Shown piece after piece: positions 1 to 64,000 of a stretch of 64,000 nucleotides of DNA. Below the pieces are notes generated by a model. That model was given only the letters and a program-made list of their open reading frames with translations. It was not told the DNA's origin and did no database searches. The stretch is from Marisediminitalea oceani (GTDB taxonomy: Bacteria > Pseudomonadota > Gammaproteobacteria > Enterobacterales > Alteromonadaceae): positions 1 through 64,000 of the forward strand of contig NZ_RCUA01000044.1 in the NCBI RefSeq assembly GCF_003731635.1, written 5' to 3'. A program made the position numbers and the translations under genes. How positions within the stretch are numbered: the stretch's first letter is position 1; every line of letters starts with the position of its first letter.

Positions 1-107
1 GCGTCGTGATCTAAGTCGTTTTCGTCTAGCCCTCAGGGATCACTCTGAGAGGGTAAACTTCTATGCAGATTGGTATAACCTCAGAGCTTATCAGGCCCGG
101 ACGTAAC

Positions 108-707
108 ATGCGTTATTTTATTGGATTGGGTTTATCGCCAGCGAACAAACTGGCCTTGGACTGCTGGCGGGAGAAATGCCTGCCGGAACTTCCGCGCGTC
201 AAAATGCCGCTGAATACTAAAGCGCCCATACGCCAGCCGCGCCCGGTGCCGGCAGCTAACTTTCATATTACCCTGTGCTTTTTAGGGTCTGTTTCGCCAC
301 GCCAGTTAGAAGCGGTAACCGAGTGCCTCGCTGAGGTGACGTCGCAACCTTTTGAATTGTCGCTCAATACAACCGGCTTTTGGTCGGGGCCGAAGATTTT
401 CTATGTTGGCCCCGAACAGGTTCCGGAACCGTTGTCAGAACTGGCCGCAAAGGCAACGGCCGCCGCCCGTCAGGCAGGCATCACCGTCGAGAAGCGCGAC
501 TATCAGCCTCATGTTACAATGATCCGCAACGTTAAAGCTGACTTTCCCCCACCGCTTTTTCCGCCCTCAGTTGTCTGCCAGTTTAGTCAGTTCCATTTAT
601 TTGAATCGGTCTCTACTCAATCTGGTGTAACATACCCTATTCGCCAAAGCTGGCCGCTGCGTAACACTAACTCAGTGCGCGAAAAATTGCTGCGCGGGAA
701 TTTTTAA
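108..707 (+). CDS. thpR: RNA 2',3'-cyclic phosphodiesterase (ThpR/LigT family)
   Basis: A 199-residue member of the 2H phosphoesterase family, which opens 2',3'-cyclic phosphates on RNA ends. Both signature HxTx motifs are visible: HITL at residues 53-56 and HVTM at 135-138, giving the two catalytic His/Thr pairs. The start at 108 is chosen because family proteins begin directly with the first beta strand (here MRYFIGL). An in-frame ATG at 63 adds 15 residues and has the better ribosome-binding site (GAGAGGG), but that site lies in a short hairpin at about 30-53. The gene is followed by purU about 70 bases on. The family call is firm and the start is uncertain. Confidence 0.88.
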   Translation: MRYFIGLGLSPANKLALDCWREKCLPELPRVKMPLNTKAPIRQPRPVPAANFHITLCFLGSVSPRQLEAVTECLAEVTSQPFELSLNTTGFWSGPKIFYVGPEQVPEPLSELAAKATAAARQAGITVEKRDYQPHVTMIRNVKADFPPPLFPPSVVCQFSQFHLFESVSTQSGVTYPIRQSWPLRNTNSVREKLLRGNF

Positions 708-775
708 CCTTTGCCTCTTTACAGCACTGTCGCTGCTCGGTAAAAAGACACATCACTTTAGAGAACACCAGTAAC

Positions 776-1630
776 ATGCACCAAACTTTCAGACTTATTA
801 TCGATTGCCCCGACCAGGTTGGCCTGGTTGCACGAGTATCCCAGTTTCTGGCTGACCATGATGCGTCAATCCTCGAAGCCAGCCATCATACCGACGTTCA
901 GACCGGTCGGTTTTTTATGCGCCACGAAATCAGTACCGACTCATTAACGCTCTCTTATGATCGTTTTATTGAAGAATTTACCCCGCTGGCGAATGAGTTC
1001 CAGATGCAGTGGAAGGTAACTGATTCATCCAAGCGCCAGCGAGTAGCACTGCTCAGTAGTGTTGAATCCCATTGTCTGGTGGATATTTTGCATCGCTGGC
1101 ATACCGGCGAGTTACATTGCGATATTCCCTGCATTATTGGTAACCACCCGCAAATGAAGCAGTTTGCTGACTGGTACAAAGTGCCTTTTCACTGGGTAGA
1201 CTTTAAGACCCTGGGGAAAGAAAACGCATTTAAACAAATTGAAGTACTTTTGGATGAATATGCCATCGACCTCACGGTACTTGCCCGTTTTATGCAAATC
1301 CTGCCCGACAATCTTTGCTCAAAACTGGCCGGCAGAGCAATTAATATCCATCACAGCTTTCTGCCCTCCTTTGCCGGGGCCAAGCCCTACCAGCAAGCCT
1401 ATGATCGCGGCGTAAAACTCATTGGTGCAACCTGCCACTACGTTACCCGTGATCTCGATGAAGGCCCGATTATTGAGCAAAGTGTTAAACGCATCAGCCA
1501 CAGTGATACAGCTGCCGACATGGTACGTAAAGGGAAAGACTGCGAAGTTAATGCGCTGGCTACCGGTGTGCGTAACCACCTCGAAGACCGGGTCATCATT
1601 CACCACAACAAAACTGTGGTATTCGCTTAG
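776..1630 (+). CDS. purU: Formyltetrahydrofolate deformylase
   Basis: PurU hydrolyses 10-formyltetrahydrofolate to formate and tetrahydrofolate, balancing the one-carbon pool and feeding formate to PurT. An N-terminal ACT domain (about residues 5-80, starting LIIDCPDQVGLVARV) precedes a formyltransferase-fold catalytic domain (about 88-284). The catalytic Asn and His are seen in NIHHSFLPSF (N190, H192), and the catalytic Asp in DLDEGPII (about D228). The length of 284 residues is normal for the family. The gene is cytoplasmic, has its own upstream gap of about 70 bases and is complete. Confidence 0.96.
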   Translation: MHQTFRLIIDCPDQVGLVARVSQFLADHDASILEASHHTDVQTGRFFMRHEISTDSLTLSYDRFIEEFTPLANEFQMQWKVTDSSKRQRVALLSSVESHCLVDILHRWHTGELHCDIPCIIGNHPQMKQFADWYKVPFHWVDFKTLGKENAFKQIEVLLDEYAIDLTVLARFMQILPDNLCSKLAGRAINIHHSFLPSFAGAKPYQQAYDRGVKLIGATCHYVTRDLDEGPIIEQSVKRISHSDTAADMVRKGKDCEVNALATGVRNHLEDRVIIHHNKTVVFA

Positions 1631-1735
1631 TCCTTTTGTCGCTGGCAGCGCGCCATACAACGCCTGTCAGTTGCATACCTGAGAGCCAAAGCACCACAAT
1701 AGATAACTCTACAATAACAAAATGACAGGAACTCT

Positions 1736-3919
1736 ATGCTTACAATAAAAAAGACGCTCACTGCCACCGCCATAGTGCTGGCACTGGCAGGCTGTACTGA
1801 CGCACCATCGGGCAACGAAAATACCGCCTCAGGTGCTGCCGAAACAACCAGCCAGACAGTTGAAAATACCTTGCTGCAACCTTTTAAAGGCCCCTATGGT
1901 GGCGTACCAGCCTTTGAAGATATGCAACTGGACGATCTGATGCCAGCCATGGAAGCGGCTATGACCGAACACCTGGCCGAAATTGATGCGATTGCAAACA
2001 ACCCCGAAGCGCCGGATTTCGCCAATACGATTGTGGCTTACGAGAAGGCCGGCGACACCATTGGCCGGGTCTATACCTATTATGGTATCTGGAGCTCTAA
2101 TGTATCCAGTCCGGCGTTCCGTGAACTGCAGCGGGAGTTATCACCCAAGCTGTCAGCCTACCGCTCCAAAATCAATCAGAACAGCAAGCTTTTCGAGCGC
2201 ATTAAAGCGGTTTATGAAAGTGACGAACTAAACACGCTTACTGACGAAGAGCAACGTATCACGTGGCTCATCTATAACAGTTTTGCCCGCAATGGTGCTA
2301 CCCTTGAGGGTGAAGCTAAGGCCCGTTACGCCGAAATCAACAAAGAGCTGGCAAGCCTGCATACCCGTTTTTCCAATAACGTACTGGCAGACGAAGAAAA
2401 TTACGTCACGTATATTACAGCCGAGCAACTCGACGGCTTACCGGAAAGTTTTGTTAAAGCAGCAGCCGCTGCTGCCGCAGACCGTGGTAAGGAAGGCATG
2501 TATGCCATTACCAATACGCGTTCATCAATGGATCCTTTCCTGACCTACTCAACGCAGCGGGATTTACGCGAAAAAGTATGGCGCACCTATTACGACCGTG
2601 GCGATAATGGCGACGAGTTTGATAACAACGACATCATCAAACAAATCCTTACCCTGCGCCATGAACGCGTTCAGCTGCTCGGTTACGATAACTACGCTCA
2701 GTGGCGCCTCGAAGATCGCATGGCGAAGAACCCTGAAAATGCCATGGCGCTGATGATGAAAGTCTGGCCAGCGGCACTGGCCCGGGTAGAGGAAGAAGTG
2801 GCCGACATGCAGGCCATTGCCGATGCCGAAGATGCGGACATCGAAATTAAACCCTGGGATTATCGTTTTTACGCCGAGAAAGTTCGTCTCGCGAAATACG
2901 ACCTAGATTCCAATGAGGTGAAACAATACCTGCAACTGGATAAACTGCGCGAAGCCATGTTTTATGTGGCCGGGCGCTTGTTCAACTTTGACTTTAAACC
3001 GGTTCCGGCGGGCACGGTACCGGTATTCCATCCTGATGTGAAAGTATGGGAAGTGGCCGATAAGGACTCTGGCGAACTGGTTGGCCTGTGGTATCTGGAT
3101 CCGTTTGCTCGTCAGGGTAAACGCTCCGGCGCCTGGGCAACTACCTACCGTAGACACACCACCTTTGATGGTGACAAAAACGTTCTGTCGTCTAACAACT
3201 CGAACTTTGTGAAAGGACCGGAAGGTGAGCCAACGCTGATTTCCTGGGATGACGCTGAAACGTACTTCCATGAGTTTGGCCATGCGCTGCACTTCCTGTC
3301 AGCAAACGTTAAATACCCCACTTCACACTCTGGCGTCAGAGACTACACTGAGTTCCAGTCGCAGTTACTGGAGCGATGGCTGACCACTGATGAAGTCATT
3401 GATGAGTACCTGGTACATTATGAAACCGGCGAACCCATTCCGGACAGCCTGATTGCTAAAATCAAGAAGGCATCGACCTTTAATGAAGGCTTCAAGACTA
3501 CCGAATATATGGCGTCTGCCATCATGGATCTGCTTTATCACACCACAGATCCTGCCGGTATCGAACCAGACAGTTTTGAGCGTGAACAACTCAAAGCACT
3601 TGGCATGCCTGAAGAAATTGTGATGCGTCATCGTACTCCTCACTTTGGCCATGTTTTCTCTGGTGAGGGTTATTCAGCGGGTTACTATGGCTATATGTGG
3701 GCAGAAGTATTAACCGCGGATGCAGCAGAAGCTTTTGAAGAAGCGCCGGGCGGCTTTTACGATGAAGAAGTGTCAGCCAAGCTGGTGAAGTACTTATTCT
3801 CGGTGCGCAATGCTATGGATCCGGCCGAGGCCTATCGCATGTTCCGTGGTCGCGATGCTAACGTTGAAGCGCTTATGCGTGACCGTGGCTTTCCGGTAAC
3901 ATCAGAGCAGGATAAGTAA
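1736..3919 (+). CDS. M3 family peptidyl-dipeptidase, predicted lipoprotein (Dcp-like)
   Basis: A zinc metallopeptidase of the M3 (thimet oligopeptidase/Dcp) family that trims short peptides. The HEFGH zinc site is at residues 512-516, followed by the conserved downstream Glu-containing helix (YTEFQSQLLE). The N terminus is a lipoprotein signal with lipobox LALAGC and a Ser/Thr/Asn-rich linker, so the enzyme is probably anchored in the cell envelope rather than cytoplasmic like E. coli Dcp. Its 727 residues fit the family. It is a single gene closed by a strong terminator at 3941. Whether it acts as a dipeptidyl carboxypeptidase or an oligopeptidase cannot be told from sequence. Confidence 0.93.
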   Translation: MLTIKKTLTATAIVLALAGCTDAPSGNENTASGAAETTSQTVENTLLQPFKGPYGGVPAFEDMQLDDLMPAMEAAMTEHLAEIDAIANNPEAPDFANTIVAYEKAGDTIGRVYTYYGIWSSNVSSPAFRELQRELSPKLSAYRSKINQNSKLFERIKAVYESDELNTLTDEEQRITWLIYNSFARNGATLEGEAKARYAEINKELASLHTRFSNNVLADEENYVTYITAEQLDGLPESFVKAAAAAAADRGKEGMYAITNTRSSMDPFLTYSTQRDLREKVWRTYYDRGDNGDEFDNNDIIKQILTLRHERVQLLGYDNYAQWRLEDRMAKNPENAMALMMKVWPAALARVEEEVADMQAIADAEDADIEIKPWDYRFYAEKVRLAKYDLDSNEVKQYLQLDKLREAMFYVAGRLFNFDFKPVPAGTVPVFHPDVKVWEVADKDSGELVGLWYLDPFARQGKRSGAWATTYRRHTTFDGDKNVLSSNNSNFVKGPEGEPTLISWDDAETYFHEFGHALHFLSANVKYPTSHSGVRDYTEFQSQLLERWLTTDEVIDEYLVHYETGEPIPDSLIAKIKKASTFNEGFKTTEYMASAIMDLLYHTTDPAGIEPDSFEREQLKALGMPEEIVMRHRTPHFGHVFSGEGYSAGYYGYMWAEVLTADAAEAFEEAPGGFYDEEVSAKLVKYLFSVRNAMDPAEAYRMFRGRDANVEALMRDRGFPVTSEQDK

Positions 3920-3940
3920 CCGAAACGGTTAATAAAATAA

Positions 3941-3967
3941 AGGCCAGCCGCAAGGCTGGCCTTTTTG
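3941..3967 (+). terminator. Rho-independent terminator after the M3 peptidase
   Basis: Perfect 9-bp stem AGGCCAGCC / GGCTGGCCT with a GCAA loop, followed by TTTTTG. It lies between the plus-strand peptidase and the convergent minus-strand lipoprotein gene. An A-rich stretch precedes it, so it may work in both directions. Confidence 0.9.
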
Positions 3968-3979
3968 TTTCTGCCCCGG

Positions 3980-4846
3980 TTACTCGGGCAACTTCACCTT
4001 AATAAGCTTTGCAGCACTCAGTGGTGAGCTTTCCTGAGTCAGCCAGATAGTATTATTTTCGCGAACACAGAGGCCTTCTACCTGCCCGTAGCCGTTAAGC
4101 TTATAGGTACTGATTAGGTCAAACTCAGCTGACAGGGTGGCAATAAACGGCTTGAACATGCCCAGAGCATTACTGGTATAGCCAACAATTACATAGCGGT
4201 TATTTTGTGCGTCAAAATCAGCGCCAGTTACCACTCCAGGGATCCCTGATACCTCTGCTACCGGCGATAAAAGCGGGGTTACCTTGCCCTTGTCGAGCAA
4301 ATACACTTTTACTACACGAGTTAGCCAGCTCTTGGAAAACAGTACCAGTTGGTCGCCCCGGGAGACCATCGCTTCTGCATCGTAATCGTGCGCGTAGTAC
4401 TCGTTTTTGCCAACATCGTAGTTTTCATAGTTGACCGGTAAAGGCGTGATATCGCCCGTATCGGCCCTGCTGACCTTTAACACTGCCAGATCACTGCGTT
4501 TACCGGCATTGTTACCAAAGTCACCAATGTAGTAAAACTCGCTGTCTGCCGTTACCGACTCCCAGTCTGTATTCTTGCGCGGCAATTTCTCACTTTTTAT
4601 AATCGTGCCGGCAGTATCCAGAGTAAATAAGTCGGGGCTGTTGCCCGAATCATTGATAGTGTAAATATGGTTGGCATCACAATATAAGCCCGAGGTTTCC
4701 ACTAACTGTTCGTCTAAAACAATGTCTTCGAGCACTTCGATACCGCTGTCGTTGCCAGAATCCGTACTGCTGCAAGCGGCAGGGAGCAATAACAGGCTCA
4801 TTGCAAGTGCCTTACCAGCACCTGCCATAAAAGAAAGATTATTCAT
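3980..4846 (-). CDS. Putative lipoprotein with beta-propeller-like repeats, function unknown
   Basis: A 288-residue protein with an N-terminal signal and lipobox (LLPAACSS), so predicted to be lipidated. The body has repeated short strands of the kind seen in NHL or SdiA-regulated propellers, for example ETSGLYCDANHIYTINDSG and DWESVTADSEFYYIGDFGNN, and ends with EGLCVRENNTIWLTQE. The recurring pattern of a residue pair then DxDG or EG resembles proteins annotated as SdiA-regulated or esterase-like phytase domains, but I cannot assign an enzyme activity. It converges on the M3 peptidase gene across a shared terminator and is monocistronic. A role in envelope or extracellular binding is only an inference. 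Confidence 0.7.
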   Translation of the reverse strand: MNNLSFMAGAGKALAMSLLLLPAACSSTDSGNDSGIEVLEDIVLDEQLVETSGLYCDANHIYTINDSGNSPDLFTLDTAGTIIKSEKLPRKNTDWESVTADSEFYYIGDFGNNAGKRSDLAVLKVSRADTGDITPLPVNYENYDVGKNEYYAHDYDAEAMVSRGDQLVLFSKSWLTRVVKVYLLDKGKVTPLLSPVAEVSGIPGVVTGADFDAQNNRYVIVGYTSNALGMFKPFIATLSAEFDLISTYKLNGYGQVEGLCVRENNTIWLTQESSPLSAAKLIKVKLPE

Positions 4847-4962
4847 AACTCAATTAACGCGGTGAAACGTTCCATTTGTTGCCGCTAATAAGACTGGCGA
4901 TTTGTACTCACCCGGCAAACAGCGATTTTGCCTGCCGGGAACATCAGCTTCCCCTATAAGGT

Positions 4963-5760
4963 TTAGCTGAGCTTTTTACGAGTCAGGAGCAACAGACCCA
5001 GAGAAAGCAATGCAATGCCGGCTGGCGCCGGAACCGGTTCACTGTCTGTACAAGCGGGATGTTCCGGGTTTTCCGCACAAAAGTCCACGGTTTCCTGTAA
5101 TTTCACTTCGGCGAAATTAGTGACGAAATCATCGATTTCACTCTGCACGGTGGTATTAAGCTCGTTTAAATCGAAGCTGTTACCGCCATTATTCAGAGCT
5201 AAGTCAATCAGCTCGCCAAATTCACCGCCCAATACCACATTAAACAACGCAGAGTTGTCTTTTAGCACGCCATCCAGTGAGTCGGCATCGAAATAGTTGT
5301 CGCTGTTGCTGGCTTCGTCGGCAAACAAAATCAGGTTTTTCACCGCATCGTCGCGGTAACTGAGCCCTGGCTGTTCTGAAGGCAGCGCTTCCAGCGCGTA
5401 AGCCGTGGCATCATAAGCGGGTTCATCGGCGCCAACTGGTGTGATCCCTGCCATTGCACTGGCAAAGCCTACCGCATCAACGAAATCAGACAGGAGACGG
5501 ATGCTGTCACCTGCAAAGCCGTAGCCTATAAGTGCAAACTGAGCGTCCAGCCCACCGTTTTGCAAAATACTGGCAAAGGTACCTATGCTGTCACGAAGGT
5601 TATTGTGGATAGTGCTCATTGAACCACTTTCGTCCACCAGCATAACAATATCGGTTTTAATAAGGGCCGCATTAGCAGGGGCCGTAACAGTGAATAAACC
5701 AAACCCGAGCATAACGGCGGCTATCAGGGCTGACCACGTTTTTCTGTTCTGTCTTTTCAT
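4963..5760 (-). CDS. VWA-domain protein with PEP-CTERM-like C-terminal sorting signal
   Basis: A 265-residue exported protein. A signal peptide (about 1-31, ending NAALI) is followed by a von Willebrand A domain with an intact metal-ion-dependent adhesion site, DESGS at residues 43-47. The C terminus has the tripartite sorting layout: VPAPAG motif, hydrophobic segment, then basic RKK at the end, as in PEP-CTERM substrates of exosortase. A short Cys-bearing segment (FCAENPEHPACTDSEP) precedes the anchor. It is probably surface-exposed or matrix-associated and involved in adhesion, which is inferred. It is monocistronic, and the AT-rich 270 bases beyond its start carry its promoter and that of the antiporter. 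Confidence 0.85.
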   Translation of the reverse strand: MKRQNRKTWSALIAAVMLGFGLFTVTAPANAALIKTDIVMLVDESGSMSTIHNNLRDSIGTFASILQNGGLDAQFALIGYGFAGDSIRLLSDFVDAVGFASAMAGITPVGADEPAYDATAYALEALPSEQPGLSYRDDAVKNLILFADEASNSDNYFDADSLDGVLKDNSALFNVVLGGEFGELIDLALNNGGNSFDLNELNTTVQSEIDDFVTNFAEVKLQETVDFCAENPEHPACTDSEPVPAPAGIALLSLGLLLLTRKKLS

Positions 5761-6029
5761 TTTTTTACTACGGTAATGCGTTGTTATAAAAGAAAAAATG
5801 CAATAATCATTCCATTAAAAAAAGTGGCTCAAGATCATTGATTTATAAAAGTTGAAGCCAACATTATTATCATTTTTGTAAAAAACTTCGACATAATTAT
5901 ACCTGTATCATTTAAACCGTTTCCAGAGCGGAAAGTGAACACATGATACAATTCTGGTGTATAACATCTGGTAGGAATCTAATTGCTGTTGTTTTAGGTA
6001 ACAGCCAAACAATAATAAGGACTCTTTGA

Positions 6030-7853
6030 GTGTCAGATCCAACTATTGCTCTGGTCGCCGTCGGCCTGCTTTCAATCAGTTGTCAGTATTTAGCTTACAA
6101 GATCCGTTTACCGGCCATTTTGCCTCTGTTAGTCGTGGGTATTCTGGTTGGTCCGGTTTTTAATGTATTAGATGCAGACGCCCTGTTTGGTGATTTACTC
6201 TTTCCGGTAGTATCGCTATCGGTCGCCATTATTCTGTTTGAAGGTGCGCTGACCCTTAAATACAGTGATATTGCCGGGCACGGTAACATGGTCAGAAACC
6301 TCTGTAGCATCGGGGTTCTGGTCACCTGGATCATCGCCGCCACTGTGGCCCACTATGCGCTGGACATTAGCTGGCAGCTCTCGTTCTTATTCGGAGCCAT
6401 CGTCACCGTAACCGGGCCCACCGTTATTGTGCCTATGCTTCGAACCGTACGCCCCCAGACAAACCTTGGCAATATACTGCGCTGGGAAGGGATTATTATT
6501 GATCCCATCGGAGCATTACTGGCGGTGTTGGTTTACGAATATATCATTTCGTCGCAGAGCGCCGTGTCTCACACCCTGGTAGCTTTTGGTAAAACGATCG
6601 GTATCGGGCTCGGCCTGGGTATGGCAGTGGGCTACTTCCTGGGGATCACTCTGCGCCACAATCTGGTTCCTCATTATTTACGCAATACAGCGGTCCTAAC
6701 CATCATCCTGGCAGCCTTTGCCGGTTCCAATTATTTCGCTCACGAGTCCGGGCTGCTAACCGTTACCGTGATAGGCGTCATGATGGCGAACATGCGGGAT
6801 GTGGACGTTGAGGACATCCTTGAGTTCAAGGAAACGCTCAGTGTTTTGCTTATTTCCGGGCTGTTTATATTACTTGCTACCCGCCTCGATTTAGGCGCCG
6901 TGGCAGATGTAGGCTGGGCAGCAGTGGCCGTTTTATTCTCGATCATTTTCATTGCCCGTCCGCTGGCAGTGTTTGTCTCATCCATCGGTACCGGACTTAA
7001 CCTGCGCGAACTGGCTTTGCTGAGCTGGCTGGCTCCACGAGGTATCGTTGCCGCGGCTGTCTCCGCCTTGTTTTCACTCAAACTGGAGCAACTCGGCTAT
7101 GCCCAGGTAGAAATCATCGTGCCGTTAGTTTTCCTGGTGATCATTGCCACCGTGGTGTTACAGGGCCTTACGGCTAAGCCCGTAGCGGCACTGCTCAAGG
7201 TGCGCGCTCCGGTACCCAATGGATTTCTGCTGTTTGGTGCCAGCGAATTCAGTCGCATGCTGGCCAAAGAACTGATTAAACATAAGGTGCCGGTACGGGT
7301 AGCCGATACCAACTGGGATGCTATCCGCGCGGCCAGAATGCAGGATATCCCGGTGTATTTTGGTAATCCTACATCTGAGCATGCCGCCATCCATCTGGAT
7401 TTAAACACCATAGGTACGGTACTGCTGTTATCGCCCTATAAACAGCTAAATCCTATGATTGGTTATCATTTTGAGTACACGTTGGGTAAGGATAAGGTCT
7501 GGGGCCTGACCAACAATGAACTCGCAACCCGGCCTAGCCATCAGGTTTCCAGGGATTATGCTAAAAAACTGTCGTTGTTTGCTGAAGGCATTACCTACGG
7601 GTACCTGGCCAGTGCGGTTAGTCGTGGTGCGCAAATAAAAACCACGGCGCTTACACCTGAGTTCACTTTTAAGGACTATATGGAAAAGTACGGTGATGCT
7701 GCTACCCCACTGATGTACATCAACGAAAATAACCGCATGCATGTTTTGCTTAGTTCAGATGAAACGATTCCGCGCGCTGGCAGTAAGCTGGTCAGTTTGG
7801 TGGAAGCTGAGGTGCTGGATTCAGAAAAAGTCGTGAAGCCGGCAAAAGACTAA
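6030..7853 (+). CDS. CPA1-family cation:proton antiporter with C-terminal Rossmann (TrkA-N-like) domain
   Basis: A 607-residue inner-membrane antiporter. About twelve hydrophobic segments fill residues 1-390 and show the Na+/H+ exchanger fold, with conserved FEGALTL and the substrate-binding region around VTGPTVIVPML. A soluble tail from about residue 395 begins NGFLLFGASEFSRMLAKELI, a dinucleotide-binding Rossmann pattern, suggesting nucleotide gating as in NhaP2/KefC-type proteins. The start is a GTG, preceded by AATAAGGAC. Likely exchange is Na+ or K+ for H+, for pH and salt homeostasis, and the ion is not decidable here. The gene ends at a hairpin (7861). It is single, with no partner gene. 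Confidence 0.9.
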   Translation: MSDPTIALVAVGLLSISCQYLAYKIRLPAILPLLVVGILVGPVFNVLDADALFGDLLFPVVSLSVAIILFEGALTLKYSDIAGHGNMVRNLCSIGVLVTWIIAATVAHYALDISWQLSFLFGAIVTVTGPTVIVPMLRTVRPQTNLGNILRWEGIIIDPIGALLAVLVYEYIISSQSAVSHTLVAFGKTIGIGLGLGMAVGYFLGITLRHNLVPHYLRNTAVLTIILAAFAGSNYFAHESGLLTVTVIGVMMANMRDVDVEDILEFKETLSVLLISGLFILLATRLDLGAVADVGWAAVAVLFSIIFIARPLAVFVSSIGTGLNLRELALLSWLAPRGIVAAAVSALFSLKLEQLGYAQVEIIVPLVFLVIIATVVLQGLTAKPVAALLKVRAPVPNGFLLFGASEFSRMLAKELIKHKVPVRVADTNWDAIRAARMQDIPVYFGNPTSEHAAIHLDLNTIGTVLLLSPYKQLNPMIGYHFEYTLGKDKVWGLTNNELATRPSHQVSRDYAKKLSLFAEGITYGYLASAVSRGAQIKTTALTPEFTFKDYMEKYGDAATPLMYINENNRMHVLLSSDETIPRAGSKLVSLVEAEVLDSEKVVKPAKD

Positions 7854-7860
7854 CAGAATA

Positions 7861-7884
7861 GCACCCTGTCTGTGGACAGGGTGC
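7861..7884 (+). terminator. Terminator-like hairpin after the antiporter gene
   Basis: Perfect 10-bp stem GCACCCTGTC / GACAGGGTGC with a TGTG loop, starting 8 bases after the stop codon. No clear T-run follows (CTCTCC), so this may be a Rho-dependent or RNA-stabilising hairpin rather than a classical terminator. Confidence 0.6.
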
Positions 7885-8344
7885 CTCTCCCTGGAAACAA
7901 CGAGCAATTAGATGGTGCGTTAGGTGCAACCTTTTGAATTTTTGTTTTGCCTAATTACAGCGTCGCTTGGTTATAGCAATCAACAGGCCAACTTTAGTAT
8001 AATTTATAAATAACTGAAATATTGGAACTTTATAAATATATCCAGCCAATTTCACCAAAAGTATGCCTTACAAAGCACCACAATAAAGCACAATATGCTT
8101 CATCGCACCAAATTGGTTAATCTGGTAGGCAAGAAGCTCCTTTTCGATGGTTAGCAAAGAAATAATAGGGCCGGTATACAATCTCGGGGGGCTGCCCGTT
8201 CGCCGATTTTTTGACAAAAATCATCATTAGTGGTGTTTCTTTGCACTTCCATCGAAGGGCTACTCTGTCATTTTTCTTTGAGCTTGAGGAATAGCGCTGG
8301 CATCAACCCTGTGACTGGGGCTCGCTCCCAGCCGGTGCATGCCG
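7885..8344. other. 460-base intergenic stretch without a recognised gene
   Basis: This lies between the ends of two convergent genes. I see no convincing ORF, tRNA or repeat. Its middle is AT-rich, and it holds several GCACCA/TGGTGC-like half sites (about 7914, 8083, 8107) and a weak 5-bp hairpin near 8310 that could end the minus-strand DUF2891 transcript. Its composition differs from the flanking genes and may be decayed sequence. Confidence 0.4.
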
Positions 8345-9430
8345 TCAGAGCCCCTGGCGACTAAGCAGTGCATACATGGCAAAGCTACCTAGCCAGTGCG
8401 TTCCTTCATAGTGGTTATCTACAATAGTCGGTAATGCCGCATTAACGTGCGCATCGCCAATAGCTTGCAGATGACCGTATTCCGCAGGAAACGCTTTGGC
8501 AACCCCATACAACGACCAGGCCCGGCTGAAATTGAGCCCGTCCAGATGAACCAGTTTTCCATCAGTGCGATCGCTCACACGGGCAGGCTCCAGAGTAAAT
8601 GTCTGATTAATCAGTTCTGGTATAAAATCACCAGCCCAGCTTTTGAACTGCTCCCCGGGTAGTACCTTGCGCATTAGGTTTAACTCTTCAAAACAGGGCG
8701 ACAGAAAATCGAATCCGTTAGGCTCCCAGGCAAGGGGACACTGCTTATCACTAAGGTACCAGTGCAAGGCACGCGCTCTGATGAGTTGTGCCAGCGCATC
8801 GTTATCTGTTGCCACGGCAAAGTCATACGCCATTGAAAGCCCGAATGCGGTGTTGGGGTGTTCACCGGTGCGAATAGGATAGATAAGTTTCGGTAAAAAG
8901 GTTTCATACTTACTAACCATCAGCTCAGTTAATGGCTTAAGGTTTTGCTCCAGCTTTCTGGCCAGCGGATCATGCCAGTTGTGCAGTTCGGCTGCCAGCG
9001 TTAGTAACCACGCCCAGCCGTAAATGCGTTCGTAGTTTTTATTACCGGGCGTCGCAAAAAAAGCCACTTCTACTGCAATGTTCTCTGCCGTCAGATTGGT
9101 TTTCAGGATTGCTTTAATGGTTTCTCTTTCAGCAAGATCCGGAAAATTACGCAGCAGATTGACCATCATCCAATGACCATGCACGCTAGAGTGCCAGTCA
9201 AAACAACCATAAAAGGCCGGGTGCAGTGCTTTGGGTGATTTCAGATATTCGTCACCATCCAGCACCTGATTGAGTTTATTGGGATACTCCACCTGGGTAC
9301 ATTTGAGTGGTAGAGAAGCCAGACGATTAGCTTCTTCAAGAGTAAGTGCCGGGGTGCTTGCCTGACTATACGAAGACCAGATACTCAGCGCAATGGCGAG
9401 CAGAATCGTTAGCAGCCTGAAAATAACCAT
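8345..9430 (-). CDS. DUF2891 family exported protein
   Basis: A 361-residue protein matching the DUF2891 family, as shown by the early motif FYGCFDWHSSVHGHWMMV, the YGWAWLL segment and the C-terminal HWLGSFAMYAL. An all-alpha toroid like glycoside hydrolases is likely from the regular helix pattern, but no activity is known to me for the family. The start is put at 9430 because ATG there follows AAAAAGGAAAATCAGATC and opens a clean signal peptide (MVIFRLLTILLAIALSIWSS, cut near SQASTP). An upstream in-frame ATG at 9517 would add 29 implausible residues. It is periplasmic or secreted. The neighbour upstream on the same strand is waaA, separated by structured intergenic DNA. Confidence 0.85.
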   Translation of the reverse strand: MVIFRLLTILLAIALSIWSSYSQASTPALTLEEANRLASLPLKCTQVEYPNKLNQVLDGDEYLKSPKALHPAFYGCFDWHSSVHGHWMMVNLLRNFPDLAERETIKAILKTNLTAENIAVEVAFFATPGNKNYERIYGWAWLLTLAAELHNWHDPLARKLEQNLKPLTELMVSKYETFLPKLIYPIRTGEHPNTAFGLSMAYDFAVATDNDALAQLIRARALHWYLSDKQCPLAWEPNGFDFLSPCFEELNLMRKVLPGEQFKSWAGDFIPELINQTFTLEPARVSDRTDGKLVHLDGLNFSRAWSLYGVAKAFPAEYGHLQAIGDAHVNAALPTIVDNHYEGTHWLGSFAMYALLSRQGL

Positions 9431-9573
9431 GATCTGATTTTCCTTTTTATTTGTGATGGTTATCAGGCATGGTCTGCAATTCATGCCGGTAAGTAAAGGA
9501 GTTTTGAAACCAGGCATACCATAAGCGGTTTATGGCGTTAAGAGAAAATGTAGTGACAAGATGTTTCAGAATA

Positions 9574-9726
9574 ATGGGGCAGGCCGTCGCCTTGCCCCAT
9601 ATTCCTTTATTCAGTTAGCCATTATCCGAGGAGGGACCTGGCATGGTTCGGATGCCAGGATGGCCGACTGAATTAACTGCCCGATGCGGCATATATTGAG
9701 TGTTAAACCTGGTCACCGGTGACAGG
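9574..9726. other. Cluster of nested inverted repeats, possible structured RNA or intergenic repeat
   Basis: Four foldable units lie side by side: an 11-bp hairpin with one bulge at 9574-9600 (ATGGGGCA...TGCCCCAT); a long hairpin at 9610-9672 whose 13-base outer arms pair with one mismatch and one G-T pair, enclosing a perfect 8-bp inner hairpin CCTGGCAT/ATGCCAGG (9637-9659); a small TGCC/GGCA hairpin at 9678-9691; and a perfect 12-base palindrome GTCACCGGTGAC at 9712-9723. The region sits between the waaA stop and the DUF2891 start, both on the minus strand. The strand and function are unknown. It could be a leader, a small RNA or a dispersed repeat. Confidence 0.45.
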
Positions 9727-9793
9727 CTGGGGAAGACACGCTTTCCTTGCATAATCAAAGCCCTGAGGAGAAATCACTACAGAACTTAGCCTA

Positions 9794-11101
9794 TCAGTTG
9801 TTATATAACTCAACAACTTTCATTGTTTTATCCAGCGCACCACTGTTTTGCTCCAGCACGGCGTAACCGGCAAGGCCAGCCTGCGCTGCGGCATCTGCAT
9901 TTTTGCACCAGGAAAGGGTAAGCTCGGTCATGGCAGCGGCATCTTCAACAATAAACAGTGCACCGGACTCTGCTAATTTGGCGCAGATAACCGGGTTGTT
10001 GTAGGTATTTGGCCCCATCATAACCGGCAGTTTTCTGGCTGCCGGTTCAAGCGCATTATGACCGCCCCGGTCGGCAATACTGCCGCCGACAAAGGCAAAA
10101 TCGGCCACGGTGTACACTGCATTAAGCTTACCCATTTCATTTACCAGTAACACGTCGCAATCATCGGATACACTATTGGCCGACGCACTTTGTGTCATGG
10201 TTAAACCGGCTCTCTGGATAAGTCGGGCTACCGTCTCGAATCGTTCAGGATGGCGGGGAACCAGTACCAAAAGAAGTTGCGGGCAGTGTTTTTTCACCGC
10301 CTGGTAGGTTTGCAGCAATACCGTTTCCTCAGGATCATGGGTACTTCCTCCCACAAGTACTTTTCGGCCACTGTGCTCCAGTCCTAAAAAGCCGCTTACC
10401 GAGGCATCCAGGGCAGAGGCCTGGTCGAATTTAATATTATTGGTTAGCGTGAGCTTACTTTCCGGCATGCCTAAGAACCGATAGTTCGCATAATCCCTGT
10501 CGCCCTGCGCGCATACATGCGCCAGCTTGTTAAGCATTGGCTCGAACAGGATGGGGAACTTCGCATAACGTCTTGCTGAACGGTCGGTCATTCTGGCATT
10601 GACCACCAGTACCGGAATGTCACGTTTCCAGCAGGCATGGATCAGGTTAGGCCAGAGCTCTACCTCAGTGATGAATACCACGCTGGGTTTAATCCGTCTC
10701 AACATGCCCGCCATGGCCATGTGTAAGTCATAGGGCAGGTAAAAGTGATGCACCTTATCACCAAAAATTGCCCGGACCCGGGCCGAACCGGTAGGCGTAG
10801 TAGTGGTAACGGTTATCTGTCGCTCTGGTTGCTCCTGCATAATGCGTTTAATCAGTACCGACGCCGCGACCACCTCTCCCACTGACACACAATGAAACAG
10901 ATAGCCATTGGCCTTGGGTGCGTGAGCTACGTAGCCAAACCGCTCAAAGCGGCGGCGGTTATAGTCCTTCTGGCGGGTCATACCGCGTTTAACGAGAGTG
11001 AAAAAAGCAAACGGAATAAGCACTGCCAGAATAAAGGAATAAAACCAGCGAAAGGCGTCCTGATACCACTTAGGAGAATATGTTGCGCGTTGCTTGCTCA
11101 T
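9794..11101 (-). CDS. waaA: 3-deoxy-D-manno-octulosonic acid (Kdo) transferase
   Basis: WaaA adds Kdo from CMP-Kdo to lipid A precursor at the inner membrane, an essential step of LPS assembly. The 435-residue protein has one N-terminal membrane segment (about 18-40), the GT30 domain opening FERFGYV, the HCVSVGEV motif with a conserved catalytic-loop Glu, TTTTPTGSARV, the ITEVELWPNLI segment, and the GG(S)I..GGHNALEPA nucleotide-sugar site near the C terminus. The length is normal. It is divergent from the GT9-GT4 pair, with 91 bases between, consistent with a split LPS core locus. Confidence 0.96.
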   Translation of the reverse strand: MSKQRATYSPKWYQDAFRWFYSFILAVLIPFAFFTLVKRGMTRQKDYNRRRFERFGYVAHAPKANGYLFHCVSVGEVVAASVLIKRIMQEQPERQITVTTTTPTGSARVRAIFGDKVHHFYLPYDLHMAMAGMLRRIKPSVVFITEVELWPNLIHACWKRDIPVLVVNARMTDRSARRYAKFPILFEPMLNKLAHVCAQGDRDYANYRFLGMPESKLTLTNNIKFDQASALDASVSGFLGLEHSGRKVLVGGSTHDPEETVLLQTYQAVKKHCPQLLLVLVPRHPERFETVARLIQRAGLTMTQSASANSVSDDCDVLLVNEMGKLNAVYTVADFAFVGGSIADRGGHNALEPAARKLPVMMGPNTYNNPVICAKLAESGALFIVEDAAAMTELTLSWCKNADAAAQAGLAGYAVLEQNSGALDKTMKVVELYNN

Positions 11102-11192
11102 GTTGCCTTGTACACCGTTATGCTGGCCGTCATCAAAATGTCGTGAAGTTTTGTTTCACTGACACACAGGTTTTCACGTTTACTTTTATTGC

Positions 11193-12227
11193 ATGTCATC
11201 AAGTGCCACCAAACCCGCAGTGCTTATCATCAGATTAAGTGCGATGGGCGATATTGTAATGGCCTCAGGTCTGCCGTCCAGCTTAAAACAGCATTTTGAC
11301 AACCATGTGACCATATCCTGGCTGGTTGAAAGCCCCTATGCCGCCCTTGTGGCAAACCACCCGGACGTAGATAACGTTATTACCTGGCCCAAACAGGAAT
11401 GGCGGGCACTGGTGAAATCACGACGATACCTTGCGCTGTTTAAAGCGTTACTGCGGTTTCGGCGAACTTTAAGAGCTTTACAGTTCGATCTGGTTGTTGA
11501 CGCCCAGGGGTTACTTAAAAGTGCACTGTTAGCCTGGTTCACCGGTGCGCGTAAACGGGTGGGGTTTAATAGTAAGGAACACAGTCAGTGGTTTCTTACT
11601 CAGTCTTTCGATAAGCCCCTGTCAGATGACATTAGCAGCGAGTACAAGTTTCTGGCCGGTAAGTTTAGTAACGCCCCCTATCAACTTACCCTCCAGCTGA
11701 GCGAACAGGATCGGACAACTGCGCGTAACCTGCTCAATGAAGAAGGCTTTCACAGCAACTTTATCGTAATCGCCCCATTTACAACCCGCCCTCAAAAGCA
11801 TTGGTTACTCCCCTACTGGCAGAAACTCATTGCTATGCTGGGGAAGGATGGAAATCAGGTGATAATCCTTGGCGGGCCGGCCGACAAGAACAGCGCTGAG
11901 CATCTTGCCAGCGGCAATTCGCACTGCCTGAGCATGGCTGGTTCATTGAGCCTGACCCAGAGTGCTGCCGTGATTGAGCAATGCGCGGCGCTCATCGGCG
12001 TTGATACCGGCCTGACACACATGGGCATGGTTTATCAACGGCCCACCGTGGCTATTTTCGGTTCAACCCGGCCGTATACCCAAACCCAGAACCCTCGCGC
12101 CCGTATTTTATATGCAGATTTAAGTTGTGCCCCCTGTAAGCGTCGCCCTGTCTGTGACGGCCGTTTTGACTGTATGCAGGCAATAACCCCAGGGCAGGTG
12201 TTCAGCACGTTGCAAGGATTGCAATAA
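11193..12227 (+). CDS. Glycosyltransferase family 9 (heptosyltransferase-like)
   Basis: A 344-residue GT9 protein of the WaaC/WaaF type, which transfers heptose from ADP-heptose in LPS inner core. It shows the N-terminal LIIRLSAMGDIVMASGLP (GT9 start motif with the catalytic Asp of GDIV), the acceptor-side DLVVDAQGLLKSALL, and the donor-site motif GVDTGLTHMGM followed by PTVAIFGST. The stop is 2 bases before the GT4 start, so the two are an operon and probably translationally coupled. Placement opposite waaA supports an LPS core role. Which heptose or other sugar is transferred is not resolvable. Confidence 0.88.
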   Translation: MSSSATKPAVLIIRLSAMGDIVMASGLPSSLKQHFDNHVTISWLVESPYAALVANHPDVDNVITWPKQEWRALVKSRRYLALFKALLRFRRTLRALQFDLVVDAQGLLKSALLAWFTGARKRVGFNSKEHSQWFLTQSFDKPLSDDISSEYKFLAGKFSNAPYQLTLQLSEQDRTTARNLLNEEGFHSNFIVIAPFTTRPQKHWLLPYWQKLIAMLGKDGNQVIILGGPADKNSAEHLASGNSHCLSMAGSLSLTQSAAVIEQCAALIGVDTGLTHMGMVYQRPTVAIFGSTRPYTQTQNPRARILYADLSCAPCKRRPVCDGRFDCMQAITPGQVFSTLQGLQ

Positions 12228-12229
12228 CC

Positions 12230-13312
12230 ATGCGTGTAATGCATCTGGAACTCGGCAGGCACCTGTATGGCGGTGCCAAACAGGTGGAATACCTCATTAA
12301 AGCCATTGCTGTACAAAGCAACGCGGTTGAACAACATCTGGTGTGTGCTGAAGCCAGTGACATTGCCGCTTTGCGTCTGAGTGACTGTGAAACACACGCC
12401 CTGCCCTATGCTGGTGAACCGGACATCAGTATTTTGTGGCGTCTGGCCGGGTTGGTCAGGGCATTACAACCTGACATTCTGCATGTACACAGTCGTCGTG
12501 GTGCCGATCTGTGGGGCGCAATAATCGCCAGATATACTGGTATACCAGCCATTTGTACGCGGCGAGTTGATAACCCGGAGTCTGCCATAAGCCGCCTGAA
12601 ATATGCCGAGTATAAGGCCGTAATCAGTATCTCCGAAGGCGTACGGAAAGTGGTTTCACAGCGTTGCCCGGCATCGGTATTTCAGCAGGTTATCCATTCG
12701 TCGGTGGACTTATCAGAATTTCACTATGCTGAAGATCCTGACTGGTTTCGCTGTACGTTTGCCATACCAGAGGGTTACCGGGTATTAGCAAACTTCGCTC
12801 AGCTTATCGAGCGTAAAGGGCAGCACGACATCATTGCGGCAATGAAGCAGGTTGTTGCAAAGCAGCCGAACACCCTCTGCTTACTGTTTGGCAAAGGCAG
12901 TCTGGCTGATGATTATCAGCTTCAGATAGACCAGGCAGGGATAAGCGATAATGTCCGCTTGTGTGGCTTTACCGAACAGGTGGCCAGAATACTGCCCAAT
13001 ATTGATTTGCTGGTACATCCGGCACATGCCGAAGGCCTCGGTGTTATTTTGTTGCAAGCTGGTGCCTGTAAAGTGCCGGTGATCGCCAGTCCGTCCGGCG
13101 GCATACCCGAAATTATTAAACATGAGAAAACCGGCTGGCTGACACCGGCTGGCGATTCAGATAAGTTGGCCACGGCAATCTGCTCTGCCCTGGACAATGA
13201 CGACTTGAGGCATGCCCTTAGTGAAGCTCTATTAAATCATGTAAGTACTCACTTTTCGACCGAAGCCATGGCAAAAGGCTATTTAAGTCTGTATCAACAC
13301 ATTAAGGGATAG
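12230..13312 (+). CDS. Glycosyltransferase family 4
   Basis: A 360-residue GT-B fold glycosyltransferase. N-terminal RHLYGGAKQVEYLI is the usual acceptor-domain opening with the GGA loop, LHVHSRRGADLWG contributes the His-rich core, and VHPAHAEGLGVILLQAGACKVPVIAS is the GT4 EX7E donor site (E at HAEG and the later acidic position replaced by Gln in LLQAG). It starts 2 bases after the GT9 stop. It probably extends the LPS core in the cytoplasm. The second EX7E Glu is replaced by Gln, which other members of this subgroup may share. Confidence 0.87.
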   Translation: MRVMHLELGRHLYGGAKQVEYLIKAIAVQSNAVEQHLVCAEASDIAALRLSDCETHALPYAGEPDISILWRLAGLVRALQPDILHVHSRRGADLWGAIIARYTGIPAICTRRVDNPESAISRLKYAEYKAVISISEGVRKVVSQRCPASVFQQVIHSSVDLSEFHYAEDPDWFRCTFAIPEGYRVLANFAQLIERKGQHDIIAAMKQVVAKQPNTLCLLFGKGSLADDYQLQIDQAGISDNVRLCGFTEQVARILPNIDLLVHPAHAEGLGVILLQAGACKVPVIASPSGGIPEIIKHEKTGWLTPAGDSDKLATAICSALDNDDLRHALSEALLNHVSTHFSTEAMAKGYLSLYQHIKG

Positions 13313-13381
13313 GCCGGCTGGAGCATAAACTCAAACCCTTTTATACTGGCCGGGACCACTCAAATTAAAGGTTCCGTTGTA

Positions 13382-14368
13382 ATGAAATCCTGCCGTTTAC
13401 TGTTATCACCGCTGCTACTGACTCTGGTATTGCTTTTTGTTCCTCAGGTTTTTGCTGAAACACCGCCCTATGCTGCGGCAGAAAAGGAATTAATGGTGCC
13501 CGTTGAAGGCGGTAAGGTATATGTCAGGCTTAATGGCTTAGCTCATAAGGCAGCGATACCGGTTATCTTTATCCATGGCGGGCCGGGCGGTACACACAAT
13601 GGCTTTGCAGGTATGACAGGCCTCGCAGATGACCGCATGGTAATCATGTACGACCAACTCGACAGCGGTAAGTCTGAGCAAACCAATAATCCGGACAACT
13701 GGCGCGTAGAAAGGTTTGTAGAATCTATTGAGACTATTCGTCAGCACCTGAATATCCCGCGCTGGCATGTAGTTGGTCACAGTTGGGGGTCGGCACTGGC
13801 GCTGGAATATACCGCAAAGTACCCCAGCAATGTGGTATCCACTGTGCTTGGCGGCACGTTTATCTCAACACCTCACTGGATCATGGATGCTAACTTACTG
13901 GTTAAGGCTGCTCCCGAGGCAGTACAACAAACACTGCGTGAATGCGAGTCATCTGAGCCGCCGGGCGAAGTCAAATGCAGTGCTGCTTACACCAAGCTTT
14001 ATTCTGCTTACTACAGTCCCGGAACCGCTTCCAGTGCTAAACAGGAGTATTACCAGAACGTCGGCGGCAATGGATTTAATCCGGTGATTTACAACGCCAT
14101 GTGGGGGCCCAGTGAATTTTCTTCCACCGGGGTACTAAAGCATTACGACGCCACTCACTTACTCGGCCGTATCAACCCGGCGAAAACCCTGTTTATGATT
14201 GGCCAGTACGACTCAGCCCGCATCGATACGGTTCAGGATTACCTCGCCTTAACCCCGGGAGCTGAGCTTGCAGTAGTGCCAGGCGGTGCGCACGGTTTTT
14301 ACAGTGACCGACCGTTAATTACCCAGGCAATATTAACCAGCTGGCTTAAACGACACGATAAGCATTAG
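13382..14368 (+). CDS. Exported alpha/beta hydrolase, proline iminopeptidase-like (S33)
   Basis: A 328-residue protein with a signal peptide (cut near VFAETPP) and an alpha/beta hydrolase fold. The oxyanion-hole motif HGGPGG is at residues 65-70, the nucleophile elbow GHSWGS places Ser at 134, an Asp lies in GQYDSARID and the catalytic His in GGAHGFY. HGGPGG with GHSWG is typical of proline iminopeptidase and related S33 peptidases, though here exported to the periplasm or outside. A pair of Cys in the cap (RECESS, VKCSAAY) may form a disulfide. It has its own promoter region of about 70 bases and stands alone. Confidence 0.85.
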   Translation: MKSCRLLLSPLLLTLVLLFVPQVFAETPPYAAAEKELMVPVEGGKVYVRLNGLAHKAAIPVIFIHGGPGGTHNGFAGMTGLADDRMVIMYDQLDSGKSEQTNNPDNWRVERFVESIETIRQHLNIPRWHVVGHSWGSALALEYTAKYPSNVVSTVLGGTFISTPHWIMDANLLVKAAPEAVQQTLRECESSEPPGEVKCSAAYTKLYSAYYSPGTASSAKQEYYQNVGGNGFNPVIYNAMWGPSEFSSTGVLKHYDATHLLGRINPAKTLFMIGQYDSARIDTVQDYLALTPGAELAVVPGGAHGFYSDRPLITQAILTSWLKRHDKH

Positions 14369-14867
14369 AACCAAATACCGTTTTCCTGCGTCTGAGTCGT
14401 ATCACAGCACGCTCTTACTAATATTCAAAGTGTAATGCGGTTATAGCTTTAAACTATACCTGGTAGACAAGCATTTTGCCTTTACATAGCTAACTATCTA
14501 TGTTTGCAAAGGACAGATAGAAAACTGTGTGGCTGTTTATTTTTGACACAGTTGAAAAAAACGCAATTCTAAAAGAATAAAATCATAATATTCATGAGGA
14601 TAGAAACCATTCTCAAAATCAACCTCATAGCTGGTTTTGCGAAAATGGTTGGTGCGTTAACTTGAATGGCAGATCGGCTTTAAAACGCAGATATCAAACG
14701 TAAAGTTTTACTTAACACAGCCTGAATATAAACTTAACCATAAAAAGACCTCTGATAAAATCTTTTTTTTCAGCAACTTAATATAGTTACAACTAACTTA
14801 ACAAGGCTTTAGCTAATATTCCAGCTTAAGCACCCTAATTTGCAAGTCTGCTAGTGTTACAGGCAAT
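14369..14867. other. AT-rich intergenic stretch of about 500 bases, no gene recognised
   Basis: The region lies between the ends of the hydrolase gene (+) and the S10 operon (-). It is clearly more AT-rich than the genes. The longest short ORFs are about 24 codons (for example ATG at 14594) without ribosome-binding sites. A run of eight T follows an A/G-rich segment near 14763, perhaps a weak terminator for the plus-strand hydrolase. Nothing else is supported. This is the place where rplN and the spc operon are normally found. Confidence 0.5.
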
Positions 14868-14898
14868 AAAAAAGCCGCTCAAAAGAGCGGCTTTTTTT
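14868..14898 (-). terminator. Terminator of the S10 operon
   Basis: Stem AAGCCGCTC / GAGCGGCTT with an AAAA loop, flanked by A-runs on one side and T-runs on the other, so it can act in both directions. It starts about 20 bases beyond the rpsQ stop and would end the S10 transcript, with no readthrough into an spc operon. Confidence 0.93.
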
Positions 14899-14918
14899 AA
14901 ACGCTTAGAAAGTAGCGA

Positions 14919-15176
14919 TTAAACGCCAGCTTTCTCAACAACGTCAACCAACATCCAAGATTTGTTCTTAGAGATTGGTGCACACTCGCGAACAGTAACT
15001 GTATCGCCTTCGTTGCACACGTTGCTTTCGTCATGAGCGTGCAGTTTAGTAGTACGCTTGATGAACTTCCCGTAGATAGGGTGTTTAACAAAACGTTCTA
15101 CCGCAACAGTAATGGTTTTATCCATTTTGTTGCTAACCACACGACCTTGTACTGTACGAATTTTTTGCTCAGTCAT
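14919..15176 (-). CDS. rpsQ: 30S ribosomal protein S17
   Basis: Primary 16S rRNA-binding protein of the small subunit, 85 residues, with the conserved [18 protein letters not shown] opening and the HDE...[18 protein letters not shown] core. Its ATG overlaps the rpmC stop (TAATG), so it is translationally coupled. It is the last gene of this S10 operon and is followed by a strong terminator rather than rplN. Confidence 0.98.
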
Positions 15177-15367
15177 TACGCATCAGCCTTTTGAGTCAGA
15201 ATGGTTTTAACACGCGCGATGCTGCGACGCACTTTCTTCAACTGGTCGGTTTTTTCAAGCTGGCCAGTTGAATGCTGCATGCGTAAGTTGAACTGTTCGC
15301 GTAGCAGGTTTAATAACTCTGCATTCAGCTCTTCTACGCTTTTTTCTTTCAGTTCAGCTGCTTTCAT
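15176..15367 (-). CDS. rpmC: 50S ribosomal protein L29
   Basis: A 63-residue L29 located near the peptide exit tunnel, with the typical two-helix hairpin beginning [18 protein letters not shown] and the basic stretch [13 protein letters not shown]. It is coupled to both neighbours through overlapping stop/start codons, as in other gammaproteobacterial S10 operons. Confidence 0.98.
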
Positions 15368-15777
15368 TACATCACCGTCCGAGTTACAAAGGTTGTTTTA
15401 AATGGCAGTTTTGCCGCAGCCAAAGTAAACGCTTCGCGTGCCAGAGCTTCAGGAACACCTTCCATCTCATAAAGAACACGACCAGGTTGAATTTGGCATA
15501 CCCAGTACTCAACGTTACCCTTACCTTTACCTTGACGAACCTCAAGAGGCTTCTCAGTAATTGGCTTGTCAGGGAAAACCCGAATCCAGATTTTACCTTG
15601 ACGCTTAACGTGACGAGTCATGGCACGACGTGCAGCCTCAATTTGGCGCGCAGTCATTCGACCACGACCAACCGCTTTAAGACCGTAAGTACCAAAGGCA
15701 ACAGTAGCTCCCGCAGCTGTACCGCGGTTGCGGCCTTTGTGCATTTTACGGAATTTCATGCGTTTTGGTTGTAACAT
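15367..15777 (-). CDS. rplP: 50S ribosomal protein L16
   Basis: A 136-residue L16 that binds at the central protuberance near the A-site tRNA. It shows [19 protein letters not shown] at the start, the [19 protein letters not shown] motif, and [20 protein letters not shown] with the Arg that is hydroxylated by RoxA (YcfD) in E. coli within the KGKGNVEYW region. It is three bases from rpsC and overlaps rpmC by one base. Confidence 0.98.
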
Positions 15778-15779
15778 GA

Positions 15780-16484
15780 TTAGCCCTCTCGCTTAGCGTT
15801 GCGGCCTTTCTTCTTAGGTTGAGCTGGCGCTGCCGGCTCTTGAGTTGTAGGTAAACCACCTAGAACTTCACCTTTGAAGATCCATACTTTAACGCCGATG
15901 ATACCGTAAGTAGTAGACGCTTCAGAAGTCGCGTAATCGATATCCGCACGGAAAGTGTGCAGAGGAACACGACCTTCACGGTACCATTCTGAACGTGCAA
16001 TCTCTGCACCGCCCAAACGGCCGCTAACTTCTACTTTGATACCTTTTGCGCCAAGGCGCATTGCGTTTTGAACCGCACGCTTCATAGCGCGACGGAACAT
16101 TACACGGCGTTCCAGCTGGCTTGAAATGCTGTCAGCAACTAACTGACCATCCAGCTCTGGCTTGCGTACTTCAGCAATGTTGATCTGAGCAGGCACACCG
16201 GCCAGCTTAGAAACATAGTTACGCAGCTTTTCAACGTCTTCGCCTTTCTTACCGATTACTACGCCTGGACGAGCAGTGTGAATAGTCACACGGATGCTCT
16301 TAGCAGGACGCTCGATCACGATTTTAGACAGTGAAGCGTTTTTCAGTTGTTTTGTCAGGTACTGACGTACCTGATGGTCATTGTACAGGTTATCTGCATA
16401 ATCTGCGGTATTAGCGTACCAGGTAGAAGTCCATGGTTTACTGATACCCAGGCGTATACCTGTAGGATGTACCTTCTGTCCCAT
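15780..16484 (-). CDS. rpsC: 30S ribosomal protein S3
   Basis: A 234-residue S3 of the small-subunit head and mRNA entry channel. It has the conserved [14 protein letters not shown] start, a type II KH domain with [15 protein letters not shown], and the C-terminal [13 protein letters not shown] block. An Ala/Lys-rich tail after residue 215 is as in relatives. It is 9 bases downstream of rplV in the S10 operon. Confidence 0.98.
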
Positions 16485-16493
16485 TATCTACTC

Positions 16494-16826
16494 CTAGTTA
16501 TCCGCTACAACCACAGTGATGTGACTGCTACGCTTAAAGATACGATCCGCACGGCCTTTGGCACGTGGCTTGATACGTTTCATAGTTGGGCCTTCGTCAA
16601 CGTAGATCTTAGCGACGCGCAGTTCATCAATGTCTGCACCTTCGTTATGTTCTGCGTTAGCGATTGCTGATTCCAGAACTTTCTTGATCAGCGTAGCGCT
16701 TTTCTTAGGGCTGTACGTTAAAAGCTCTAGTGCCTTTTCTACGTGCATACCGCGAACTTGATCCGCAACCAAGCGTGCTTTTTGAGCCGACGTGCGGGCA
16801 AAACGGTGTTTAGCTAATGCTTCCAT
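16494..16826 (-). CDS. rplV: 50S ribosomal protein L22
   Basis: A 110-residue L22 lining the exit tunnel. It shows [26 protein letters not shown] at the start and the tunnel hairpin ending in [18 protein letters not shown], the region where macrolide-resistance changes arise in other bacteria. The hairpin appears wild-type. It is in the operon between rpsS and rpsC. Confidence 0.98.
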
Positions 16827-16837
16827 CTTCCTACCCC

Positions 16838-17113
16838 TTAACGTTTAGCTTTCTTATCCGCGACATGGCCGCGGTAAGTACGCGTTGGCGCAAATTCGCC
16901 CAACTTGTGGCCGACCATTTCGTCACTTACGATGACAGGTACATGTTGGCGGCCGTTATGGACTGCAATGGTCAACCCAATCATATCTGGGATGATGATA
17001 GAACGACGTGACCAGGTTTTAATTGGTTTACGTTCGTTCTTTTCCACTGCAGCCTCTACCTTCTTCAGCAAGTGAAGGTCGATAAATGGACCTTTCTTGA
17101 GAGAACGTGGCAT
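16838..17113 (-). CDS. rpsS: 30S ribosomal protein S19
   Basis: A 91-residue S19 of the 30S head, in contact with S13 and the A-site tRNA. It begins [16 protein letters not shown] and contains [24 protein letters not shown] and the [10 protein letters not shown] block. It is in the usual order between rplB and rplV. Confidence 0.98.
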
Positions 17114-17128
17114 GGTGAATCCTCGCTA

Positions 17129-17953
17129 TTATTTATTACGACGACGTACGATAAGCTTATCGGTACGCTTGTTGCTTCGGGTTTTCTTACCTTTAGTAGG
17201 AACACCCCAAGGAGTTACTGGGTGACGACCGCCAGAAGTACGACCTTCACCACCACCGTGTGGGTGGTCAACCGGGTTCATTACAACACCACGAACGGTT
17301 GGACGAACACCACGCCAGCGGCTTGCACCAGCTTTACCTAATGAACGAAGCATGTGCTCTGCGTTACCAACTTCACCAATGGTGGCGCGGCAATCAGATA
17401 ATACTTTGCGCATTTCGCCTGAACGCAGACGTAAAGTAACGTAGTTACCGTCGCGAGCCAGGATCTGTGCGTTAGCACCAGCAGAACGTGCAATCTGTGC
17501 ACCTTTGCCAGGCTTCATTTCAATCGCGTGTACAATGGTACCAACTGGCATGTTGCGCATAGGCATAGCGTTACCCGCTTTGATAGGCGCGTTGGTGCCA
17601 GATTGGATTGCGTCACCAGCCTGGATACCTTTAGGTGCCAGGATGTACTTACGCTCACCATCTGCATACAGTACTAAAGCAATGTTTGCAGAACGGTTAG
17701 GATCATATTCTAAACGCTCAACTTTCGCTGGGATGCCGTCTTTATTACGTTTAAAGTCAACTACGCGGTAGTGATGCTTGTGACCACCACCGATGTGACG
17801 TGTAGTAATACGACCATTGTTGTTACGGCCGCCAGATTTGTCATTCTTTTCCAGCAAAGGTGCGTAAGGCGCGCCTTTGTGCAGATCAGGATTAACAACC
17901 TTGATTACGTGACGACGACCGGCAGAAGTTGGCTTAGCTTTCATTAATGGCAT
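17129..17953 (-). CDS. rplB: 50S ribosomal protein L2
   Basis: A 274-residue L2 needed for subunit joining and peptidyl transfer. It shows the OB-fold region [22 protein letters not shown], the SH3-like domain, and the conserved C-terminal histidine loop [26 protein letters not shown] that reaches towards the peptidyl transferase centre. Full length, normal order. Confidence 0.98.
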
Positions 17954-17967
17954 TTCTAATCCCCTTC

Positions 17968-18267
17968 TTACTCAGCACCACCGACGAAGTCGATGTCCTG
18001 ACCTTCTTTAAGCGCTACATACGCTTTTTTCCAGTCGCTGCGTTTACCGAAAGACATACCGTGACGCTTGGTTTTACCCTTAACGTTAACAGTACGAACC
18101 GAATCGACTTCAACCTCGAACAGTTTCTCAACTGCTGCTTTGATTTCAGCTTTGTTCGCGTCTTTAGCTACTTTAAATACAACTGTGTTACCCGCTTCAG
18201 CAGCCATAGTAGACTTTTCTGAAACGTGTGGTGCTTTAAGCACTTTTAGTAGACGTTCTTCTTTCAT
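17968..18267 (-). CDS. rplW: 50S ribosomal protein L23
   Basis: A 99-residue L23, the main docking site for trigger factor and SRP at the exit tunnel. It shows [14 protein letters not shown] and the [25 protein letters not shown] block with the Glu-containing trigger-factor surface. Its start overlaps the rplD stop by 4 bases, so it is translationally coupled. Confidence 0.98.
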
Positions 18268-18869
18268 GCTAACGCCTCCTCAAGTTGTTTCACTGCATCA
18301 GCAGTGATAAGTACTTTTTCAAATGCAATCAGGCTGACCGGGTCGATACCAGCTACGTCACGTACGTCAACCTTGTACAGGTTACGCGCAGCAAGGAACA
18401 GGTTCTCTTCAACTTCCGGAGTAACGATTAATACATCGTTTAATTCCAGATCGTTCAGCTTAGCAACCAGAGCTTTAGTCTTAGGTGTGTCAACACCGAA
18501 CTTCTCAACCACTACCAGACGGTCTTGGCGAACCAGTTCAGACAGAATGCTCTTAATCGCACCACGATACATTTTCTTGTTAACTTTTTGATCAAAGTCA
18601 CGAGGCTTGGCAGCAAATGCACGGCCACCACCAACCCAGATTGGGCTGCGGATTGTACCGGCACGAGCACGACCAGTACCTTTTTGACGCCATGGCTTCT
18701 TACCACCACCACGTACTTCAGAACGTGTCTTTTGTGCTTTAGTACCCTGACGAGCACCATTGCCGTAAGCTACAACTACCTGGTGAACCAGGGCTTCGTT
18801 GAATTCACGTCCAAAGGTCGCTTCGGATACTTCAAGAGCGCTTTGCGCATCTTTCAATGTTAATTCCAT
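18264..18869 (-). CDS. rplD: 50S ribosomal protein L4 (and S10-operon repressor)
   Basis: A 201-residue L4. In E. coli and relatives L4 also represses the S10 operon through the rpsJ leader, both by attenuation and by translation block. The tunnel-loop segment [20 protein letters not shown] is present, as is the C-terminal extension needed for extraribosomal control. The leader hairpin expected for such control is seen at 19881-19927, so autoregulation is likely kept here. Confidence 0.97.
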
Positions 18870-18887
18870 CAGTTCAACTCCCAGACG

Positions 18888-19526
18888 TTACGCTTTAACA
18901 GCTGGCTTTACGACAACGTCGCCGCCAGTTGCGCCAGGTACGGCACCTTTAACCAGGATCAGGCTGTTTTCTACGTCAATGCGTACAACTTCCAAAGACT
19001 GAGTGGTGACTTGCTTGTTACCAAGCTGACCAGCCATTTTCTTGCCTTTGAATACTTTACCTGGTGATTGGTTTTGACCAATTGAACCAGGTGCACGGTG
19101 AGACAATGAGTTACCGTGAGTAGCGCGTTGAGCAGAAAAGTTCCAACGCTTGATAGCGCCAGCGAAACCTTTACCTTTAGACGTACCAGTTACGTCAATT
19201 TTCTTGGTGTCGTTGAAGATTTCAACAGTGATTTCACTGCCTACTTCGATGTCGCCACCTTCGTTATCTTCCAGGCGGAATTCCCAAAGACCACGGCCAG
19301 CTTCAACACCAGCTTTAGCAAAGTGACCTGCTGAAGCCTTGTTTACGCGGTTCGCTTTTTTGGTACCTGCAGTAACTTGCAGTGCGCGATAACCGTCAGT
19401 TTCATCAGTGCGTAACTGAGTAACACGGTTAGGGGTCGCTTCAATAACAGTCACAGGGATCGACGTACCATCTTCAGTGAAGATGCGAGTCATACCCACT
19501 TTACGACCGACTAGACCAATCGCCAT
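18888..19526 (-). CDS. rplC: 50S ribosomal protein L3
   Basis: A 212-residue L3, an early 23S rRNA binder reaching to the A-site side of the peptidyl transferase centre. It begins [16 protein letters not shown] and contains the loop [26 protein letters not shown], where the Gln methylated by PrmB in E. coli lies (GSIGQNQ). It is second in the operon, 18 bases after rpsJ. Confidence 0.98.
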
Positions 19527-19544
19527 TGTTATTACCCTCTCTTG

Positions 19545-19859
<315 letters not shown>

Positions 19860-19880
19860 TTAAGCTCCAATCGAAAGAAC

Positions 19881-19927
19881 AAAAAAATCATCTTCTCACT
19901 CCCTTTTATTCTTGGGACGAAAAGATG
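19881..19927 (-). promoter_or_regulatory. S10 leader attenuator hairpin (L4-responsive candidate)
   Basis: Read on the minus strand, CATCTT...TCCC pairs with GGGA...GAAGATG around an A-rich loop, immediately followed by ATTTTTTTG, and then the rpsJ ribosome-binding site (GGAGC) about 20 bases on. This matches the position and layout of the HE hairpin of the E. coli S10 leader, where L4 causes RNA polymerase to terminate. The match is by architecture, not alignment. Confidence 0.75.
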
Positions 19928-20048
19928 TGCGTATAAACCAGTGGTTCCCAATTGGAACCTTGTTCTTTGTTTCTAACACTCCCGCTACATCAATAAGACG
20001 TTGCTTTGGCGACCACCCTAAAAGCAGTGTGGCTGCGGCCGAAACCAT

Positions 20049-20072
20049 GCCCTGGGTACATATGTACAGGGC
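20049..20072 (-). promoter_or_regulatory. 5' hairpin of the S10 leader
   Basis: GCCCTG and CAGGGC pair around the self-complementary TACATATGTA. It starts within a few bases of the predicted transcript start (about 20078) and so would cap the S10 leader RNA. Its role (stability or L4 control) is inferred. Confidence 0.5.
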
Positions 20073-20084
20073 AAGTGGGCGCGA

Positions 20085-20112
20085 ATTATACAGAGTTACC
20101 GTGCTAATGCAA
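20085..20112 (-). promoter_or_regulatory. Predicted sigma70 promoter of the S10 operon
   Basis: On the minus strand, -35 TTGCAT (20112-20107), a 16-base spacer and a perfect -10 TATAAT (20090-20085), followed by a GC-rich start region (TCGCGCCC) typical of stringently controlled ribosomal promoters. The predicted start is near 20078, giving a leader of about 220 nt to rpsJ. Confidence 0.8.
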
Positions 20113-20286
20113 CTGGTGATTGCATTTTTTGTACATTATTCGATCATCGCTGTGTTAAAGCTTATTGGCTACGTTTTGTCTCAGCAAATCCTGGGGTTCA
20201 TAGTCACATTTTCACCTTTTCCATGAAGCCAGGAAAAACCGCCTCAGGTTCAGTAGCGATAGCGCTTTGTGAGTAGTACGATTTAT

Positions 20287-20304
20287 TTGCGTTAATTAGC
20301 GCAA
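20287..20304. promoter_or_regulatory. 18-bp near-perfect palindrome, possible operator
   Basis: TTGCGTTAATTAGCGCAA reads almost the same on both strands (one mismatched pair). It lies 26 bases before the small peptide gene at 20331 and its left half could serve as a -35 box (TTGCGT) with a -10 near TAAATT at about 20310. A dimeric repressor site is the simplest reading. Confidence 0.5.
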
Positions 20305-20330
20305 TCGTTAAATTTTACTAGGATGTACAT

Positions 20331-20405
20331 ATGAAGGGATTAACTTTACAAGAAGCGAATGCTGTCTCAGATATCGCGATTACCACTGCATACGAGCCTG
20401 AGTAA
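20331..20405 (+). CDS. 24-residue peptide with a microcin/double-glycine-type leader
   Basis: A small ORF opening with AGGA then ATG 8 bases later. Residues 1-13 read MKGLTLQEANAVS, which closely follows class II microcin and bacteriocin leaders (pattern M-R/K-x-L-T-L-x-E-x-x-x-V-S-G-G, as in the microcin V leader). The two glycines are replaced by Asp-Ile and only ten further residues follow (IAITTAYEPE), so either the core is tiny, the gene is a degraded precursor, or the leader-like peptide has another role. It is 15 bases before a small membrane-protein gene, forming a two-gene unit. Coding status rests on the ribosome-binding site and leader pattern alone. Confidence 0.5.
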   Translation: MKGLTLQEANAVSDIAITTAYEPE

Positions 20406-20420
20406 AGCTAGAGGTTGCGT

Positions 20421-20612
20421 ATGGATAATGTCAAAGAAATACTGATATCGCCTCAGCTAAGTACTTTAGCAATTAGCGTTGCGTTTTCAGCTTTCGTCAG
20501 CGCGGTTCTGTTTTGCTTATCGTTTGTCGAGAAGCTTCAATTGCTTCCTGTGTTTAGTATTATTACTGTTTTTTACCTACTGAGTCATTTAGTAGTGAAG
20601 TACAACAAGTAG
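20421..20612 (+). CDS. 63-residue membrane protein, possible immunity-type partner
   Basis: ATG at 20421 follows AGAGG by 6 bases; an in-frame TTG at 20415 would add two residues. Two hydrophobic segments (about residues 15-36 and 42-58) with a short basic loop (VEKLQ) predict a two-pass inner-membrane protein ending in VVKYNK. I recognise no family. Its position directly after the microcin-leader-like peptide resembles a bacteriocin/immunity pair, but the same layout would fit a small membrane protein with a leader peptide. There are no transport genes nearby. A weak hairpin (AGCAGG/CCTGCT, about 20621-20646) follows. Confidence 0.55.
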   Translation: MDNVKEILISPQLSTLAISVAFSAFVSAVLFCLSFVEKLQLLPVFSIITVFYLLSHLVVKYNK

Positions 20613-20682
20613 CCGTCATTTAAGCAGGGTGCGTAGTATCGTCCTGCTAGTTACTTGAATATATGTATAGAGGTTTCTCACC

Positions 20683-22587
20683 TTAATGGACCAACTGGTC
20701 TTTACCACTGGCCTTCGCCTGGTACATCAGGTTATCCGCCCGTGCCAGGGTATGGGTAACAGACTCCTGGTCTTTGGCATCCACCAGCCCCATGGAAAAG
20801 GCCACTTTGATATCAGGATAAGCAGCGAGCGCTGCAGGTAATACCTTACATTCATCCATAAATTGCCTCAGGGCAACCGCAACTTCCTCGCAAGCGGTCG
20901 CCGGAAACACAAATAAGAACTCTTCTCCGCCTATCCGGCCAATAATGTCGGTATTGCGGAAATCGCGTTTTATGCGCTCGCCTACATGCCTGAGCACCTC
21001 ATCTCCTACCTGATGGCCATAGGTATCATTGATATATTTAAAATCGTCCAGATCTGCAATGGCGACACTCAGCGGTTGATTCTGCCGGACGGCCAGCTTT
21101 TTCTCACGCTCGAGTAACAAAAAGGTCTGACGGCGGTTATACAGCCCCGTGAGCTCATCAGTTTGAGCCAGCTTTTCTAATTGTTGGTGCTGACGTTTTA
21201 TGCTGAAGTACATAAACACTATGGCAAAAAACAGTACTACTAATACGGCAATAACTAACGCGACAATGGTTTGGTCCCGTTTATTAATAGCCAGTTCGGC
21301 AGTTTGCCGGGCATTGGTTTCTGCCAGCAAGCGGTTTTCATACTCTTTCTGGTCCAGCTCGAAGCCGGCGCGTAACTGTTGAAACCGCTCTTCATCGGTT
21401 TCTTGCCGGCGCTTTATTTCCTCTTGCCTGGCAGACTGTAGAGTTTGGTAAGCGGCAGCGTAATCACCCGAGTCGGCTAGTAATTTTGCTTTTAATGACA
21501 GAATAGTCGCCTTTTGCAGAATAATATCGTGCTCTGCCATCAGTGTTTCCAGCTGTTCAATTACCTCAAAGGCTTGCTCAAGCAACGCATTTCGCTCAAG
21601 CCATTTGGCTTTGATTAGCAGTGTACCCACCTGTAAATGGACATTATTACTTTGCCGGAAAGTGTCTATGGCCTCATCCAGCATAGGCATTAGCTGTGCA
21701 AGCTGTTCACTGCTGTGCTCCTCGTTGCTCGACAACAGCACATCAAACAGTGCCTGAGTTGTATATGCCTCCCCTTGTTTATCACCAATTTCTACAGATA
21801 TGGCCATGCTTTCGTTGAAGTAATCAACCGCTTTATCAAGCTGATGAATTTTGCCGTAAGCGAGGCCCAGGCCATACAGGGAGTTTGACAGCTCAACCTG
21901 ATTATCGGTTTGCCGATAATAGCGGGCCGATTCTTCAAAGTAGGGAATCGCCGAGCGCGATTTTTCCTGCGCTTCGTATACCAACGCTATAAAGGAAGCA
22001 ATATGCGGAGCAACCGCATCCATTCCACTTTCCTGCTGTTGCTGAGCGAGTCGATACGCCTGGGTAAAATAGTCGAGCGCCTCTACCAGGTTTACGGTGG
22101 TCAGATTAATCGAGCCTAGTGCGATCAGTGCGTCTACCTGGATAGAAGGAAACTGGTTTTCTATCGCCCAGGCTAAGGCTTGTTGTGCATAGTCAATGCC
22201 CGGAGTGGGGTCGGCCATGGTGTCATAAGCCCTGGCCACCTTTATGTTGCAAACCTGTACCAGCTCTGAATCTTCGGTTTTACGCGCCAGTAACAAGGCT
22301 TTCTTTGCAGCCGCCAGCGCCTCATCACCCAGAAATAAGGCGTAATACGCATCACTAAGAATATAATGGAACTGGGCTTGTTCATGCACCGAAAGAGATG
22401 CATTCTTCAGCCTGTTCTCAATGGTACTGATGACGTCAGTGGGATGGTGATTGATTTCATCAAGCAGTGTCGCTTTGTCTTCAGGCCAGTCGATACCGCT
22501 GGCATTGGTGCTGACTATGAAAAACGTCAGCGCAGCCAATACACTCAGCAGTAACTTGCTCGGGAAAACGAAACACTCAAACTTCAA
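20683..22587 (-). CDS. Diguanylate cyclase with periplasmic TPR sensor domain
   Basis: A 634-residue membrane protein. A signal segment is followed by tetratricopeptide repeats (about 60-380, for example LGLAYGKIHQLDKAVDYFNESM), a coiled coil, one membrane helix (about 435-455, VALVIAVLVVLFFAIVFMYF) and a GGDEF domain. The active site is GGEEF near residue 553, with an RxxD inhibitory site five residues before it (RNTD), so the enzyme should make c-di-GMP and be feedback-inhibited. The periplasmic TPR region probably senses a protein or peptide. It is monocistronic on the minus strand. Confidence 0.92.
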   Translation of the reverse strand: MKFECFVFPSKLLLSVLAALTFFIVSTNASGIDWPEDKATLLDEINHHPTDVISTIENRLKNASLSVHEQAQFHYILSDAYYALFLGDEALAAAKKALLLARKTEDSELVQVCNIKVARAYDTMADPTPGIDYAQQALAWAIENQFPSIQVDALIALGSINLTTVNLVEALDYFTQAYRLAQQQQESGMDAVAPHIASFIALVYEAQEKSRSAIPYFEESARYYRQTDNQVELSNSLYGLGLAYGKIHQLDKAVDYFNESMAISVEIGDKQGEAYTTQALFDVLLSSNEEHSSEQLAQLMPMLDEAIDTFRQSNNVHLQVGTLLIKAKWLERNALLEQAFEVIEQLETLMAEHDIILQKATILSLKAKLLADSGDYAAAYQTLQSARQEEIKRRQETDEERFQQLRAGFELDQKEYENRLLAETNARQTAELAINKRDQTIVALVIAVLVVLFFAIVFMYFSIKRQHQQLEKLAQTDELTGLYNRRQTFLLLEREKKLAVRQNQPLSVAIADLDDFKYINDTYGHQVGDEVLRHVGERIKRDFRNTDIIGRIGGEEFLFVFPATACEEVAVALRQFMDECKVLPAALAAYPDIKVAFSMGLVDAKDQESVTHTLARADNLMYQAKASGKDQLVH

Positions 22588-22698
22588 ACTGTCTCAACCT
22601 CGCTGGCCGGCTATTTCGCCAGCATAAATAGTTTACGTATTGAGCATGGCACAATGCCCGGTTGCGTCAACTGGTTCCTGATGAATAAGTTAACAATG

Positions 22699-23178
22699 TT
22701 AGTTATCCACGTAGGTCGTCATCTCTTCGCGGATCTGATCGCGCATTGCCATCAGTTTTAATGCCGAGTCACGCTGGCGCTTGTCCTGCTCGGTTTGGGG
22801 GACCCAGTCAGGTACAGATGAAGGCTTCCCGTTCTCATCCATGGCTACCATCACAGCAATACAATGTGTACAGAGTTCCCGTTCGCTGCTTTTCGGATCG
22901 CCAGCACGCACCAGAATACGAATATGCATTGAGCTTTTGCCGGTATAAATCACCTTGGCTTCCACTTCCACGATATTGCCTACCAGAATAGGCTTAACAA
23001 AGTGCATGCCGCCAACGTACGCTGTAATACAGTATTTCCCGCTCCAGCCGGCAGCACACCCATAGGCACTTAAGTCGATCCATTTCATTACCGCACCGCC
23101 GTGCACTTTACCACCGAAGTTGACATCCGCAGGCTCTGCCAGAAAGCGCAACGTTAATGAACGCTCAGTACCGGGCAT
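22699..23178 (-). CDS. Acyl-CoA thioesterase, hotdog fold
   Basis: A 159-residue YciA/BACH-type thioesterase that hydrolyses acyl-CoA in the cytoplasm. The hotdog helix with its active-site region reads NFGGKVHGGAVMKWIDLSAYGCA (Asn and Gly-rich turn), followed by VGGMHFVKPILVGNIVEVEAKV. The acidic residue lies in MKWID. A C-terminal charged helix follows the domain. It starts after AGAGAAG and has no operon partner. Substrate chain length is unknown. Confidence 0.88.
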   Translation of the reverse strand: MPGTERSLTLRFLAEPADVNFGGKVHGGAVMKWIDLSAYGCAAGWSGKYCITAYVGGMHFVKPILVGNIVEVEAKVIYTGKSSMHIRILVRAGDPKSSERELCTHCIAVMVAMDENGKPSSVPDWVPQTEQDKRQRDSALKLMAMRDQIREEMTTYVDN

Positions 23179-23259
23179 AAGTTCTTCTCTTTATTTAATT
23201 TTCACCAATTCATAAAACTACTGTAGTTTAGTAAGTAAAACAATCAGGCGACGATATTT

Positions 23260-25011
23260 ATGGAAGAACTGCGTTATCCTACCCGGCTGATGCTACTTAT
23301 TGCCCTGCTACAGGGGCTCGCTCTAATGCTATTACATCAGTCCATCGACTTTGAGTTCTGGCCGGCCACGGCGCCGCAGTGGCTATTTGCCACTTATGCT
23401 CTGGTCATTATCGGGCCTGGCATGTATCTGTTGGGGGTTAACAACCGCAATAAGGTCAGGCTGGTTACCTACATCGCCCCTTTTGCCGCGCTTTGTGCGC
23501 TGCTTGCCTTTTACACCGGTGGCCAGGCAATCCCTTCTTCGCCTTCACGCCTCGACACCCTGCTCGCCCCCATGACATTTACTCTGGCTTTACTGACCTT
23601 TAAAGCGCTGATGTATATGCAGGTAAAAACGGCCGATGAGCCTTTCGTTTATCCTCAGTTGTTTCACTATTCGTGGCGCAACCTGCTTACGCTGGGTCTG
23701 GCACTGGCGTTTACTCTGGTTACCTGGGGGGTACTGATGCTGTGGGCCGGGCTTTTCTCGGTTATCAATATCGATTTTTTTGGCGAACTGTTTGAACAAA
23801 AGTGGTTTTATTACCCGGCGCTCAATCTTGCTCTGGCACTGGGCGTCATTCTTATCCGCCGGCTCAGCGTTATCGTCGATACCATTAAACAGTTGCAGCA
23901 GGCGCTGTTGAAATACCTTCTTGTATTACTGGTGTTTGTCTCTGTGATCTTCCTGCTCGCTTTACCGTTTACCGGTTTATCGCCGCTATGGGAAGAAGGC
24001 CCGGGCAGTTATCTCATCCTGTGGATGCAGGCCTGCCTGCTGTTTGCGCTGAACAGCGTATATCAGGGTGATGCAGATGAACGCCCCTACTCACCTTTTG
24101 TACACCGGTTTATCTATCTCGGCATACTCTTGTTGCCAGTTTATAGCGGGCTGGTATTTTATGGCCTGTCCCTAAGGGTGGAGCAGTATGGCTGGTCAGT
24201 AAGTCGTTACTGGGGGATGATAGTATGGATGTTTCTGGCGCTTTTTTCCCTTGGCTATGTAACTTGTATAGCACGCTACAGAGATGACTGGATTGCCGGT
24301 CTCGGCCGCATTAATGTCGCGATGGGCTGGCTACTGATGCTGGTGATGGTATTGGTAAACAGCCCTTTTGCAGACTTACGAAAATTAACAGCTGATAGCC
24401 AGTTGGCCCGTATCGAATCCGGACAAACCGATCTGCAGGACATAGACATACCGTATTTTGCCAATCAGCTTGCTTTGCCTGGTTACCTTGCCATTGAACA
24501 TCTAAAGCAAACCTATGGCGACAGTCACCCGACACTGGAACTAAGACTTTCCCGAGCCTATCAGGAAGCTGCGATAGAACCGGAACAAGACAAGCTGATG
24601 GTGATCAACAGTATCGAATGCCTCAACGACTGCGACATGCCCTCAGATCTCGCCGATGTCATCTACGACAGCCTAACTAAAAGTAACTACCTGTTGCGCC
24701 AGGCTGAACATATCTACCTGCTGGCGGTCGACCCTGATGGCGATAACCAAACCGACTACCTGCTAATGCTGGAAACTAACTACCTGGTAGACGCCACCCT
24801 GTATATACGCAGAAACAGTAATTGGTATCCGATAGATATAGAAGATTTGGGCCCGACCGGTAAAAATAAAACGATGACTCTACGCGAGCATCTTCAGACA
24901 CTGGAGGTAAATTACAGGCAACCGCAGTACCGCATTATGCAAATCGGTGATTTTCACTTTAACGTGACGCTGAAAGAACAACTAAAATCATCACCTGAGC
25001 AGGGGCAGTAA
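23260..25011 (+). CDS. DUF4153 family integral membrane protein
   Basis: A 583-residue protein with about ten membrane segments in residues 10-380, and a soluble C-terminal part (about 390-583) that is probably periplasmic and contains a CLNDC Cys pair. The membrane half matches the DUF4153 pattern, with conserved SWRNLLTLGLALAFTLVTWGVLMLWAGLF and DEPFVYPQLF. No function is established for the family that I know of. The gene has its own promoter region, next to but divergent from the thioesterase gene (about 80 bases between). Confidence 0.83.
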   Translation: MEELRYPTRLMLLIALLQGLALMLLHQSIDFEFWPATAPQWLFATYALVIIGPGMYLLGVNNRNKVRLVTYIAPFAALCALLAFYTGGQAIPSSPSRLDTLLAPMTFTLALLTFKALMYMQVKTADEPFVYPQLFHYSWRNLLTLGLALAFTLVTWGVLMLWAGLFSVINIDFFGELFEQKWFYYPALNLALALGVILIRRLSVIVDTIKQLQQALLKYLLVLLVFVSVIFLLALPFTGLSPLWEEGPGSYLILWMQACLLFALNSVYQGDADERPYSPFVHRFIYLGILLLPVYSGLVFYGLSLRVEQYGWSVSRYWGMIVWMFLALFSLGYVTCIARYRDDWIAGLGRINVAMGWLLMLVMVLVNSPFADLRKLTADSQLARIESGQTDLQDIDIPYFANQLALPGYLAIEHLKQTYGDSHPTLELRLSRAYQEAAIEPEQDKLMVINSIECLNDCDMPSDLADVIYDSLTKSNYLLRQAEHIYLLAVDPDGDNQTDYLLMLETNYLVDATLYIRRNSNWYPIDIEDLGPTGKNKTMTLREHLQTLEVNYRQPQYRIMQIGDFHFNVTLKEQLKSSPEQGQ

Positions 25012-25168
25012 ACAGCCCGACATGCACCGACTTTTACCACCTGCACCTTTTGCAGTATTGCCGCATTAGGTCAGAGGGTATAAGTTGATATATATTAATA
25101 CTATACTTCGTCACAGTCGGATATGTTTCCTGCCCTGTGAGTAACAGCTTACTAATTTGTAGTAGAAT

Positions 25169-27388
25169 ATGTCAGAGATAAATGAAAACCAGTTGGTGTT
25201 CGATAAAATCAACACAGTGCTTGAGAAAAAGCCGACGTTGTTAGATGCCTATAAAGAGCTAGAACCCCTTGTACTCGGTTTATTTGATGCCCAACGCATG
25301 AGTATCTTTCAGCGGCGTCGCCAGCACCAGGATTTGGTTGCCCGGTTTAAAACCGGTAAAGAAACAATGGAAATCAAGGTGCCAATCAGCCCTTTGTCGA
25401 TTGCCGGTTATGTTGCCTTGTCGCAACGCCCCTTAATTATCTCAGACCCTTATGATCAGGAAGAACTTGCCGCCATTCATCCGCGCCTGCGCTTTGCCGA
25501 CCGGTTTGATAAAAGCAGCGACTTCAGAACCCGTAATATTTTGTGTGTACCTATTCTGAACGCCGGCGTTATCATGGGCGTTTTCCAGATTATCAATAAA
25601 AACAACGGGCCGTTCACCAACCGTGATATGGAGCTAGCGCAACAACTCAACGATATTCTGGGCACCAAATTTCGATTTGAGCTTGGTGGCACGCAAAACC
25701 CCTTTGATCTGCTACTGCATGAAAACCTGCTCAGTGAGAAAGCTCTCACGGACCTTCAGGAAACCAGCAGCGATATCCGTCAGATGGTACAACGGTTAAT
25801 GTCGGAATACCGCATTAACGAAGGCAAGCTCGGCACCTCGTTGTCGATTCACTACCAGGTGCCATACATCGGCTTTGACCCGGAAAAATACCACGCGTTT
25901 CAGAGTGAAAGTCGGCTTAATACCTCTTACCTCAAACGTAATTTCGTGGCCGTAATTGCCGACGCACATGATAAACCCATTGTGCTGATGGCTGAGCCGA
26001 ATAATGCGTCACTACTGATGGAAATTGAAAGTGCGCTGGGTATCGACAGCTACGACATCGCAGTAGGCCTTCCTAACCATATTCTGCAATACCTCGGTGA
26101 CTCAGCGGGCAGCGGTGCCCCTGGTGAAATGAGTGAGATCCTTGATGAAATCGGCACTTCGGCCGAGGAGTCTGAGGAAGGCGTTGATGAGCTTTCTGAC
26201 GACGCGCCTGCGGTGGTACGTCTGGTAAGCCGTATCCTGCACGACGCAAAGCGACTCAATGCCTCGGATATTCATATCGACCCGGAAAAGAGCGGCCCAA
26301 CCAGGGTACGCATGCGGATCGACGGGGTCTGCCGCGATATCAACCAGGTTCCGGCTTCACACCATAGTGCGGTGATTGCGCGGATAAAGATTATGTCTAA
26401 CCTGAACATCGCCGAAAAGCGCGTACCTCAGGATGGCAAACTGGCTTTCAGAATGAGCGGCCAGTTAGTGGAAGTGCGGGTTGCTACCATTCCAACCGTT
26501 GCCGGCGAAGGCGTGGTGATGCGAATCCTGGCATCTGGCGGTGCCATGCCCATGGGTAAAATGAATGTTGCGCCAGGTAATATGACCCGGCTTGAGGAAA
26601 TGATCAAAAAGCCTCACGGTATCTTATTGGTAGTAGGACCTACTGGTTCCGGTAAAACCACTACCCTGCACGCCATCCTCGGCTACCTGAATACACCGGA
26701 AAAGAAAATCTGGACTGCAGAGGATCCGGTAGAAATTACCCAGCCTGGCTTACAACAGGTACAGGTAAGCCCGAAAATCGGCTTCACCTTTGCTAATGCA
26801 CTCCGGGCATTTTTGCGGGCCGATCCGGACATTATCCTGATTGGTGAGATGCGGGATAAAGAAACCGCGCACGCGGGTATTGAAGCCTCATTAACCGGTC
26901 ACCTGGTTTTATCCACTCTGCATACCAACTCCGCCCCGGAAACTATTACCCGTTTACTCGATTTAGGCCTCGACCCGGTCAACTTTTCCGACGCGTGTGT
27001 GGGCATACTTGCTCAGCGCTTAATCAGAACCTTATGCAGCAGCTGTAAGGAAAAGCACCCTGTGTCAGATACCGATATGGCCTTTATCAGACGGCAGTAC
27101 GGCGAAGAGTACATCGATGAACTCAACCTGCCTGATAATCTTGAAATCTACCGTGCCAAGGGCTGTGACGACTGCGGCGATACCGGCTATCGCGGCCGGA
27201 CTGGAGTGCATGAATTGCTGGGCATGACCCCAGCGCTGCGCTCGCTGGTTTATAAAGAGGCATCGGTTGCCGAGATGAAGGCCCAGGCCATGCAGGATGG
27301 TATGCGAACCCTTATCCAGGATGCTATCTACAAGGTAATAAAAGGCGATACAGACCTCGCTCAGGTACAAATTGTCGGAGGCGACTAG
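25169..27388 (+). CDS. GspE/PilB-type secretion ATPase with N-terminal GAF domain
   Basis: A 739-residue AAA+ family ATPase. Residues about 25-170 form a GAF domain (FDAQRMSIFQRR..., VCVPILNAGVIMGVFQIINK), followed by a type II secretion/type IV pilus ATPase: SDIHIDPEKSG N-terminal subdomain, Walker A GPTGSGKTTT near residue 490, DPVEI Asp box, RADPDIILIGEMRD Walker B, SLTGHLVLSTLHTN His box, and a four-Cys zinc site (CSSC...CDDC). All catalytic motifs are intact. No pilin, GspF or secretin gene lies near, so it probably serves a machine encoded elsewhere and may be tuned by a small ligand bound to GAF. Confidence 0.9.
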   Translation: MSEINENQLVFDKINTVLEKKPTLLDAYKELEPLVLGLFDAQRMSIFQRRRQHQDLVARFKTGKETMEIKVPISPLSIAGYVALSQRPLIISDPYDQEELAAIHPRLRFADRFDKSSDFRTRNILCVPILNAGVIMGVFQIINKNNGPFTNRDMELAQQLNDILGTKFRFELGGTQNPFDLLLHENLLSEKALTDLQETSSDIRQMVQRLMSEYRINEGKLGTSLSIHYQVPYIGFDPEKYHAFQSESRLNTSYLKRNFVAVIADAHDKPIVLMAEPNNASLLMEIESALGIDSYDIAVGLPNHILQYLGDSAGSGAPGEMSEILDEIGTSAEESEEGVDELSDDAPAVVRLVSRILHDAKRLNASDIHIDPEKSGPTRVRMRIDGVCRDINQVPASHHSAVIARIKIMSNLNIAEKRVPQDGKLAFRMSGQLVEVRVATIPTVAGEGVVMRILASGGAMPMGKMNVAPGNMTRLEEMIKKPHGILLVVGPTGSGKTTTLHAILGYLNTPEKKIWTAEDPVEITQPGLQQVQVSPKIGFTFANALRAFLRADPDIILIGEMRDKETAHAGIEASLTGHLVLSTLHTNSAPETITRLLDLGLDPVNFSDACVGILAQRLIRTLCSSCKEKHPVSDTDMAFIRRQYGEEYIDELNLPDNLEIYRAKGCDDCGDTGYRGRTGVHELLGMTPALRSLVYKEASVAEMKAQAMQDGMRTLIQDAIYKVIKGDTDLAQVQIVGGD

Positions 27389-27538
27389 TCGCGCCTCCCG
27401 GCATTAATCGGAATAAATACCCTCATAACCTTTTTTTCATTCACAGCGGGCAAGAGTGCGCGTAAAGTAATCAACAGTGTAATGCCCATGGCATTAAATG
27501 GATGAATAGTCGAACTTTTAGTATCAGGTTGTTGAACT

Positions 27539-29068
27539 GTGAAGCAGGGTATAGGGCGTTATAAATTAGTTTTTATCAGTGTGCTGCTGATGATGTTATT
27601 CTCATCGCCCGGCTACGCCGACTGTCAGGTTATTGCTCCGCAAGCACAAACTTTACAGCAACCGCTGGATATCAGCCTTGGGTTAAATGACATCCAGTTT
27701 AAATGCCGTCTGGCGGAAGCCAGGGTATTGAGCTTCCCTTTAGACGCACTGCAAAAGCCGTCAGTTTATACTGGTCAGGATGTTATTATCACGCCTTTGG
27801 CCAGTGCCAGAGCGGCTTACCTGTTACCTGAAGGCGTATATCAGTTTACCCTGACTGCCGAATCAGACCATATCAGCAAAGTCAGTATGTCGCTTCGCGA
27901 TCTCGGCACCTTTCAACGCGATAACAACCTGCACATTTTAACCATCAGCGCCTTTGGCGGATTTTGTATTGCGCTGTGTATTTATGTGGGAATACTTGGT
28001 CGTAGCCTGCGCAATGCCGGCTTTTACGCGTACAGCGGGTATATTCTCAGTGCCGGCTTTTTCTTTGTGCTACAGGAAGGAATACTGCGCATAGTGTTCC
28101 CGGCGGTGCACTGGTTGCACAGCCACCAGATTAAAGCCATTTTCGCCGGGGCAACCGTTTACACTGCTCTGCGCTTCATCACTTTGTTGCTTGATCTGCG
28201 TCTTATCCTCAAGCGATGGGAATACCTGATAATTCTTTACAGCGGCATCGTTGTGCTGGGACTGGGTGTTATAGCCGCACTGCCCATCGCCCCTTTACAC
28301 GCTATTGCCAACCAGTTAATGGGGCTGGTAACCCTGGTAGGTATGGTTGCTGTCACACTGGCTACAGCCTACGCTTTGTTACGTAAAATACATGGCGCCG
28401 GTTGGGTGCTTATCGCCTTGCTGGTGCTGCTGGCTGCCATGGTATTCAGAGTGTATTTGCCTGATGTTAACGAGTTTCTGCACCGGTACGCATTAATTGT
28501 AGCGGTTACCGTTGAAGCCCTGTTATTGGCTATTGCCGCTTCGGAGCGTGTAAAACGCCTGCAGTCAGATAAGATGCAGGCATATCTTGCAGCTTCAAGC
28601 GACCCGCTCTGCCCGGTATTGAATCGCCGCGGCTGGGAAGAGTCAGCACAAAAAATGATGACCCGCCATGGAAAAGAGGGTGGCGTGTTGTTACTGCTGT
28701 TTATCGATTTAGATGACTTTAAACAGATCAACGACACCTACGGCCACCGGGTTGGTGATCAGGCCTTAGTCATTCTGGCTAAAATTCTTAACAGTCAGTC
28801 GCGGGCACAGGATATTGTTGGCCGGCTCGGCGGCGACGAGTTTGTGGTGATGAGCCATTGTCACAGTCGCAATGTTGCCGAACGGGTGAAAAAACGTATC
28901 GCTCAGCGCCTGGAAGATCTGATCATCAAAATCGATGAGCAGCATATCCCGCTATCGGCCAGTGTGGGTGCGCAAATTATTGATACTCCGAACAATGACC
29001 TGTCGTTATTACTCCACGCTGCCGACATGCTGATGTACGAACAAAAGCATGCCGCAGTTAGCCTGTAG
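27539..29068 (+). CDS. Diguanylate cyclase with 7TM-type membrane sensor
   Basis: A 509-residue protein with a GTG start. The order is signal peptide (to about 28), a periplasmic beta-rich domain (30-130), about seven membrane helices (138-335) in the 7TMR-DISM manner, then a GGDEF domain. The active site GGDEF is near residue 432 and an RxxD inhibitory site (RAQD) sits five residues earlier, so the enzyme is predicted to make c-di-GMP. It is downstream of the GAF-ATPase gene with 150 bases between, so co-transcription is possible but not shown. Confidence 0.9.
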   Translation: MKQGIGRYKLVFISVLLMMLFSSPGYADCQVIAPQAQTLQQPLDISLGLNDIQFKCRLAEARVLSFPLDALQKPSVYTGQDVIITPLASARAAYLLPEGVYQFTLTAESDHISKVSMSLRDLGTFQRDNNLHILTISAFGGFCIALCIYVGILGRSLRNAGFYAYSGYILSAGFFFVLQEGILRIVFPAVHWLHSHQIKAIFAGATVYTALRFITLLLDLRLILKRWEYLIILYSGIVVLGLGVIAALPIAPLHAIANQLMGLVTLVGMVAVTLATAYALLRKIHGAGWVLIALLVLLAAMVFRVYLPDVNEFLHRYALIVAVTVEALLLAIAASERVKRLQSDKMQAYLAASSDPLCPVLNRRGWEESAQKMMTRHGKEGGVLLLLFIDLDDFKQINDTYGHRVGDQALVILAKILNSQSRAQDIVGRLGGDEFVVMSHCHSRNVAERVKKRIAQRLEDLIIKIDEQHIPLSASVGAQIIDTPNNDLSLLLHAADMLMYEQKHAAVSL

Positions 29069-29094
29069 CCGGTTTAGTTAATATTACCGGGAGA

Positions 29095-29850
29095 TTAGTC
29101 AACCAGCTTGATCTTACCAAACACGGAAGCGTCGATATAACCAAGGTTGCGATCGCCATTTACCGGCTCAACTTCGTGGGAACCCACAAAATGCTCACGC
29201 TCTTCACTGCCGTCATTGTCGCAATAGGCCAGCATAAAACCCAGCACCTGCTCTGCTGACAGACTCAAAGGCGGCACCGGTTTATTATGATGAAAAGTGT
29301 CCGGATACACTCTGAAACTGACTTCCCAGGTTATTTGATAGGGTGACGTATCTTCACGGGTCCAGCGACTGGTGGCATGCTCATTGAGTAAAACAAATTC
29401 CTGACCGCCATTGCTTGTTGGGCCAATATCCACAACGTTACCATCAAGGGCAATGTGGTACGCAAAAGCATTGTAAGATTTTAGATGATTGCCGCCCGAG
29501 GCATCGGCATCAATAAAGATTTCAAGACAGTCATCATCCCAATAAGCCAGGAGCGGGTTAGGGTGAGTATCGATCAATACATCGTCGATAATTTCTACCT
29601 GCAGATACAACTGATCTTCGTCCCAAAGCATTTTAAACCGGCCACTAAAGTCTGCCGGGATAGGCATCGTGCCTACCATGAGGTGCTTAAGGGGGTGCCA
29701 TTTTGCGTTATCCCAGGCTGCTTCATCGGCTTTACCGTCGATAACAACCGGCGAACTGGCTTTAGCCACTTCAGTAGGTGCTGCAAACACCTGGCCCGCG
29801 GCAATCAGACTTAACCATCCGGCCAGCATGATCTTATTAAGCTTCATCAT
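29095..29850 (-). CDS. Exported CBM9-like carbohydrate-binding protein
   Basis: A 251-residue secreted protein consisting almost wholly of a CBM9-type beta-sandwich. The landmarks are PVVIDGKADEAAWDNAKW at the start of the domain, FKMLWDEDQLYLQVEIIDD, WDDDCLEIFIDAD and a late NDGSEEREHF. This family binds sugar ends in xylanases and occurs as stand-alone envelope proteins. The start at 29850 (ATGATG, after AGGCGA) gives a clean signal peptide cut near VFAAPTE, whereas the longer form from 29901 would not. It may bind polysaccharide, which is an inference. It follows the PEP-CTERM-like gene on the same strand but after a terminator. Confidence 0.82.
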   Translation of the reverse strand: MMKLNKIMLAGWLSLIAAGQVFAAPTEVAKASSPVVIDGKADEAAWDNAKWHPLKHLMVGTMPIPADFSGRFKMLWDEDQLYLQVEIIDDVLIDTHPNPLLAYWDDDCLEIFIDADASGGNHLKSYNAFAYHIALDGNVVDIGPTSNGGQEFVLLNEHATSRWTREDTSPYQITWEVSFRVYPDTFHHNKPVPPLSLSAEQVLGFMLAYCDNDGSEEREHFVGSHEVEPVNGDRNLGYIDASVFGKIKLVD

Positions 29851-29938
29851 GATAAGTCGCCTGTATTTTCGTTGTAATAAAAACACGTAGTTTAACAACA
29901 AATTTACAACAGCGGCACTACTTAATGCTTTTGAGGCA

Positions 29939-29967
29939 TAAAAAAGACCTGCAAGAGCAGGCCTTTT
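29939..29967 (-). terminator. Terminator of the PEP-CTERM-like gene
   Basis: On the minus strand AAAAGGCCTGC pairs with GCAGGTCTTTT (one G-T pair) around TCTT, followed by a T-run. It lies 20 bases past the stop of the gene at 29988. Confidence 0.88.
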
Positions 29968-29987
29968 AGTTACGAAGGAGTCGTGAT

Positions 29988-30743
29988 TTATGCAGAGCGA
30001 CGGCGACGAGCCGCAAGCAGAGAACCACCAATAATCAGTAACAGCGAGGCAGGCGCTGAAGCTGGAGTTGTTGGCGGAAGGCTGTCTTGATCTAACAGTG
30101 CATAACGCAACTGACCACCAGCAACCAGAACTTCACCGATACCATTACCCCAGAACGATACCTCAGTAAACTCACCACTATCGTCAAACGCAGCTACGAA
30201 GATTTCAAATACGTCAATTGACGGATCAGCTTGTGACGGGAATAGACCTTCGGCATTCGTTGACGCAGAAGCCACTAAAATTGGCGCACCACCGTCAAAT
30301 GAGATAAACAGATCAGTCGTTGGGTCGGTACAACACGTTGCCCAGTCACCTACTTCAAAACCAACAGCATTTACTGCGCTGTCGAAGGTGAAAGTAATGC
30401 CACTACCAAAGTAATCCATTGGATCCGTGCGTGGAATCGATCCACCACCGGAAGGATTGATACCAATTGCAGTGCCTGTCAGGGTGCCGTAACTTGAAGC
30501 GAATCCGGTACCACCATCATTTTGAGTGATAACGTAGTCACCTCGGTCGATTGATGAGCCCGAAAAGGCAGTATCCCAAACATCAACACCAACAGTCCCG
30601 CCAGCGCCCGTTACAGTGCTGTCGAAATCGGCTACGCCGTCAGTAATGCCATCGAATACAGTTAGAATGGTTGCGTTGGCAGCAGTCGCAGATGCCAACA
30701 GTACACCGGCGAGACCGCCAGCAAACAGTTTCTTTGCTTTCAT
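29988..30743 (-). CDS. PEP-CTERM-like exported protein
   Basis: A 251-residue protein. It has a signal peptide (cut near ANATILT), a Gly/Thr/Asp-rich beta-domain with an internal CC pair (DWATCCTDP) and a C-terminal anchor: a Pro/Ala-rich stretch (PPTTPASAPAS), a hydrophobic segment LLLIIGGSLLAA and a basic end RRRRSA. This is the layout of exosortase substrates, although the PEP motif itself is degenerate. The domain is of the kind often annotated as cell-envelope PEP-CTERM protein, and its function is unknown. It is monocistronic with a terminator at 29939. Confidence 0.78.
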   Translation of the reverse strand: MKAKKLFAGGLAGVLLASATAANATILTVFDGITDGVADFDSTVTGAGGTVGVDVWDTAFSGSSIDRGDYVITQNDGGTGFASSYGTLTGTAIGINPSGGGSIPRTDPMDYFGSGITFTFDSAVNAVGFEVGDWATCCTDPTTDLFISFDGGAPILVASASTNAEGLFPSQADPSIDVFEIFVAAFDDSGEFTEVSFWGNGIGEVLVAGGQLRYALLDQDSLPPTTPASAPASLLLIIGGSLLAARRRRSA

Positions 30744-30997
30744 GTAAAAAGTCCTTCTTCAATAAACGTCCGTAGTACAACGCATTCTCTACGTTTTTAT
30801 TTGCAGTATTTTAAGCGTGATTAAAAATTAAGCACACCTGACGCGTTGGTAGCAAGGAAGGGGCCAGATCGTTCAACTTTCAAATAATTATTTGAATAAC
30901 CGGCAATTTTTTGATTTGAGGACTTTTTGAGTAAATCTGCACACCGTCGATTTGTAAAAAAAAGTGACACTATACTTTAGTGCAATGTAACGTAGTT

Positions 30998-31023
30998 AAC
31001 AGGGCTGCATTAGCAGCCCTGTT
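30998..31023 (-). terminator. Hairpin after amtB
   Basis: Perfect 11-bp stem AACAGGGCTGC / GCAGCCCTGTT with a 4-base loop, starting 7 bases beyond the amtB stop. The following T-content is modest, so it may be only a partly efficient intrinsic terminator. Confidence 0.75.
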
Positions 31024-31029
31024 AGTGGA

Positions 31030-32313
31030 TCAGAGGTTGTATCCACGCTCTTCGTGGCTGCTGATATCCAGCCCCTGCTGTTCGTGCTCTGCAGTGACCC
31101 GAATACCTTTAGTGAGCATATCTACCAGTTTGAGCAGCACCAGGCTCACCACTGCGGTGTAAACAAACGTGGAAAAAATACCGACCATCTGTACGCCCAG
31201 TTGCTCACCGATGGAGGTGTTATCGCCTCCGAATCCGTAGCCGCTGAAAATGCCCAAATCGGGAGAACAGAAAATACCCGCCAGGAACGTACCCAGAATA
31301 CCGCCAATACCGTGAACCGGGAACACGTCGAGTGAGTCGTCAATTTTCCACTTCTGTTTGATTAGATTAGTAAAGTAAAAACAAACGCAACCGGCGGTTA
31401 GGCCAATAACCAGGGCCGCTGCCGGACCAACATAGCCCGAAGCCGGAGTAATGGTTCCCAGCCCCGCCACCATGCCGGTAACGATACCCAACACCGAGGG
31501 CTTACCGTATTTCACCCATTCTATAGTCATCCAGGCCAGTGAGCCTGCGGCGGCTGATACATGAGTAACCAGCATCGCCATCGCAGCATCACCATTGGCA
31601 GCTACTGCGCTACCGCCGTTAAAGCCAAACCAGCCAACCCAAAGCATTCCCGCGCCGCCTACTGTCATTGTCAGATTGTGTGGGATCATTGACGCGCTGC
31701 CGTAGCCGTGGCGGTTTTTAATATACATAGCTGCCACCAATGCTCCTACACCGGCGGTAATGTGCACCACCGTACCACCAGCGAAGTCCAGCAAGCCAAT
31801 TTGTGCCAGCCAGCCGCCGCCCCATACCCAGTGACATACTGGCAGATAAACCAGCACCAGCCAGGCCAGGGAAAACACTAACACGGAAGAGAACTTCATA
31901 CGCTCAGCAAACCCGCCCACCATCAGTGCGGGCGTGATGATGGCAAAAGTCATCTGAAACATGAAAAACAGCGGTTCCGGGAGAGTACCGGATAACGAGG
32001 ATTTATCCGTATTGGCTAAAAACATGTTTGAGAAATCGCCGATAAAGGCGTTACCTTCTCCAAATGCCAGGCTGTAACCGGCTATCAGCCAAATCAAAGA
32101 CGCGCCACAGGCAATTGCAAAACATTGCATTAAAACCGAAAGTACGTTTTTGCTGCGCACCAGGCCGCCGTAAAAAAACGACAGACCGGGCAGGGTCATA
32201 AATAAAACCAGAGCTGTAGCGGTTAGGATCCAGGCGGTGTCGCCAGAATCTGCACCGGATTCAGCCAATGCAAAGCCCGGCATAAACGCCAGGCCGATAA
32301 GCCAGTTTCGCAT
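31030..32313 (-). CDS. amtB: Ammonium transporter AmtB
   Basis: A 427-residue trimeric inner-membrane channel for ammonia. It has a cleavable N-terminal segment and eleven membrane helices. Visible landmarks are LSFFYGGLVRSKNVLSV, FQMTFAIITPALMVGGFAERMKFSS (with the conserved pore Phe), AGGTVVHITAGVGALVAA with the first pore His, and DDSLDVFPVHGIGGILG with the second pore His. The C-terminal tail (GLDISSHEERGY) is the GlnK contact region. It lies 33 bases after glnK in the same operon, the standard arrangement. Confidence 0.97.
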   Translation of the reverse strand: MRNWLIGLAFMPGFALAESGADSGDTAWILTATALVLFMTLPGLSFFYGGLVRSKNVLSVLMQCFAIACGASLIWLIAGYSLAFGEGNAFIGDFSNMFLANTDKSSLSGTLPEPLFFMFQMTFAIITPALMVGGFAERMKFSSVLVFSLAWLVLVYLPVCHWVWGGGWLAQIGLLDFAGGTVVHITAGVGALVAAMYIKNRHGYGSASMIPHNLTMTVGGAGMLWVGWFGFNGGSAVAANGDAAMAMLVTHVSAAAGSLAWMTIEWVKYGKPSVLGIVTGMVAGLGTITPASGYVGPAAALVIGLTAGCVCFYFTNLIKQKWKIDDSLDVFPVHGIGGILGTFLAGIFCSPDLGIFSGYGFGGDNTSIGEQLGVQMVGIFSTFVYTAVVSLVLLKLVDMLTKGIRVTAEHEQQGLDISSHEERGYNL

Positions 32314-32346
32314 AAGTGTGTCCTGTTGATTCTCAAATGTGTTGTA

Positions 32347-32700
<354 letters not shown>

Positions 32701-32932
32701 TCAGGGAAGGTGAATTTTATTTTCTCTGAACAGTAGTATTTTTACCACTTTTTTTAACAAAACCTTATTAGTCAAAAGTAGCGTTACCGGGCTTGTACAA
32801 TCACAGTTTCGTCGCAATATATAGCGCTCAGGCACGTTTCATTATCTAATTGCCGTAACGAGAGAAAGTCAGGATATGATATCCTCTGCGCTCTGAAGCC
32901 CTGGTTTGAAAACAAAAAGGAGATGAATGTAT

Positions 32933-33319
32933 ATGAAAAAATTGCTTGCTGCGTTAGCTGTTATTTCTGCTGGTATGTTATCCGGATGTACGTCGCTCCC
33001 GTCCGAACAGGAAATCAGTGATGCTGACTACGGCGCCTACCCTGATGATTACGAAAATATCGTAAAAACCTACTATGGTTATCACCTCACTCACCCAAAT
33101 TCTGTTGAGTACGGCAAAATAGAAAAGCCTAAACGTTACTGGCTGGGCAATGAACTGGATAACGTTTATTACGGTTATCTTGTTTGTGCCACCCTCAATT
33201 ATCGCAACATGGTGGGTAAAGACACCGGGTTTAACACACATGCGCTGCTGATTCATGATGGTCTGGTGGTTAAATATGTGGAAGACGGCGAGTGGTGGGG
33301 CAAGCCCCTCTGTAACTGA
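32933..33319 (+). CDS. Small lipoprotein of unknown function
   Basis: A 128-residue protein with signal peptide and lipobox MLSGCTS. The mature part is rich in Tyr and Asp (DADYGAYPDDYENIVKTYYGYHL) and contains two Cys (LVCATLNY and the terminal KPLCN) that may form a disulfide. I recognise no family. AAGGAG at 32917-32922 is at a good distance from ATG 32933; ATG 32927 is the alternative. It is followed 23 bases later by the solute-binding-like gene, so the two may be an operon. Confidence 0.75.
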   Translation: MKKLLAALAVISAGMLSGCTSLPSEQEISDADYGAYPDDYENIVKTYYGYHLTHPNSVEYGKIEKPKRYWLGNELDNVYYGYLVCATLNYRNMVGKDTGFNTHALLIHDGLVVKYVEDGEWWGKPLCN

Positions 33320-33342
33320 GTCCCGGGGAGACAGTAGTCGTT

Positions 33343-34053
33343 ATGTGGTATCGCTGGTTGTTATTGCTACTGTTGTTATCCGCGAATACGCACGCAGCAA
33401 AGCAACTTAAATCGGCAGTCTCCGGTAACTTTCCTAATGGCCTGCATGCTCACTTTATTAACTATATCAGTGAGCAGCTTCATGCAGAGGCAGACATCGC
33501 CCTTATGCCATACGCCCGGCGGTTGATAGAACTGGATGACGGCAGTATCGATATGATGGTTGGAGTGTCTGGCACCGCCCCCATTGGTAGCCATACCATT
33601 TTGCTCAGGCCCGCCTACGATAATCTGAGCATCGGATTATTTGTACTTACCGGCAATGAGAGCCTGTTTACTGAGGCTGATGACATGCGCAAGCATTTAC
33701 TGAGCCTCACCCGACACGCCAACAGTGATGCTATATTAAGCGAAATTCCCCCAGCGCATATTGTGCCGGCCCGTTCGCTGGAACAAAAAATCGAGATGCT
33801 GTTAAAAGGCCGCATAGATGGCTTTTTGCATGTAACGCAAAGCACCGAATTGCGTCTTAAGGAGCTCGACTACACCAACACCATTACGCAAGCCGCTTAC
33901 CAGCCACCTGAGGTCTATAAGCAGTATATTGCCATCAACAATCACTCGTGGCTTTATGCACACAAAGCCGAGTTAGAAGCAATTATTGCCAACGGCATTG
34001 CCACTGGCGCCTTTCAGACGATCCGGCGCAATTATTACGCAGACACCCATTAA
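33343..34053 (+). CDS. Periplasmic solute-binding-like protein (SBP family 3 fold)
   Basis: A 236-residue exported protein with signal peptide cut near THAAKQ. The body has the amino-acid-binding protein (family 3) layout: LKSAVSGNFPNGLHAHFINYISEQL, LMPYARRLIELDDGSIDMMVG, and a C-terminal half with KGRIDGFLHV. No ABC transporter genes adjoin it, which is common for the orphan SBP-like proteins of Alteromonadales that may act in signalling or scavenging. It follows the small lipoprotein gene by 23 bases. Its ligand is unknown. Confidence 0.8.
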   Translation: MWYRWLLLLLLLSANTHAAKQLKSAVSGNFPNGLHAHFINYISEQLHAEADIALMPYARRLIELDDGSIDMMVGVSGTAPIGSHTILLRPAYDNLSIGLFVLTGNESLFTEADDMRKHLLSLTRHANSDAILSEIPPAHIVPARSLEQKIEMLLKGRIDGFLHVTQSTELRLKELDYTNTITQAAYQPPEVYKQYIAINNHSWLYAHKAELEAIIANGIATGAFQTIRRNYYADTH

Positions 34054-34157
34054 TCTGCCGCCATTTTACTGCTCAAAGATCCCTCGACTTCCCATCCTCT
34101 TGTGGTGTATATTTTTCTTCGTTGATAAAGGATTAATTAATAAAATAAGGAAATTCA

Positions 34158-35054
34158 ATGAAGTATGCTCTCTTGCTGATTTTGCTTCTTGCCCCCCTAC
34201 GAGCGTTAGCTGCTGTTTCCGAATGGGTTGATTTTACGCTTCACAACGGCCATGTGTACTTACCCATCGTGGTTGAAGGTATTGAAACCCACGTACTACT
34301 CGACTCCGGCTCTCAGGTGCATGCTATTAATAAAGCATTTGTCGGTAAACACAACCTCGACCTGGCCACCGGCGCAAAAATGCGTGTTCAGGGCGTTCAC
34401 GACACCGAAGACAGAACCACCTATAACAATGTTCAGGTTGGCCTGTTCGGCTCCGAGTTTGAGTTGGATAAGGTAGTAGAATTTAATCTGGGCCATCATA
34501 GCAGCGGAATGTTGTTGGGAGCGGCTTTTTTCAACCCGTTTATCATTCAGATTAACTACCCCGAAAAGAAAATTCGCTTACTCACCCGCGACAGCGTGGA
34601 TATGAATGAAGCATCGAATGTGAGATCCATGGACAACCGCGGTAACGGCATGCCCATCGCTGAGATAACCATTAATGGCGAAAACTTCTGGTTCTTAGTG
34701 GATACCGGTAGCTCCAGCAGTATCTTTATGGAGCGTCGCTATGCATCCCGGGCCGGCTTACTCGACAAAGTCGAAGGTTCTTCGTCTTCTTCTGGGGTTA
34801 ACAGTACCGGTTTTCAGGATGTTGCCAATGCAGATACCGTAAGATTTGGCCCTTTCGAAATTGCCGATGTAAAAGTGAGCTTTCCTGCACCTGGCGAGAC
34901 CACTAACCTGGAAAGCCAGTTTTCTGAAACCCGCAGTCGCATTAAAGGTAAACGTATTGTCGGCATTATCGGCTACGGTTTATTCCAGCATTTCCTGCTC
35001 ACCATGGATTATAAAACCGGCAAGATCCACGTGTCTCTGCCGCCAGAAAAGTAA
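34158..35054 (+). CDS. Exported retropepsin-like aspartic protease with two catalytic motifs
   Basis: A 298-residue protein with a signal peptide (cut near LRALAAV). It has two aspartic-protease motifs in one chain: LLDSGSQVHAINK near residue 50 and FLVDTGSSSSIFM near residue 180. The first has Ser in place of Thr, which is tolerated in the family. Each is followed by its hydrophobic-hydrophobic-Gly partner, the second as GIIGYGLFQHF. Two lobes in one chain give a pepsin-like arrangement from a retropepsin-type fold. The enzyme is presumably periplasmic or secreted. Monocistronic, with AAGGAAA before its ATG. Confidence 0.82.
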   Translation: MKYALLLILLLAPLRALAAVSEWVDFTLHNGHVYLPIVVEGIETHVLLDSGSQVHAINKAFVGKHNLDLATGAKMRVQGVHDTEDRTTYNNVQVGLFGSEFELDKVVEFNLGHHSSGMLLGAAFFNPFIIQINYPEKKIRLLTRDSVDMNEASNVRSMDNRGNGMPIAEITINGENFWFLVDTGSSSSIFMERRYASRAGLLDKVEGSSSSSGVNSTGFQDVANADTVRFGPFEIADVKVSFPAPGETTNLESQFSETRSRIKGKRIVGIIGYGLFQHFLLTMDYKTGKIHVSLPPEK

Positions 35055-35108
35055 TCGGGCTAACGCCGGGCTGCCCCGGCGTTATGGCACGTTAATGCTT
35101 AATACAAA

Positions 35109-35771
35109 TTACCAGGGAAGCTGATCGCCGTTGCTGTGCCAGAATCCGCCGGAGTTTTCGCAGTTTAATTCATCCATACGTGCCAGCAACCCTGCGGCCG
35201 CCTCTTCCGGTTCGATAAGCCCGTTGAAGTTTACCATCTCGGTATTTACCCATCCCGGATGCAATAAGGCCACTGCTATCCCTTGTTTATTAAGATCAAC
35301 AGCCAGCGACTTGCCAGCCGCATTGAGCGCCGTTTTTGACATCCGGTAACCGTAACTTCCGCCTGAATCATTATCAGCAATTGAGCCCATCCGGCTGGTA
35401 ACAAGCCCAACTTTACTGCCTTCCTTGAGGTTTGCCTTCAAGGTGGCAACAACCCGTAGCGGGCCGATAGCGTTTACCTCAAATTGCTCTCTAATCTGCT
35501 CAAAGTTCAAATCATCCAGACTGTTCTTACGCATAATGCCTGCGTTATTGATAAGCACATCGATAGTCCTGCCGCCAAGCTGACTGTGCAATTTATCCAG
35601 GTCATCCTGCTGACTGACATCCACCTGTTCGATTACCTCTGCGCCACTTCGCTTGAGCGCTTCAGATGAGTTACGACATACCCCGATAACACTGTCACCT
35701 CGTTTAAGGTAAGCCTGCACAAGCGCCAGTCCGATCCCACGGTTGGCACCGGTAATAAGAATAGTAGCCAA
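35109..35771 (-). CDS. Short-chain dehydrogenase/reductase (SDR)
   Basis: A 220-residue classical SDR with the cofactor motif TGANRGIG (residues 7-14), the NNAG motif, the catalytic Ser in VTSRMGS, and Tyr-x-x-x-Lys as YRMSK. It belongs to the group that resembles short C-factor/carbonyl-reductase-like SDRs. The cofactor preference (Arg at CRNSSEALKR) suggests NADP(H). Substrate is unknown. It converges on the aspartic protease gene and stands alone. Confidence 0.9.
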   Translation of the reverse strand: MATILITGANRGIGLALVQAYLKRGDSVIGVCRNSSEALKRSGAEVIEQVDVSQQDDLDKLHSQLGGRTIDVLINNAGIMRKNSLDDLNFEQIREQFEVNAIGPLRVVATLKANLKEGSKVGLVTSRMGSIADNDSGGSYGYRMSKTALNAAGKSLAVDLNKQGIAVALLHPGWVNTEMVNFNGLIEPEEAAAGLLARMDELNCENSGGFWHSNGDQLPW

Positions 35772-35867
35772 AATAAGTCTCCAAGCTCTTTTTACATTCC
35801 CAGTTAATACGACATGGGGAGAGTAATTGACTTTTAAAGGTGCAAAACTATGGCAGATTACTCTGTT

Positions 35868-38800
35868 TTACTTGTCTGGAAATTGATAGTCGCTTGGCAG
35901 TACTTTATATACCTGCTTAAAACACCGGCTGTAGTAAGCGCCCGAGCCAAATCCTACCTCAAACGCTATCTGGGTTATTTGTAAACCTTGTTCCAGCATC
36001 GGCATGCTTTTCTCCAACCGGTACTTCTTTAAAAACATCGTAAAGTTATCCGGCAGTAGTTTGGACAGAGTACGATTGAGCTGCCTGTCGCTCATTGCTA
36101 GTAACGCCGAAGCGCGACTACGGTTAAACCGTTCATCCTGATAATTACTCTCTATTACATCTAAGAACTTAACAATAAATTTGCGGTCTTTTTCATTGTC
36201 ACACCGAGGTAAAATAGCCTTAACGTAAGCAGGTGTATCTTCCACGTTGTCGTTAGCGCTTCTGCTAACGTTATGACGATGTGCGAGCCGTGAGTAGGTC
36301 AGGTTACTTTCAATTCTTGATACCAGTTCTTCACGTTCTACCGGCTTAACCAGGTAGTCATTAACTGACGCCTTAAAGCTATTAAGTTTGGAGGTGTAGT
36401 CACTGGCGGCGGTGAGTATCATCACCGGCACATCAGCAAATACATCCTGCTCCCTGAGCTTTTCAGTAAATACTACACCGGAAATATCAGTGATGTTTAA
36501 CTCGGTGACTATTACATCAGGCTGCAAAACAGGGATGATTTCCAGTGCCTGCATACCGCTTTGGGTTGAGTAACAGTTAAAGCTTTCGCCCAGCAAATTA
36601 ATGATATATTCGCACGCCTCATGACTACGCTCGATCACGAGAACCACCGGTAAGTTACTTTCCCGATACTGAGCAGACTGTTCTGCTACCTGCCGTTGTG
36701 TTCCATCATCAACCGTAAGGGCTTCCCTGTTTTCCACTGTCAGTGCAGGGTTAAACGGTAAATGCACCGAAACCTCTGTACCCGTACCAGGTTCACTTTT
36801 TAATTCTAACCAGCCGTCATTGGCAAGCGCCAGTGCATTCGCCAGATTCAGGCCGATGCCGGTATTAGTGTTGCCATTATAATTGGAGCCCTTGGCAAAC
36901 CGGGAGGTAACAAATTCCAGGTGCGCTTTATCCATTCCCGGGCCGTTGTCTTTAATGTATACCACTAACTTATCGGCCTGGTGACTTGCCTTAATGCGCA
37001 CTTGTCCACCAGGCTGAGTATAAGAAACTGCATTGATCAGTAAATGGTTGAGTAGTGATTCCAATGAGTCCTGAATTAACAACACTGGCGCTCTGATATC
37101 ACAATCACAGCTGAGTATAAGTTGTTTTTTTAAGGCTTCCGGACGCCAGGTTTCAACCAGGAAATCTAATGTATTGCCAATATTGTATCGCTGCAGCACC
37201 TGGCCGCTAATATGTTCAATTCGTTCCACCGCCGCGAGTTGGTCGGTGAGCCCTCTGAGGCGGCCTGCGTTATCGTAAACCAGATCGAGCTTACCCCGGA
37301 TATCCGCTGTTAATGGCCTTGCCCGTAGCTCAGTGAGCGGATTTAAGATTTGCATTAGTGGTGTTTTTATCTCATTGGCCAGATTACTGAAGATTTTTTC
37401 TTTCTTGTTCAAGAGCTCGGTAATCGAGCGGTTACTTTCCAGCAGCGCCGACTGCTTCTGTTCAATAACCGCCGCCAACACCCTGCTTTTTTCAGCCATA
37501 TGACGTTTTATCAACACTACTACAAGCCAGATAGTCAGTGCTAAAGCCGCCAGATAAAGTATGTATGCCTGCCAGGTTAACCACAGTGGCCGGGCAATAT
37601 TGAACGGATAACGACTAATGGGCTGTACTGCCTGACTTTTACTATCCACAACCCGAACCTGAAAATCAAAATCGCCAAATCTCAGACCTGAGTAGGCCAC
37701 TGTACCCATATTCGCCGGCAACTCCTGCCAGTCTTCATGAAATCCCTTAAGACGATATTCAAGCTTGTGCAAATGCGGATAAACATAGTCTGCCGAAGCA
37801 AATTCAAAAATCATTTCATCGGGGGCAGAGGCCAGAGTTTCAGAAAGTAGATTATTCGGATAAGTCGTTATCTTTTTATTATCGTTAATCAGTTGAAGGC
37901 TGAAAACACTGGCTATAGACTTGTACGCTCTTCGATTCTGGACATATGCTGCCAACTTACCAGTGTCGATAAGATAACTCATCTGGTCGCCAACGAGCAC
38001 GAATTGAGAATCAGTAATGGGCATTAACCCCTGATGATTAAAATCTGTATCTATAACACCATCACTACTATCAAACTGGTAAGCCGACCCTCCATTCGTA
38101 TAAAACAGTCCCTTATTGGTCGCAAGCCAGTGATGACCTTCCCCATCAACAAAACCATCCCGAATAAAACGCGGCAGATTTAGCTCCGTAAATGCACCGT
38201 TGAACTGTCTTGAAGACAAATCGTATTGCTTCAGGCCACCTCCCGATGTACATAAATAAATGATGTCATCTGTTGGATGTGAATACATGCAATACACAAA
38301 AAATCTCTGCATATTAACTGCTTCGTGTTTTATCCAAACACCCAACTCTTCCATTGAGTAAAGCCTGTTTTTCTTATCCAATACTACGAGTGCATCATTT
38401 CTCTGCATACTTATAAATCGAATGCCCTTGGGTGCATTCATGTAATGTCTTAACTCATTCATGCTTAGTTGAGCAAAACCTGCATAAGATTCAACTTCGT
38501 AGTAAATATAAAAATTACCGCCATTCTGAAAAGCAATAGGCTTAAGGTTTCCACAGATATTTTCGGGATCCTTAACAGGTGCAACGACTTCCGAATCAAC
38601 ATCATCACTTGCCATCAGTACACAGTCATCAGTAGAGAAAAGTGAGCCATCGGGTATAGAAATAGGTGCTGATTTAAAGTCAGAGAGTGGTGAATCAACT
38701 AGTTTTCCACTGAGTAAGTCAAGCTTAAACTGATGGTCAGAAGCGCCGACTAATGCAGATGAGTCAGTCACGGACTTCAACCATTCAATATCTTTTCGAT

Positions 38801-39836
38801 AGGGAAAGTCTGTTTCGTGAAGATACTTTATCCCGGTATCATTGGCGTTGATTGTTAACAGGCCGAGTTGACTCGAACCAACAATGAGAGTCCCGTTCTC
38901 TAATTCCGCAATAGCGCCAATTGTTTTGATTTGTTCTAACGAATATTTGGGCTGTCCTTGTTTTAGCGCTGAAATGATATTTTTTTCATCGTTTAAATAG
39001 TACAGACCGGTCGCCGCAATCCATATTTGCCCGTTAGAGCTCACAAATATCTGGTCGACATCGTTGAGGCTATAAAGCGAGTCTGCAAAAGGATAATAAA
39101 TTGCCTTACTGGCAAGATCCCACTTGTAAACACCTCCTGGGCCTCCAACCAACAGATGGCCATTGTGCACTGAAACCGATGTAACTGAGTTAAGCATGGG
39201 AAAGTACTTTTCGATAGAATAAAAAGAAGTCTCCTCTAACAGTGGTTCGTGAACAACAAGCCCGCTCGCCTCAGGAAATACAAACCCAATATCAGGTAAA
39301 TATTCAGCCCCGTACATTCGCCTTAATCTGCCTGACTCCTGATTTTTATCTATTATCGTATTCGTACCCGTTTCAGTGTTATGGATGAGAATTTGATTAA
39401 TCAGGCTAATTCCCACGAATGGCTCAGCAACAGCTACTGCCCAGGACGACCTTGTAAGTTCGGGTGGTAAAGGGGAGGTCCTTAAGGAGCGATCTTCAGG
39501 TCTAAAGATGAACAGACCTGAGCCAAACTGCGAGATCCAGATATTTCCATCATTATCTAAGGTAAGATCAGATATATAACCATCGGACAGAGCCGAGTTT
39601 TCAGGGGAGTAGAAAGTAGAGGTTTCTCCAACCAGATCGAGGAATCCGTTCTCAGCGCCGAGATAGAGATGATTATCGTGCGTAACAATAGCGCGAACTA
39701 CGCCACTAGAGTCACCATTGAATTTCGTTTTTCCGACCCAGGCTGGCTCAACAGAGTAAGCATTGAAACTCCAGAGGATCAAAAAAAAGACAACGCCACA
39801 ACAAGTCCTTATTTTAAGATTGTTTGTCCTAAACAT
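35868..39836 (-). CDS. Hybrid two-component regulator (HTCS type) lacking canonical phosphoacceptor residues
   Basis: A 1322-residue single-chain sensor-regulator. The order is signal anchor (about 8-28), a beta-propeller sensor of two-component-regulator repeats (about 50-640), a Y_Y_Y-like beta domain (about 650-735), a membrane helix (about 745-770), dimerisation helices, an HATPase domain with N box, DNGPGM and GIGLNLA motifs, a receiver domain, and an AraC-type DNA-binding domain at the C terminus (SRASALLAMSDRQLNRTLSK). The H-box reads FSNLANEIKTPL, with Asn821 in place of the phosphorylated His (a CAT to AAT change). The receiver has Glu1112 (VTELNI) instead of Asp, and the acidic pair is VIER. 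Phosphotransfer is therefore doubtful, although ATP binding looks intact. It is divergent from the small GG-peptide gene 70 bases away. Known relatives sense glycans in the periplasm; the ligand here is unknown. Confidence 0.92.
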   Translation of the reverse strand: MFRTNNLKIRTCCGVVFFLILWSFNAYSVEPAWVGKTKFNGDSSGVVRAIVTHDNHLYLGAENGFLDLVGETSTFYSPENSALSDGYISDLTLDNDGNIWISQFGSGLFIFRPEDRSLRTSPLPPELTRSSWAVAVAEPFVGISLINQILIHNTETGTNTIIDKNQESGRLRRMYGAEYLPDIGFVFPEASGLVVHEPLLEETSFYSIEKYFPMLNSVTSVSVHNGHLLVGGPGGVYKWDLASKAIYYPFADSLYSLNDVDQIFVSSNGQIWIAATGLYYLNDEKNIISALKQGQPKYSLEQIKTIGAIAELENGTLIVGSSQLGLLTINANDTGIKYLHETDFPYRKDIEWLKSVTDSSALVGASDHQFKLDLLSGKLVDSPLSDFKSAPISIPDGSLFSTDDCVLMASDDVDSEVVAPVKDPENICGNLKPIAFQNGGNFYIYYEVESYAGFAQLSMNELRHYMNAPKGIRFISMQRNDALVVLDKKNRLYSMEELGVWIKHEAVNMQRFFVYCMYSHPTDDIIYLCTSGGGLKQYDLSSRQFNGAFTELNLPRFIRDGFVDGEGHHWLATNKGLFYTNGGSAYQFDSSDGVIDTDFNHQGLMPITDSQFVLVGDQMSYLIDTGKLAAYVQNRRAYKSIASVFSLQLINDNKKITTYPNNLLSETLASAPDEMIFEFASADYVYPHLHKLEYRLKGFHEDWQELPANMGTVAYSGLRFGDFDFQVRVVDSKSQAVQPISRYPFNIARPLWLTWQAYILYLAALALTIWLVVVLIKRHMAEKSRVLAAVIEQKQSALLESNRSITELLNKKEKIFSNLANEIKTPLMQILNPLTELRARPLTADIRGKLDLVYDNAGRLRGLTDQLAAVERIEHISGQVLQRYNIGNTLDFLVETWRPEALKKQLILSCDCDIRAPVLLIQDSLESLLNHLLINAVSYTQPGGQVRIKASHQADKLVVYIKDNGPGMDKAHLEFVTSRFAKGSNYNGNTNTGIGLNLANALALANDGWLELKSEPGTGTEVSVHLPFNPALTVENREALTVDDGTQRQVAEQSAQYRESNLPVVLVIERSHEACEYIINLLGESFNCYSTQSGMQALEIIPVLQPDVIVTELNITDISGVVFTEKLREQDVFADVPVMILTAASDYTSKLNSFKASVNDYLVKPVEREELVSRIESNLTYSRLAHRHNVSRSANDNVEDTPAYVKAILPRCDNEKDRKFIVKFLDVIESNYQDERFNRSRASALLAMSDRQLNRTLSKLLPDNFTMFLKKYRLEKSMPMLEQGLQITQIAFEVGFGSGAYYSRCFKQVYKVLPSDYQFPDK

Positions 39837-39906
39837 TCGCCCATCTCCGTATCTCTTTCCCTAGATTTACTTCATGTAACTCCCTACAACCAACGAGGAC
39901 TTCATT

Positions 39907-40083
39907 GTGAATATAGTACAAAAATTAACCATTTTCGAGCTTTCAGAACAGGACTGTCTCTTAGTACAGGGCGGTAGCGCAGCTTTACCTGCCGACTGGA
40001 GTAGCCTAGAAAAATTACCCTGTGGCCTGAGTGATAAAGTAGAAAAACCAGACCTGGTTATTTCGGTTAACACACAACCTTAG
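39907..40083 (+). CDS. 58-residue peptide with a double-glycine leader (RiPP/bacteriocin-like)
   Basis: The GTG start follows GAGGAC, an excellent ribosome-binding site, by 7 bases. The first 23 residues contain ELSEQDCLLVQGG, a near-perfect double-glycine leader: Leu at -12, Ser at -11, Val at -4, Gly-Gly at the cut site, with Cys where Leu usually sits at -7. The predicted core of 35 residues starts SAALPADWSSLEKLPCG and has a single Cys. Such leaders are cut and exported by C39-peptidase ABC transporters, none of which is in this window. The gene starts about 70 bases from the divergent regulator gene and its end overlaps the convergent umuC by 17 bases. Product and role are unproven. Confidence 0.6.
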   Translation: MNIVQKLTIFELSEQDCLLVQGGSAALPADWSSLEKLPCGLSDKVEKPDLVISVNTQP

Positions 40084-41323
40084 GCAAATGCCGCCAGTTA
40101 GTCGTGTATTGGGGTGACAGGTGTTCTCTTTTCATCCCCCATTCCGGGTGTATTCCTTTTGCGGCTGCGCCTATAGTCTGACTGCCGTAGCGGCTGTTTA
40201 TTGCATCCATGCATTGCATGAGTTTGGGGTTGTGAGCGAGTTCGGCGAACATATCGCTCTGCTCATGGGCAGTTTCGATAATCTCTATCGCGCCAACGCC
40301 ACACTTGTGTAATTTAATATTGGCTTTGTAAAGCGCGTGACTGGCATTAGACGCAGCCTGAACCAGCGCTCTGGTATCGTTAGTTGGCTGCGCAAAGCGA
40401 TGCTGAATCGCCTTGTGGTATTGTTCTGTATCCGCAAAGGGATTGGCGTGAGTAAATAAAGTGAGTAGCCAGGCTTTACTCTGCTGCCGGCGTAATTTCT
40501 CAGCTACTTTTTCAGCATGCCAGCAGAGGCTCTCACGCAGAAACTGTTCGCTGGTAACCGGTTGCCCGAACGCCCGCGTTGAGTATATTTGCTGCTTCTT
40601 CGCTCTTTCCTCATCCCACTTTATACACACGGTACCGTTGAGCTCTCTTACCGTTCTCTCCAGTTCTACTGAAAACTGTTTACGCAGCGCTTTAGGATCA
40701 AATTGTGCCAGCTGCCAGGCGTTTATTATACCTTGCTCACGCAACCGGGCAGCTATGCGTTTACCCACTCCCCAAACATCTTGGACATCCATTTGAAGTA
40801 GCACATGCCTACAAGCTTCCGGCGTATCGAGCACGGCAATGCCAGACTTATCGCCCAGCTTTTTACCTGCAAAGCTGGCAACCTTCGCAAGTGTGGGCGT
40901 TGCGCCTAAGCCAACACCTACCGGCAATCTGAGTTGCTGCCACACATCACTCTGTATGCGTTCAGCATAAACGCGCCAGCTTTCAGCAGGCCGCCAGCTA
41001 TCAAAAAATAAGAAGCACTCGTCTATGGAATATACATGCTGGTCAGGAGCGTACTGACCTACTACCTGCATCATCTTATTCGACAAGTAATCGTAGAGTT
41101 CATAGTTAGAAGAACGGATCACGGCATTGTGCTGTGCCAGCAGTTTTTTAACCTTGTAGTAGGGGCCAAACTTTTTGACGCCCAATTGCTTGGCGTGCTC
41201 ACAAAGAGCGCAAATACAGCCATCATTGTTGGTAAGCACAACAACCGGTCGCTGGCGAATGGCCGGGTCGAAGACTTTTTCGGCCGAAGCATAAAAGCTA
41301 TTGGCATCGACTAACGCATACAT
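40067..41323 (-). CDS. umuC: DNA polymerase V catalytic subunit UmuC
   Basis: A 418-residue Y-family polymerase for translesion synthesis after DNA damage. It begins MYALVDANSFYASAEKVFDP with the first catalytic Asp, has the second acidic site in HVYSIDECFL (Asp-Glu), the helix-hairpin-helix region VQDVWGVGKRIAARL and the little-finger domain after about 240. The start at 41323 aligns with E. coli UmuC; an in-frame ATG at 41335 would add four residues. It overlaps the umuD end by 13 bases and so is coupled to it. Regulation is by the LexA box at 41754. Confidence 0.96.
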   Translation of the reverse strand: MYALVDANSFYASAEKVFDPAIRQRPVVVLTNNDGCICALCEHAKQLGVKKFGPYYKVKKLLAQHNAVIRSSNYELYDYLSNKMMQVVGQYAPDQHVYSIDECFLFFDSWRPAESWRVYAERIQSDVWQQLRLPVGVGLGATPTLAKVASFAGKKLGDKSGIAVLDTPEACRHVLLQMDVQDVWGVGKRIAARLREQGIINAWQLAQFDPKALRKQFSVELERTVRELNGTVCIKWDEERAKKQQIYSTRAFGQPVTSEQFLRESLCWHAEKVAEKLRRQQSKAWLLTLFTHANPFADTEQYHKAIQHRFAQPTNDTRALVQAASNASHALYKANIKLHKCGVGAIEIIETAHEQSDMFAELAHNPKLMQCMDAINSRYGSQTIGAAAKGIHPEWGMKREHLSPQYTTNWRHLPKVVC

Positions 41324-41727
41324 TGGCTTAACCATCTAACATAACGGTGCATACGCACAGAACGCACCACTATCCCCTCCACCTCAAACAGATCACCGTC
41401 GCCCAATGCATAGGGCTTGTGATCAAGGCCAGGAGATAACAACACCTGTGCTTTGCGATCGTAGAGTTTACAAACAAAATTACCGTTTAAATTGGCCACT
41501 ATCACATCCAGTGAAGTGGGATGCGCCGCACGATCGACAATCAGCAGATCGCCGTCGAATATACCTACGCCTGTCATCGAGTCGCCCTGAGCCTGACCAA
41601 TAAACGTAGCTGTAGGGTGTTCTATAAGTAGCTCGTCGAGATCCAGCGCCAGCTGTTTATATTCAGCTGCCGGCGACTCGAAACCACTGATGCCAGCTTG
41701 CGCTGCAACGGGTATAACCTGAAGCAT
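41311..41727 (-). CDS. umuD: DNA polymerase V accessory protein UmuD
   Basis: A 138-residue S24 (LexA-like) protein. It is cleaved at the Ala-Gly bond near residues 11-12 (QAGISGFESPAAEY) when RecA filaments form, and the catalytic Ser50 (QGDSM) and Lys87 (VCKLY) are present. The cleaved dimer joins UmuC to make Pol V. The start at 41727 (ATG, MLQVIP) is preferred over a GTG at 41742 because it matches the E. coli N terminus. The LexA box lies about 27 bases before it. Confidence 0.94.
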   Translation of the reverse strand: MLQVIPVAAQAGISGFESPAAEYKQLALDLDELLIEHPTATFIGQAQGDSMTGVGIFDGDLLIVDRAAHPTSLDVIVANLNGNFVCKLYDRKAQVLLSPGLDHKPYALGDGDLFEVEGIVVRSVRMHRYVRWLSQCMR

Positions 41728-41753
41728 TGTTAACTTTACCACCTGTTAAAAAA

Positions 41754-41773
41754 TACTGTTTATTTATACAGTA
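41754..41773. promoter_or_regulatory. LexA (SOS) box between umuDC and yebG
   Basis: TACTGTTTATTTATACAGTA is a perfect match to the CTGT-N8-ACAG consensus, with an extended palindrome. It lies about 27 bases upstream of umuD and 46 bases upstream of yebG, between the divergent genes, so one LexA dimer probably controls both. Confidence 0.95.
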
Positions 41774-41819
41774 AATTGCGATAGAGTGACAAGGAATTTC
41801 ACAACAACGGAGTTACACA

Positions 41820-42107
41820 ATGGCTATCACAACACAATATGTGGTCTCTCATAAAGGGGTAGAAAAGTTGGTTACTACCGATAAAAAAGCAGCAGATCAA
41901 TACGATAAAATGCTCGATGTGGCCGATAATCTGGCCGTTTACATTGAGGCGAAAGGCATCAAGCTAGAAGAAGCGGTTGCCGAAGAGTTATCAATTATGC
42001 TGGCCAAAAATAAAGATAACCTGGCTAAGCTGCTCAAAGGCACCGATGCCGATACGCTGTTATCCAGTGAGAGCGCTGAAGTGGTAAAGCTAAAAGCCAA
42101 CGGCTAG
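41820..42107 (+). CDS. yebG: SOS-induced protein YebG
   Basis: A 95-residue YebG homologue, a conserved DNA-damage-inducible protein whose biochemical function is still unsettled. The family landmarks are seen: VVSHKGVEKLVTTDKKAADQYDKML at the N terminus and the ELSIMLAKNKDNLAKLLKG segment. ATG follows GGAGTTACACA. The LexA box 46 bases upstream explains its expected SOS control. It converges on the chemoreceptor gene across a weak hairpin (42144-42172). Confidence 0.95.
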   Translation: MAITTQYVVSHKGVEKLVTTDKKAADQYDKMLDVADNLAVYIEAKGIKLEEAVAEELSIMLAKNKDNLAKLLKGTDADTLLSSESAEVVKLKANG

Positions 42108-42143
42108 GGCAATAAACGCCGTTGGAATGATATAGCAGGGCTG

Positions 42144-42172
42144 CCAGGCTCAGCGATAATCACTAAGCCTGG
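42144..42172. terminator. Hairpin between convergent yebG and chemoreceptor gene
   Basis: CCAGGCTCAG pairs with CTAAGCCTGG with one mismatch around a 9-base loop. No T-run follows in either direction, so termination may be Rho-assisted. Confidence 0.5.
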
Positions 42173-42177
42173 TGGTG

Positions 42178-43764
42178 CTATTTGTTGCCAATTTCTTTTT
42201 CGATGTTGAAGCGCTTTATAACGCCATTAACTTCGGCAATGGTGGTATGCAGATGATCGCTGGCTTCCAGTGAACGCTCTGAACTGCGCTGAGTATCGGC
42301 AGCGCCATCGGCAATTTCAACAATTTGCTGATTAATATGCTCCGCTACAGCGCTTTGTTCTTCGACTGCAGCCGACATTTCGATGGTCATTTCAGAAATA
42401 CCCTGCACGGCAACATTGATATCAGACAGCGCCTGACGGGTGTCCTGCACAATACCGGCGCCGCGTTCTGCTGACTCCAGCCCGTTTTTAGACACTTTTA
42501 CAGCTCGCTCACTACGCGTGGCCAGAACCTGAATGATGTTATGAATACGATCTGTGGATTCGCGGGTTTTGGAAGCCAGGGCCCGCACCTCGTCGGCAAC
42601 CACAGCAAAGCCCCGCCCTTGCTCACCCGCCCGGGCAGCTTCGATAGCAGCGTTCAGCGCCAGCAAATTCGTTTGCTCAGCAATCGACGAGATAATGCTT
42701 GCCGCTTCACCAATATCACTGGTGCTCTGGTCTAGCTCGGTTACCGTAGCGGAAATAGTTTCCACTACCCCTTTTAGCTCATCAATGGCTGCTGCCGCAG
42801 ATTGCGCAGTCTGGTTTCCGGTTTCCACATTTCGCGCCGCAGAGCGGGCAGTATCGGCATTCTGTTCCACCCTCTCTGCCACTTCCTGGATAGACTGAGA
42901 CATCTGAGTCACTGCCGAAGCAATTTGTTGAGTTGCCTGATTTTGTTGCACCACTGCGGTAGACGTAATGGCCGCCTGCTCGTGGGTGGTGTTGGCAATA
43001 TGCTCCAGTGACGAAGCCGCGTCTTTGATACGGGTTAACGCTGTGCGACTGCGGGCAAGTTCACAACCAAGCACCAGCTTGGCTCTGGCCGATGCGCCAA
43101 AATCATCAAAATAAGTTTGCGAAACCACGGCGCTATCGTAAGAATCCGGGCTCAGGCCAATGAGCTCTTCCCATCTTTTTTCGCTTAAGGAATGCTGCCA
43201 CACCGCCATTATAATAAGCACTGCGGCGGTAACCACTGTAGGCACTAAACCGGCAAATAAGCCCAGAAAAATAAGCAGTGGGATACCCGCCCCCCAGAAC
43301 ACACTCAGTTTCTTGAGCATGTAAAGATAAATTTCGCTGGCCCTGGCCGCTGACTGACCATTACGGATCCGCTCATAGCGAGCGCTGGCACGGGCAACTT
43401 CGTGATCCAGAGCTGGCACCCTGACCGACTCATAACCAACAATTTCGTTGTTCTCGTAAACCGGCGTAACGAATGCCGACACCCAGTAATGGTCGCCATT
43501 TTTACGCCGGTTTTTTACCAGACCCATCCAAATCCGGCCTGTATGCAGGGTTTGCCACATTTCTTTGAACACCCCTTCCGGCATATCGGGGTGACGCACA
43601 AGATTATGGTTTTTATTTATTAGTTCCTCCCTGTCAAAACCGCTCACCTCCACAAAAGCGTCATTACAGTAGGTGATAATGCCGCGCTTGTCGGTAGATG
43701 AAATCAGCCGGTAGTGCTTAGGAAATTTGTATTCTTTTTGTGTAACTGGCTGGTTATTACGCAT
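42178..43764 (-). CDS. Methyl-accepting chemotaxis protein with N-terminal PAS domain (Aer-like)
   Basis: A 528-residue chemoreceptor. A PAS domain opens it (about 15-130, [33 protein letters not shown] is the Aer-type FAD/ligand pattern), then a pair of hydrophobic segments (about 155-200), and the cytoplasmic signalling domain with the highly conserved tip [35 protein letters not shown]. Aer-like architecture suggests sensing of redox or oxygen from the cytoplasm. ATG at 43764 is chosen, while a TTG 36 bases upstream is possible. The neighbour upstream is a soluble chemoreceptor on the same strand, with 220 bases between. Confidence 0.9.
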
Positions 43765-43988
43765 CGAGTATGAAGCTCCCTTCTTGCTCCTGACGACCAA
43801 TAGCCGGGCTCACCCTATGTGAAGAATAAAGACGAATGCAGGGTACCCAACTACCTCTATCATTTAAAATAGACCATGAAATAAACAACCACCACTAAAC
43901 ACGTGGCGAAAATTCAAATGGCAGAGTGGAAGTAAAACAACAGGATAGTAAAGCGGGCGACTCCTTGCGAGCCACCTCCGGCGAATAG

Positions 43989-45077
43989 TTAGGGTTTTGC
44001 AGTGTGCGATATATTATCCAGTAAGGTGGTTACCTCCTGGCTGGCAGCTTCCATTTCCCGGAGCAACTGTTCACACTCAACATGGTTACCCGCAGCGTGT
44101 GCGCTGATAGCATTAACTCCGGCTTCATGAACGGCTGCATGGGGCCTGTCCAGACGCTTGAACGCATCGAGCTTAGCCATGTCTGTTGTCGCGTTGCTGC
44201 TATACCATTTACCCAGGCGGCAGCTTGTGTGATCGACAAAGTCTTGTTCTGACTTGGAAGAGCGTCCGGTAAGTACGGCATAAACCTCAGACTTCCATAC
44301 CACGTGATCAAGCTTTACGGTTTGGATAAAGGTTTGCAGGCTGGCAGAACGGATGGTGTTTTCCATTACATCACAGTGTTCAATCATGCCGGCATAATTA
44401 CTGTTAAGTGAGCTGATACCGTCGGCTAACTTACCATTATTGGTCTGCAATTCACCAACAGAAGACACCGCCACCTGAGTGGATTGAATGATACTTTTTA
44501 CCAGCTCAGAGACTTCACTTGCCGATTGATTGGTTTCATTTGCCAGAGAGCGTACTTCATCTGCCACCACGCTGAATCCGCGTCCGGCATCTCCGGCACG
44601 GGCAGCTTCAATGGCGGCATTCAGGGCCAGCAGGTTGGTCTGATCCGAGATACTGGTAATGGTGGTCACAAACTTATTGATGCTATCCGCCGTTTCAGAA
44701 AGGCCTTCGATGCTGTCACTCATGGCCGACATCATGGTATTCAGGCCGCTCATGTCACTCACGATCTGCTTCAGAGATTCGCTGGATTCAGCAAACAGGC
44801 GATGGTTCTCAGTAATTTTGTCGGTTTGCTCACTAATATCCTCAAACGAGGAGAGCACCGTCTGGCGAATTCCTTCTACCTGATTTAACGAATCAAGCAT
44901 GCTGTCGGTCAGGCCGGGCATATCAGATTCTTTGTTTTCCGCTTCAGCAAGTTGTGCTCTGAGCTCTCGGTTCTCTTCTTCCAGTGCAGCTAGTTGTGCC
45001 GCAAGCTCGGCGTTTTCTCTTTTGAGAACAGATACTTTTCCCTGCTCTTGATCAAGGGTTGTGCGAAATACAAACAA
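43989..45077 (-). CDS. Soluble chemoreceptor with C-terminal CZB (zinc-binding) domain
   Basis: A 362-residue cytoplasmic receptor without membrane segments. It has an N-terminal coiled coil (about 10-50), a signalling domain with the tip [23 protein letters not shown] (147-169), and a CZB domain from about 245. The CZB zinc ligands are visible as H258, C286, H313 and H317, the pattern that binds zinc and senses HOCl or metals in TlpD-like receptors. The start is TTG, backed by AGGAG 8 bases upstream, and no better start is seen. It probably reports cytoplasmic stress to CheA. It may be co-expressed with the PAS receptor gene downstream. Confidence 0.9.
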
Positions 45078-45169
45078 ATCAACGGCTCCTGAGGTAAACG
45101 ATAAAACCCTACCATTACTGGTAGTATTGCGCGATTCTAAGAGTTGGCCAAAAATAATCCAGTGATTTA

Positions 45170-46171
45170 CTACTCAGGACTGCTCGTCGTACCTCTGAGG
45201 ATCAGTCGCGGGCTAAGAATATGCTGATATTCATGCCGGGTATGACCGTAAACCCGCTCAAGCACCCAGTGAGCCGCCATACTTCCGATTTTTTGTACCG
45301 GATAATCAATGGTGGTTAGCCCCGGCGAGAGATAACTGGCAAAGTCCACGTTATCAAACCCAATTACCGATACATCTTCCGGCACTCTGCGGCCCAGCTC
45401 GCGCAACGCAATCATTGCGCCGGAGGCCATTTCATCGTTTGCACAGGCTACCGCAGTAAATTTTGCGCCGCGGGCAACCAATGCACGAATCCCCTCAGTA
45501 CCGGATTTAGCCTGGAAGTTACCCTCGTAGGTAAGGTTGTCTGTGTATTCAACCCCCATGTCGGCAAGGGCCTGTTGGTGGCCGGTTAAACGGTTTTTAC
45601 CATCGGCTTTAAACAGCGAGCCGGCAATATAGGCGATTTGCGTGTGGCCAATATCGAGGAGGTGACGAGAGGCGAGATATCCGCCTTTTACGTTGTCGAG
45701 ACTAATGCAATTATCGCCGATCTCTTCAATAAAGCGGTTTACCACCACCAGTTCAACGCCCTGATGGACCAGATTCACCAGATACTCGTCGCTAACGGCT
45801 TCCACATGCAAAATCAACGCATCGCAACGGCGGCTGAGCAGAGCATCTATTTGTTCTTTTTCAATTTGTGCGTCGGAGTGACCGGTAGCGATCAGCATGT
45901 GTTTCTTGGCCTGCCGCAGGGCCTGCTCAGTGCCGCCCATCATCGCCCCGAAGAAAGAACCATGCAGTTCCGGTACAACGTACCCAATGGTATGGGTTTT
46001 ATTGGATGCCAGTGAAGCTGCCACAACATTATGGCGGTAACCCAGCTCCGCCATGGCCGTCATAACCAGTTCGCGGGTTTTCTCTTTTACCGTGCCGGTA
46101 TTGTTAATAACCCTGGATACGGTGGCAGACGATACACCGGCCTTTTCACTAACTTGTTTTATCGTGACCAT
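45170..46171 (-). CDS. LacI-family repressor of the beta-glucan locus
   Basis: A 333-residue regulator. The N-terminal helix-turn-helix and hinge read [32 protein letters not shown], followed by a periplasmic-binding-protein-like effector domain (about 60-333). The start at 46171 is taken because the HTH begins directly there, while an in-frame ATG at 46225 would add 18 residues and overlap the transporter. It is the third gene of a GH1-transporter-lacI set. Three LacI-type operators (TGTAARCGCTTKCA) flank the GH1/GH3 intergenic region, consistent with control by this protein. The effector is probably a beta-glucoside or glucose, which is inferred. Confidence 0.92.
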
Positions 46172-46181
46172 ATTAACTTCG

Positions 46182-47525
46182 CTATACGTTTTCCTGCTGG
46201 GGTTGCCGTGCCGTTTTAAGGGCATTGTGGATGTTGTCCACTCGCCGACTGTCCAGTTTATACCAGCGCATCAACAACACTACCACTAAAGACATAGCTG
46301 CCGGTATTAAACAAAAAGACAATGTTATACCGTGACTTACCCGCTCATCGATGTTATTTGCCTGGTAGCCAAAGTAGGCGAGCGCCCAACCCGCCAGCGC
46401 ACTGCCAAGTGCGATGCCTAATTTGATAAAAAACACTATGGTGGAGAAGGTCATGGCGGTTAAGCGTGTACCAGTTTGCAACTCACCGTAGTCAGTCACA
46501 TCGCCCATTTTTGACCACAATAATGGTGACGTCATTTGCAGTACGAAGCCCCATAAAAAATGAATCACCAAAGCCCCCGCCCACATGGTCGGAGGCAGGA
46601 AATAATTAACAATACACAACCCCGCGCAAGAAAGCTGTAGCACTTTGTATAACAGTACCTTGTCGCAGCGACGGGTAAATGGATGAGCCGATGCTGCGCC
46701 CAGAATGCCGCCCACCATCGCCAGCGAAACAAACAGCGTGACATCGTCGGGGCGTTGCAGCACATATTTTACGTAATAAATCGCCAGCGCATTGCGCAAT
46801 ACTATCCCGGTTAGCAACACCATACTGACGATACACAAAATACGGCACTGGTCGTTATGCCAGACTGCTTTTAACTGCTCCCGTACCGGTGAGGGTGGCC
46901 CATCGGCCGGCAATACTCTTTCCCTGGTGCCGGCGAAACACAATAGAAATAGCACCATCCCAACCAGTCCCATGGTCAGCATAGTAAGCTGATAACCCCG
47001 AGCATCGTTGCCCGCGCCATACCAATTCACCATTGGCAGCGTGCAAAGCGACACAATCAGTCCGCCCAACATGGCAAACACGAAGCGATAAGACTGTACC
47101 GACACCCGCTCCAGTGGACTTGCAGTTATCACACCGCCAAGCGCGGAATAAGGGATATTAATTGCGGTATACATCAGCATTAACAGCACATAGCTGGCAA
47201 TGGCGTAAATCAGCTTACCGTTGTAATCCGTATCGGGGGTGGTAAAAGCGAGTACGCTGATAAGTGCAAATGGCAAAGCCATCCACAGCAAATAGGGCCG
47301 GTAAGCGCCCCACCGGGTGCGGGTTTTATCGGCCAAAGAACCCATTAACGGATCGGTTACCGCATCAATCAGCCGTACTAATAAAAAGATACTGCCAACG
47401 GTCGCGGGATTGAGCCCAACCACATCGGTGTAGTAGAAAGTAAGAAACAAAATGACCGTCTGAAAGACAAAGTTGCTTGCTGTATCGCCAAGCCCGTATG
47501 CAACTTTTTCTTTTACACTAATCAT
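46182..47525 (-). CDS. GPH-family sugar:cation symporter (MFS)
   Basis: A 447-residue transporter with twelve membrane helices of the glycoside-pentoside-hexuronide family (MelB type). The landmarks are SVKEKVAYGLGDTASNFVFQ at the start, the conserved DAVTDPLMGSLADKTRTRWGAYRPYLLW cytoplasmic loop and TDYGELQTGTRLTAMTFS in the second half. It is 10 bases from the lacI start and 25 bases from the GH1 stop, all on the minus strand, so an operon GH1-transporter-lacI is likely. It should import a beta-glucoside such as cellobiose or laminaribiose with Na+ or H+. The substrate is inferred from context. Confidence 0.9.
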   Translation of the reverse strand: MISVKEKVAYGLGDTASNFVFQTVILFLTFYYTDVVGLNPATVGSIFLLVRLIDAVTDPLMGSLADKTRTRWGAYRPYLLWMALPFALISVLAFTTPDTDYNGKLIYAIASYVLLMLMYTAINIPYSALGGVITASPLERVSVQSYRFVFAMLGGLIVSLCTLPMVNWYGAGNDARGYQLTMLTMGLVGMVLFLLCFAGTRERVLPADGPPSPVREQLKAVWHNDQCRILCIVSMVLLTGIVLRNALAIYYVKYVLQRPDDVTLFVSLAMVGGILGAASAHPFTRRCDKVLLYKVLQLSCAGLCIVNYFLPPTMWAGALVIHFLWGFVLQMTSPLLWSKMGDVTDYGELQTGTRLTAMTFSTIVFFIKLGIALGSALAGWALAYFGYQANNIDERVSHGITLSFCLIPAAMSLVVVLLMRWYKLDSRRVDNIHNALKTARQPQQENV

Positions 47526-47549
47526 TAAATGTCCAGACAGCTATGGATT

Positions 47550-48884
47550 TTAGCGGCGTTGTTTAAGCCATTCACTGAGTTTCAGGGCGCTTTGTTTAGG
47601 TAGCCGTTGCTGGGTTTTAAAATCCACATGCACAATGCCAAACCGCTTGAGATACCCTTCCGCCCATTCAAAATTATCCAACAGACTCCACACAAAGTAA
47701 CCTCTGATATCCACGCCTTTTTCCATTGCTGCAGCAACAGCCTGCATGTGGTCCTGTAAATAATTCATCCGCACTTTATCATGCACCTGACCGTCTTGTA
47801 TCACGTCATCTTCGGCCATACCGTTCTCGGTAATAAAAAGTGGCGGCAAATCATACTCATTATGAAGCTGGAGCAATAAATCACACAAGCCTTGTGGATA
47901 AATTTCCCAATTCATTGCCGTGACAGGTACGTTGTCATCAGGCGGCAGGATCTCAAAGTGGCCTCCCGGGCGAGCCTGCACCAGAGCCCGGGTATAATAG
48001 TTAACCCCGAGATACGCCATAGGCGCGGAGATTATTTCCATGTCACCCGGTTCAATTAATGGCTTTTCAGCTTCGGGTAAAGTGTTCAGCAGCGGCGGGT
48101 ATTTCCCCGTTAACGCAGGACTCACATACCAGTCGTTAAAATGGGCCTTTGCCAGTAAGGTAGCCTGCTTATCAGCTTCACTGTCAGTAACCGGATAATA
48201 AGTGGTAAAATTCAGAACCAAGCCGCTCGGGATATGCGGGCAGACCTCATTCAGCTCCTGCATAGCAAGCCCATGAGCAAGCAGAAGGTGGTGAGCGGCC
48301 TTTTTACCGTATTGCTTACCAATTTTACCCGGCGCATGAACGCCTATTTCGTAACCAAGGAATGCGCTGCAATAAGGCTCATTAAGCGTAGTGTAAGCAC
48401 TTACTCTATTACCAAATGCGGTGGCTACAATGCGGCTGTATTCAGCAAAAGCGTAGGCCGTAGCGCGGTTAAGCCAACCGCCCTTATCTTCCAAAAATTG
48501 CGGTAACTCCCAGTGATAAAGCGTCACATAAGCCTTCAGGCCTCGTCGTTGCAATTCATCGAGTATTTTAAGATAAAAGGCCAGACCTTCCTGATTAACA
48601 CTGCCGTCGGCACAAATTATCCTTGGCCAACAAACAGAAAACCGATAGGCATCAAAACCCAGTTCATCAATCAGCGCAATATCCTGTTGCCACAGATGAT
48701 AATGATCACAGGCCTTGCGGCCATCGGAGTTATCCTTTACTGCGCCGGGCACCTGGCAGAATGTGTCCCATATACAGGGCTCGCGCAATTCGCTGGCGCC
48801 TTCGATCTGAAACGACGAAGTAGCTACCCCAACGGTAAAGTTCGGATCACTAAGCGCACTACTGATTGAAAAACCTTTACTCAT
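47550..48884 (-). CDS. GH1 beta-glucosidase
   Basis: A 444-residue glycoside hydrolase family 1 enzyme that cleaves terminal beta-glucosyl residues. The acid/base Glu is at about residue 169 (TTLNEPYC) and the nucleophile Glu at about 353 (LFITENG), with WPRI and HWELPQFL subsite motifs present. There is no signal peptide, so it works in the cytoplasm on imported sugar. The start ATG 48884 was taken over an upstream TTG at 48899. It is the first gene of the minus-strand operon with the transporter and lacI, and its promoter (TATTAT at 48943-48948) is next to an operator at 48971. Confidence 0.95.
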   Translation of the reverse strand: MSKGFSISSALSDPNFTVGVATSSFQIEGASELREPCIWDTFCQVPGAVKDNSDGRKACDHYHLWQQDIALIDELGFDAYRFSVCWPRIICADGSVNQEGLAFYLKILDELQRRGLKAYVTLYHWELPQFLEDKGGWLNRATAYAFAEYSRIVATAFGNRVSAYTTLNEPYCSAFLGYEIGVHAPGKIGKQYGKKAAHHLLLAHGLAMQELNEVCPHIPSGLVLNFTTYYPVTDSEADKQATLLAKAHFNDWYVSPALTGKYPPLLNTLPEAEKPLIEPGDMEIISAPMAYLGVNYYTRALVQARPGGHFEILPPDDNVPVTAMNWEIYPQGLCDLLLQLHNEYDLPPLFITENGMAEDDVIQDGQVHDKVRMNYLQDHMQAVAAAMEKGVDIRGYFVWSLLDNFEWAEGYLKRFGIVHVDFKTQQRLPKQSALKLSEWLKQRR

Positions 48885-48970
48885 CTTACATTTACGCAAC
48901 TAACGCAGTGATTTACGTTAGCGTGCGGCCACCTCTTGCAGAATAATACCATCATAAATCAGGCTTCAAT

Positions 48971-48984
48971 TGTAAGCGCTTTCA
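48971..48984. promoter_or_regulatory. LacI-type operator 1 (GH1 side)
   Basis: TGTAAGCGCTTTCA, a near-palindromic site with the central CG of LacI/CcpA-type operators. It lies just upstream of a predicted minus-strand promoter (TTGAAG...TATTAT) of the GH1 operon. Confidence 0.85.
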
Positions 48985-49080
48985 TTTTTTATACAAGTTA
49001 TTTACATTTTAATTCATATCATTGGTACACCGCCGCTGAATGAAGTTAGTCAAGGTAATACTCAGTATCATTGTATCCAT

Positions 49081-49260
49081 ATGCAACAAATAAACATACT
49101 GGCTGCCAATAGCCACCGTATCTACACGCCAGCACAATTATGTAAACGCTTTCAAAAAGTCACCATACACGGCGAAAAAGTACAATTATTCACGGCCAAT
49201 CGCCTGCTAATAAGCCATAATTTTCAGAATTACTGGTTATTTAAGCGGTTTCGCTACTGA
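49081..49260 (+). CDS. Short ORF of 59 codons, doubtful
   Basis: An open frame from ATG 49081 to TGA 49258-49260 in the GH1-GH3 intergenic region. Its product (MQQINILAANSHRIYTPAQ at the start, Phe/Arg/Tyr-rich end) matches nothing I recognise. It has no good ribosome-binding site, and operator 2 (49141-49154) lies inside it, so chance is the likelier explanation. It is reported because nothing else fills this stretch. Confidence 0.2.
   Translation: MQQINILAANSHRIYTPAQLCKRFQKVTIHGEKVQLFTANRLLISHNFQNYWLFKRFRY
49141..49154. promoter_or_regulatory. LacI-type operator 2 (central)
   Basis: TGTAAACGCTTTCA, the same site type as the other two. It lies between the two divergent genes, 170 bases from operator 1 and 157 from operator 3, which would suit DNA looping by a repressor. 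Confidence 0.75.
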
Positions 49261-49297
49261 CAGGAAACACTTCCCGAGCTATTTTTCAACGCAAAAA

Positions 49298-49311
49298 TGT
49301 AAGCGCTTGCA
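49298..49311. promoter_or_regulatory. LacI-type operator 3 (GH3 side)
   Basis: TGTAAGCGCTTGCA, flanked on both sides by A/T runs to give a 24-bp near-perfect palindrome (49293-49316). It lies next to the likely GH3 promoter (TATACATATACT follows) about 105 bases upstream of the GH3 start. Confidence 0.9.
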
Positions 49312-49414
49312 TTTTTAAAATTTATACATATACTCTCACAACAAATTATTAACATTCGTTCATTGGTTTCGCAGTGCCTAGGCATTCGCAGGGGTTATAA
49401 TCCGGAGAATAATA

Positions 49415-51925
49415 ATGAAATCATTTACTTTGTCAGTGACTGCAGCAGCCATTGGGGTTGCAGCGTTAACCGCTTGCACCACATCAGAAACTGACAGCCA
49501 GTCTGCCAATACCGTTACTGTTCCGGATTACTGGCCGCAAATTCAATCGCCTATCACTAATAAACAAGCCGTTGAAGCCAAGGTTGAAGCGCTGCTGGCC
49601 GACATGACAGTAGAGCAAAAAGTCGCGCAACTTATCCAGCCAGAGATCCGCGATGTAACTGTAGAAGACATGCGCCGCTACGGTTTTGGCTCTTACCTGA
49701 ATGGTGGCGGTTCTTTCCCGGGCGCAAACAAACATGCAACGCCCCAGGAATGGATCGATCTGGCCGAAGCTATGTATCAGGCATCCATCGATGACTCACT
49801 CGACGGCAGCAGCATTCCAACCATGTGGGGCACCGACGCGGTGCACGGTCACAATAACGTGATCGGTGCCACACTGTTTCCTCACAACATTGGCCTGGGT
49901 GCCATGCGGGACCCGGCGTTAATTGAAGAAATAGCTACCGCTACCGCCAAAGAAGTACGTGCCACCGGTATAGACTGGATTTTTGCTCCCACCGTTGCAG
50001 TTGTACGTGACGACCGCTGGGGCCGCACCTACGAAAGTTACTCCGAAGATCCCGCTATTGTGGGAGAGTATGCGCGCGCCATCGTTACCGGCCTGCAAGG
50101 GGATATCAGCGATGGCAACATCGACGATCAGCACGTCATTTCCACCGTTAAACACTTTGTTGGCGATGGCGGTACCGATAAGGGCGATGATCAGGGTAAC
50201 AACCTGGCCAGTGAAAAGGAGCTTTTCGACATCCATGCGCAAGGCTACGTGCAAGGCTTAAATGCCGGTTCACAGTCTGTAATGGCGTCTTTCAATAGCT
50301 GGCATGGCGAAAAGATACACGGTAGCAAATACTTACTTACCGACGTTCTGAAAGACAAAATGGGCTTTGATGGATTTGTGGTAGGTGACTGGAACGGCCA
50401 CGGCCAAATCCCGGGCTGCACTAACGATAACTGCCCGCAGGCTTTACTGGCAGGCCTGGATGTTTACATGGCGCCTACCCCAACCTGGAAGCCTTTAATG
50501 GAAAACCTGATTGCTCAGGTGAACAGCGGCGAAATCCCCATGGCACGGCTTGATGACGCCGTTAGCCGGGTACTGCGGGTAAAATTACGTGTTGGTCTGT
50601 TCGACCTGCCTTCACCGGCTAATCGCAGCCTGTCTGGAGACATGTCGGTTATCGGTGCTGATGCCCACCGCGAAATCGCCCGTGAAGCCGTCCGTAAATC
50701 GTTGGTGATGCTTAAAAATAACCAACAACTACTACCGCTTGCACCAAATAGTCGGGTACTGGTCGCCGGTGATGGCGCGCACAATATTGGTAAGCAATCC
50801 GGCGGCTGGACCATTACCTGGCAAGGCACCGGTAATGAAAACAGTGATTTCCCGGGAGCCACCTCTATTTACACTGGCATTGAGCAAACCGTTGAAGCCG
50901 CCGGTGGTGAGGCTGAATTAAGCGTGAATGGCAGCTTCACAGAAAAGCCTGATGTAGCGATTGTAGTATTTGGTGAAACACCCTATGCCGAAGGTAACGG
51001 TGATATCGCCAACGTGGAGTATCAGCGTGGCGACAAGCAGGACCTGGCACTACTGAAATCCCTAAAGGCGCAGGGTATTCCAGTGGTATCGGTATTCATC
51101 ACCGGTCGCCCGTTGTGGGTTACGCCCGAACTTAACGCCTCCGATGCCTTTGTGGTTGCCTGGTTACCAGGCTCAGAGGGCGGCGGTGTAGCCGACGTAT
51201 TATTCAGCAAACCAGACGGTTCAGTTAACTTCCCTATGCACGGCAAGCTTTCGTTTTCATGGCCTGCCGACCCATTCCAGAACCCGGTTAACAAGGGTGA
51301 TGGTAAGCAACCGCTATTTGCCTACGACTACGGCCTGAGCTACGGTGAAAACGCAGATCTGCCGCAACTCGATGAGTCTGTGAATAGCGCTGCCAACGCC
51401 GCCGGAGATGCGGTAATCTTTCAGCAGAGCGTACAACAGCCTTGGTCACTTATCGCCACCAGTGCCGGCGAGCAAAGCACAATGAACAGTAACGTATTGA
51501 GTGTTAATACCCTTAGCATTCGTACTGCCGACCGTCACGTGCAGGAAGATACGCTGCAGATTGAGCTGGGCAGCAGCGAAGATAGCATCCGCTTCTTCTC
51601 GCCTTTCCCGGAAGATCTGCTCGATTACGCTGTGCCAACAGGTGTACTGGCCTTTGACTTCCAAAGTTCAGCAACAACCGGGATGACCGTTTCCATGTCT
51701 TGTGGTGATGGCTGCGAAGCTGAACTGGCGCTGGACAACTTTACCACTGCTGACAACAACTGGCAGAGCGTAGCGATTCCACTGAGCTGCTTTGTTGATA
51801 AGGGCGTTAATCTGCGTGAGATATACGTGCCAATGGCACTCTCCGCCGAGGATGCTACCGAGTTTAAACTGTCAGATATCCGCTTTACCCGGGTAGAAAC
51901 GCCTGTCGTCTGCCCTGGCTCCTGA
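49415..51925 (+). CDS. GH3 exo-beta-glucanase/beta-glucosidase, lipoprotein (ExoP-like)
   Basis: An 836-residue family 3 glycoside hydrolase. It has a lipoprotein signal (AALTACTTS), the (alpha/beta)8 domain with the nucleophile Asp at residue 325 (VVGDWNGHG), the KHFVGDGGT substrate loop, the alpha/beta sandwich domain that supplies the acid/base, and a C-terminal carbohydrate-binding-like domain from about 650. Length and layout match ExoP-type exo-1,3/1,4-beta-glucanases of marine Alteromonadales. It probably sits on the envelope and releases glucose from laminarin or cellulose oligomers. Its operator 3 and the divergent GH1 operon show joint control. The ribosome-binding site is GGAGAAT. 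Confidence 0.95.
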   Translation: MKSFTLSVTAAAIGVAALTACTTSETDSQSANTVTVPDYWPQIQSPITNKQAVEAKVEALLADMTVEQKVAQLIQPEIRDVTVEDMRRYGFGSYLNGGGSFPGANKHATPQEWIDLAEAMYQASIDDSLDGSSIPTMWGTDAVHGHNNVIGATLFPHNIGLGAMRDPALIEEIATATAKEVRATGIDWIFAPTVAVVRDDRWGRTYESYSEDPAIVGEYARAIVTGLQGDISDGNIDDQHVISTVKHFVGDGGTDKGDDQGNNLASEKELFDIHAQGYVQGLNAGSQSVMASFNSWHGEKIHGSKYLLTDVLKDKMGFDGFVVGDWNGHGQIPGCTNDNCPQALLAGLDVYMAPTPTWKPLMENLIAQVNSGEIPMARLDDAVSRVLRVKLRVGLFDLPSPANRSLSGDMSVIGADAHREIAREAVRKSLVMLKNNQQLLPLAPNSRVLVAGDGAHNIGKQSGGWTITWQGTGNENSDFPGATSIYTGIEQTVEAAGGEAELSVNGSFTEKPDVAIVVFGETPYAEGNGDIANVEYQRGDKQDLALLKSLKAQGIPVVSVFITGRPLWVTPELNASDAFVVAWLPGSEGGGVADVLFSKPDGSVNFPMHGKLSFSWPADPFQNPVNKGDGKQPLFAYDYGLSYGENADLPQLDESVNSAANAAGDAVIFQQSVQQPWSLIATSAGEQSTMNSNVLSVNTLSIRTADRHVQEDTLQIELGSSEDSIRFFSPFPEDLLDYAVPTGVLAFDFQSSATTGMTVSMSCGDGCEAELALDNFTTADNNWQSVAIPLSCFVDKGVNLREIYVPMALSAEDATEFKLSDIRFTRVETPVVCPGS

Positions 51926-51938
51926 GTGTGTGTGCCCT

Positions 51939-51969
51939 GTGGCCGGGACCATTTAATTGGCCCGGTCAC
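51939..51969. terminator. Hairpin between convergent GH3 and CDF genes
   Basis: GTGGCCGGGaCCA pairs with TGGCCCGGTCAC (one bulged A, one G-T pair) around TTTAAT. It lies 14 bases beyond the GH3 stop. No long T-run follows, so it may serve both genes with Rho or as a bidirectional end. Confidence 0.65.
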
Positions 51970-51986
51970 CCTCCCGGGGCCCTACA

Positions 51987-52928
51987 CTACTTAGCATTAT
52001 CCCTACAATGCTCTCCGGGCATTTCAAATTCTATTGTTGTATGGTCCAGGTTAAAGGGCTCAAGGGCTTTGGCGACCCGGGCTTTTAATTCAATCAGAGC
52101 AGTCACGTCAATGCGCTTATCCAGCTCAAGATGTGCGGTAAGCACATGACTGGCGCCATCCAGCGACCAGAAATGAACATGATGCAAAGCACCCACGTGC
52201 TCAATCTCCTTTAACGAAGCTAAAATAGCGGCACGCTTATCGCTATCAGGGTTAACCTGAAGAAATAGCTTCACCGTATGAATAACGTGCTTCACCACGT
52301 TAAATAAAATAAACAAGGTAAACACTACCGACAGCAGTGGATCCAGTATCGGCCAGTCAACAAACTGCAGCACGATAGCGACTATCAACACCGCTACCCA
52401 GCCGAGTAAATCTTCCAGTAAATGCCAGTTGAGAACCTTCTCGTTTAAGGTGTCTCCACCATGCAGCTTGTAGGCTGCGAAACCATTTGCCGCAATGCCT
52501 AAGATGGCCAGCACAATCATGCCCTCAGTCACTGGCATTTCAGGTGACCACAAACGAGGAATGGCTTCAGTTAGCACCCATACCGACCCCACAACAAGGA
52601 TCAAACCATTAATCAAAGCGCCCAGTAAACTAAGGCGCTTAAACCCATAGGAATACTGTTCGGTAGCGTCGCGCTTGCCCACTTTACTGAGATACCAGGC
52701 AAGACCAATCGCCAGCGAATCCCCCAAATCGTGAACCGCGTCGGCCATGATCGCCACACTGTTGGTTAACCAGCCGCCGATAAACTCGATAATGGTAAAG
52801 ATGAAATTGAGCCAGAACGCCCAACTGATTCTGTCTTCAGCGATATCATGATGGTGATGGTGGTGATGACCATGGTCATGAGCGTGAGAATGATGATGGT
52901 GGTCGTGCTCCTGGCCATGTGCGCTCAT
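51987..52928 (-). CDS. CDF-family zinc/metal cation exporter
   Basis: A 313-residue cation diffusion facilitator (ZitB/CzcD type) exporting Zn2+ or similar from the cytoplasm by proton exchange. The N terminus is very His-rich (residues 4-28), a metal-buffering region. Six membrane helices follow, with the metal-site motifs ADAVHDLGDS (helix 2) and HLLEDLLGW (helix 5). The C-terminal domain (HVHFWSLDGASHVLTAHLELD) is the metal-sensing dimer domain. It is separate from, but near, the czc-type cluster. Monocistronic. Confidence 0.94.
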   Translation of the reverse strand: MSAHGQEHDHHHHSHAHDHGHHHHHHHDIAEDRISWAFWLNFIFTIIEFIGGWLTNSVAIMADAVHDLGDSLAIGLAWYLSKVGKRDATEQYSYGFKRLSLLGALINGLILVVGSVWVLTEAIPRLWSPEMPVTEGMIVLAILGIAANGFAAYKLHGGDTLNEKVLNWHLLEDLLGWVAVLIVAIVLQFVDWPILDPLLSVVFTLFILFNVVKHVIHTVKLFLQVNPDSDKRAAILASLKEIEHVGALHHVHFWSLDGASHVLTAHLELDKRIDVTALIELKARVAKALEPFNLDHTTIEFEMPGEHCRDNAK

Positions 52929-52986
52929 ATTGGAAACTCTGCAACGGGTTGAAATCTAATGAGCTATCAGCATAGCCATTACCCGG

Positions 52987-54711
52987 CTATCGGATCAACG
53001 GGTTTATCGGCTCATAACGAAACGTCGTCGTTTTGATATCAGTTGGCGGGCAGTCTTCGCGCAGCCCGTCGGCCCCTAAAATTAACCAATCCTCTCTGTG
53101 TGCCTTTCCTACAGAGTGTCCTTTGGTCAGATCTAAACAGACTGTCTCCCGACTGGCCGGAAGCAACAAATGCCCTGCCGGATTCATCGTTAGCCAGTTC
53201 CATGCGGCAAACATTTCGGCTTCGGGCGGCGTATGATAACCAAAGTGCACAATTGGCCGACGAGCAAATAGCATAAACTGCTCTCCGGTATCTAACAGTG
53301 CTATTTCGTTATTAGCAGGAACATTGCTATCGATTACCTGCCATACTGCGGCCGGTGTGCGAATTGGGTTAAGTAAGCTGGCAAACCCCACACTATAACT
53401 GCACCATAGCACTAGCATGGTTACGCCCCAGGCTTGCCAGCCTGCTCTGCGGCGCACCGCAAATAATACTACCAAAACCGCCAGCCCAGTGGTCAGAAAC
53501 AGAACGCTGCCATCCACTTCATAGCGTTGATTAAGTTTAGCAACAGGCCCGGTATCAACTAAACCCAATCCGCCTGAAATGAAAAAGCTACTGCCAATGA
53601 GCAGAGGCAATCCCCATAGCATACGGGACAACCACTTTTTGTCAGCGATGTGCGGCATAAAAGGTGCCATGGCCAACGCCAGCATCGGTAGCGCCGGCAG
53701 GATATAGACCCCACGCTTGCCTGGACTCATGCTAAAAAACACCAGCACCAGAAACACAAACCCCAGCGGCATCACAATGCGTGCGTCATTTTTTCTCCAG
53801 GCGCTGCGCCAGTGTGGCCATTGCCAGGGTAATAACACCACCAGCGGTAGCCACGCCCAGGGCACTACGTTTATCAGAAAGTACCAGAATGGCTTGATGT
53901 GGTGCCAGGAGTTGGCGTATCGGGTGACTGTCTGCTTCATCAGGATATTGTCGCGATAAGCGTTATAGGCCGGATCTAACCTGCCATCCACAGCCAGCAG
54001 CATTGGCAGTAGCCACAGCAACAATGTTACCAGCATGGTCAGTACACCTGTTGCCCACCAACCCCAATGATATCGCTTCGGTAAAGTTTGCAGTGAGGTC
54101 TGACGCCACAACACAAGAGCATAGGGCAGCAACATTAACAGGGGTAAAAAACCAACCCCTTTGGTCATAATACCCAAACCCATGGCCACACATCCTGCCA
54201 GCCACCAGGTAATATGCCCTGCCTGGCACAACGTCGCCCGCAGTAAGCCATAGCAACCCAGCGTCACCCACATGCACACACTGGCGTCGATTTGCGCGCT
54301 TTTTGCCTGCAGAACAAACTGCACACTGGCCAGCAGTATTCCGGCCGCCCACCAGGCTTCCCGGCTTCCCCACAAGCGGCGGCATATATCAAAAACCGCC
54401 AGCACGGTGACTGTGCCAGCGATGGCTGATGGTAATAAAAAGGCGATATACAGCGAGCCGGTAATAGCGTAAAAAATCGCGATACACCACATAAATAATG
54501 GTGGTTTATCCGGATACAGTTCGTTTCCTCGCATCGGGAACAACCACTGTCCTGTTTCCACCATGTCTTTGGCAATTAGCGCAAAACGGGGTTCATCGGC
54601 AGGCCAGGGAGCTCGCAGTCCAATACCTAAGGCAAGCAGTAAAAAAGTCAGTAAGCCGAGCCAGATCAGATCGGTTCGCTGATAGCGACTGAAAGAAGGC
54701 AGTAAATTCAT
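52987..54711 (-). CDS. ArnT-like glycosyltransferase (GT39, polyprenyl-sugar donor)
   Basis: A 574-residue membrane glycosyltransferase with about eleven to twelve hydrophobic helices and the GT-C motif near the N terminus (WPADEPRFALIAKDMVETG). Such proteins move a sugar from an undecaprenyl-linked donor to lipid A, LPS or proteins on the periplasmic side. It is third in the GT2-VTT-GT39 operon, 15 bases after the VTT gene. The substrate is unknown. An aminoarabinose role is not implied because arn pathway genes are absent. Confidence 0.88.
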   Translation of the reverse strand: MNLLPSFSRYQRTDLIWLGLLTFLLLALGIGLRAPWPADEPRFALIAKDMVETGQWLFPMRGNELYPDKPPLFMWCIAIFYAITGSLYIAFLLPSAIAGTVTVLAVFDICRRLWGSREAWWAAGILLASVQFVLQAKSAQIDASVCMWVTLGCYGLLRATLCQAGHITWWLAGCVAMGLGIMTKGVGFLPLLMLLPYALVLWRQTSLQTLPKRYHWGWWATGVLTMLVTLLLWLLPMLLAVDGRLDPAYNAYRDNILMKQTVTRYANSWHHIKPFWYFLINVVPWAWLPLVVLLPWQWPHWRSAWRKNDARIVMPLGFVFLVLVFFSMSPGKRGVYILPALPMLALAMAPFMPHIADKKWLSRMLWGLPLLIGSSFFISGGLGLVDTGPVAKLNQRYEVDGSVLFLTTGLAVLVVLFAVRRRAGWQAWGVTMLVLWCSYSVGFASLLNPIRTPAAVWQVIDSNVPANNEIALLDTGEQFMLFARRPIVHFGYHTPPEAEMFAAWNWLTMNPAGHLLLPASRETVCLDLTKGHSVGKAHREDWLILGADGLREDCPPTDIKTTTFRYEPINPLIR

Positions 54712-54726
54712 GGTTAATTAGTGCGT

Positions 54727-55410
54727 TTAAACGGTGCTTACTGGCTGTTGCTGATACCAGCGATAAAGGTGCGCTCCAAGCAACACCGAACACACCAGTA
54801 AGCTCAGGCTGACGCTGATTTGCCACGAAGACAGCTGTTCCATACCCTGCCCCATAAGGGCGAAGGTCAACATCTGCGGCACGTAACCCAACGCCGATGC
54901 GCTCACAAAAGCCCGCCCCTTAATGGTACTGGCACCCGCCACAATGTTAGTGAGCGCATTACTGCCAATGGGCAGTAACCTTATCGCCAGGGTCGCGGTA
55001 TAGGGTTTTCCGGCCAGCAACGGATGGAGTTTTGTGATCACGCCGGGAAAGCGGCGTCTCACCCAGGCCTGTAAAAAGTAACGGGAAATCATAAAAGTGG
55101 TTGCGCAGGCAATAGCGGCCATCGCGGTGGAAAGCAGCGTACCAGCTGTTACGCCCAGCAGACCACCGCCAATAAAAGCCACTATCTGACGGGGGAACCC
55201 CACCAGCATCAGCAACACGCCGCTCACTACCAACAGGGGCCAGCCAAGAACGCCCTGAGCGGTAAGCCACTGCTCTACGGCCTGCGAATCGGCAAATTCA
55301 CCGAGGCTCGCCATTTTTACCAATCCGGCAATAATCAGACAGGCAATCAGCGGTTTTAACAGCGCTCGTATACTCCCTTGCAAACGATTCATAGTACTGG
55401 CTTTAGGCAT
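54727..55410 (-). CDS. VTT-domain (TVP38/TMEM64, DedA-like) membrane protein
   Basis: A 227-residue membrane protein. The VTT domain lies at about 60-190, with GFPRQIVAFIGGGLLGVTAGTLLSTAMAAIACATTFMISRYFLQAWVRRRF and the re-entrant RLLPIGSNALTNIVAGAS. This family is linked to lipid scrambling and polyprenyl phosphate movement. The start at 55410 overlaps the GT2 stop in TAATG, supporting coupling, so the longer frame from 55440 is unlikely. Between GT2 and GT39, it may flip the polyprenyl-sugar made by GT2. That is an inference. Confidence 0.85.
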   Translation of the reverse strand: MPKASTMNRLQGSIRALLKPLIACLIIAGLVKMASLGEFADSQAVEQWLTAQGVLGWPLLVVSGVLLMLVGFPRQIVAFIGGGLLGVTAGTLLSTAMAAIACATTFMISRYFLQAWVRRRFPGVITKLHPLLAGKPYTATLAIRLLPIGSNALTNIVAGASTIKGRAFVSASALGYVPQMLTFALMGQGMEQLSSWQISVSLSLLVCSVLLGAHLYRWYQQQPVSTV

Positions 55411-56135
55411 TAATCGGTAACTTCCTGAGGATGTGGGCATTTCGCCCGCCTAAGTAACCATATAACACCGAATAAATCCACAATCCCCACGCCAAGCCTA
55501 CTCAACATGGTGTAATTGGAGGTTCCGCAGTGGCGGTCGCGGTGATTGACTTCCACCACAAAAACGCGTCCTTCAAGGCGCTTTACCAGCGCCGGCAGGA
55601 AACGATGCATATGATCGAAGTAAGGCAAAGATAAAAACGTGCTGCGCGGAATTAACTTTAAGCCGCAGCCGGTATCGGGCGTTTCATCGTGTAACAGGCG
55701 CTGGCGTATCCGATTGGCAATACGCGATTGCAGTCGCTTCCAGGCAGTATCCTTACGATTTTTGCGATAACCGGCAACACAAAAATCTGTTCCTATCGGC
55801 TGGCGTTCGGCGACCTCAATAAAACGCGGGATATCCGCCGGATCGTTCTGACCATCAGCGTCCAGAGTAATAATCCACTCATAGCGGGCGTAACGCACCC
55901 CGGTCATGATTGCGGTAGACTGCCCCATGGATTTTTCATGCTGTACTGCACGCAGGCAAACCGGCAATTCGTTGGCAAGTTCCCGTATTTCACTGAGCGT
56001 ACCATCGGTGCTGCCGTCATCCACATAGATGATTTCAAACGCCACGCCCGTCGGCGTATGCTGAGCTAACTCAGTCACCAACGGCCGGATATTGCCCTGT
56101 TCATTTTTTGCCGGAATCACAAAAGAAACGTTCAC
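55410..56135 (-). CDS. Glycosyltransferase family 2 (polyprenyl-phosphate sugar transferase-like)
   Basis: A 241-residue cytoplasmic GT2 enzyme of the dolichol-phosphate-mannose synthase type. It opens VSFVIPAKNEQGNIRPLV, has the DDGSTDGT donor motif (residues about 39-46), the DADGQNDPADIPRF DxD-like site, and the late RRAKCPH end without the usual C-terminal membrane pair. It probably loads a sugar on polyprenyl phosphate for the GT39 partner. It is first in the operon, coupled to the VTT gene by TAATG. Confidence 0.9.
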   Translation of the reverse strand: MNVSFVIPAKNEQGNIRPLVTELAQHTPTGVAFEIIYVDDGSTDGTLSEIRELANELPVCLRAVQHEKSMGQSTAIMTGVRYARYEWIITLDADGQNDPADIPRFIEVAERQPIGTDFCVAGYRKNRKDTAWKRLQSRIANRIRQRLLHDETPDTGCGLKLIPRSTFLSLPYFDHMHRFLPALVKRLEGRVFVVEVNHRDRHCGTSNYTMLSRLGVGIVDLFGVIWLLRRAKCPHPQEVTD

Positions 56136-56239
56136 AACTCACCACATGTTATTGTTTTCACAATAAGCTACCTGAGTTTTCTTAAGACAAGCTTAAGCTT
56201 AGAAATAAGTAGTGGCGGTGACCAGGCCACAGCGGCTGA

Positions 56240-56542
56240 CTAAATAATGCCGCTATCAATTACCGGTGTTACCCAGTAGCGAATACGATGCTGTAACGAT
56301 AATGCCGCCAGGGCGGCCGTTAAACTATCCAGATCTTTATGCTGCAGGCGAATATCAATACGGCACACCGAGCGATGCCCGGCTACCTGCTCACTCACCG
56401 TATAATTAGCGTGCTCCTTGCTGTAGCCTTCAATACCATGCATGGAGAACCCGCCAACAAACGGCTGGCATAATAAACAATCCACCACGTTATCGACGGT
56501 CTCAGGATCCACAAAGCAGCTAAAAATGCATTGTTCAGTCAT
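56240..56542 (-). CDS. DUF3240 family protein of RND metal-efflux operons
   Basis: A 100-residue protein of the DUF3240 family, a P-II-like small fold found after czc/cus genes. It opens QCIFSCFVDPETVDNVVDCLLCQP with closely spaced Cys residues and has HGIEGYSKEHANYTVSEQVAGHRSV in the middle. It starts within the czcA stop (8-base overlap), so it is coupled to the pump. A role in cytoplasmic metal sensing or pump control is an inference; no function is proven that I know of. Confidence 0.83.
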   Translation of the reverse strand: MTEQCIFSCFVDPETVDNVVDCLLCQPFVGGFSMHGIEGYSKEHANYTVSEQVAGHRSVCRIDIRLQHKDLDSLTAALAALSLQHRIRYWVTPVIDSGII

Positions 56543-59500
56543 GATGTTTGCGCTCCAGAGTGAAATACAGAATCGGCAGAATGATGAGTGTCACCAGAGT
56601 AGAAGAAAGCAGTCCACCAATCACTACAATAGCCAGTGGCTTTTGAATTTCTGAGCCCGGACCGGTAGCAAAGGCCAGCGGCATCAAACCGAAAATAGCC
56701 GTGGTTGCGGTCATAAGGATAGGCCGCAGGCGGTCCTTTGCACCCTGGATAATGTGCTCTTTAAAATCACCCGCCAGCTTTGCCAGCTGCTGAAAATGCG
56801 ACAGCATCACCACGCCGTTGAGTACCGCTACGCCAAGCAGGGCAATAAAGCCAACCGATGCGGGTACCGACAAGTATTCACCGGTGAACCACAGCGCAAA
56901 CACACCGCCTACCAGCGCAAACGGGATATTAGCCAGGATCAGCAGCGCCAGTTTCAGTTCTTTTAGCTGGGTAAACAGAATAATCAGGATAACGCCCAGC
57001 ACTAACGGAATAATGGTCAGCAGGTTATTGGTTGCGCGGATCTGATTCTCAAACTCGCCGCCATAACTTACCGTGTAGCCAGTTGGTAGAGACACACTGT
57101 TATTCACCTCGGCCGCTACTTCTTCAACAAACGACGCCAGGTCGCGATTTTCCACATTGGCACTCACCATCACATACCGTAAGGCATCTTCCCGCTCAAT
57201 CACTGCAGGACCTTCTACCCGTTCAAGCTCTGCCACCTGAGACAATGCCAGCAAGGTGCCATCGGGTAGCTGTATGGGTAGGTTGGCCAGTTCAATATCG
57301 CTGCCGATTGCCGCAATACCCTCACGCTGATTTGAGAACATCAGCGGCGTAACGATGCGGCCGTTAATAATATCGGTAACCTGCACACCGTTCACCTGCA
57401 TTTGTAAATAGTCAGACAGCTCGGTGAGCGACATATCAAACTTCAGTGCGATATCCATTTTAGGCTTAATGCGTAAATAGTCGCCGCCTTCCATCAGCGT
57501 TTTGTTTACATCTACTGCGCCCTGCACGTTTTCCGTTACGTTCGCGACCTCACTGGCCACATCGGTGAGGCGGGCAATGTCATCACCAAAGATTTTGATA
57601 CTTACCATGCCGGTACTGCCGGTAAGCATTTCGGATACGCGCATTTGAATCGGCTGGGTGAAGCCGTAGTTAATGCCCGGGAAGCCTTTTAATACCTCAC
57701 GAATAGCGTTGGCCAGTTCGGCCTTGGTGTCGAAGCGCCACTCATCGGTGGGGGCAAGCTGCATAAACACATCGGTTTCATTCAGGCTCATGGGATCAAG
57801 CCCCAGTTCGTCCGAGCCGGTGCGCGCCACAATTTGCTTAATCTCGGGGATTTCGGCAAGTAGCGCCTCTTCCACTTGCTTATCCAGCGCTAAAGAAGCT
57901 GTTAGCGACAGTGTCGGTGACTTTTCCAGTTGCACAATCAGGTCGCCCTCATCCAGGGTTGGCATAAAGGTTTTACCTAACTGTGTAAAGGCCAGCACGG
58001 TGAGCGCAAGGGTTATCGCCATCGCAATAAACAGGGTTTTGGGTACCGCAATAGCTTTTCGCAAAGCGCTTTCAAAGCCGTTTTGTAATGCCTGTAAATA
58101 ACCCGGCAGTTGCTGCGGCGCTTTGCTAACAAAGAACGACGCCAGCACCGGAATAATGGTAAAAGCACTTACCAGCGCTACCGCCATAGCAAACATGATC
58201 GTCATGGCTACCGGACTGAATAATTTGCCCTCAAGACCGGTTAGGGTTAGCAAAGGCGTAAAGACCACCAGCACTATCAGCGTACCGGCGATGACCGGCG
58301 TGGCAACCGCTTTAGCAGAACGATAAATCACATGCAGCCTTGGCAAAGGCACCCCACGAGAGAGCTGCGAAACAATATTTTCCACCACCACTACCGAGGC
58401 ATCTACCAGCATGCCAATGGCAATCACCAATCCGCCCAGGCTCATAAGGTTTGCGGTAAGATTGGTCACGCTCATTAAATAAAAAGTAATAAGTACCGCT
58501 ACCGGGATAACACAGGCCACCACAAACGACGCCCCAATCTGGCCAAGAAACACCGCAAGCAGAATTACAACAATCACAATTGCCTGGCCAAGCGCACTGG
58601 TGATAGTTCCCACCGCAGTATCAATCAGGTTTTTGCGGTTATAAAATACGTTTACCTCGGTCCCTGCAGGTAAGCCGGGCTTAATTTGCGCGAGCTTTGC
58701 TTGTACAGCGTCCACCACTTCGGCGGTATTACTGTTTTTGAGCGCGACAATCAGCGCTTCAGTTGTTTCCTCACCGTCTTTAGTCACACCGCCATAGCGG
58801 GCCAGGCTGCCTACTGACAACCGGCCAATGTCGTCGAGCCTTATGGCGCTGCCTTCTTTAATCGCCACTACCCGTTCTGCCACGTCTTCCAACTGGGTGA
58901 AACGCCCTTCGCTACGCACAATTAACGTGTCATTGCCTACCTCTATGCGGCCGATGCTGCCGTTGATATTAGACCGGGTAAGGGCATCGGCTACGTCGGG
59001 CAGGGTGAGCCCAAAAGCACTCATGCGCTGCACATCCGGAGTGAACTGCACGGTTTTGGTATAGCCGCCCAGTACATTCACCTCAGCAACACCGGCAACG
59101 GTACGCAGCGCCGGGCGGATTTGCCAGTCCAGTAAATGCTTACGCTCCATCAGTGACAGGTTAGGATTTTCCAGGGTCAGCATAAACATTTCGCTGAGCG
59201 GCGTACTCATTGGCGCAATACCACCATCTACCGTGGGTGGTAATTCGCTCCACAGATTATTCAGGCGTTCCGCCACCTGCTGGCGGGCCCAGTAAATGTC
59301 GGTACCTTCCACAAAATCCAGGGTAATTGAGGTAATGGCGTATTTGGTGGTTGAGCGCAGTACCGCTTTATCGGGGATCCCCAGCAGTTCGGTTTCCAGT
59401 GGCTGGGTAATTTGCGCCTCAATTTCCTCGGCGGTCATACCTGGCGCTTTAATAATCACGTTAACCTGTGTAGGGGAAATATCCGGAAACGCATCCACCG

Positions 59501-59603
59501 GTAGTTTCAGCCACGCGCTGACCCCTGCTGTCAGGGCTACAGCGAACATCGCCAGCACGAAAATGCGCTGACTTAAAGAAAATTGAATCCAGCGGGCAAT
59601 CAT
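56535..59603 (-). CDS. czcA: CzcA-family heavy-metal RND efflux pump
   Basis: A 1022-residue inner-membrane RND transporter of the heavy-metal efflux (HME) group that expels metals through the periplasm with CzcB and CzcC. Twelve membrane helices and two large periplasmic loops are present, and MPTLDEGDLIVQLEKSP is the family signature. In helix 4 the proton-relay motif reads IAIGMLVDASVVVVEN, with Ala-Ile-Gly where classic CzcA has Asp-Phe-Gly, which is nearer CusA. The cargo may therefore be Cu+/Ag+ or an intermediate group rather than Zn/Co/Cd. It is adjacent to czcB (next base) and coupled to DUF3240. Confidence 0.93.
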   Translation of the reverse strand: MIARWIQFSLSQRIFVLAMFAVALTAGVSAWLKLPVDAFPDISPTQVNVIIKAPGMTAEEIEAQITQPLETELLGIPDKAVLRSTTKYAITSITLDFVEGTDIYWARQQVAERLNNLWSELPPTVDGGIAPMSTPLSEMFMLTLENPNLSLMERKHLLDWQIRPALRTVAGVAEVNVLGGYTKTVQFTPDVQRMSAFGLTLPDVADALTRSNINGSIGRIEVGNDTLIVRSEGRFTQLEDVAERVVAIKEGSAIRLDDIGRLSVGSLARYGGVTKDGEETTEALIVALKNSNTAEVVDAVQAKLAQIKPGLPAGTEVNVFYNRKNLIDTAVGTITSALGQAIVIVVILLAVFLGQIGASFVVACVIPVAVLITFYLMSVTNLTANLMSLGGLVIAIGMLVDASVVVVENIVSQLSRGVPLPRLHVIYRSAKAVATPVIAGTLIVLVVFTPLLTLTGLEGKLFSPVAMTIMFAMAVALVSAFTIIPVLASFFVSKAPQQLPGYLQALQNGFESALRKAIAVPKTLFIAMAITLALTVLAFTQLGKTFMPTLDEGDLIVQLEKSPTLSLTASLALDKQVEEALLAEIPEIKQIVARTGSDELGLDPMSLNETDVFMQLAPTDEWRFDTKAELANAIREVLKGFPGINYGFTQPIQMRVSEMLTGSTGMVSIKIFGDDIARLTDVASEVANVTENVQGAVDVNKTLMEGGDYLRIKPKMDIALKFDMSLTELSDYLQMQVNGVQVTDIINGRIVTPLMFSNQREGIAAIGSDIELANLPIQLPDGTLLALSQVAELERVEGPAVIEREDALRYVMVSANVENRDLASFVEEVAAEVNNSVSLPTGYTVSYGGEFENQIRATNNLLTIIPLVLGVILIILFTQLKELKLALLILANIPFALVGGVFALWFTGEYLSVPASVGFIALLGVAVLNGVVMLSHFQQLAKLAGDFKEHIIQGAKDRLRPILMTATTAIFGLMPLAFATGPGSEIQKPLAIVVIGGLLSSTLVTLIILPILYFTLERKHHD

Positions 59604-60629
59604 CTATTCGCCTCCCAGACCCAGTAAAATACCTTGTACCGCACTCACCGACGAGGTGAGTACCTGCGCGTTCTTGAGCTGCTCACTATCGGCAATCAGC
59701 AGTTGGCCATCATGGCGTCCCAGCACGGTGACCACCACCGGCACTAACTCAGCGCCCTCTTTCGCCAATGCATAATACTCACCTTCAAAGAAATAAACGC
59801 TTGAGGCAGGCACAGCAAGGCCCGCCTGTTCAATCACCGGCGTTACCATAACTGCATCAGCAAAACCCAGCCCACAGTCGGCATTGCCGGTAACCGGAGC
59901 GCTCCACAACCGGCTGACCAGGCCACTGCTTAAGCGTTCGCGATAAGCTACGTCCAGATGACAAGTGCCCACTGTTAATGCCGAGACCTTGTCGGCAAGC
60001 TCGGATGGCAGTTGCACTCTTAAGCGCAGGGCGCTTTGTTCAATCACCTCGCCATACACAAACGCTTCGTTATCGAGTTGTTCACCAGCCGGAATAAACA
60101 CGCCCGCAACAGGCGCGGTCAGTAACGCGGAATCTTCATCAGCTGACCGCTGTAACAACTCTTCGGCATGTTCAAGATGGCCCAGTTCAAGCTTGCTGGC
60201 AAAGTAGTGATCGGTAATCGCCTGCCAGGTTTGCTGGTTAATGGACTTGCTGTTAAATAAAGGCAGATTTTGCTGATAACGCTGCTCTGCCTGACGGTAA
60301 ATCTCTTTTTGGGCTTTTAGCATTTCGTAGAAATGATGAACCTCACTGCCGGTTAGTTTAGCCAGCGGGGTATTGGCCGTCACAGAGGCTTGTGGCGCTA
60401 CCAGGTATTGCTGCTGTAATACCCGAAATGGCAATACCAGTTGATAACCATTGCCCGGCAGATAGCTTACTTCACCGCTTACTGCCGGTGTTGGCACAGC
60501 AGGCACAATCTGCGGCGCTGCAAAATTCAGTGACAGGCGCCCCAGAGATTCAAGGGAGATCCGCTGGTTTTGCGCTGTTGCAGTAGAAGCTGTCAGCACT
60601 AACAAAAGAAAAGAGAAAAACGATTTCAT
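59604..60629 (-). CDS. Periplasmic adaptor (CzcB-like) of the RND pump
   Basis: A 341-residue membrane fusion protein with signal peptide (cut near ATAQNQR). It has the lipoyl/barrel-sandwich hairpin flanked by a coiled coil (about 120-165), LLTAPVAGVFIPAGEQL at the lipoyl half-site, and a beta-barrel with a C-terminal membrane-proximal domain. It links CzcA to the TolC-like outer-membrane channel. Its start overlaps the czcC-like stop by 4 bases. No His-rich or Met-rich metal-binding tail is visible, unlike CusB or CzcB of C. metallidurans. Confidence 0.88.
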   Translation of the reverse strand: MKSFFSFLLLVLTASTATAQNQRISLESLGRLSLNFAAPQIVPAVPTPAVSGEVSYLPGNGYQLVLPFRVLQQQYLVAPQASVTANTPLAKLTGSEVHHFYEMLKAQKEIYRQAEQRYQQNLPLFNSKSINQQTWQAITDHYFASKLELGHLEHAEELLQRSADEDSALLTAPVAGVFIPAGEQLDNEAFVYGEVIEQSALRLRVQLPSELADKVSALTVGTCHLDVAYRERLSSGLVSRLWSAPVTGNADCGLGFADAVMVTPVIEQAGLAVPASSVYFFEGEYYALAKEGAELVPVVVTVLGRHDGQLLIADSEQLKNAQVLTSSVSAVQGILLGLGGE

Positions 60630-61834
60630 AGCACTTGCCCTGCCAGTTGATTAATTTGAGCAACCCGTTGTTGCTGAGAAAGATTGAGCTGGTCCAGTTG
60701 ATAGGTGCGGTCACGCTGTTCCAGCAACGATTGCAGCCAGTTGCTTTGCTCCAGCTCGCTGATCTGCTTTAGCTGCGCCAGTTGTTCAACAATTTGCTCG
60801 CCTATGGCAACCTGCTGCTCGCCAATAGCAATTTGCTCTTCCAGCGATGTCAGACCGGCCATATTGGTACTGACCTGCTGTTGCAAGGTAATTCGCAGGT
60901 TCATCAGTGATTGTGAAAGTGCCAAATCGGTTTGCTGCCAGGCCTGCAGATCCTGCGGGTTGGCAGGCATCTCAAGGGCCAGCGGGATGCCTACCGCAAT
61001 ACCTACCTGATTCTCGTCGCCCATCACGCTTTGTAAGCGGCGCGCCACCAGCGCAACATCCCAGTTGCTCTGACTTTGCCGGCCATACTGATAGGCCGCT
61101 GCGGCGTATTGCTTTTGTAAGCTCAGGAGTTTCAGTTCGGGGTGGCTGTTAAGCGCAGCGTCGAGACTATCGGGTACCGTTTCTGTCATATTAGCGGGTA
61201 AGGTGTGGGCGCCCGTGAGCTCAGTGTAAGCTCGCATTGCTCCGTCCAATTCCGCTTTGGCATTAACCAGTGCCTGCTGCACATCGAGTTGCTGCTGTTG
61301 CCACTGCAAATAGGCTAAGCGAGATAGCTCACCTGCGTTAAACCGCTCGGTTAACTGAGTGCCCAGCCGGGACAGCCACACCTGCTTATCACTCAGGGCG
61401 TTAACCTGCTGACGCGCCATGGCAGCATCCCAGGCACGCTGCCTTACCAGTCCGGAAATCAGCAGAGCCTGCTGACGCTGCCGGGCAACCATAATGGCCT
61501 GATTGGTCTGCTCCATCTGATCAAATAAATCCAGATTATCCGGCCGCTGTATTTGTACACCGAGCCGCACTTCAAGCTCATCTGTACCGGTTGCCAGGTT
61601 AGACTGTAGCGCGGAGACTTCCAACGTCGGCGCGCCGATGAGCCAGCGACTCAGCGACGAGCTTTGATGGGCCATCCAGTCAGAGGAATAACTCTGCTCG
61701 ACGCGCTGTTGAGCCTGCACGCGTAGCGCCGCTAAACCGGCGATTTCTGAAGCCTGAAGATAAGCAGAGAAAGAGCCACTCAGTATCAGAATGATACCGG
61801 TGGTTAAGAACACGAAAACACGTTGAAAATACAT
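60626..61834 (-). CDS. Outer-membrane channel (CzcC-like, TolC family)
   Basis: A 402-residue outer-membrane efflux protein with a signal peptide (cut near YLQASEI). The two repeated coiled-coil halves (residues about 80-215 and 290-400) form the trimeric tunnel, for example QMEQTNQAIMVARQRQQALL and ISELEQSNWLQSLLEQRDRTYQL. It is the first gene of the czcCBA-DUF3240 operon, overlapping the adaptor gene by 4 bases. The metal range must be judged from the whole pump. Confidence 0.88.
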   Translation of the reverse strand: MYFQRVFVFLTTGIILILSGSFSAYLQASEIAGLAALRVQAQQRVEQSYSSDWMAHQSSSLSRWLIGAPTLEVSALQSNLATGTDELEVRLGVQIQRPDNLDLFDQMEQTNQAIMVARQRQQALLISGLVRQRAWDAAMARQQVNALSDKQVWLSRLGTQLTERFNAGELSRLAYLQWQQQQLDVQQALVNAKAELDGAMRAYTELTGAHTLPANMTETVPDSLDAALNSHPELKLLSLQKQYAAAAYQYGRQSQSNWDVALVARRLQSVMGDENQVGIAVGIPLALEMPANPQDLQAWQQTDLALSQSLMNLRITLQQQVSTNMAGLTSLEEQIAIGEQQVAIGEQIVEQLAQLKQISELEQSNWLQSLLEQRDRTYQLDQLNLSQQQRVAQINQLAGQVL

Positions 61835-61938
61835 AGCAATTATCCCTGTAAGAGGGAATCAAGATGCCAGAATATGCCCCTCCCGCCTATCGGACATCTG
61901 GCCCATAAGATCCTATAACACTGATTTTATTGACTTAT

Positions 61939-62380
61939 TCAGTGCAGGTTTTGCGACTGGCTAATACGGTTCTGATAGGTCAGAAGCACGCCATCGAGGT
62001 CGACACCGGCCTGGTCGCCGGCCTGCTTTATTTCATGCTGACTAAGCCCCTGCTCCCAACGTGCAAGGGCCCACAAATGCAATACCCGGGTACCGGTTCG
62101 GCAGATGGCATGGACCCGGCCTTTCGCGCCCAGCAGAATTCGCCCAAACTCGGCAACATCCTGCTTACTGTAGTTACCACTTACTACCGGCAAAAACTCA
62201 TATTTCAGGCCTGCTGTCCGGGCCCATACGCGTAATATGGCATCCGGCACCTGATTAGGCTCTTCAAAATCCGGACGGCCATATCAGCGTGGTAACGCCT
62301 GCCTGAGCGAGGGTATGAAGGTCGTCCCTGGTTACCGGTCCCGAAACGCTAAAATGATGATTTATAGTGCGAATATTCAT
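61939..62380 (-). pseudogene. DUF442/TIGR01244 sulfurtransferase-phosphatase-like gene, frameshifted
   Basis: The original frame starts at ATG 62380, overlapping the TauE/SafE stop (ATGA), and reads MNIRTINHHFSVSGP...GVTTLI, the usual beginning of this family. After codon 30 or so the frame meets a stop (about 62280), while the family sequence continues one frame over (RPDFEEPNQVPDAILRVW...) to the catalytic loop ICRTGTR and the stop at 61939. A base insertion or a two-base deletion near 62288-62292 explains this. The intact family partners with persulfide dioxygenase in sulfide handling. It is either a true pseudogene or a sequencing/assembly error. Confidence 0.8.
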
Positions 62381-63153
62381 ACCGATACCTCCACGAAGTA
62401 AAGCGTGTGTAGTGAAGAAAGAAAGATAAAGCTGCCCATCACAATTAACATCACGCCAAAGCCTTTTTTCAGCTGTTGCTGGGGTAACCGTCCGCCAAGC
62501 TTTGCACCGAACAGGGAGCCCGCTGCGCCGATAACTACCATTAGCGTAATGAGCTGAAAGTCGAAGGGCAGTTCACCAAGCTGGCTGAACAAATACAGGT
62601 ATTTGCCAAAGCCCACTACCGACTGCATCACAATAATCGCCAGACTGGTGCCCACCGCCTGGCGCATAGATACGCCACCAAGGGCCAACAGTGCCGGTAC
62701 AATTAAAAAGCCTCCGCCAACACCTACCAAACCAGCAATCATGCCCACCACCACGGCGGCCGGAACCAGCTTTGCCAGAGACACGTCATTACTGGCAGCA
62801 ACGTTAACGGGCTTAAGCATAAAACGGCTGGCAAGCAGCATAATGATGGCGAACAACACTAACTGCGCCAGACCACTGAAGTACTGAGAAAGCTGCGCGC
62901 CCAGATAAGTACCAACCATACTCGGCAAGCCAAAACTGACCACCTTCTGCCACGCCACCAGACCAGCCCGTTGTTGACGCCATACCCCTGCCAGGGCAAT
63001 ACCGCCTACAATTAACAGGGATTCCGCAATCGCCACTTTAGGCGGGCGCTCAACCACATAGGTCAGTAGCGGTACTGTGAGGATCGAACCACCAGAGCCA
63101 AGCAGGCCAAGACTTACGCCAATCACAATGGCGCCGATAAGGGTAAGTAACAT
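62377..63153 (-). CDS. TauE/SafE family sulfite/sulfur-compound exporter
   Basis: A 258-residue inner-membrane protein with about eight hydrophobic helices. The repeated GLLGSGGSILTVPLL (start) and AGLVGVGGGFLIVPALLALGGVSMRQAVGTSL (second half) are the family's inverted repeat, and the ending KLGGRLPQQQLKKGFGV is typical. It is 2 bases past the persulfide dioxygenase gene and its stop overlaps the start of the DUF442 gene, so the three form one operon. It probably exports sulfite or thiosulfate arising from sulfide oxidation. Confidence 0.9.
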   Translation of the reverse strand: MLLTLIGAIVIGVSLGLLGSGGSILTVPLLTYVVERPPKVAIAESLLIVGGIALAGVWRQQRAGLVAWQKVVSFGLPSMVGTYLGAQLSQYFSGLAQLVLFAIIMLLASRFMLKPVNVAASNDVSLAKLVPAAVVVGMIAGLVGVGGGFLIVPALLALGGVSMRQAVGTSLAIIVMQSVVGFGKYLYLFSQLGELPFDFQLITLMVVIGAAGSLFGAKLGGRLPQQQLKKGFGVMLIVMGSFIFLSSLHTLYFVEVSV

Positions 63154-63155
63154 GG

Positions 63156-64000
63156 CTACGACTTAATCGTCAGGGGGATTTTCAGGTAACATTTACCATT
63201 GTCTTCTGCCGGCGGCAGCTGGCCAGCTCTGACATTCACCTGAATCGCAGGCAGCAGCAGTTTAGGCACCGCCAACGTGGCATCCCGGGCTTCCCGCATG
63301 GCCACAAAATCGGCCTGGCTGACGCCATCTTTTACATGAATATTGTTGCGGCGCTGCTCAATCACCGAGGTTTCCCAAGCGAAGTGCTCCCGCTTAGGGC
63401 TCTTATAGTCATGCCCTACAAACATCCGGGTAGCCTCCGGCAAGGCCAGAATTTTACGGATGGACTGATACAGGGTTTGTGCACTGCCGTTAGGAAAATC
63501 CGCCCGGGCCGTGCCGTAATCAGGCATAAACAGGGTATCGCCCACAAACACCGCATCTTCTATGTAGTAAGACACACAAGCCGGGGTGTGACCGGGCGTA
63601 TGCAGCACTTCAATATCAAGATGCCCCAGCGTAATTACTTCCCCGTCGACAAACAGCTGGTCAAACTGACTACCGTCGGTGAGAAACGTGCTTTCCAGGT
63701 TATAAATGGCTTTAAACGTGGATTGTACCCGGCGAATATGATCGCCTACGCCAATCAGCCCGCCGAGCTTTTCCTTGATGTAAGGAGCGGCAGTCAGGTG
63801 GTCGGCATGGGCGTGGGTTTCCAGGATCCATTCGAGTGTTAAGCCATTTTTGTCAACGTAACTGACAACTTTGTCAGCAAACTCATGGGAAATCTGCCCG
63901 GCTGCGGCGTCATAGTCGAGTACCGGGTCGATAATTGCGCAGCTGTTAGTGGCACGGTCAGTTACCACGTAGGTCACGGTAAACGTGGGCTCATGGAAAA
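63156..64000 (-). CDS. Persulfide dioxygenase (metallo-beta-lactamase fold, ETHE1/Blh-like), partial
   Basis: The visible part is 281 residues and continues beyond the window end, because FHEPTFTVTYVVTD, the normal family N-terminal strand, reads in frame up to base 63998. The metallo-beta-lactamase site THAHADHLTA and the later HTPGHTPACVSYY and GHDYKSP (metal His and Asp ligands) are seen. Enzymes of this group oxidise glutathione persulfide to sulfite. It is first in the operon before TauE/SafE and the DUF442 gene, a classical sulfide-detoxification set. The GTG at 63977 is an internal codon, not the start. Confidence 0.9.
   Translation of the reverse strand, partial: FHEPTFTVTYVVTDRATNSCAIIDPVLDYDAAAGQISHEFADKVVSYVDKNGLTLEWILETHAHADHLTAAPYIKEKLGGLIGVGDHIRRVQSTFKAIYNLESTFLTDGSQFDQLFVDGEVITLGHLDIEVLHTPGHTPACVSYYIEDAVFVGDTLFMPDYGTARADFPNGSAQTLYQSIRKILALPEATRMFVGHDYKSPKREHFAWETSVIEQRRNNIHVKDGVSQADFVAMREARDATLAVPKLLLPAIQVNVRAGQLPPAEDNGKCYLKIPLTIKS

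What the first reader, a model, noticed from the sequence alone, without database searches (positions are those of the whole stretch)
39907..40083. Hidden 58-residue double-glycine-leader peptide gene divergent from the pseudo-HTCS
ELSEQDCLLVQGG is a near-canonical leader for C39-type export, with GTG start and strong GAGGAC ribosome-binding site. It is short, starts with GTG and overlaps umuC, so ordinary gene calling may miss it. Peptide and regulator starts are 70 bases apart. The peptide could be a secreted signal sensed by the regulator's periplasmic propeller, or a bacteriocin-like product under its control. Neither is proven.
Basis: partly seen in the sequence, partly recalled or inferred. 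Interest (0 to 1): 0.72.

Follow-up and report, generated by a model that had tools for sequence, protein, structure and literature searches.

The report
Swappable peptide signal and receptor pair
A tiny gene encodes a peptide built for export, sits beside a large membrane sensor in most of the related marine bacteria examined, and has been swapped between species together with that sensor's outer part, as expected of a bacterial peptide language with several dialects.

Summary
A 58-codon GTG gene (39907-40083, +) with a double-glycine leader lies 70 bp from, and divergent to, an HTCS-type regulator (35868-39836, -). It is a real gene: 52 of 59 genomes of the GTDB genus (Alteromonas by some record titles) carry such a peptide next to an HTCS relative. 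Leader and proline-containing tail are kept, the core varies, and dN/dS is below 1 in 35 of 36 comparisons. Similar pairs occur in three other genera. The genome has one C39 exporter.

The strongest evidence came from relatives. Between window and G044, flanks are 88-100% identical, but a ~2.25 kb block (peptide, promoter, both propellers) drops to 35-68%; HTCS regions are 95-100% identical after residue 690, 27-56% before. In two other clades the switch is at residue 319-335, the end of propeller 1. Two peptide/propeller-1 allele lineages cut across three kinase clades.

Best reading: an exported pheromone sensed by propeller 1 of its divergent HTCS, with exchangeable pherotypes, like ComQXPA or ComCD but with an unrelated receptor. 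Secretion, binding and regulation are inferred, not shown.

The parts
39907..40083 (+). peptide precursor gene, 58 codons, GTG start
   Evidence: conserved next to HTCS relatives; purifying selection
39907..39975 (+). 23-residue double-glycine leader, L(-12) D(-8) V(-4) GG
   Evidence: leader length 23 in 43 of 53 family peptides; motif test
39976..40080 (+). predicted mature peptide, 35 residues, variable core with conserved EKP motif
   Evidence: cleavage site inferred from the leader
39895..39900 (+). GAGGAC ribosome-binding site
   Evidence: read
39837..39906 (.). 70-bp divergent promoter region between peptide and HTCS
   Evidence: spacing median 72 bp, 50 of 50 measured pairs divergent; no operator repeat found
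35868..39836 (-). HTCS-type regulator, 1322 aa: two propellers, Y_Y_Y, TM, degenerate HisKA, HATPase, degenerate receiver, AraC-type HTH
   Evidence: Pfam; residues; fold; TM by eye
38829..39713 (-). propeller 1 (aa 42-336), proposed peptide-specificity domain
   Evidence: domain limits; exchange breakpoints at aa 319 and 335 in two clades; propeller-N tree
37797..38828 (-). propeller 2 (about aa 337-680); exchanged too between window and G044, kept in L031/L033
37374..37376 (-). Asn821 in place of the phospho-acceptor His
36501..36503 (-). Glu1112 in place of the receiver phospho-acceptor Asp
35883..36107 (-). AraC-type HTH_18 output domain
37820..40085 (.). exchanged cassette: sensor codons, promoter and whole peptide gene
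   Evidence: DNA identity drops from 96-98% to 35-68% between about 37,800-37,835 and about 40,085 against L030

Best explanation
The gene encodes a secreted peptide pheromone. The 23-residue leader is cut after Gly-Gly and the ~35-residue peptide exported by the genome's C39-peptidase ABC transporter with its HlyD partner. The peptide then reaches the periplasm and binds propeller 1 of the divergently encoded HTCS. Binding switches the HTCS's own AraC-type DNA-binding domain, which probably acts on the shared 70-bp promoter and on unknown targets. In the window's clade the phospho-relay residues are lost, so signalling there would be conformational. Peptide and propeller form an exchangeable cassette that gives related species different, partly trans-species 'pherotypes'. 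SHOWN here: the conserved gene, leader and linkage; the exporter gene; cassette exchange at domain boundaries; allele lineages crossing kinase clades. INFERRED: cleavage, export, binding, promoter control, quorum sensing.
For: (1) 52 of 59 genus genomes have the pair: 38 by peptide profile, 14 more by looking upstream of the nearest HTCS. 50 of 50 measurable pairs (of 53) are divergent, median gap 72 bp. Control ORFs: 0 of 172.
(2) Window vs L030: flanks 88-100% for over 3 kb each side, block 35-68%. HTCS regions 95-100% after residue 690, 27-56% before. Isolate A. alba (L029/L082) shows the same drop, with flanks about 78-100% where held.
(3) Breakpoints at aa 668, 335 and 319; propeller 1 is aa 42-336. 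L037/L042 show the reverse: sensor 99%, rest 89%.
(4) Alpha alleles are one side of a branch in the propeller-N tree (95/94); beta as its own clade is weaker (69/81). The cytoplasmic tree needs 5 changes and rejects alpha (AU 8e-75) and beta (2e-5); propeller-N rejects the three kinase clades (AU 0.005, 4e-14, 4e-8).
(5) Peptide core tracks propeller-N given the cytoplasmic part: partial rho 0.54, 0 of 999 (12 loci); 0.36, 0 of 999 (23 loci).
(6) A second HTCS without a peptide, found in 4 of 8 genomes, shows no such exchange.
(7) In G475 an HTCS relative is divergent from a LuxR-HTH/HlyD/C39 gene row; in G469 from a LanM, GG-precursor, C39 cluster.
Against: No experiment. One-contig genome G019 keeps peptide and HTCS but has no C39 ABC exporter that I could find. 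G011 has HTCS and exporter but no peptide; G006 has HTCS but neither. C39 is strong in 57 of 59 genomes including peptide-less ones, so its presence is uninformative. Over all 49 loci the core/propeller-N signal is weak (0.15) and vanishes once propeller-C is held fixed (-0.02, 671 of 999); the core also tracks the cytoplasmic part given propeller-N (0.36, 20 of 999 in the 12-locus clade). How a ~3.8-kDa peptide would return through the outer membrane is unknown. No operator was found. A peptide inside an exchanged block could be hitchhiking. In other genera 6 of 15 HTCS relatives had no convincing GG peptide beside them; one is at a contig start, one (L115) is doubtful. One control HTCS (L132) also diverges in its sensor, to 60-78%.
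Confidence: 0.62

Rival explanations
1. A microcin/bacteriocin whose production is autoregulated: the exported peptide inhibits relatives, and the HTCS senses the peptide and controls it (pheromone-like induction of a bacteriocin).
For: GG-leader plus C39 plus HlyD-type partner is the class II microcin export route (PMC9746304, passages); an HTCS relative in G469 sits beside a lanthipeptide cluster; the core varies.
Against: In the window no room for an immunity gene between umuC and the SDR gene; none recognised among ORFs of at least 150 aa in five pair loci, where a small one would be missed. Mature peptides are 24-42 residues, neutral or acidic in 37 of 53. The pair is in 52 of 59 genomes, unlike patchy bacteriocins (recalled).
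Confidence: 0.17
2. The HTCS senses an unrelated ligand (for example a polysaccharide, as Bacteroides HTCS do) and the peptide is a target gene, carried along when the fast-evolving sensor is exchanged.
For: Closest solved folds are Bacteroides HTCS sensors, BT4663 (titled heparin/heparan sulphate sensing) and relatives; the exchanged tract ends in conserved genes on both sides.
Against: Peptide tails follow propeller-1 lineages across three kinase clades; in L031/L033 and L026/L034 the sensor break lies at propeller 1 while the peptide core also differs; a second HTCS is not exchanged this way (though L132 falls to 60-78% in its first 400 aa).
Confidence: 0.15
3. The peptide acts inside the periplasm as a cofactor or inhibitor of its own HTCS, with no signalling between cells.
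For: Near genus-wide one-to-one pairing, co-variation; no outer-membrane channel was looked for; G019 keeps the pair without a C39 exporter found.
Against: Allele turnover of this kind is known from between-cell signals; the leader type matches full export systems.
Confidence: 0.06

Closest known systems
ComQXPA of Bacillus subtilis (peptide pheromone and histidine-kinase receptor; pherotypes)
   Same: Peptide gene plus the 5' sensor-coding part of the receptor are poorly conserved among isolates (PMC6334282, passages)
   Different: ComX is modified and exported with ComQ and has no GG leader (recalled); ComP is a separate kinase acting on ComA. Here: GG leader, no modifying enzyme next to the pair, one-piece HTCS with propellers, Gram-negative host
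ComCDE / BlpCRH of streptococci
   Same: GG-leader pheromone exported by a C39 transporter (recalled), receptor allele matches peptide allele, trans-species pattern reported for S. mitis and S. pseudopneumoniae (PMC5629823, passages)
   Different: Receptor ComD is a polytopic membrane kinase (recalled), not a periplasmic propeller; separate response regulator
Bacteroides HTCS (BT4663, BT3049, BT4673)
   Same: Sensor fold; domain order as (for Bacteroides recalled)
   Different: BT4663 is titled a heparin/heparan sulphate sensor; here there is a linked GG peptide, and in this clade phospho-acceptor residues are lost
Class II microcins
   Same: GG leader, C39 exporter, membrane-fusion partner (PMC9746304, passages)
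   Different: Linked to a regulator; no immunity gene recognised; the window peptide matches no Pfam or NCBIfam model

Membership tests
Double-glycine leader (C39-exported) peptides | Leader with hydrophobic -12 and -4, acidic -8, ending GG/GA/GS/AG (consensus recalled) | tested here: met
   Strict motif in the window peptide and at 49 of 57 regulator loci; 0 of 172 controls
Double-glycine leader (C39-exported) peptides | C39 ABC exporter in the genome | tested here: met
   One C39 ABC gene plus HlyD, G000:C4; not found in G019 although its peptide is kept
Double-glycine leader (C39-exported) peptides | Cleavage after GG and export | not testable with these tools
   needs mass spectrometry
HTCS (hybrid two-component systems) | Propeller sensor, Y_Y_Y, HisKA, HATPase, receiver, AraC HTH in one chain | tested here: met
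   HisKA 24.5 bits is just under its 26.9-bit cut-off; fold
HTCS (hybrid two-component systems) | Phospho-acceptor His and Asp | tested here: not met
   Asn821 and Glu1112 in the window; His kept in 30 of 49, Asp in 39 of 49 family members
Peptide-pherotype quorum sensing (works like) | Adjacent peptide and receptor genes | tested here: met
   50 of 50 measurable pairs divergent, median 72 bp; that the HTCS is the receptor is inferred
Peptide-pherotype quorum sensing (works like) | Peptide and sensor domain vary together, signalling domains conserved | tested here: met
   in the window's clade; weak over all 49 loci; species-level comparison only
Peptide-pherotype quorum sensing (works like) | Receptor responds to the cognate peptide | not testable with these tools
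   needs reporter or binding assay
Class II microcins | Linked immunity gene | tested here: inconclusive
   no room beside the pair in the window; other loci checked only for ORFs of 150 aa or more, five pair loci

The most novel reading that the evidence does not exclude
A genus-wide Gram-negative peptide language in which a secreted double-glycine peptide is read by the first propeller of a one-piece membrane transcription factor that, in the window's clade, works without phosphotransfer; dialects are kept as trans-species alleles and exchanged as a peptide-plus-propeller cassette.
Probability: 0.45. Interest if true: 0.92.

Novelty: new variant of a known kind. Interest (0 to 1): 0.83.

Why it matters
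Peptide pherotype systems are textbook biology in Gram-positive bacteria. In my searches, seen as listings with titles and abstract starts of the top rows only, no listed paper described a peptide paired with a propeller HTCS, or one in Alteromonas; the library is partial. If right, marine bacteria of this genus have a peptide language that family libraries do not name. It would also supply a ligand for a receptor class best known for glycan sensing (recalled), natural receptor chimeras that map specificity to one propeller, and a way to ask how a receptor signals after losing its phosphorylation sites.

Tried and rejected
Considered and rejected. (a) Chance ORF: rejected by conservation and controls. 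(b) SOS-linked toxin, because umuDC and yebG are neighbours: in 20 of the 21 loci no UmuC match was found in the stretch held, and the peptide has no membrane-like stretch by eye. (c) Plasmid-borne relative: no match in plasmids. (d) MAG assembly artefact behind the exchange: the isolate A. alba shows it too. (e) Weak hits dropped: G020:C13 (E 6.9e-5, stops inside; locus L062 holds no HTCS match) and G048:C1:993920 / L040 (no HTCS match). In one search several tail-only hits (for example L017-L020) were passed over when choosing loci. Of the weaker profile hits only G012 was followed and proved real. G268 (another family, E 5e-4) was not followed. (f) Operator repeats: none shared in the four intergenic regions tried. 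(g) Promoter scan: one promoter-like and one terminator-like site, about what shuffles give.

Limits. The alpha/beta groups were named from peptide tails after I had seen the identity table. The five genomes without an HTCS match had only 29 of about 100 candidates scored, 4 per genome. One search stopped with an error after 16 of 18 planned pairs. L024, L045, L047 and L055 have cut or broken HTCS frames and were left out of the 49-locus tables. In one search mainly residues 42-336 were tested. Family scans covered 39 of the 53 peptides; their best hit was one member against Dmrt1 at E 0.00098, taken as chance. After checking the draft I lowered the best explanation from 0.64 to 0.62 and raised the microcin rival from 0.15 to 0.17, because the immunity-gene check had covered fewer loci and only larger ORFs than first written.

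Full report
OBSERVATION. The ORF 39907-40083 (+) is present as described: GTG start, GAGGAC ending six bases before it, 58 codons, leader MNIVQKLTIFELSEQDCLLVQGG. It ends inside the 3' end of convergent umuC. On the other side, 70 bp away, starts a 1322-residue regulator on the minus strand. Pfam finds there Reg_prop, Y_Y_Y, HisKA (24.5 bits, cut-off 26.9), HATPase, receiver and HTH_18. The HisKA histidine is Asn and the receiver aspartate is Glu.

REAL GENE. A protein search of 98 genomes gave 38 with a hit at E <= 1, many of them noise. I fetched 18 same-genus places chosen from that list; 17 carried the gene divergent from an HTCS relative and one (L040) was a chance hit. A profile found it in 38 of 59 genus genomes at E below 1e-4 (a further place in G020 was dropped as chance). 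The 21 new loci again showed an HTCS beside it, its frame broken or cut in L045, L047 and L055. For the remaining 21 genomes I searched with the HTCS: 16 had one at E <= 1e-40 and 5 did not. Upstream of those 16, 14 had a divergent GG-leader ORF by eye; the exceptions were L087 (G006) and L094 (G011). In total 52 of 59. Two less similar HTCS (L103 of the window genome, L104) had none. A strict motif gives 49 of 57 regulators against 0 of 172 other ORFs of at least 250 aa in the same loci. Its misses are L026 and L057 (a longer start was taken), L096 and L099 (a leader position differs), and L087, L094, L103 and L104 (no peptide). Codon comparisons of 18 pairs, leader and core apart, give dN/dS 0 to 0.68 in 35 of 36; one leader comparison is 1.15 on five changes. 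The window peptide matches no Pfam or NCBIfam model; among 39 peptides scanned only scattered single-member hits appear.

BEYOND THE GENUS. The peptide profile finds nothing certain in other genera: 5 of 394 order genomes and 10 of 295 family genomes hit, of which one, unexamined, lies outside the genus. The HTCS profile does: 15 HTCS in 14 genomes of 8 other genera at E <= 1e-220, in a sample of 147 family genomes. GG-type ORFs lay divergent from 7 of 15 by strict motif and 9 of 15 by eye, in three genera (g43, g120, g125); a tenth, L115, is doubtful. In G475 an HTCS relative is divergent, across about 1 kb without a GG peptide, from a LuxR-type HTH, an HlyD-like gene and a C39 exporter. The window genome's own exporter row has the same gene types: HlyD, C39, then an 80-aa LuxR HTH (the G475 HTH and HlyD judged by eye). 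In G469 an HTCS relative is divergent from a LanM-type enzyme, a GG precursor and a C39 exporter. So GG-peptide export recurs beside this HTCS type.

ALLELE LINEAGES. Peptide tails fall into two types..[DK/NE][VI]EKP (alpha: window, L023, L025, L026, L031) and ..E[EHQ]AEKP (beta: L027-L030, L032-L034). In the tree of residues 30-380 alpha is one side of a branch (95/94); beta as a clade of its own, against the two outgroup rows, has 69/81. In the tree of residues 690-1322 five changes are needed (at least three forced by well-supported branches), and three kinase clades each contain both types, with supports 99/97, 100/100 and 99/100. The propeller-N data reject each of those clades (AU 0.005, 4e-14, 4e-8), and the cytoplasmic data reject alpha (8e-75) and beta (2e-5). 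The propeller-C tree keeps L031 with L033 (97/99) and needs three changes. I named the groups after seeing identities, so the AU values are not blind. Matrix tests agree in the two clades tested: core with propeller-N given the cytoplasmic part 0.54 (12 loci) and 0.36 (23 loci), each 0 of 999. In the 12-locus clade the core also follows the cytoplasmic part given propeller-N (0.36, 20 of 999). Over all 49 loci the signal is 0.15 (3 of 999) and absent with propeller-C held fixed.

CONTROL. The second HTCS of the window genome has orthologues in 4 of 8 genomes tried. They are 84-100% identical along the sensor in L129-L131; L132 falls to 60-78% over the first 400 residues. This is less than the 27-37% of the paired HTCS but shows that sensor divergence alone is not unique.

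MECHANISM. The most economical reading is a peptide pheromone with a propeller receptor. Steps shown: gene, leader, linkage, exporter gene, exchange. Steps inferred: processing, export, return to the periplasm, binding, promoter control. Loss of His in 19 of 49 and of both His and Asp in 10 of 49 family HTCS, and in none of four unpaired HTCS, suggests that phosphotransfer is dispensable in part of the family.

PROBLEMS. G019 has the pair without a C39 ABC exporter found. C39 presence does not discriminate: strong in 57 of 59 genomes. The operator and regulon are unknown. No within-species data were available.

LITERATURE. Searches were read as listings; two returned no paper. Passages were read in PMC6334282, PMC9746304 and PMC5629823. 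[quoted passage not shown] PMC5629823 reports concordance of CSP and comD alleles and a trans-species pattern between S. mitis and S. pseudopneumoniae. No listed paper, by title and abstract start, described a peptide paired with a propeller HTCS.

Noticed in passing
L121:4793-15980: Class II lanthipeptide-like cluster (LanM-type enzyme, GG precursor, C39, HlyD-like gene) divergent from an HTCS in another genus of the family.
   Followed up: partly
L125:2922-7885: MvdD-like ATP-grasp gene, a GG-leader ORF (3901-4134) and C39/HlyD-like genes together, suggesting a modified-peptide cluster.
   Followed up: partly
L022:6142-9837: Window genome's exporter row HlyD, C39 ABC, 80-aa LuxR-type HTH, beside hslUV-like genes; no GG peptide noticed in the part read.
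   Followed up: partly
L076, L077: One MAG (MED610) holds two contigs with versions of this locus whose peptides differ at 7 of 60 residues, probably two strains binned together.
   Followed up: no
L023 vs L029: Identity to the window follows nearly the same numbers over 33.3-36.3 kb in both, suggesting a shared recombined flank between two species.
   Followed up: no
L038, L041, L043, L044, L045, L058: Peptide tails ending HQQPLHTGIFGG-like seem to run into the 3' end of a convergent gene (HAD-phosphatase-like in L043, by eye).
   Followed up: no
window:41820-42107: YebG-family gene next to umuDC, so the cassette borders an SOS-type gene group.
   Followed up: no
L069: Weak profile hit (E 5e-4) in a genome of another family, not examined.
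   Followed up: no
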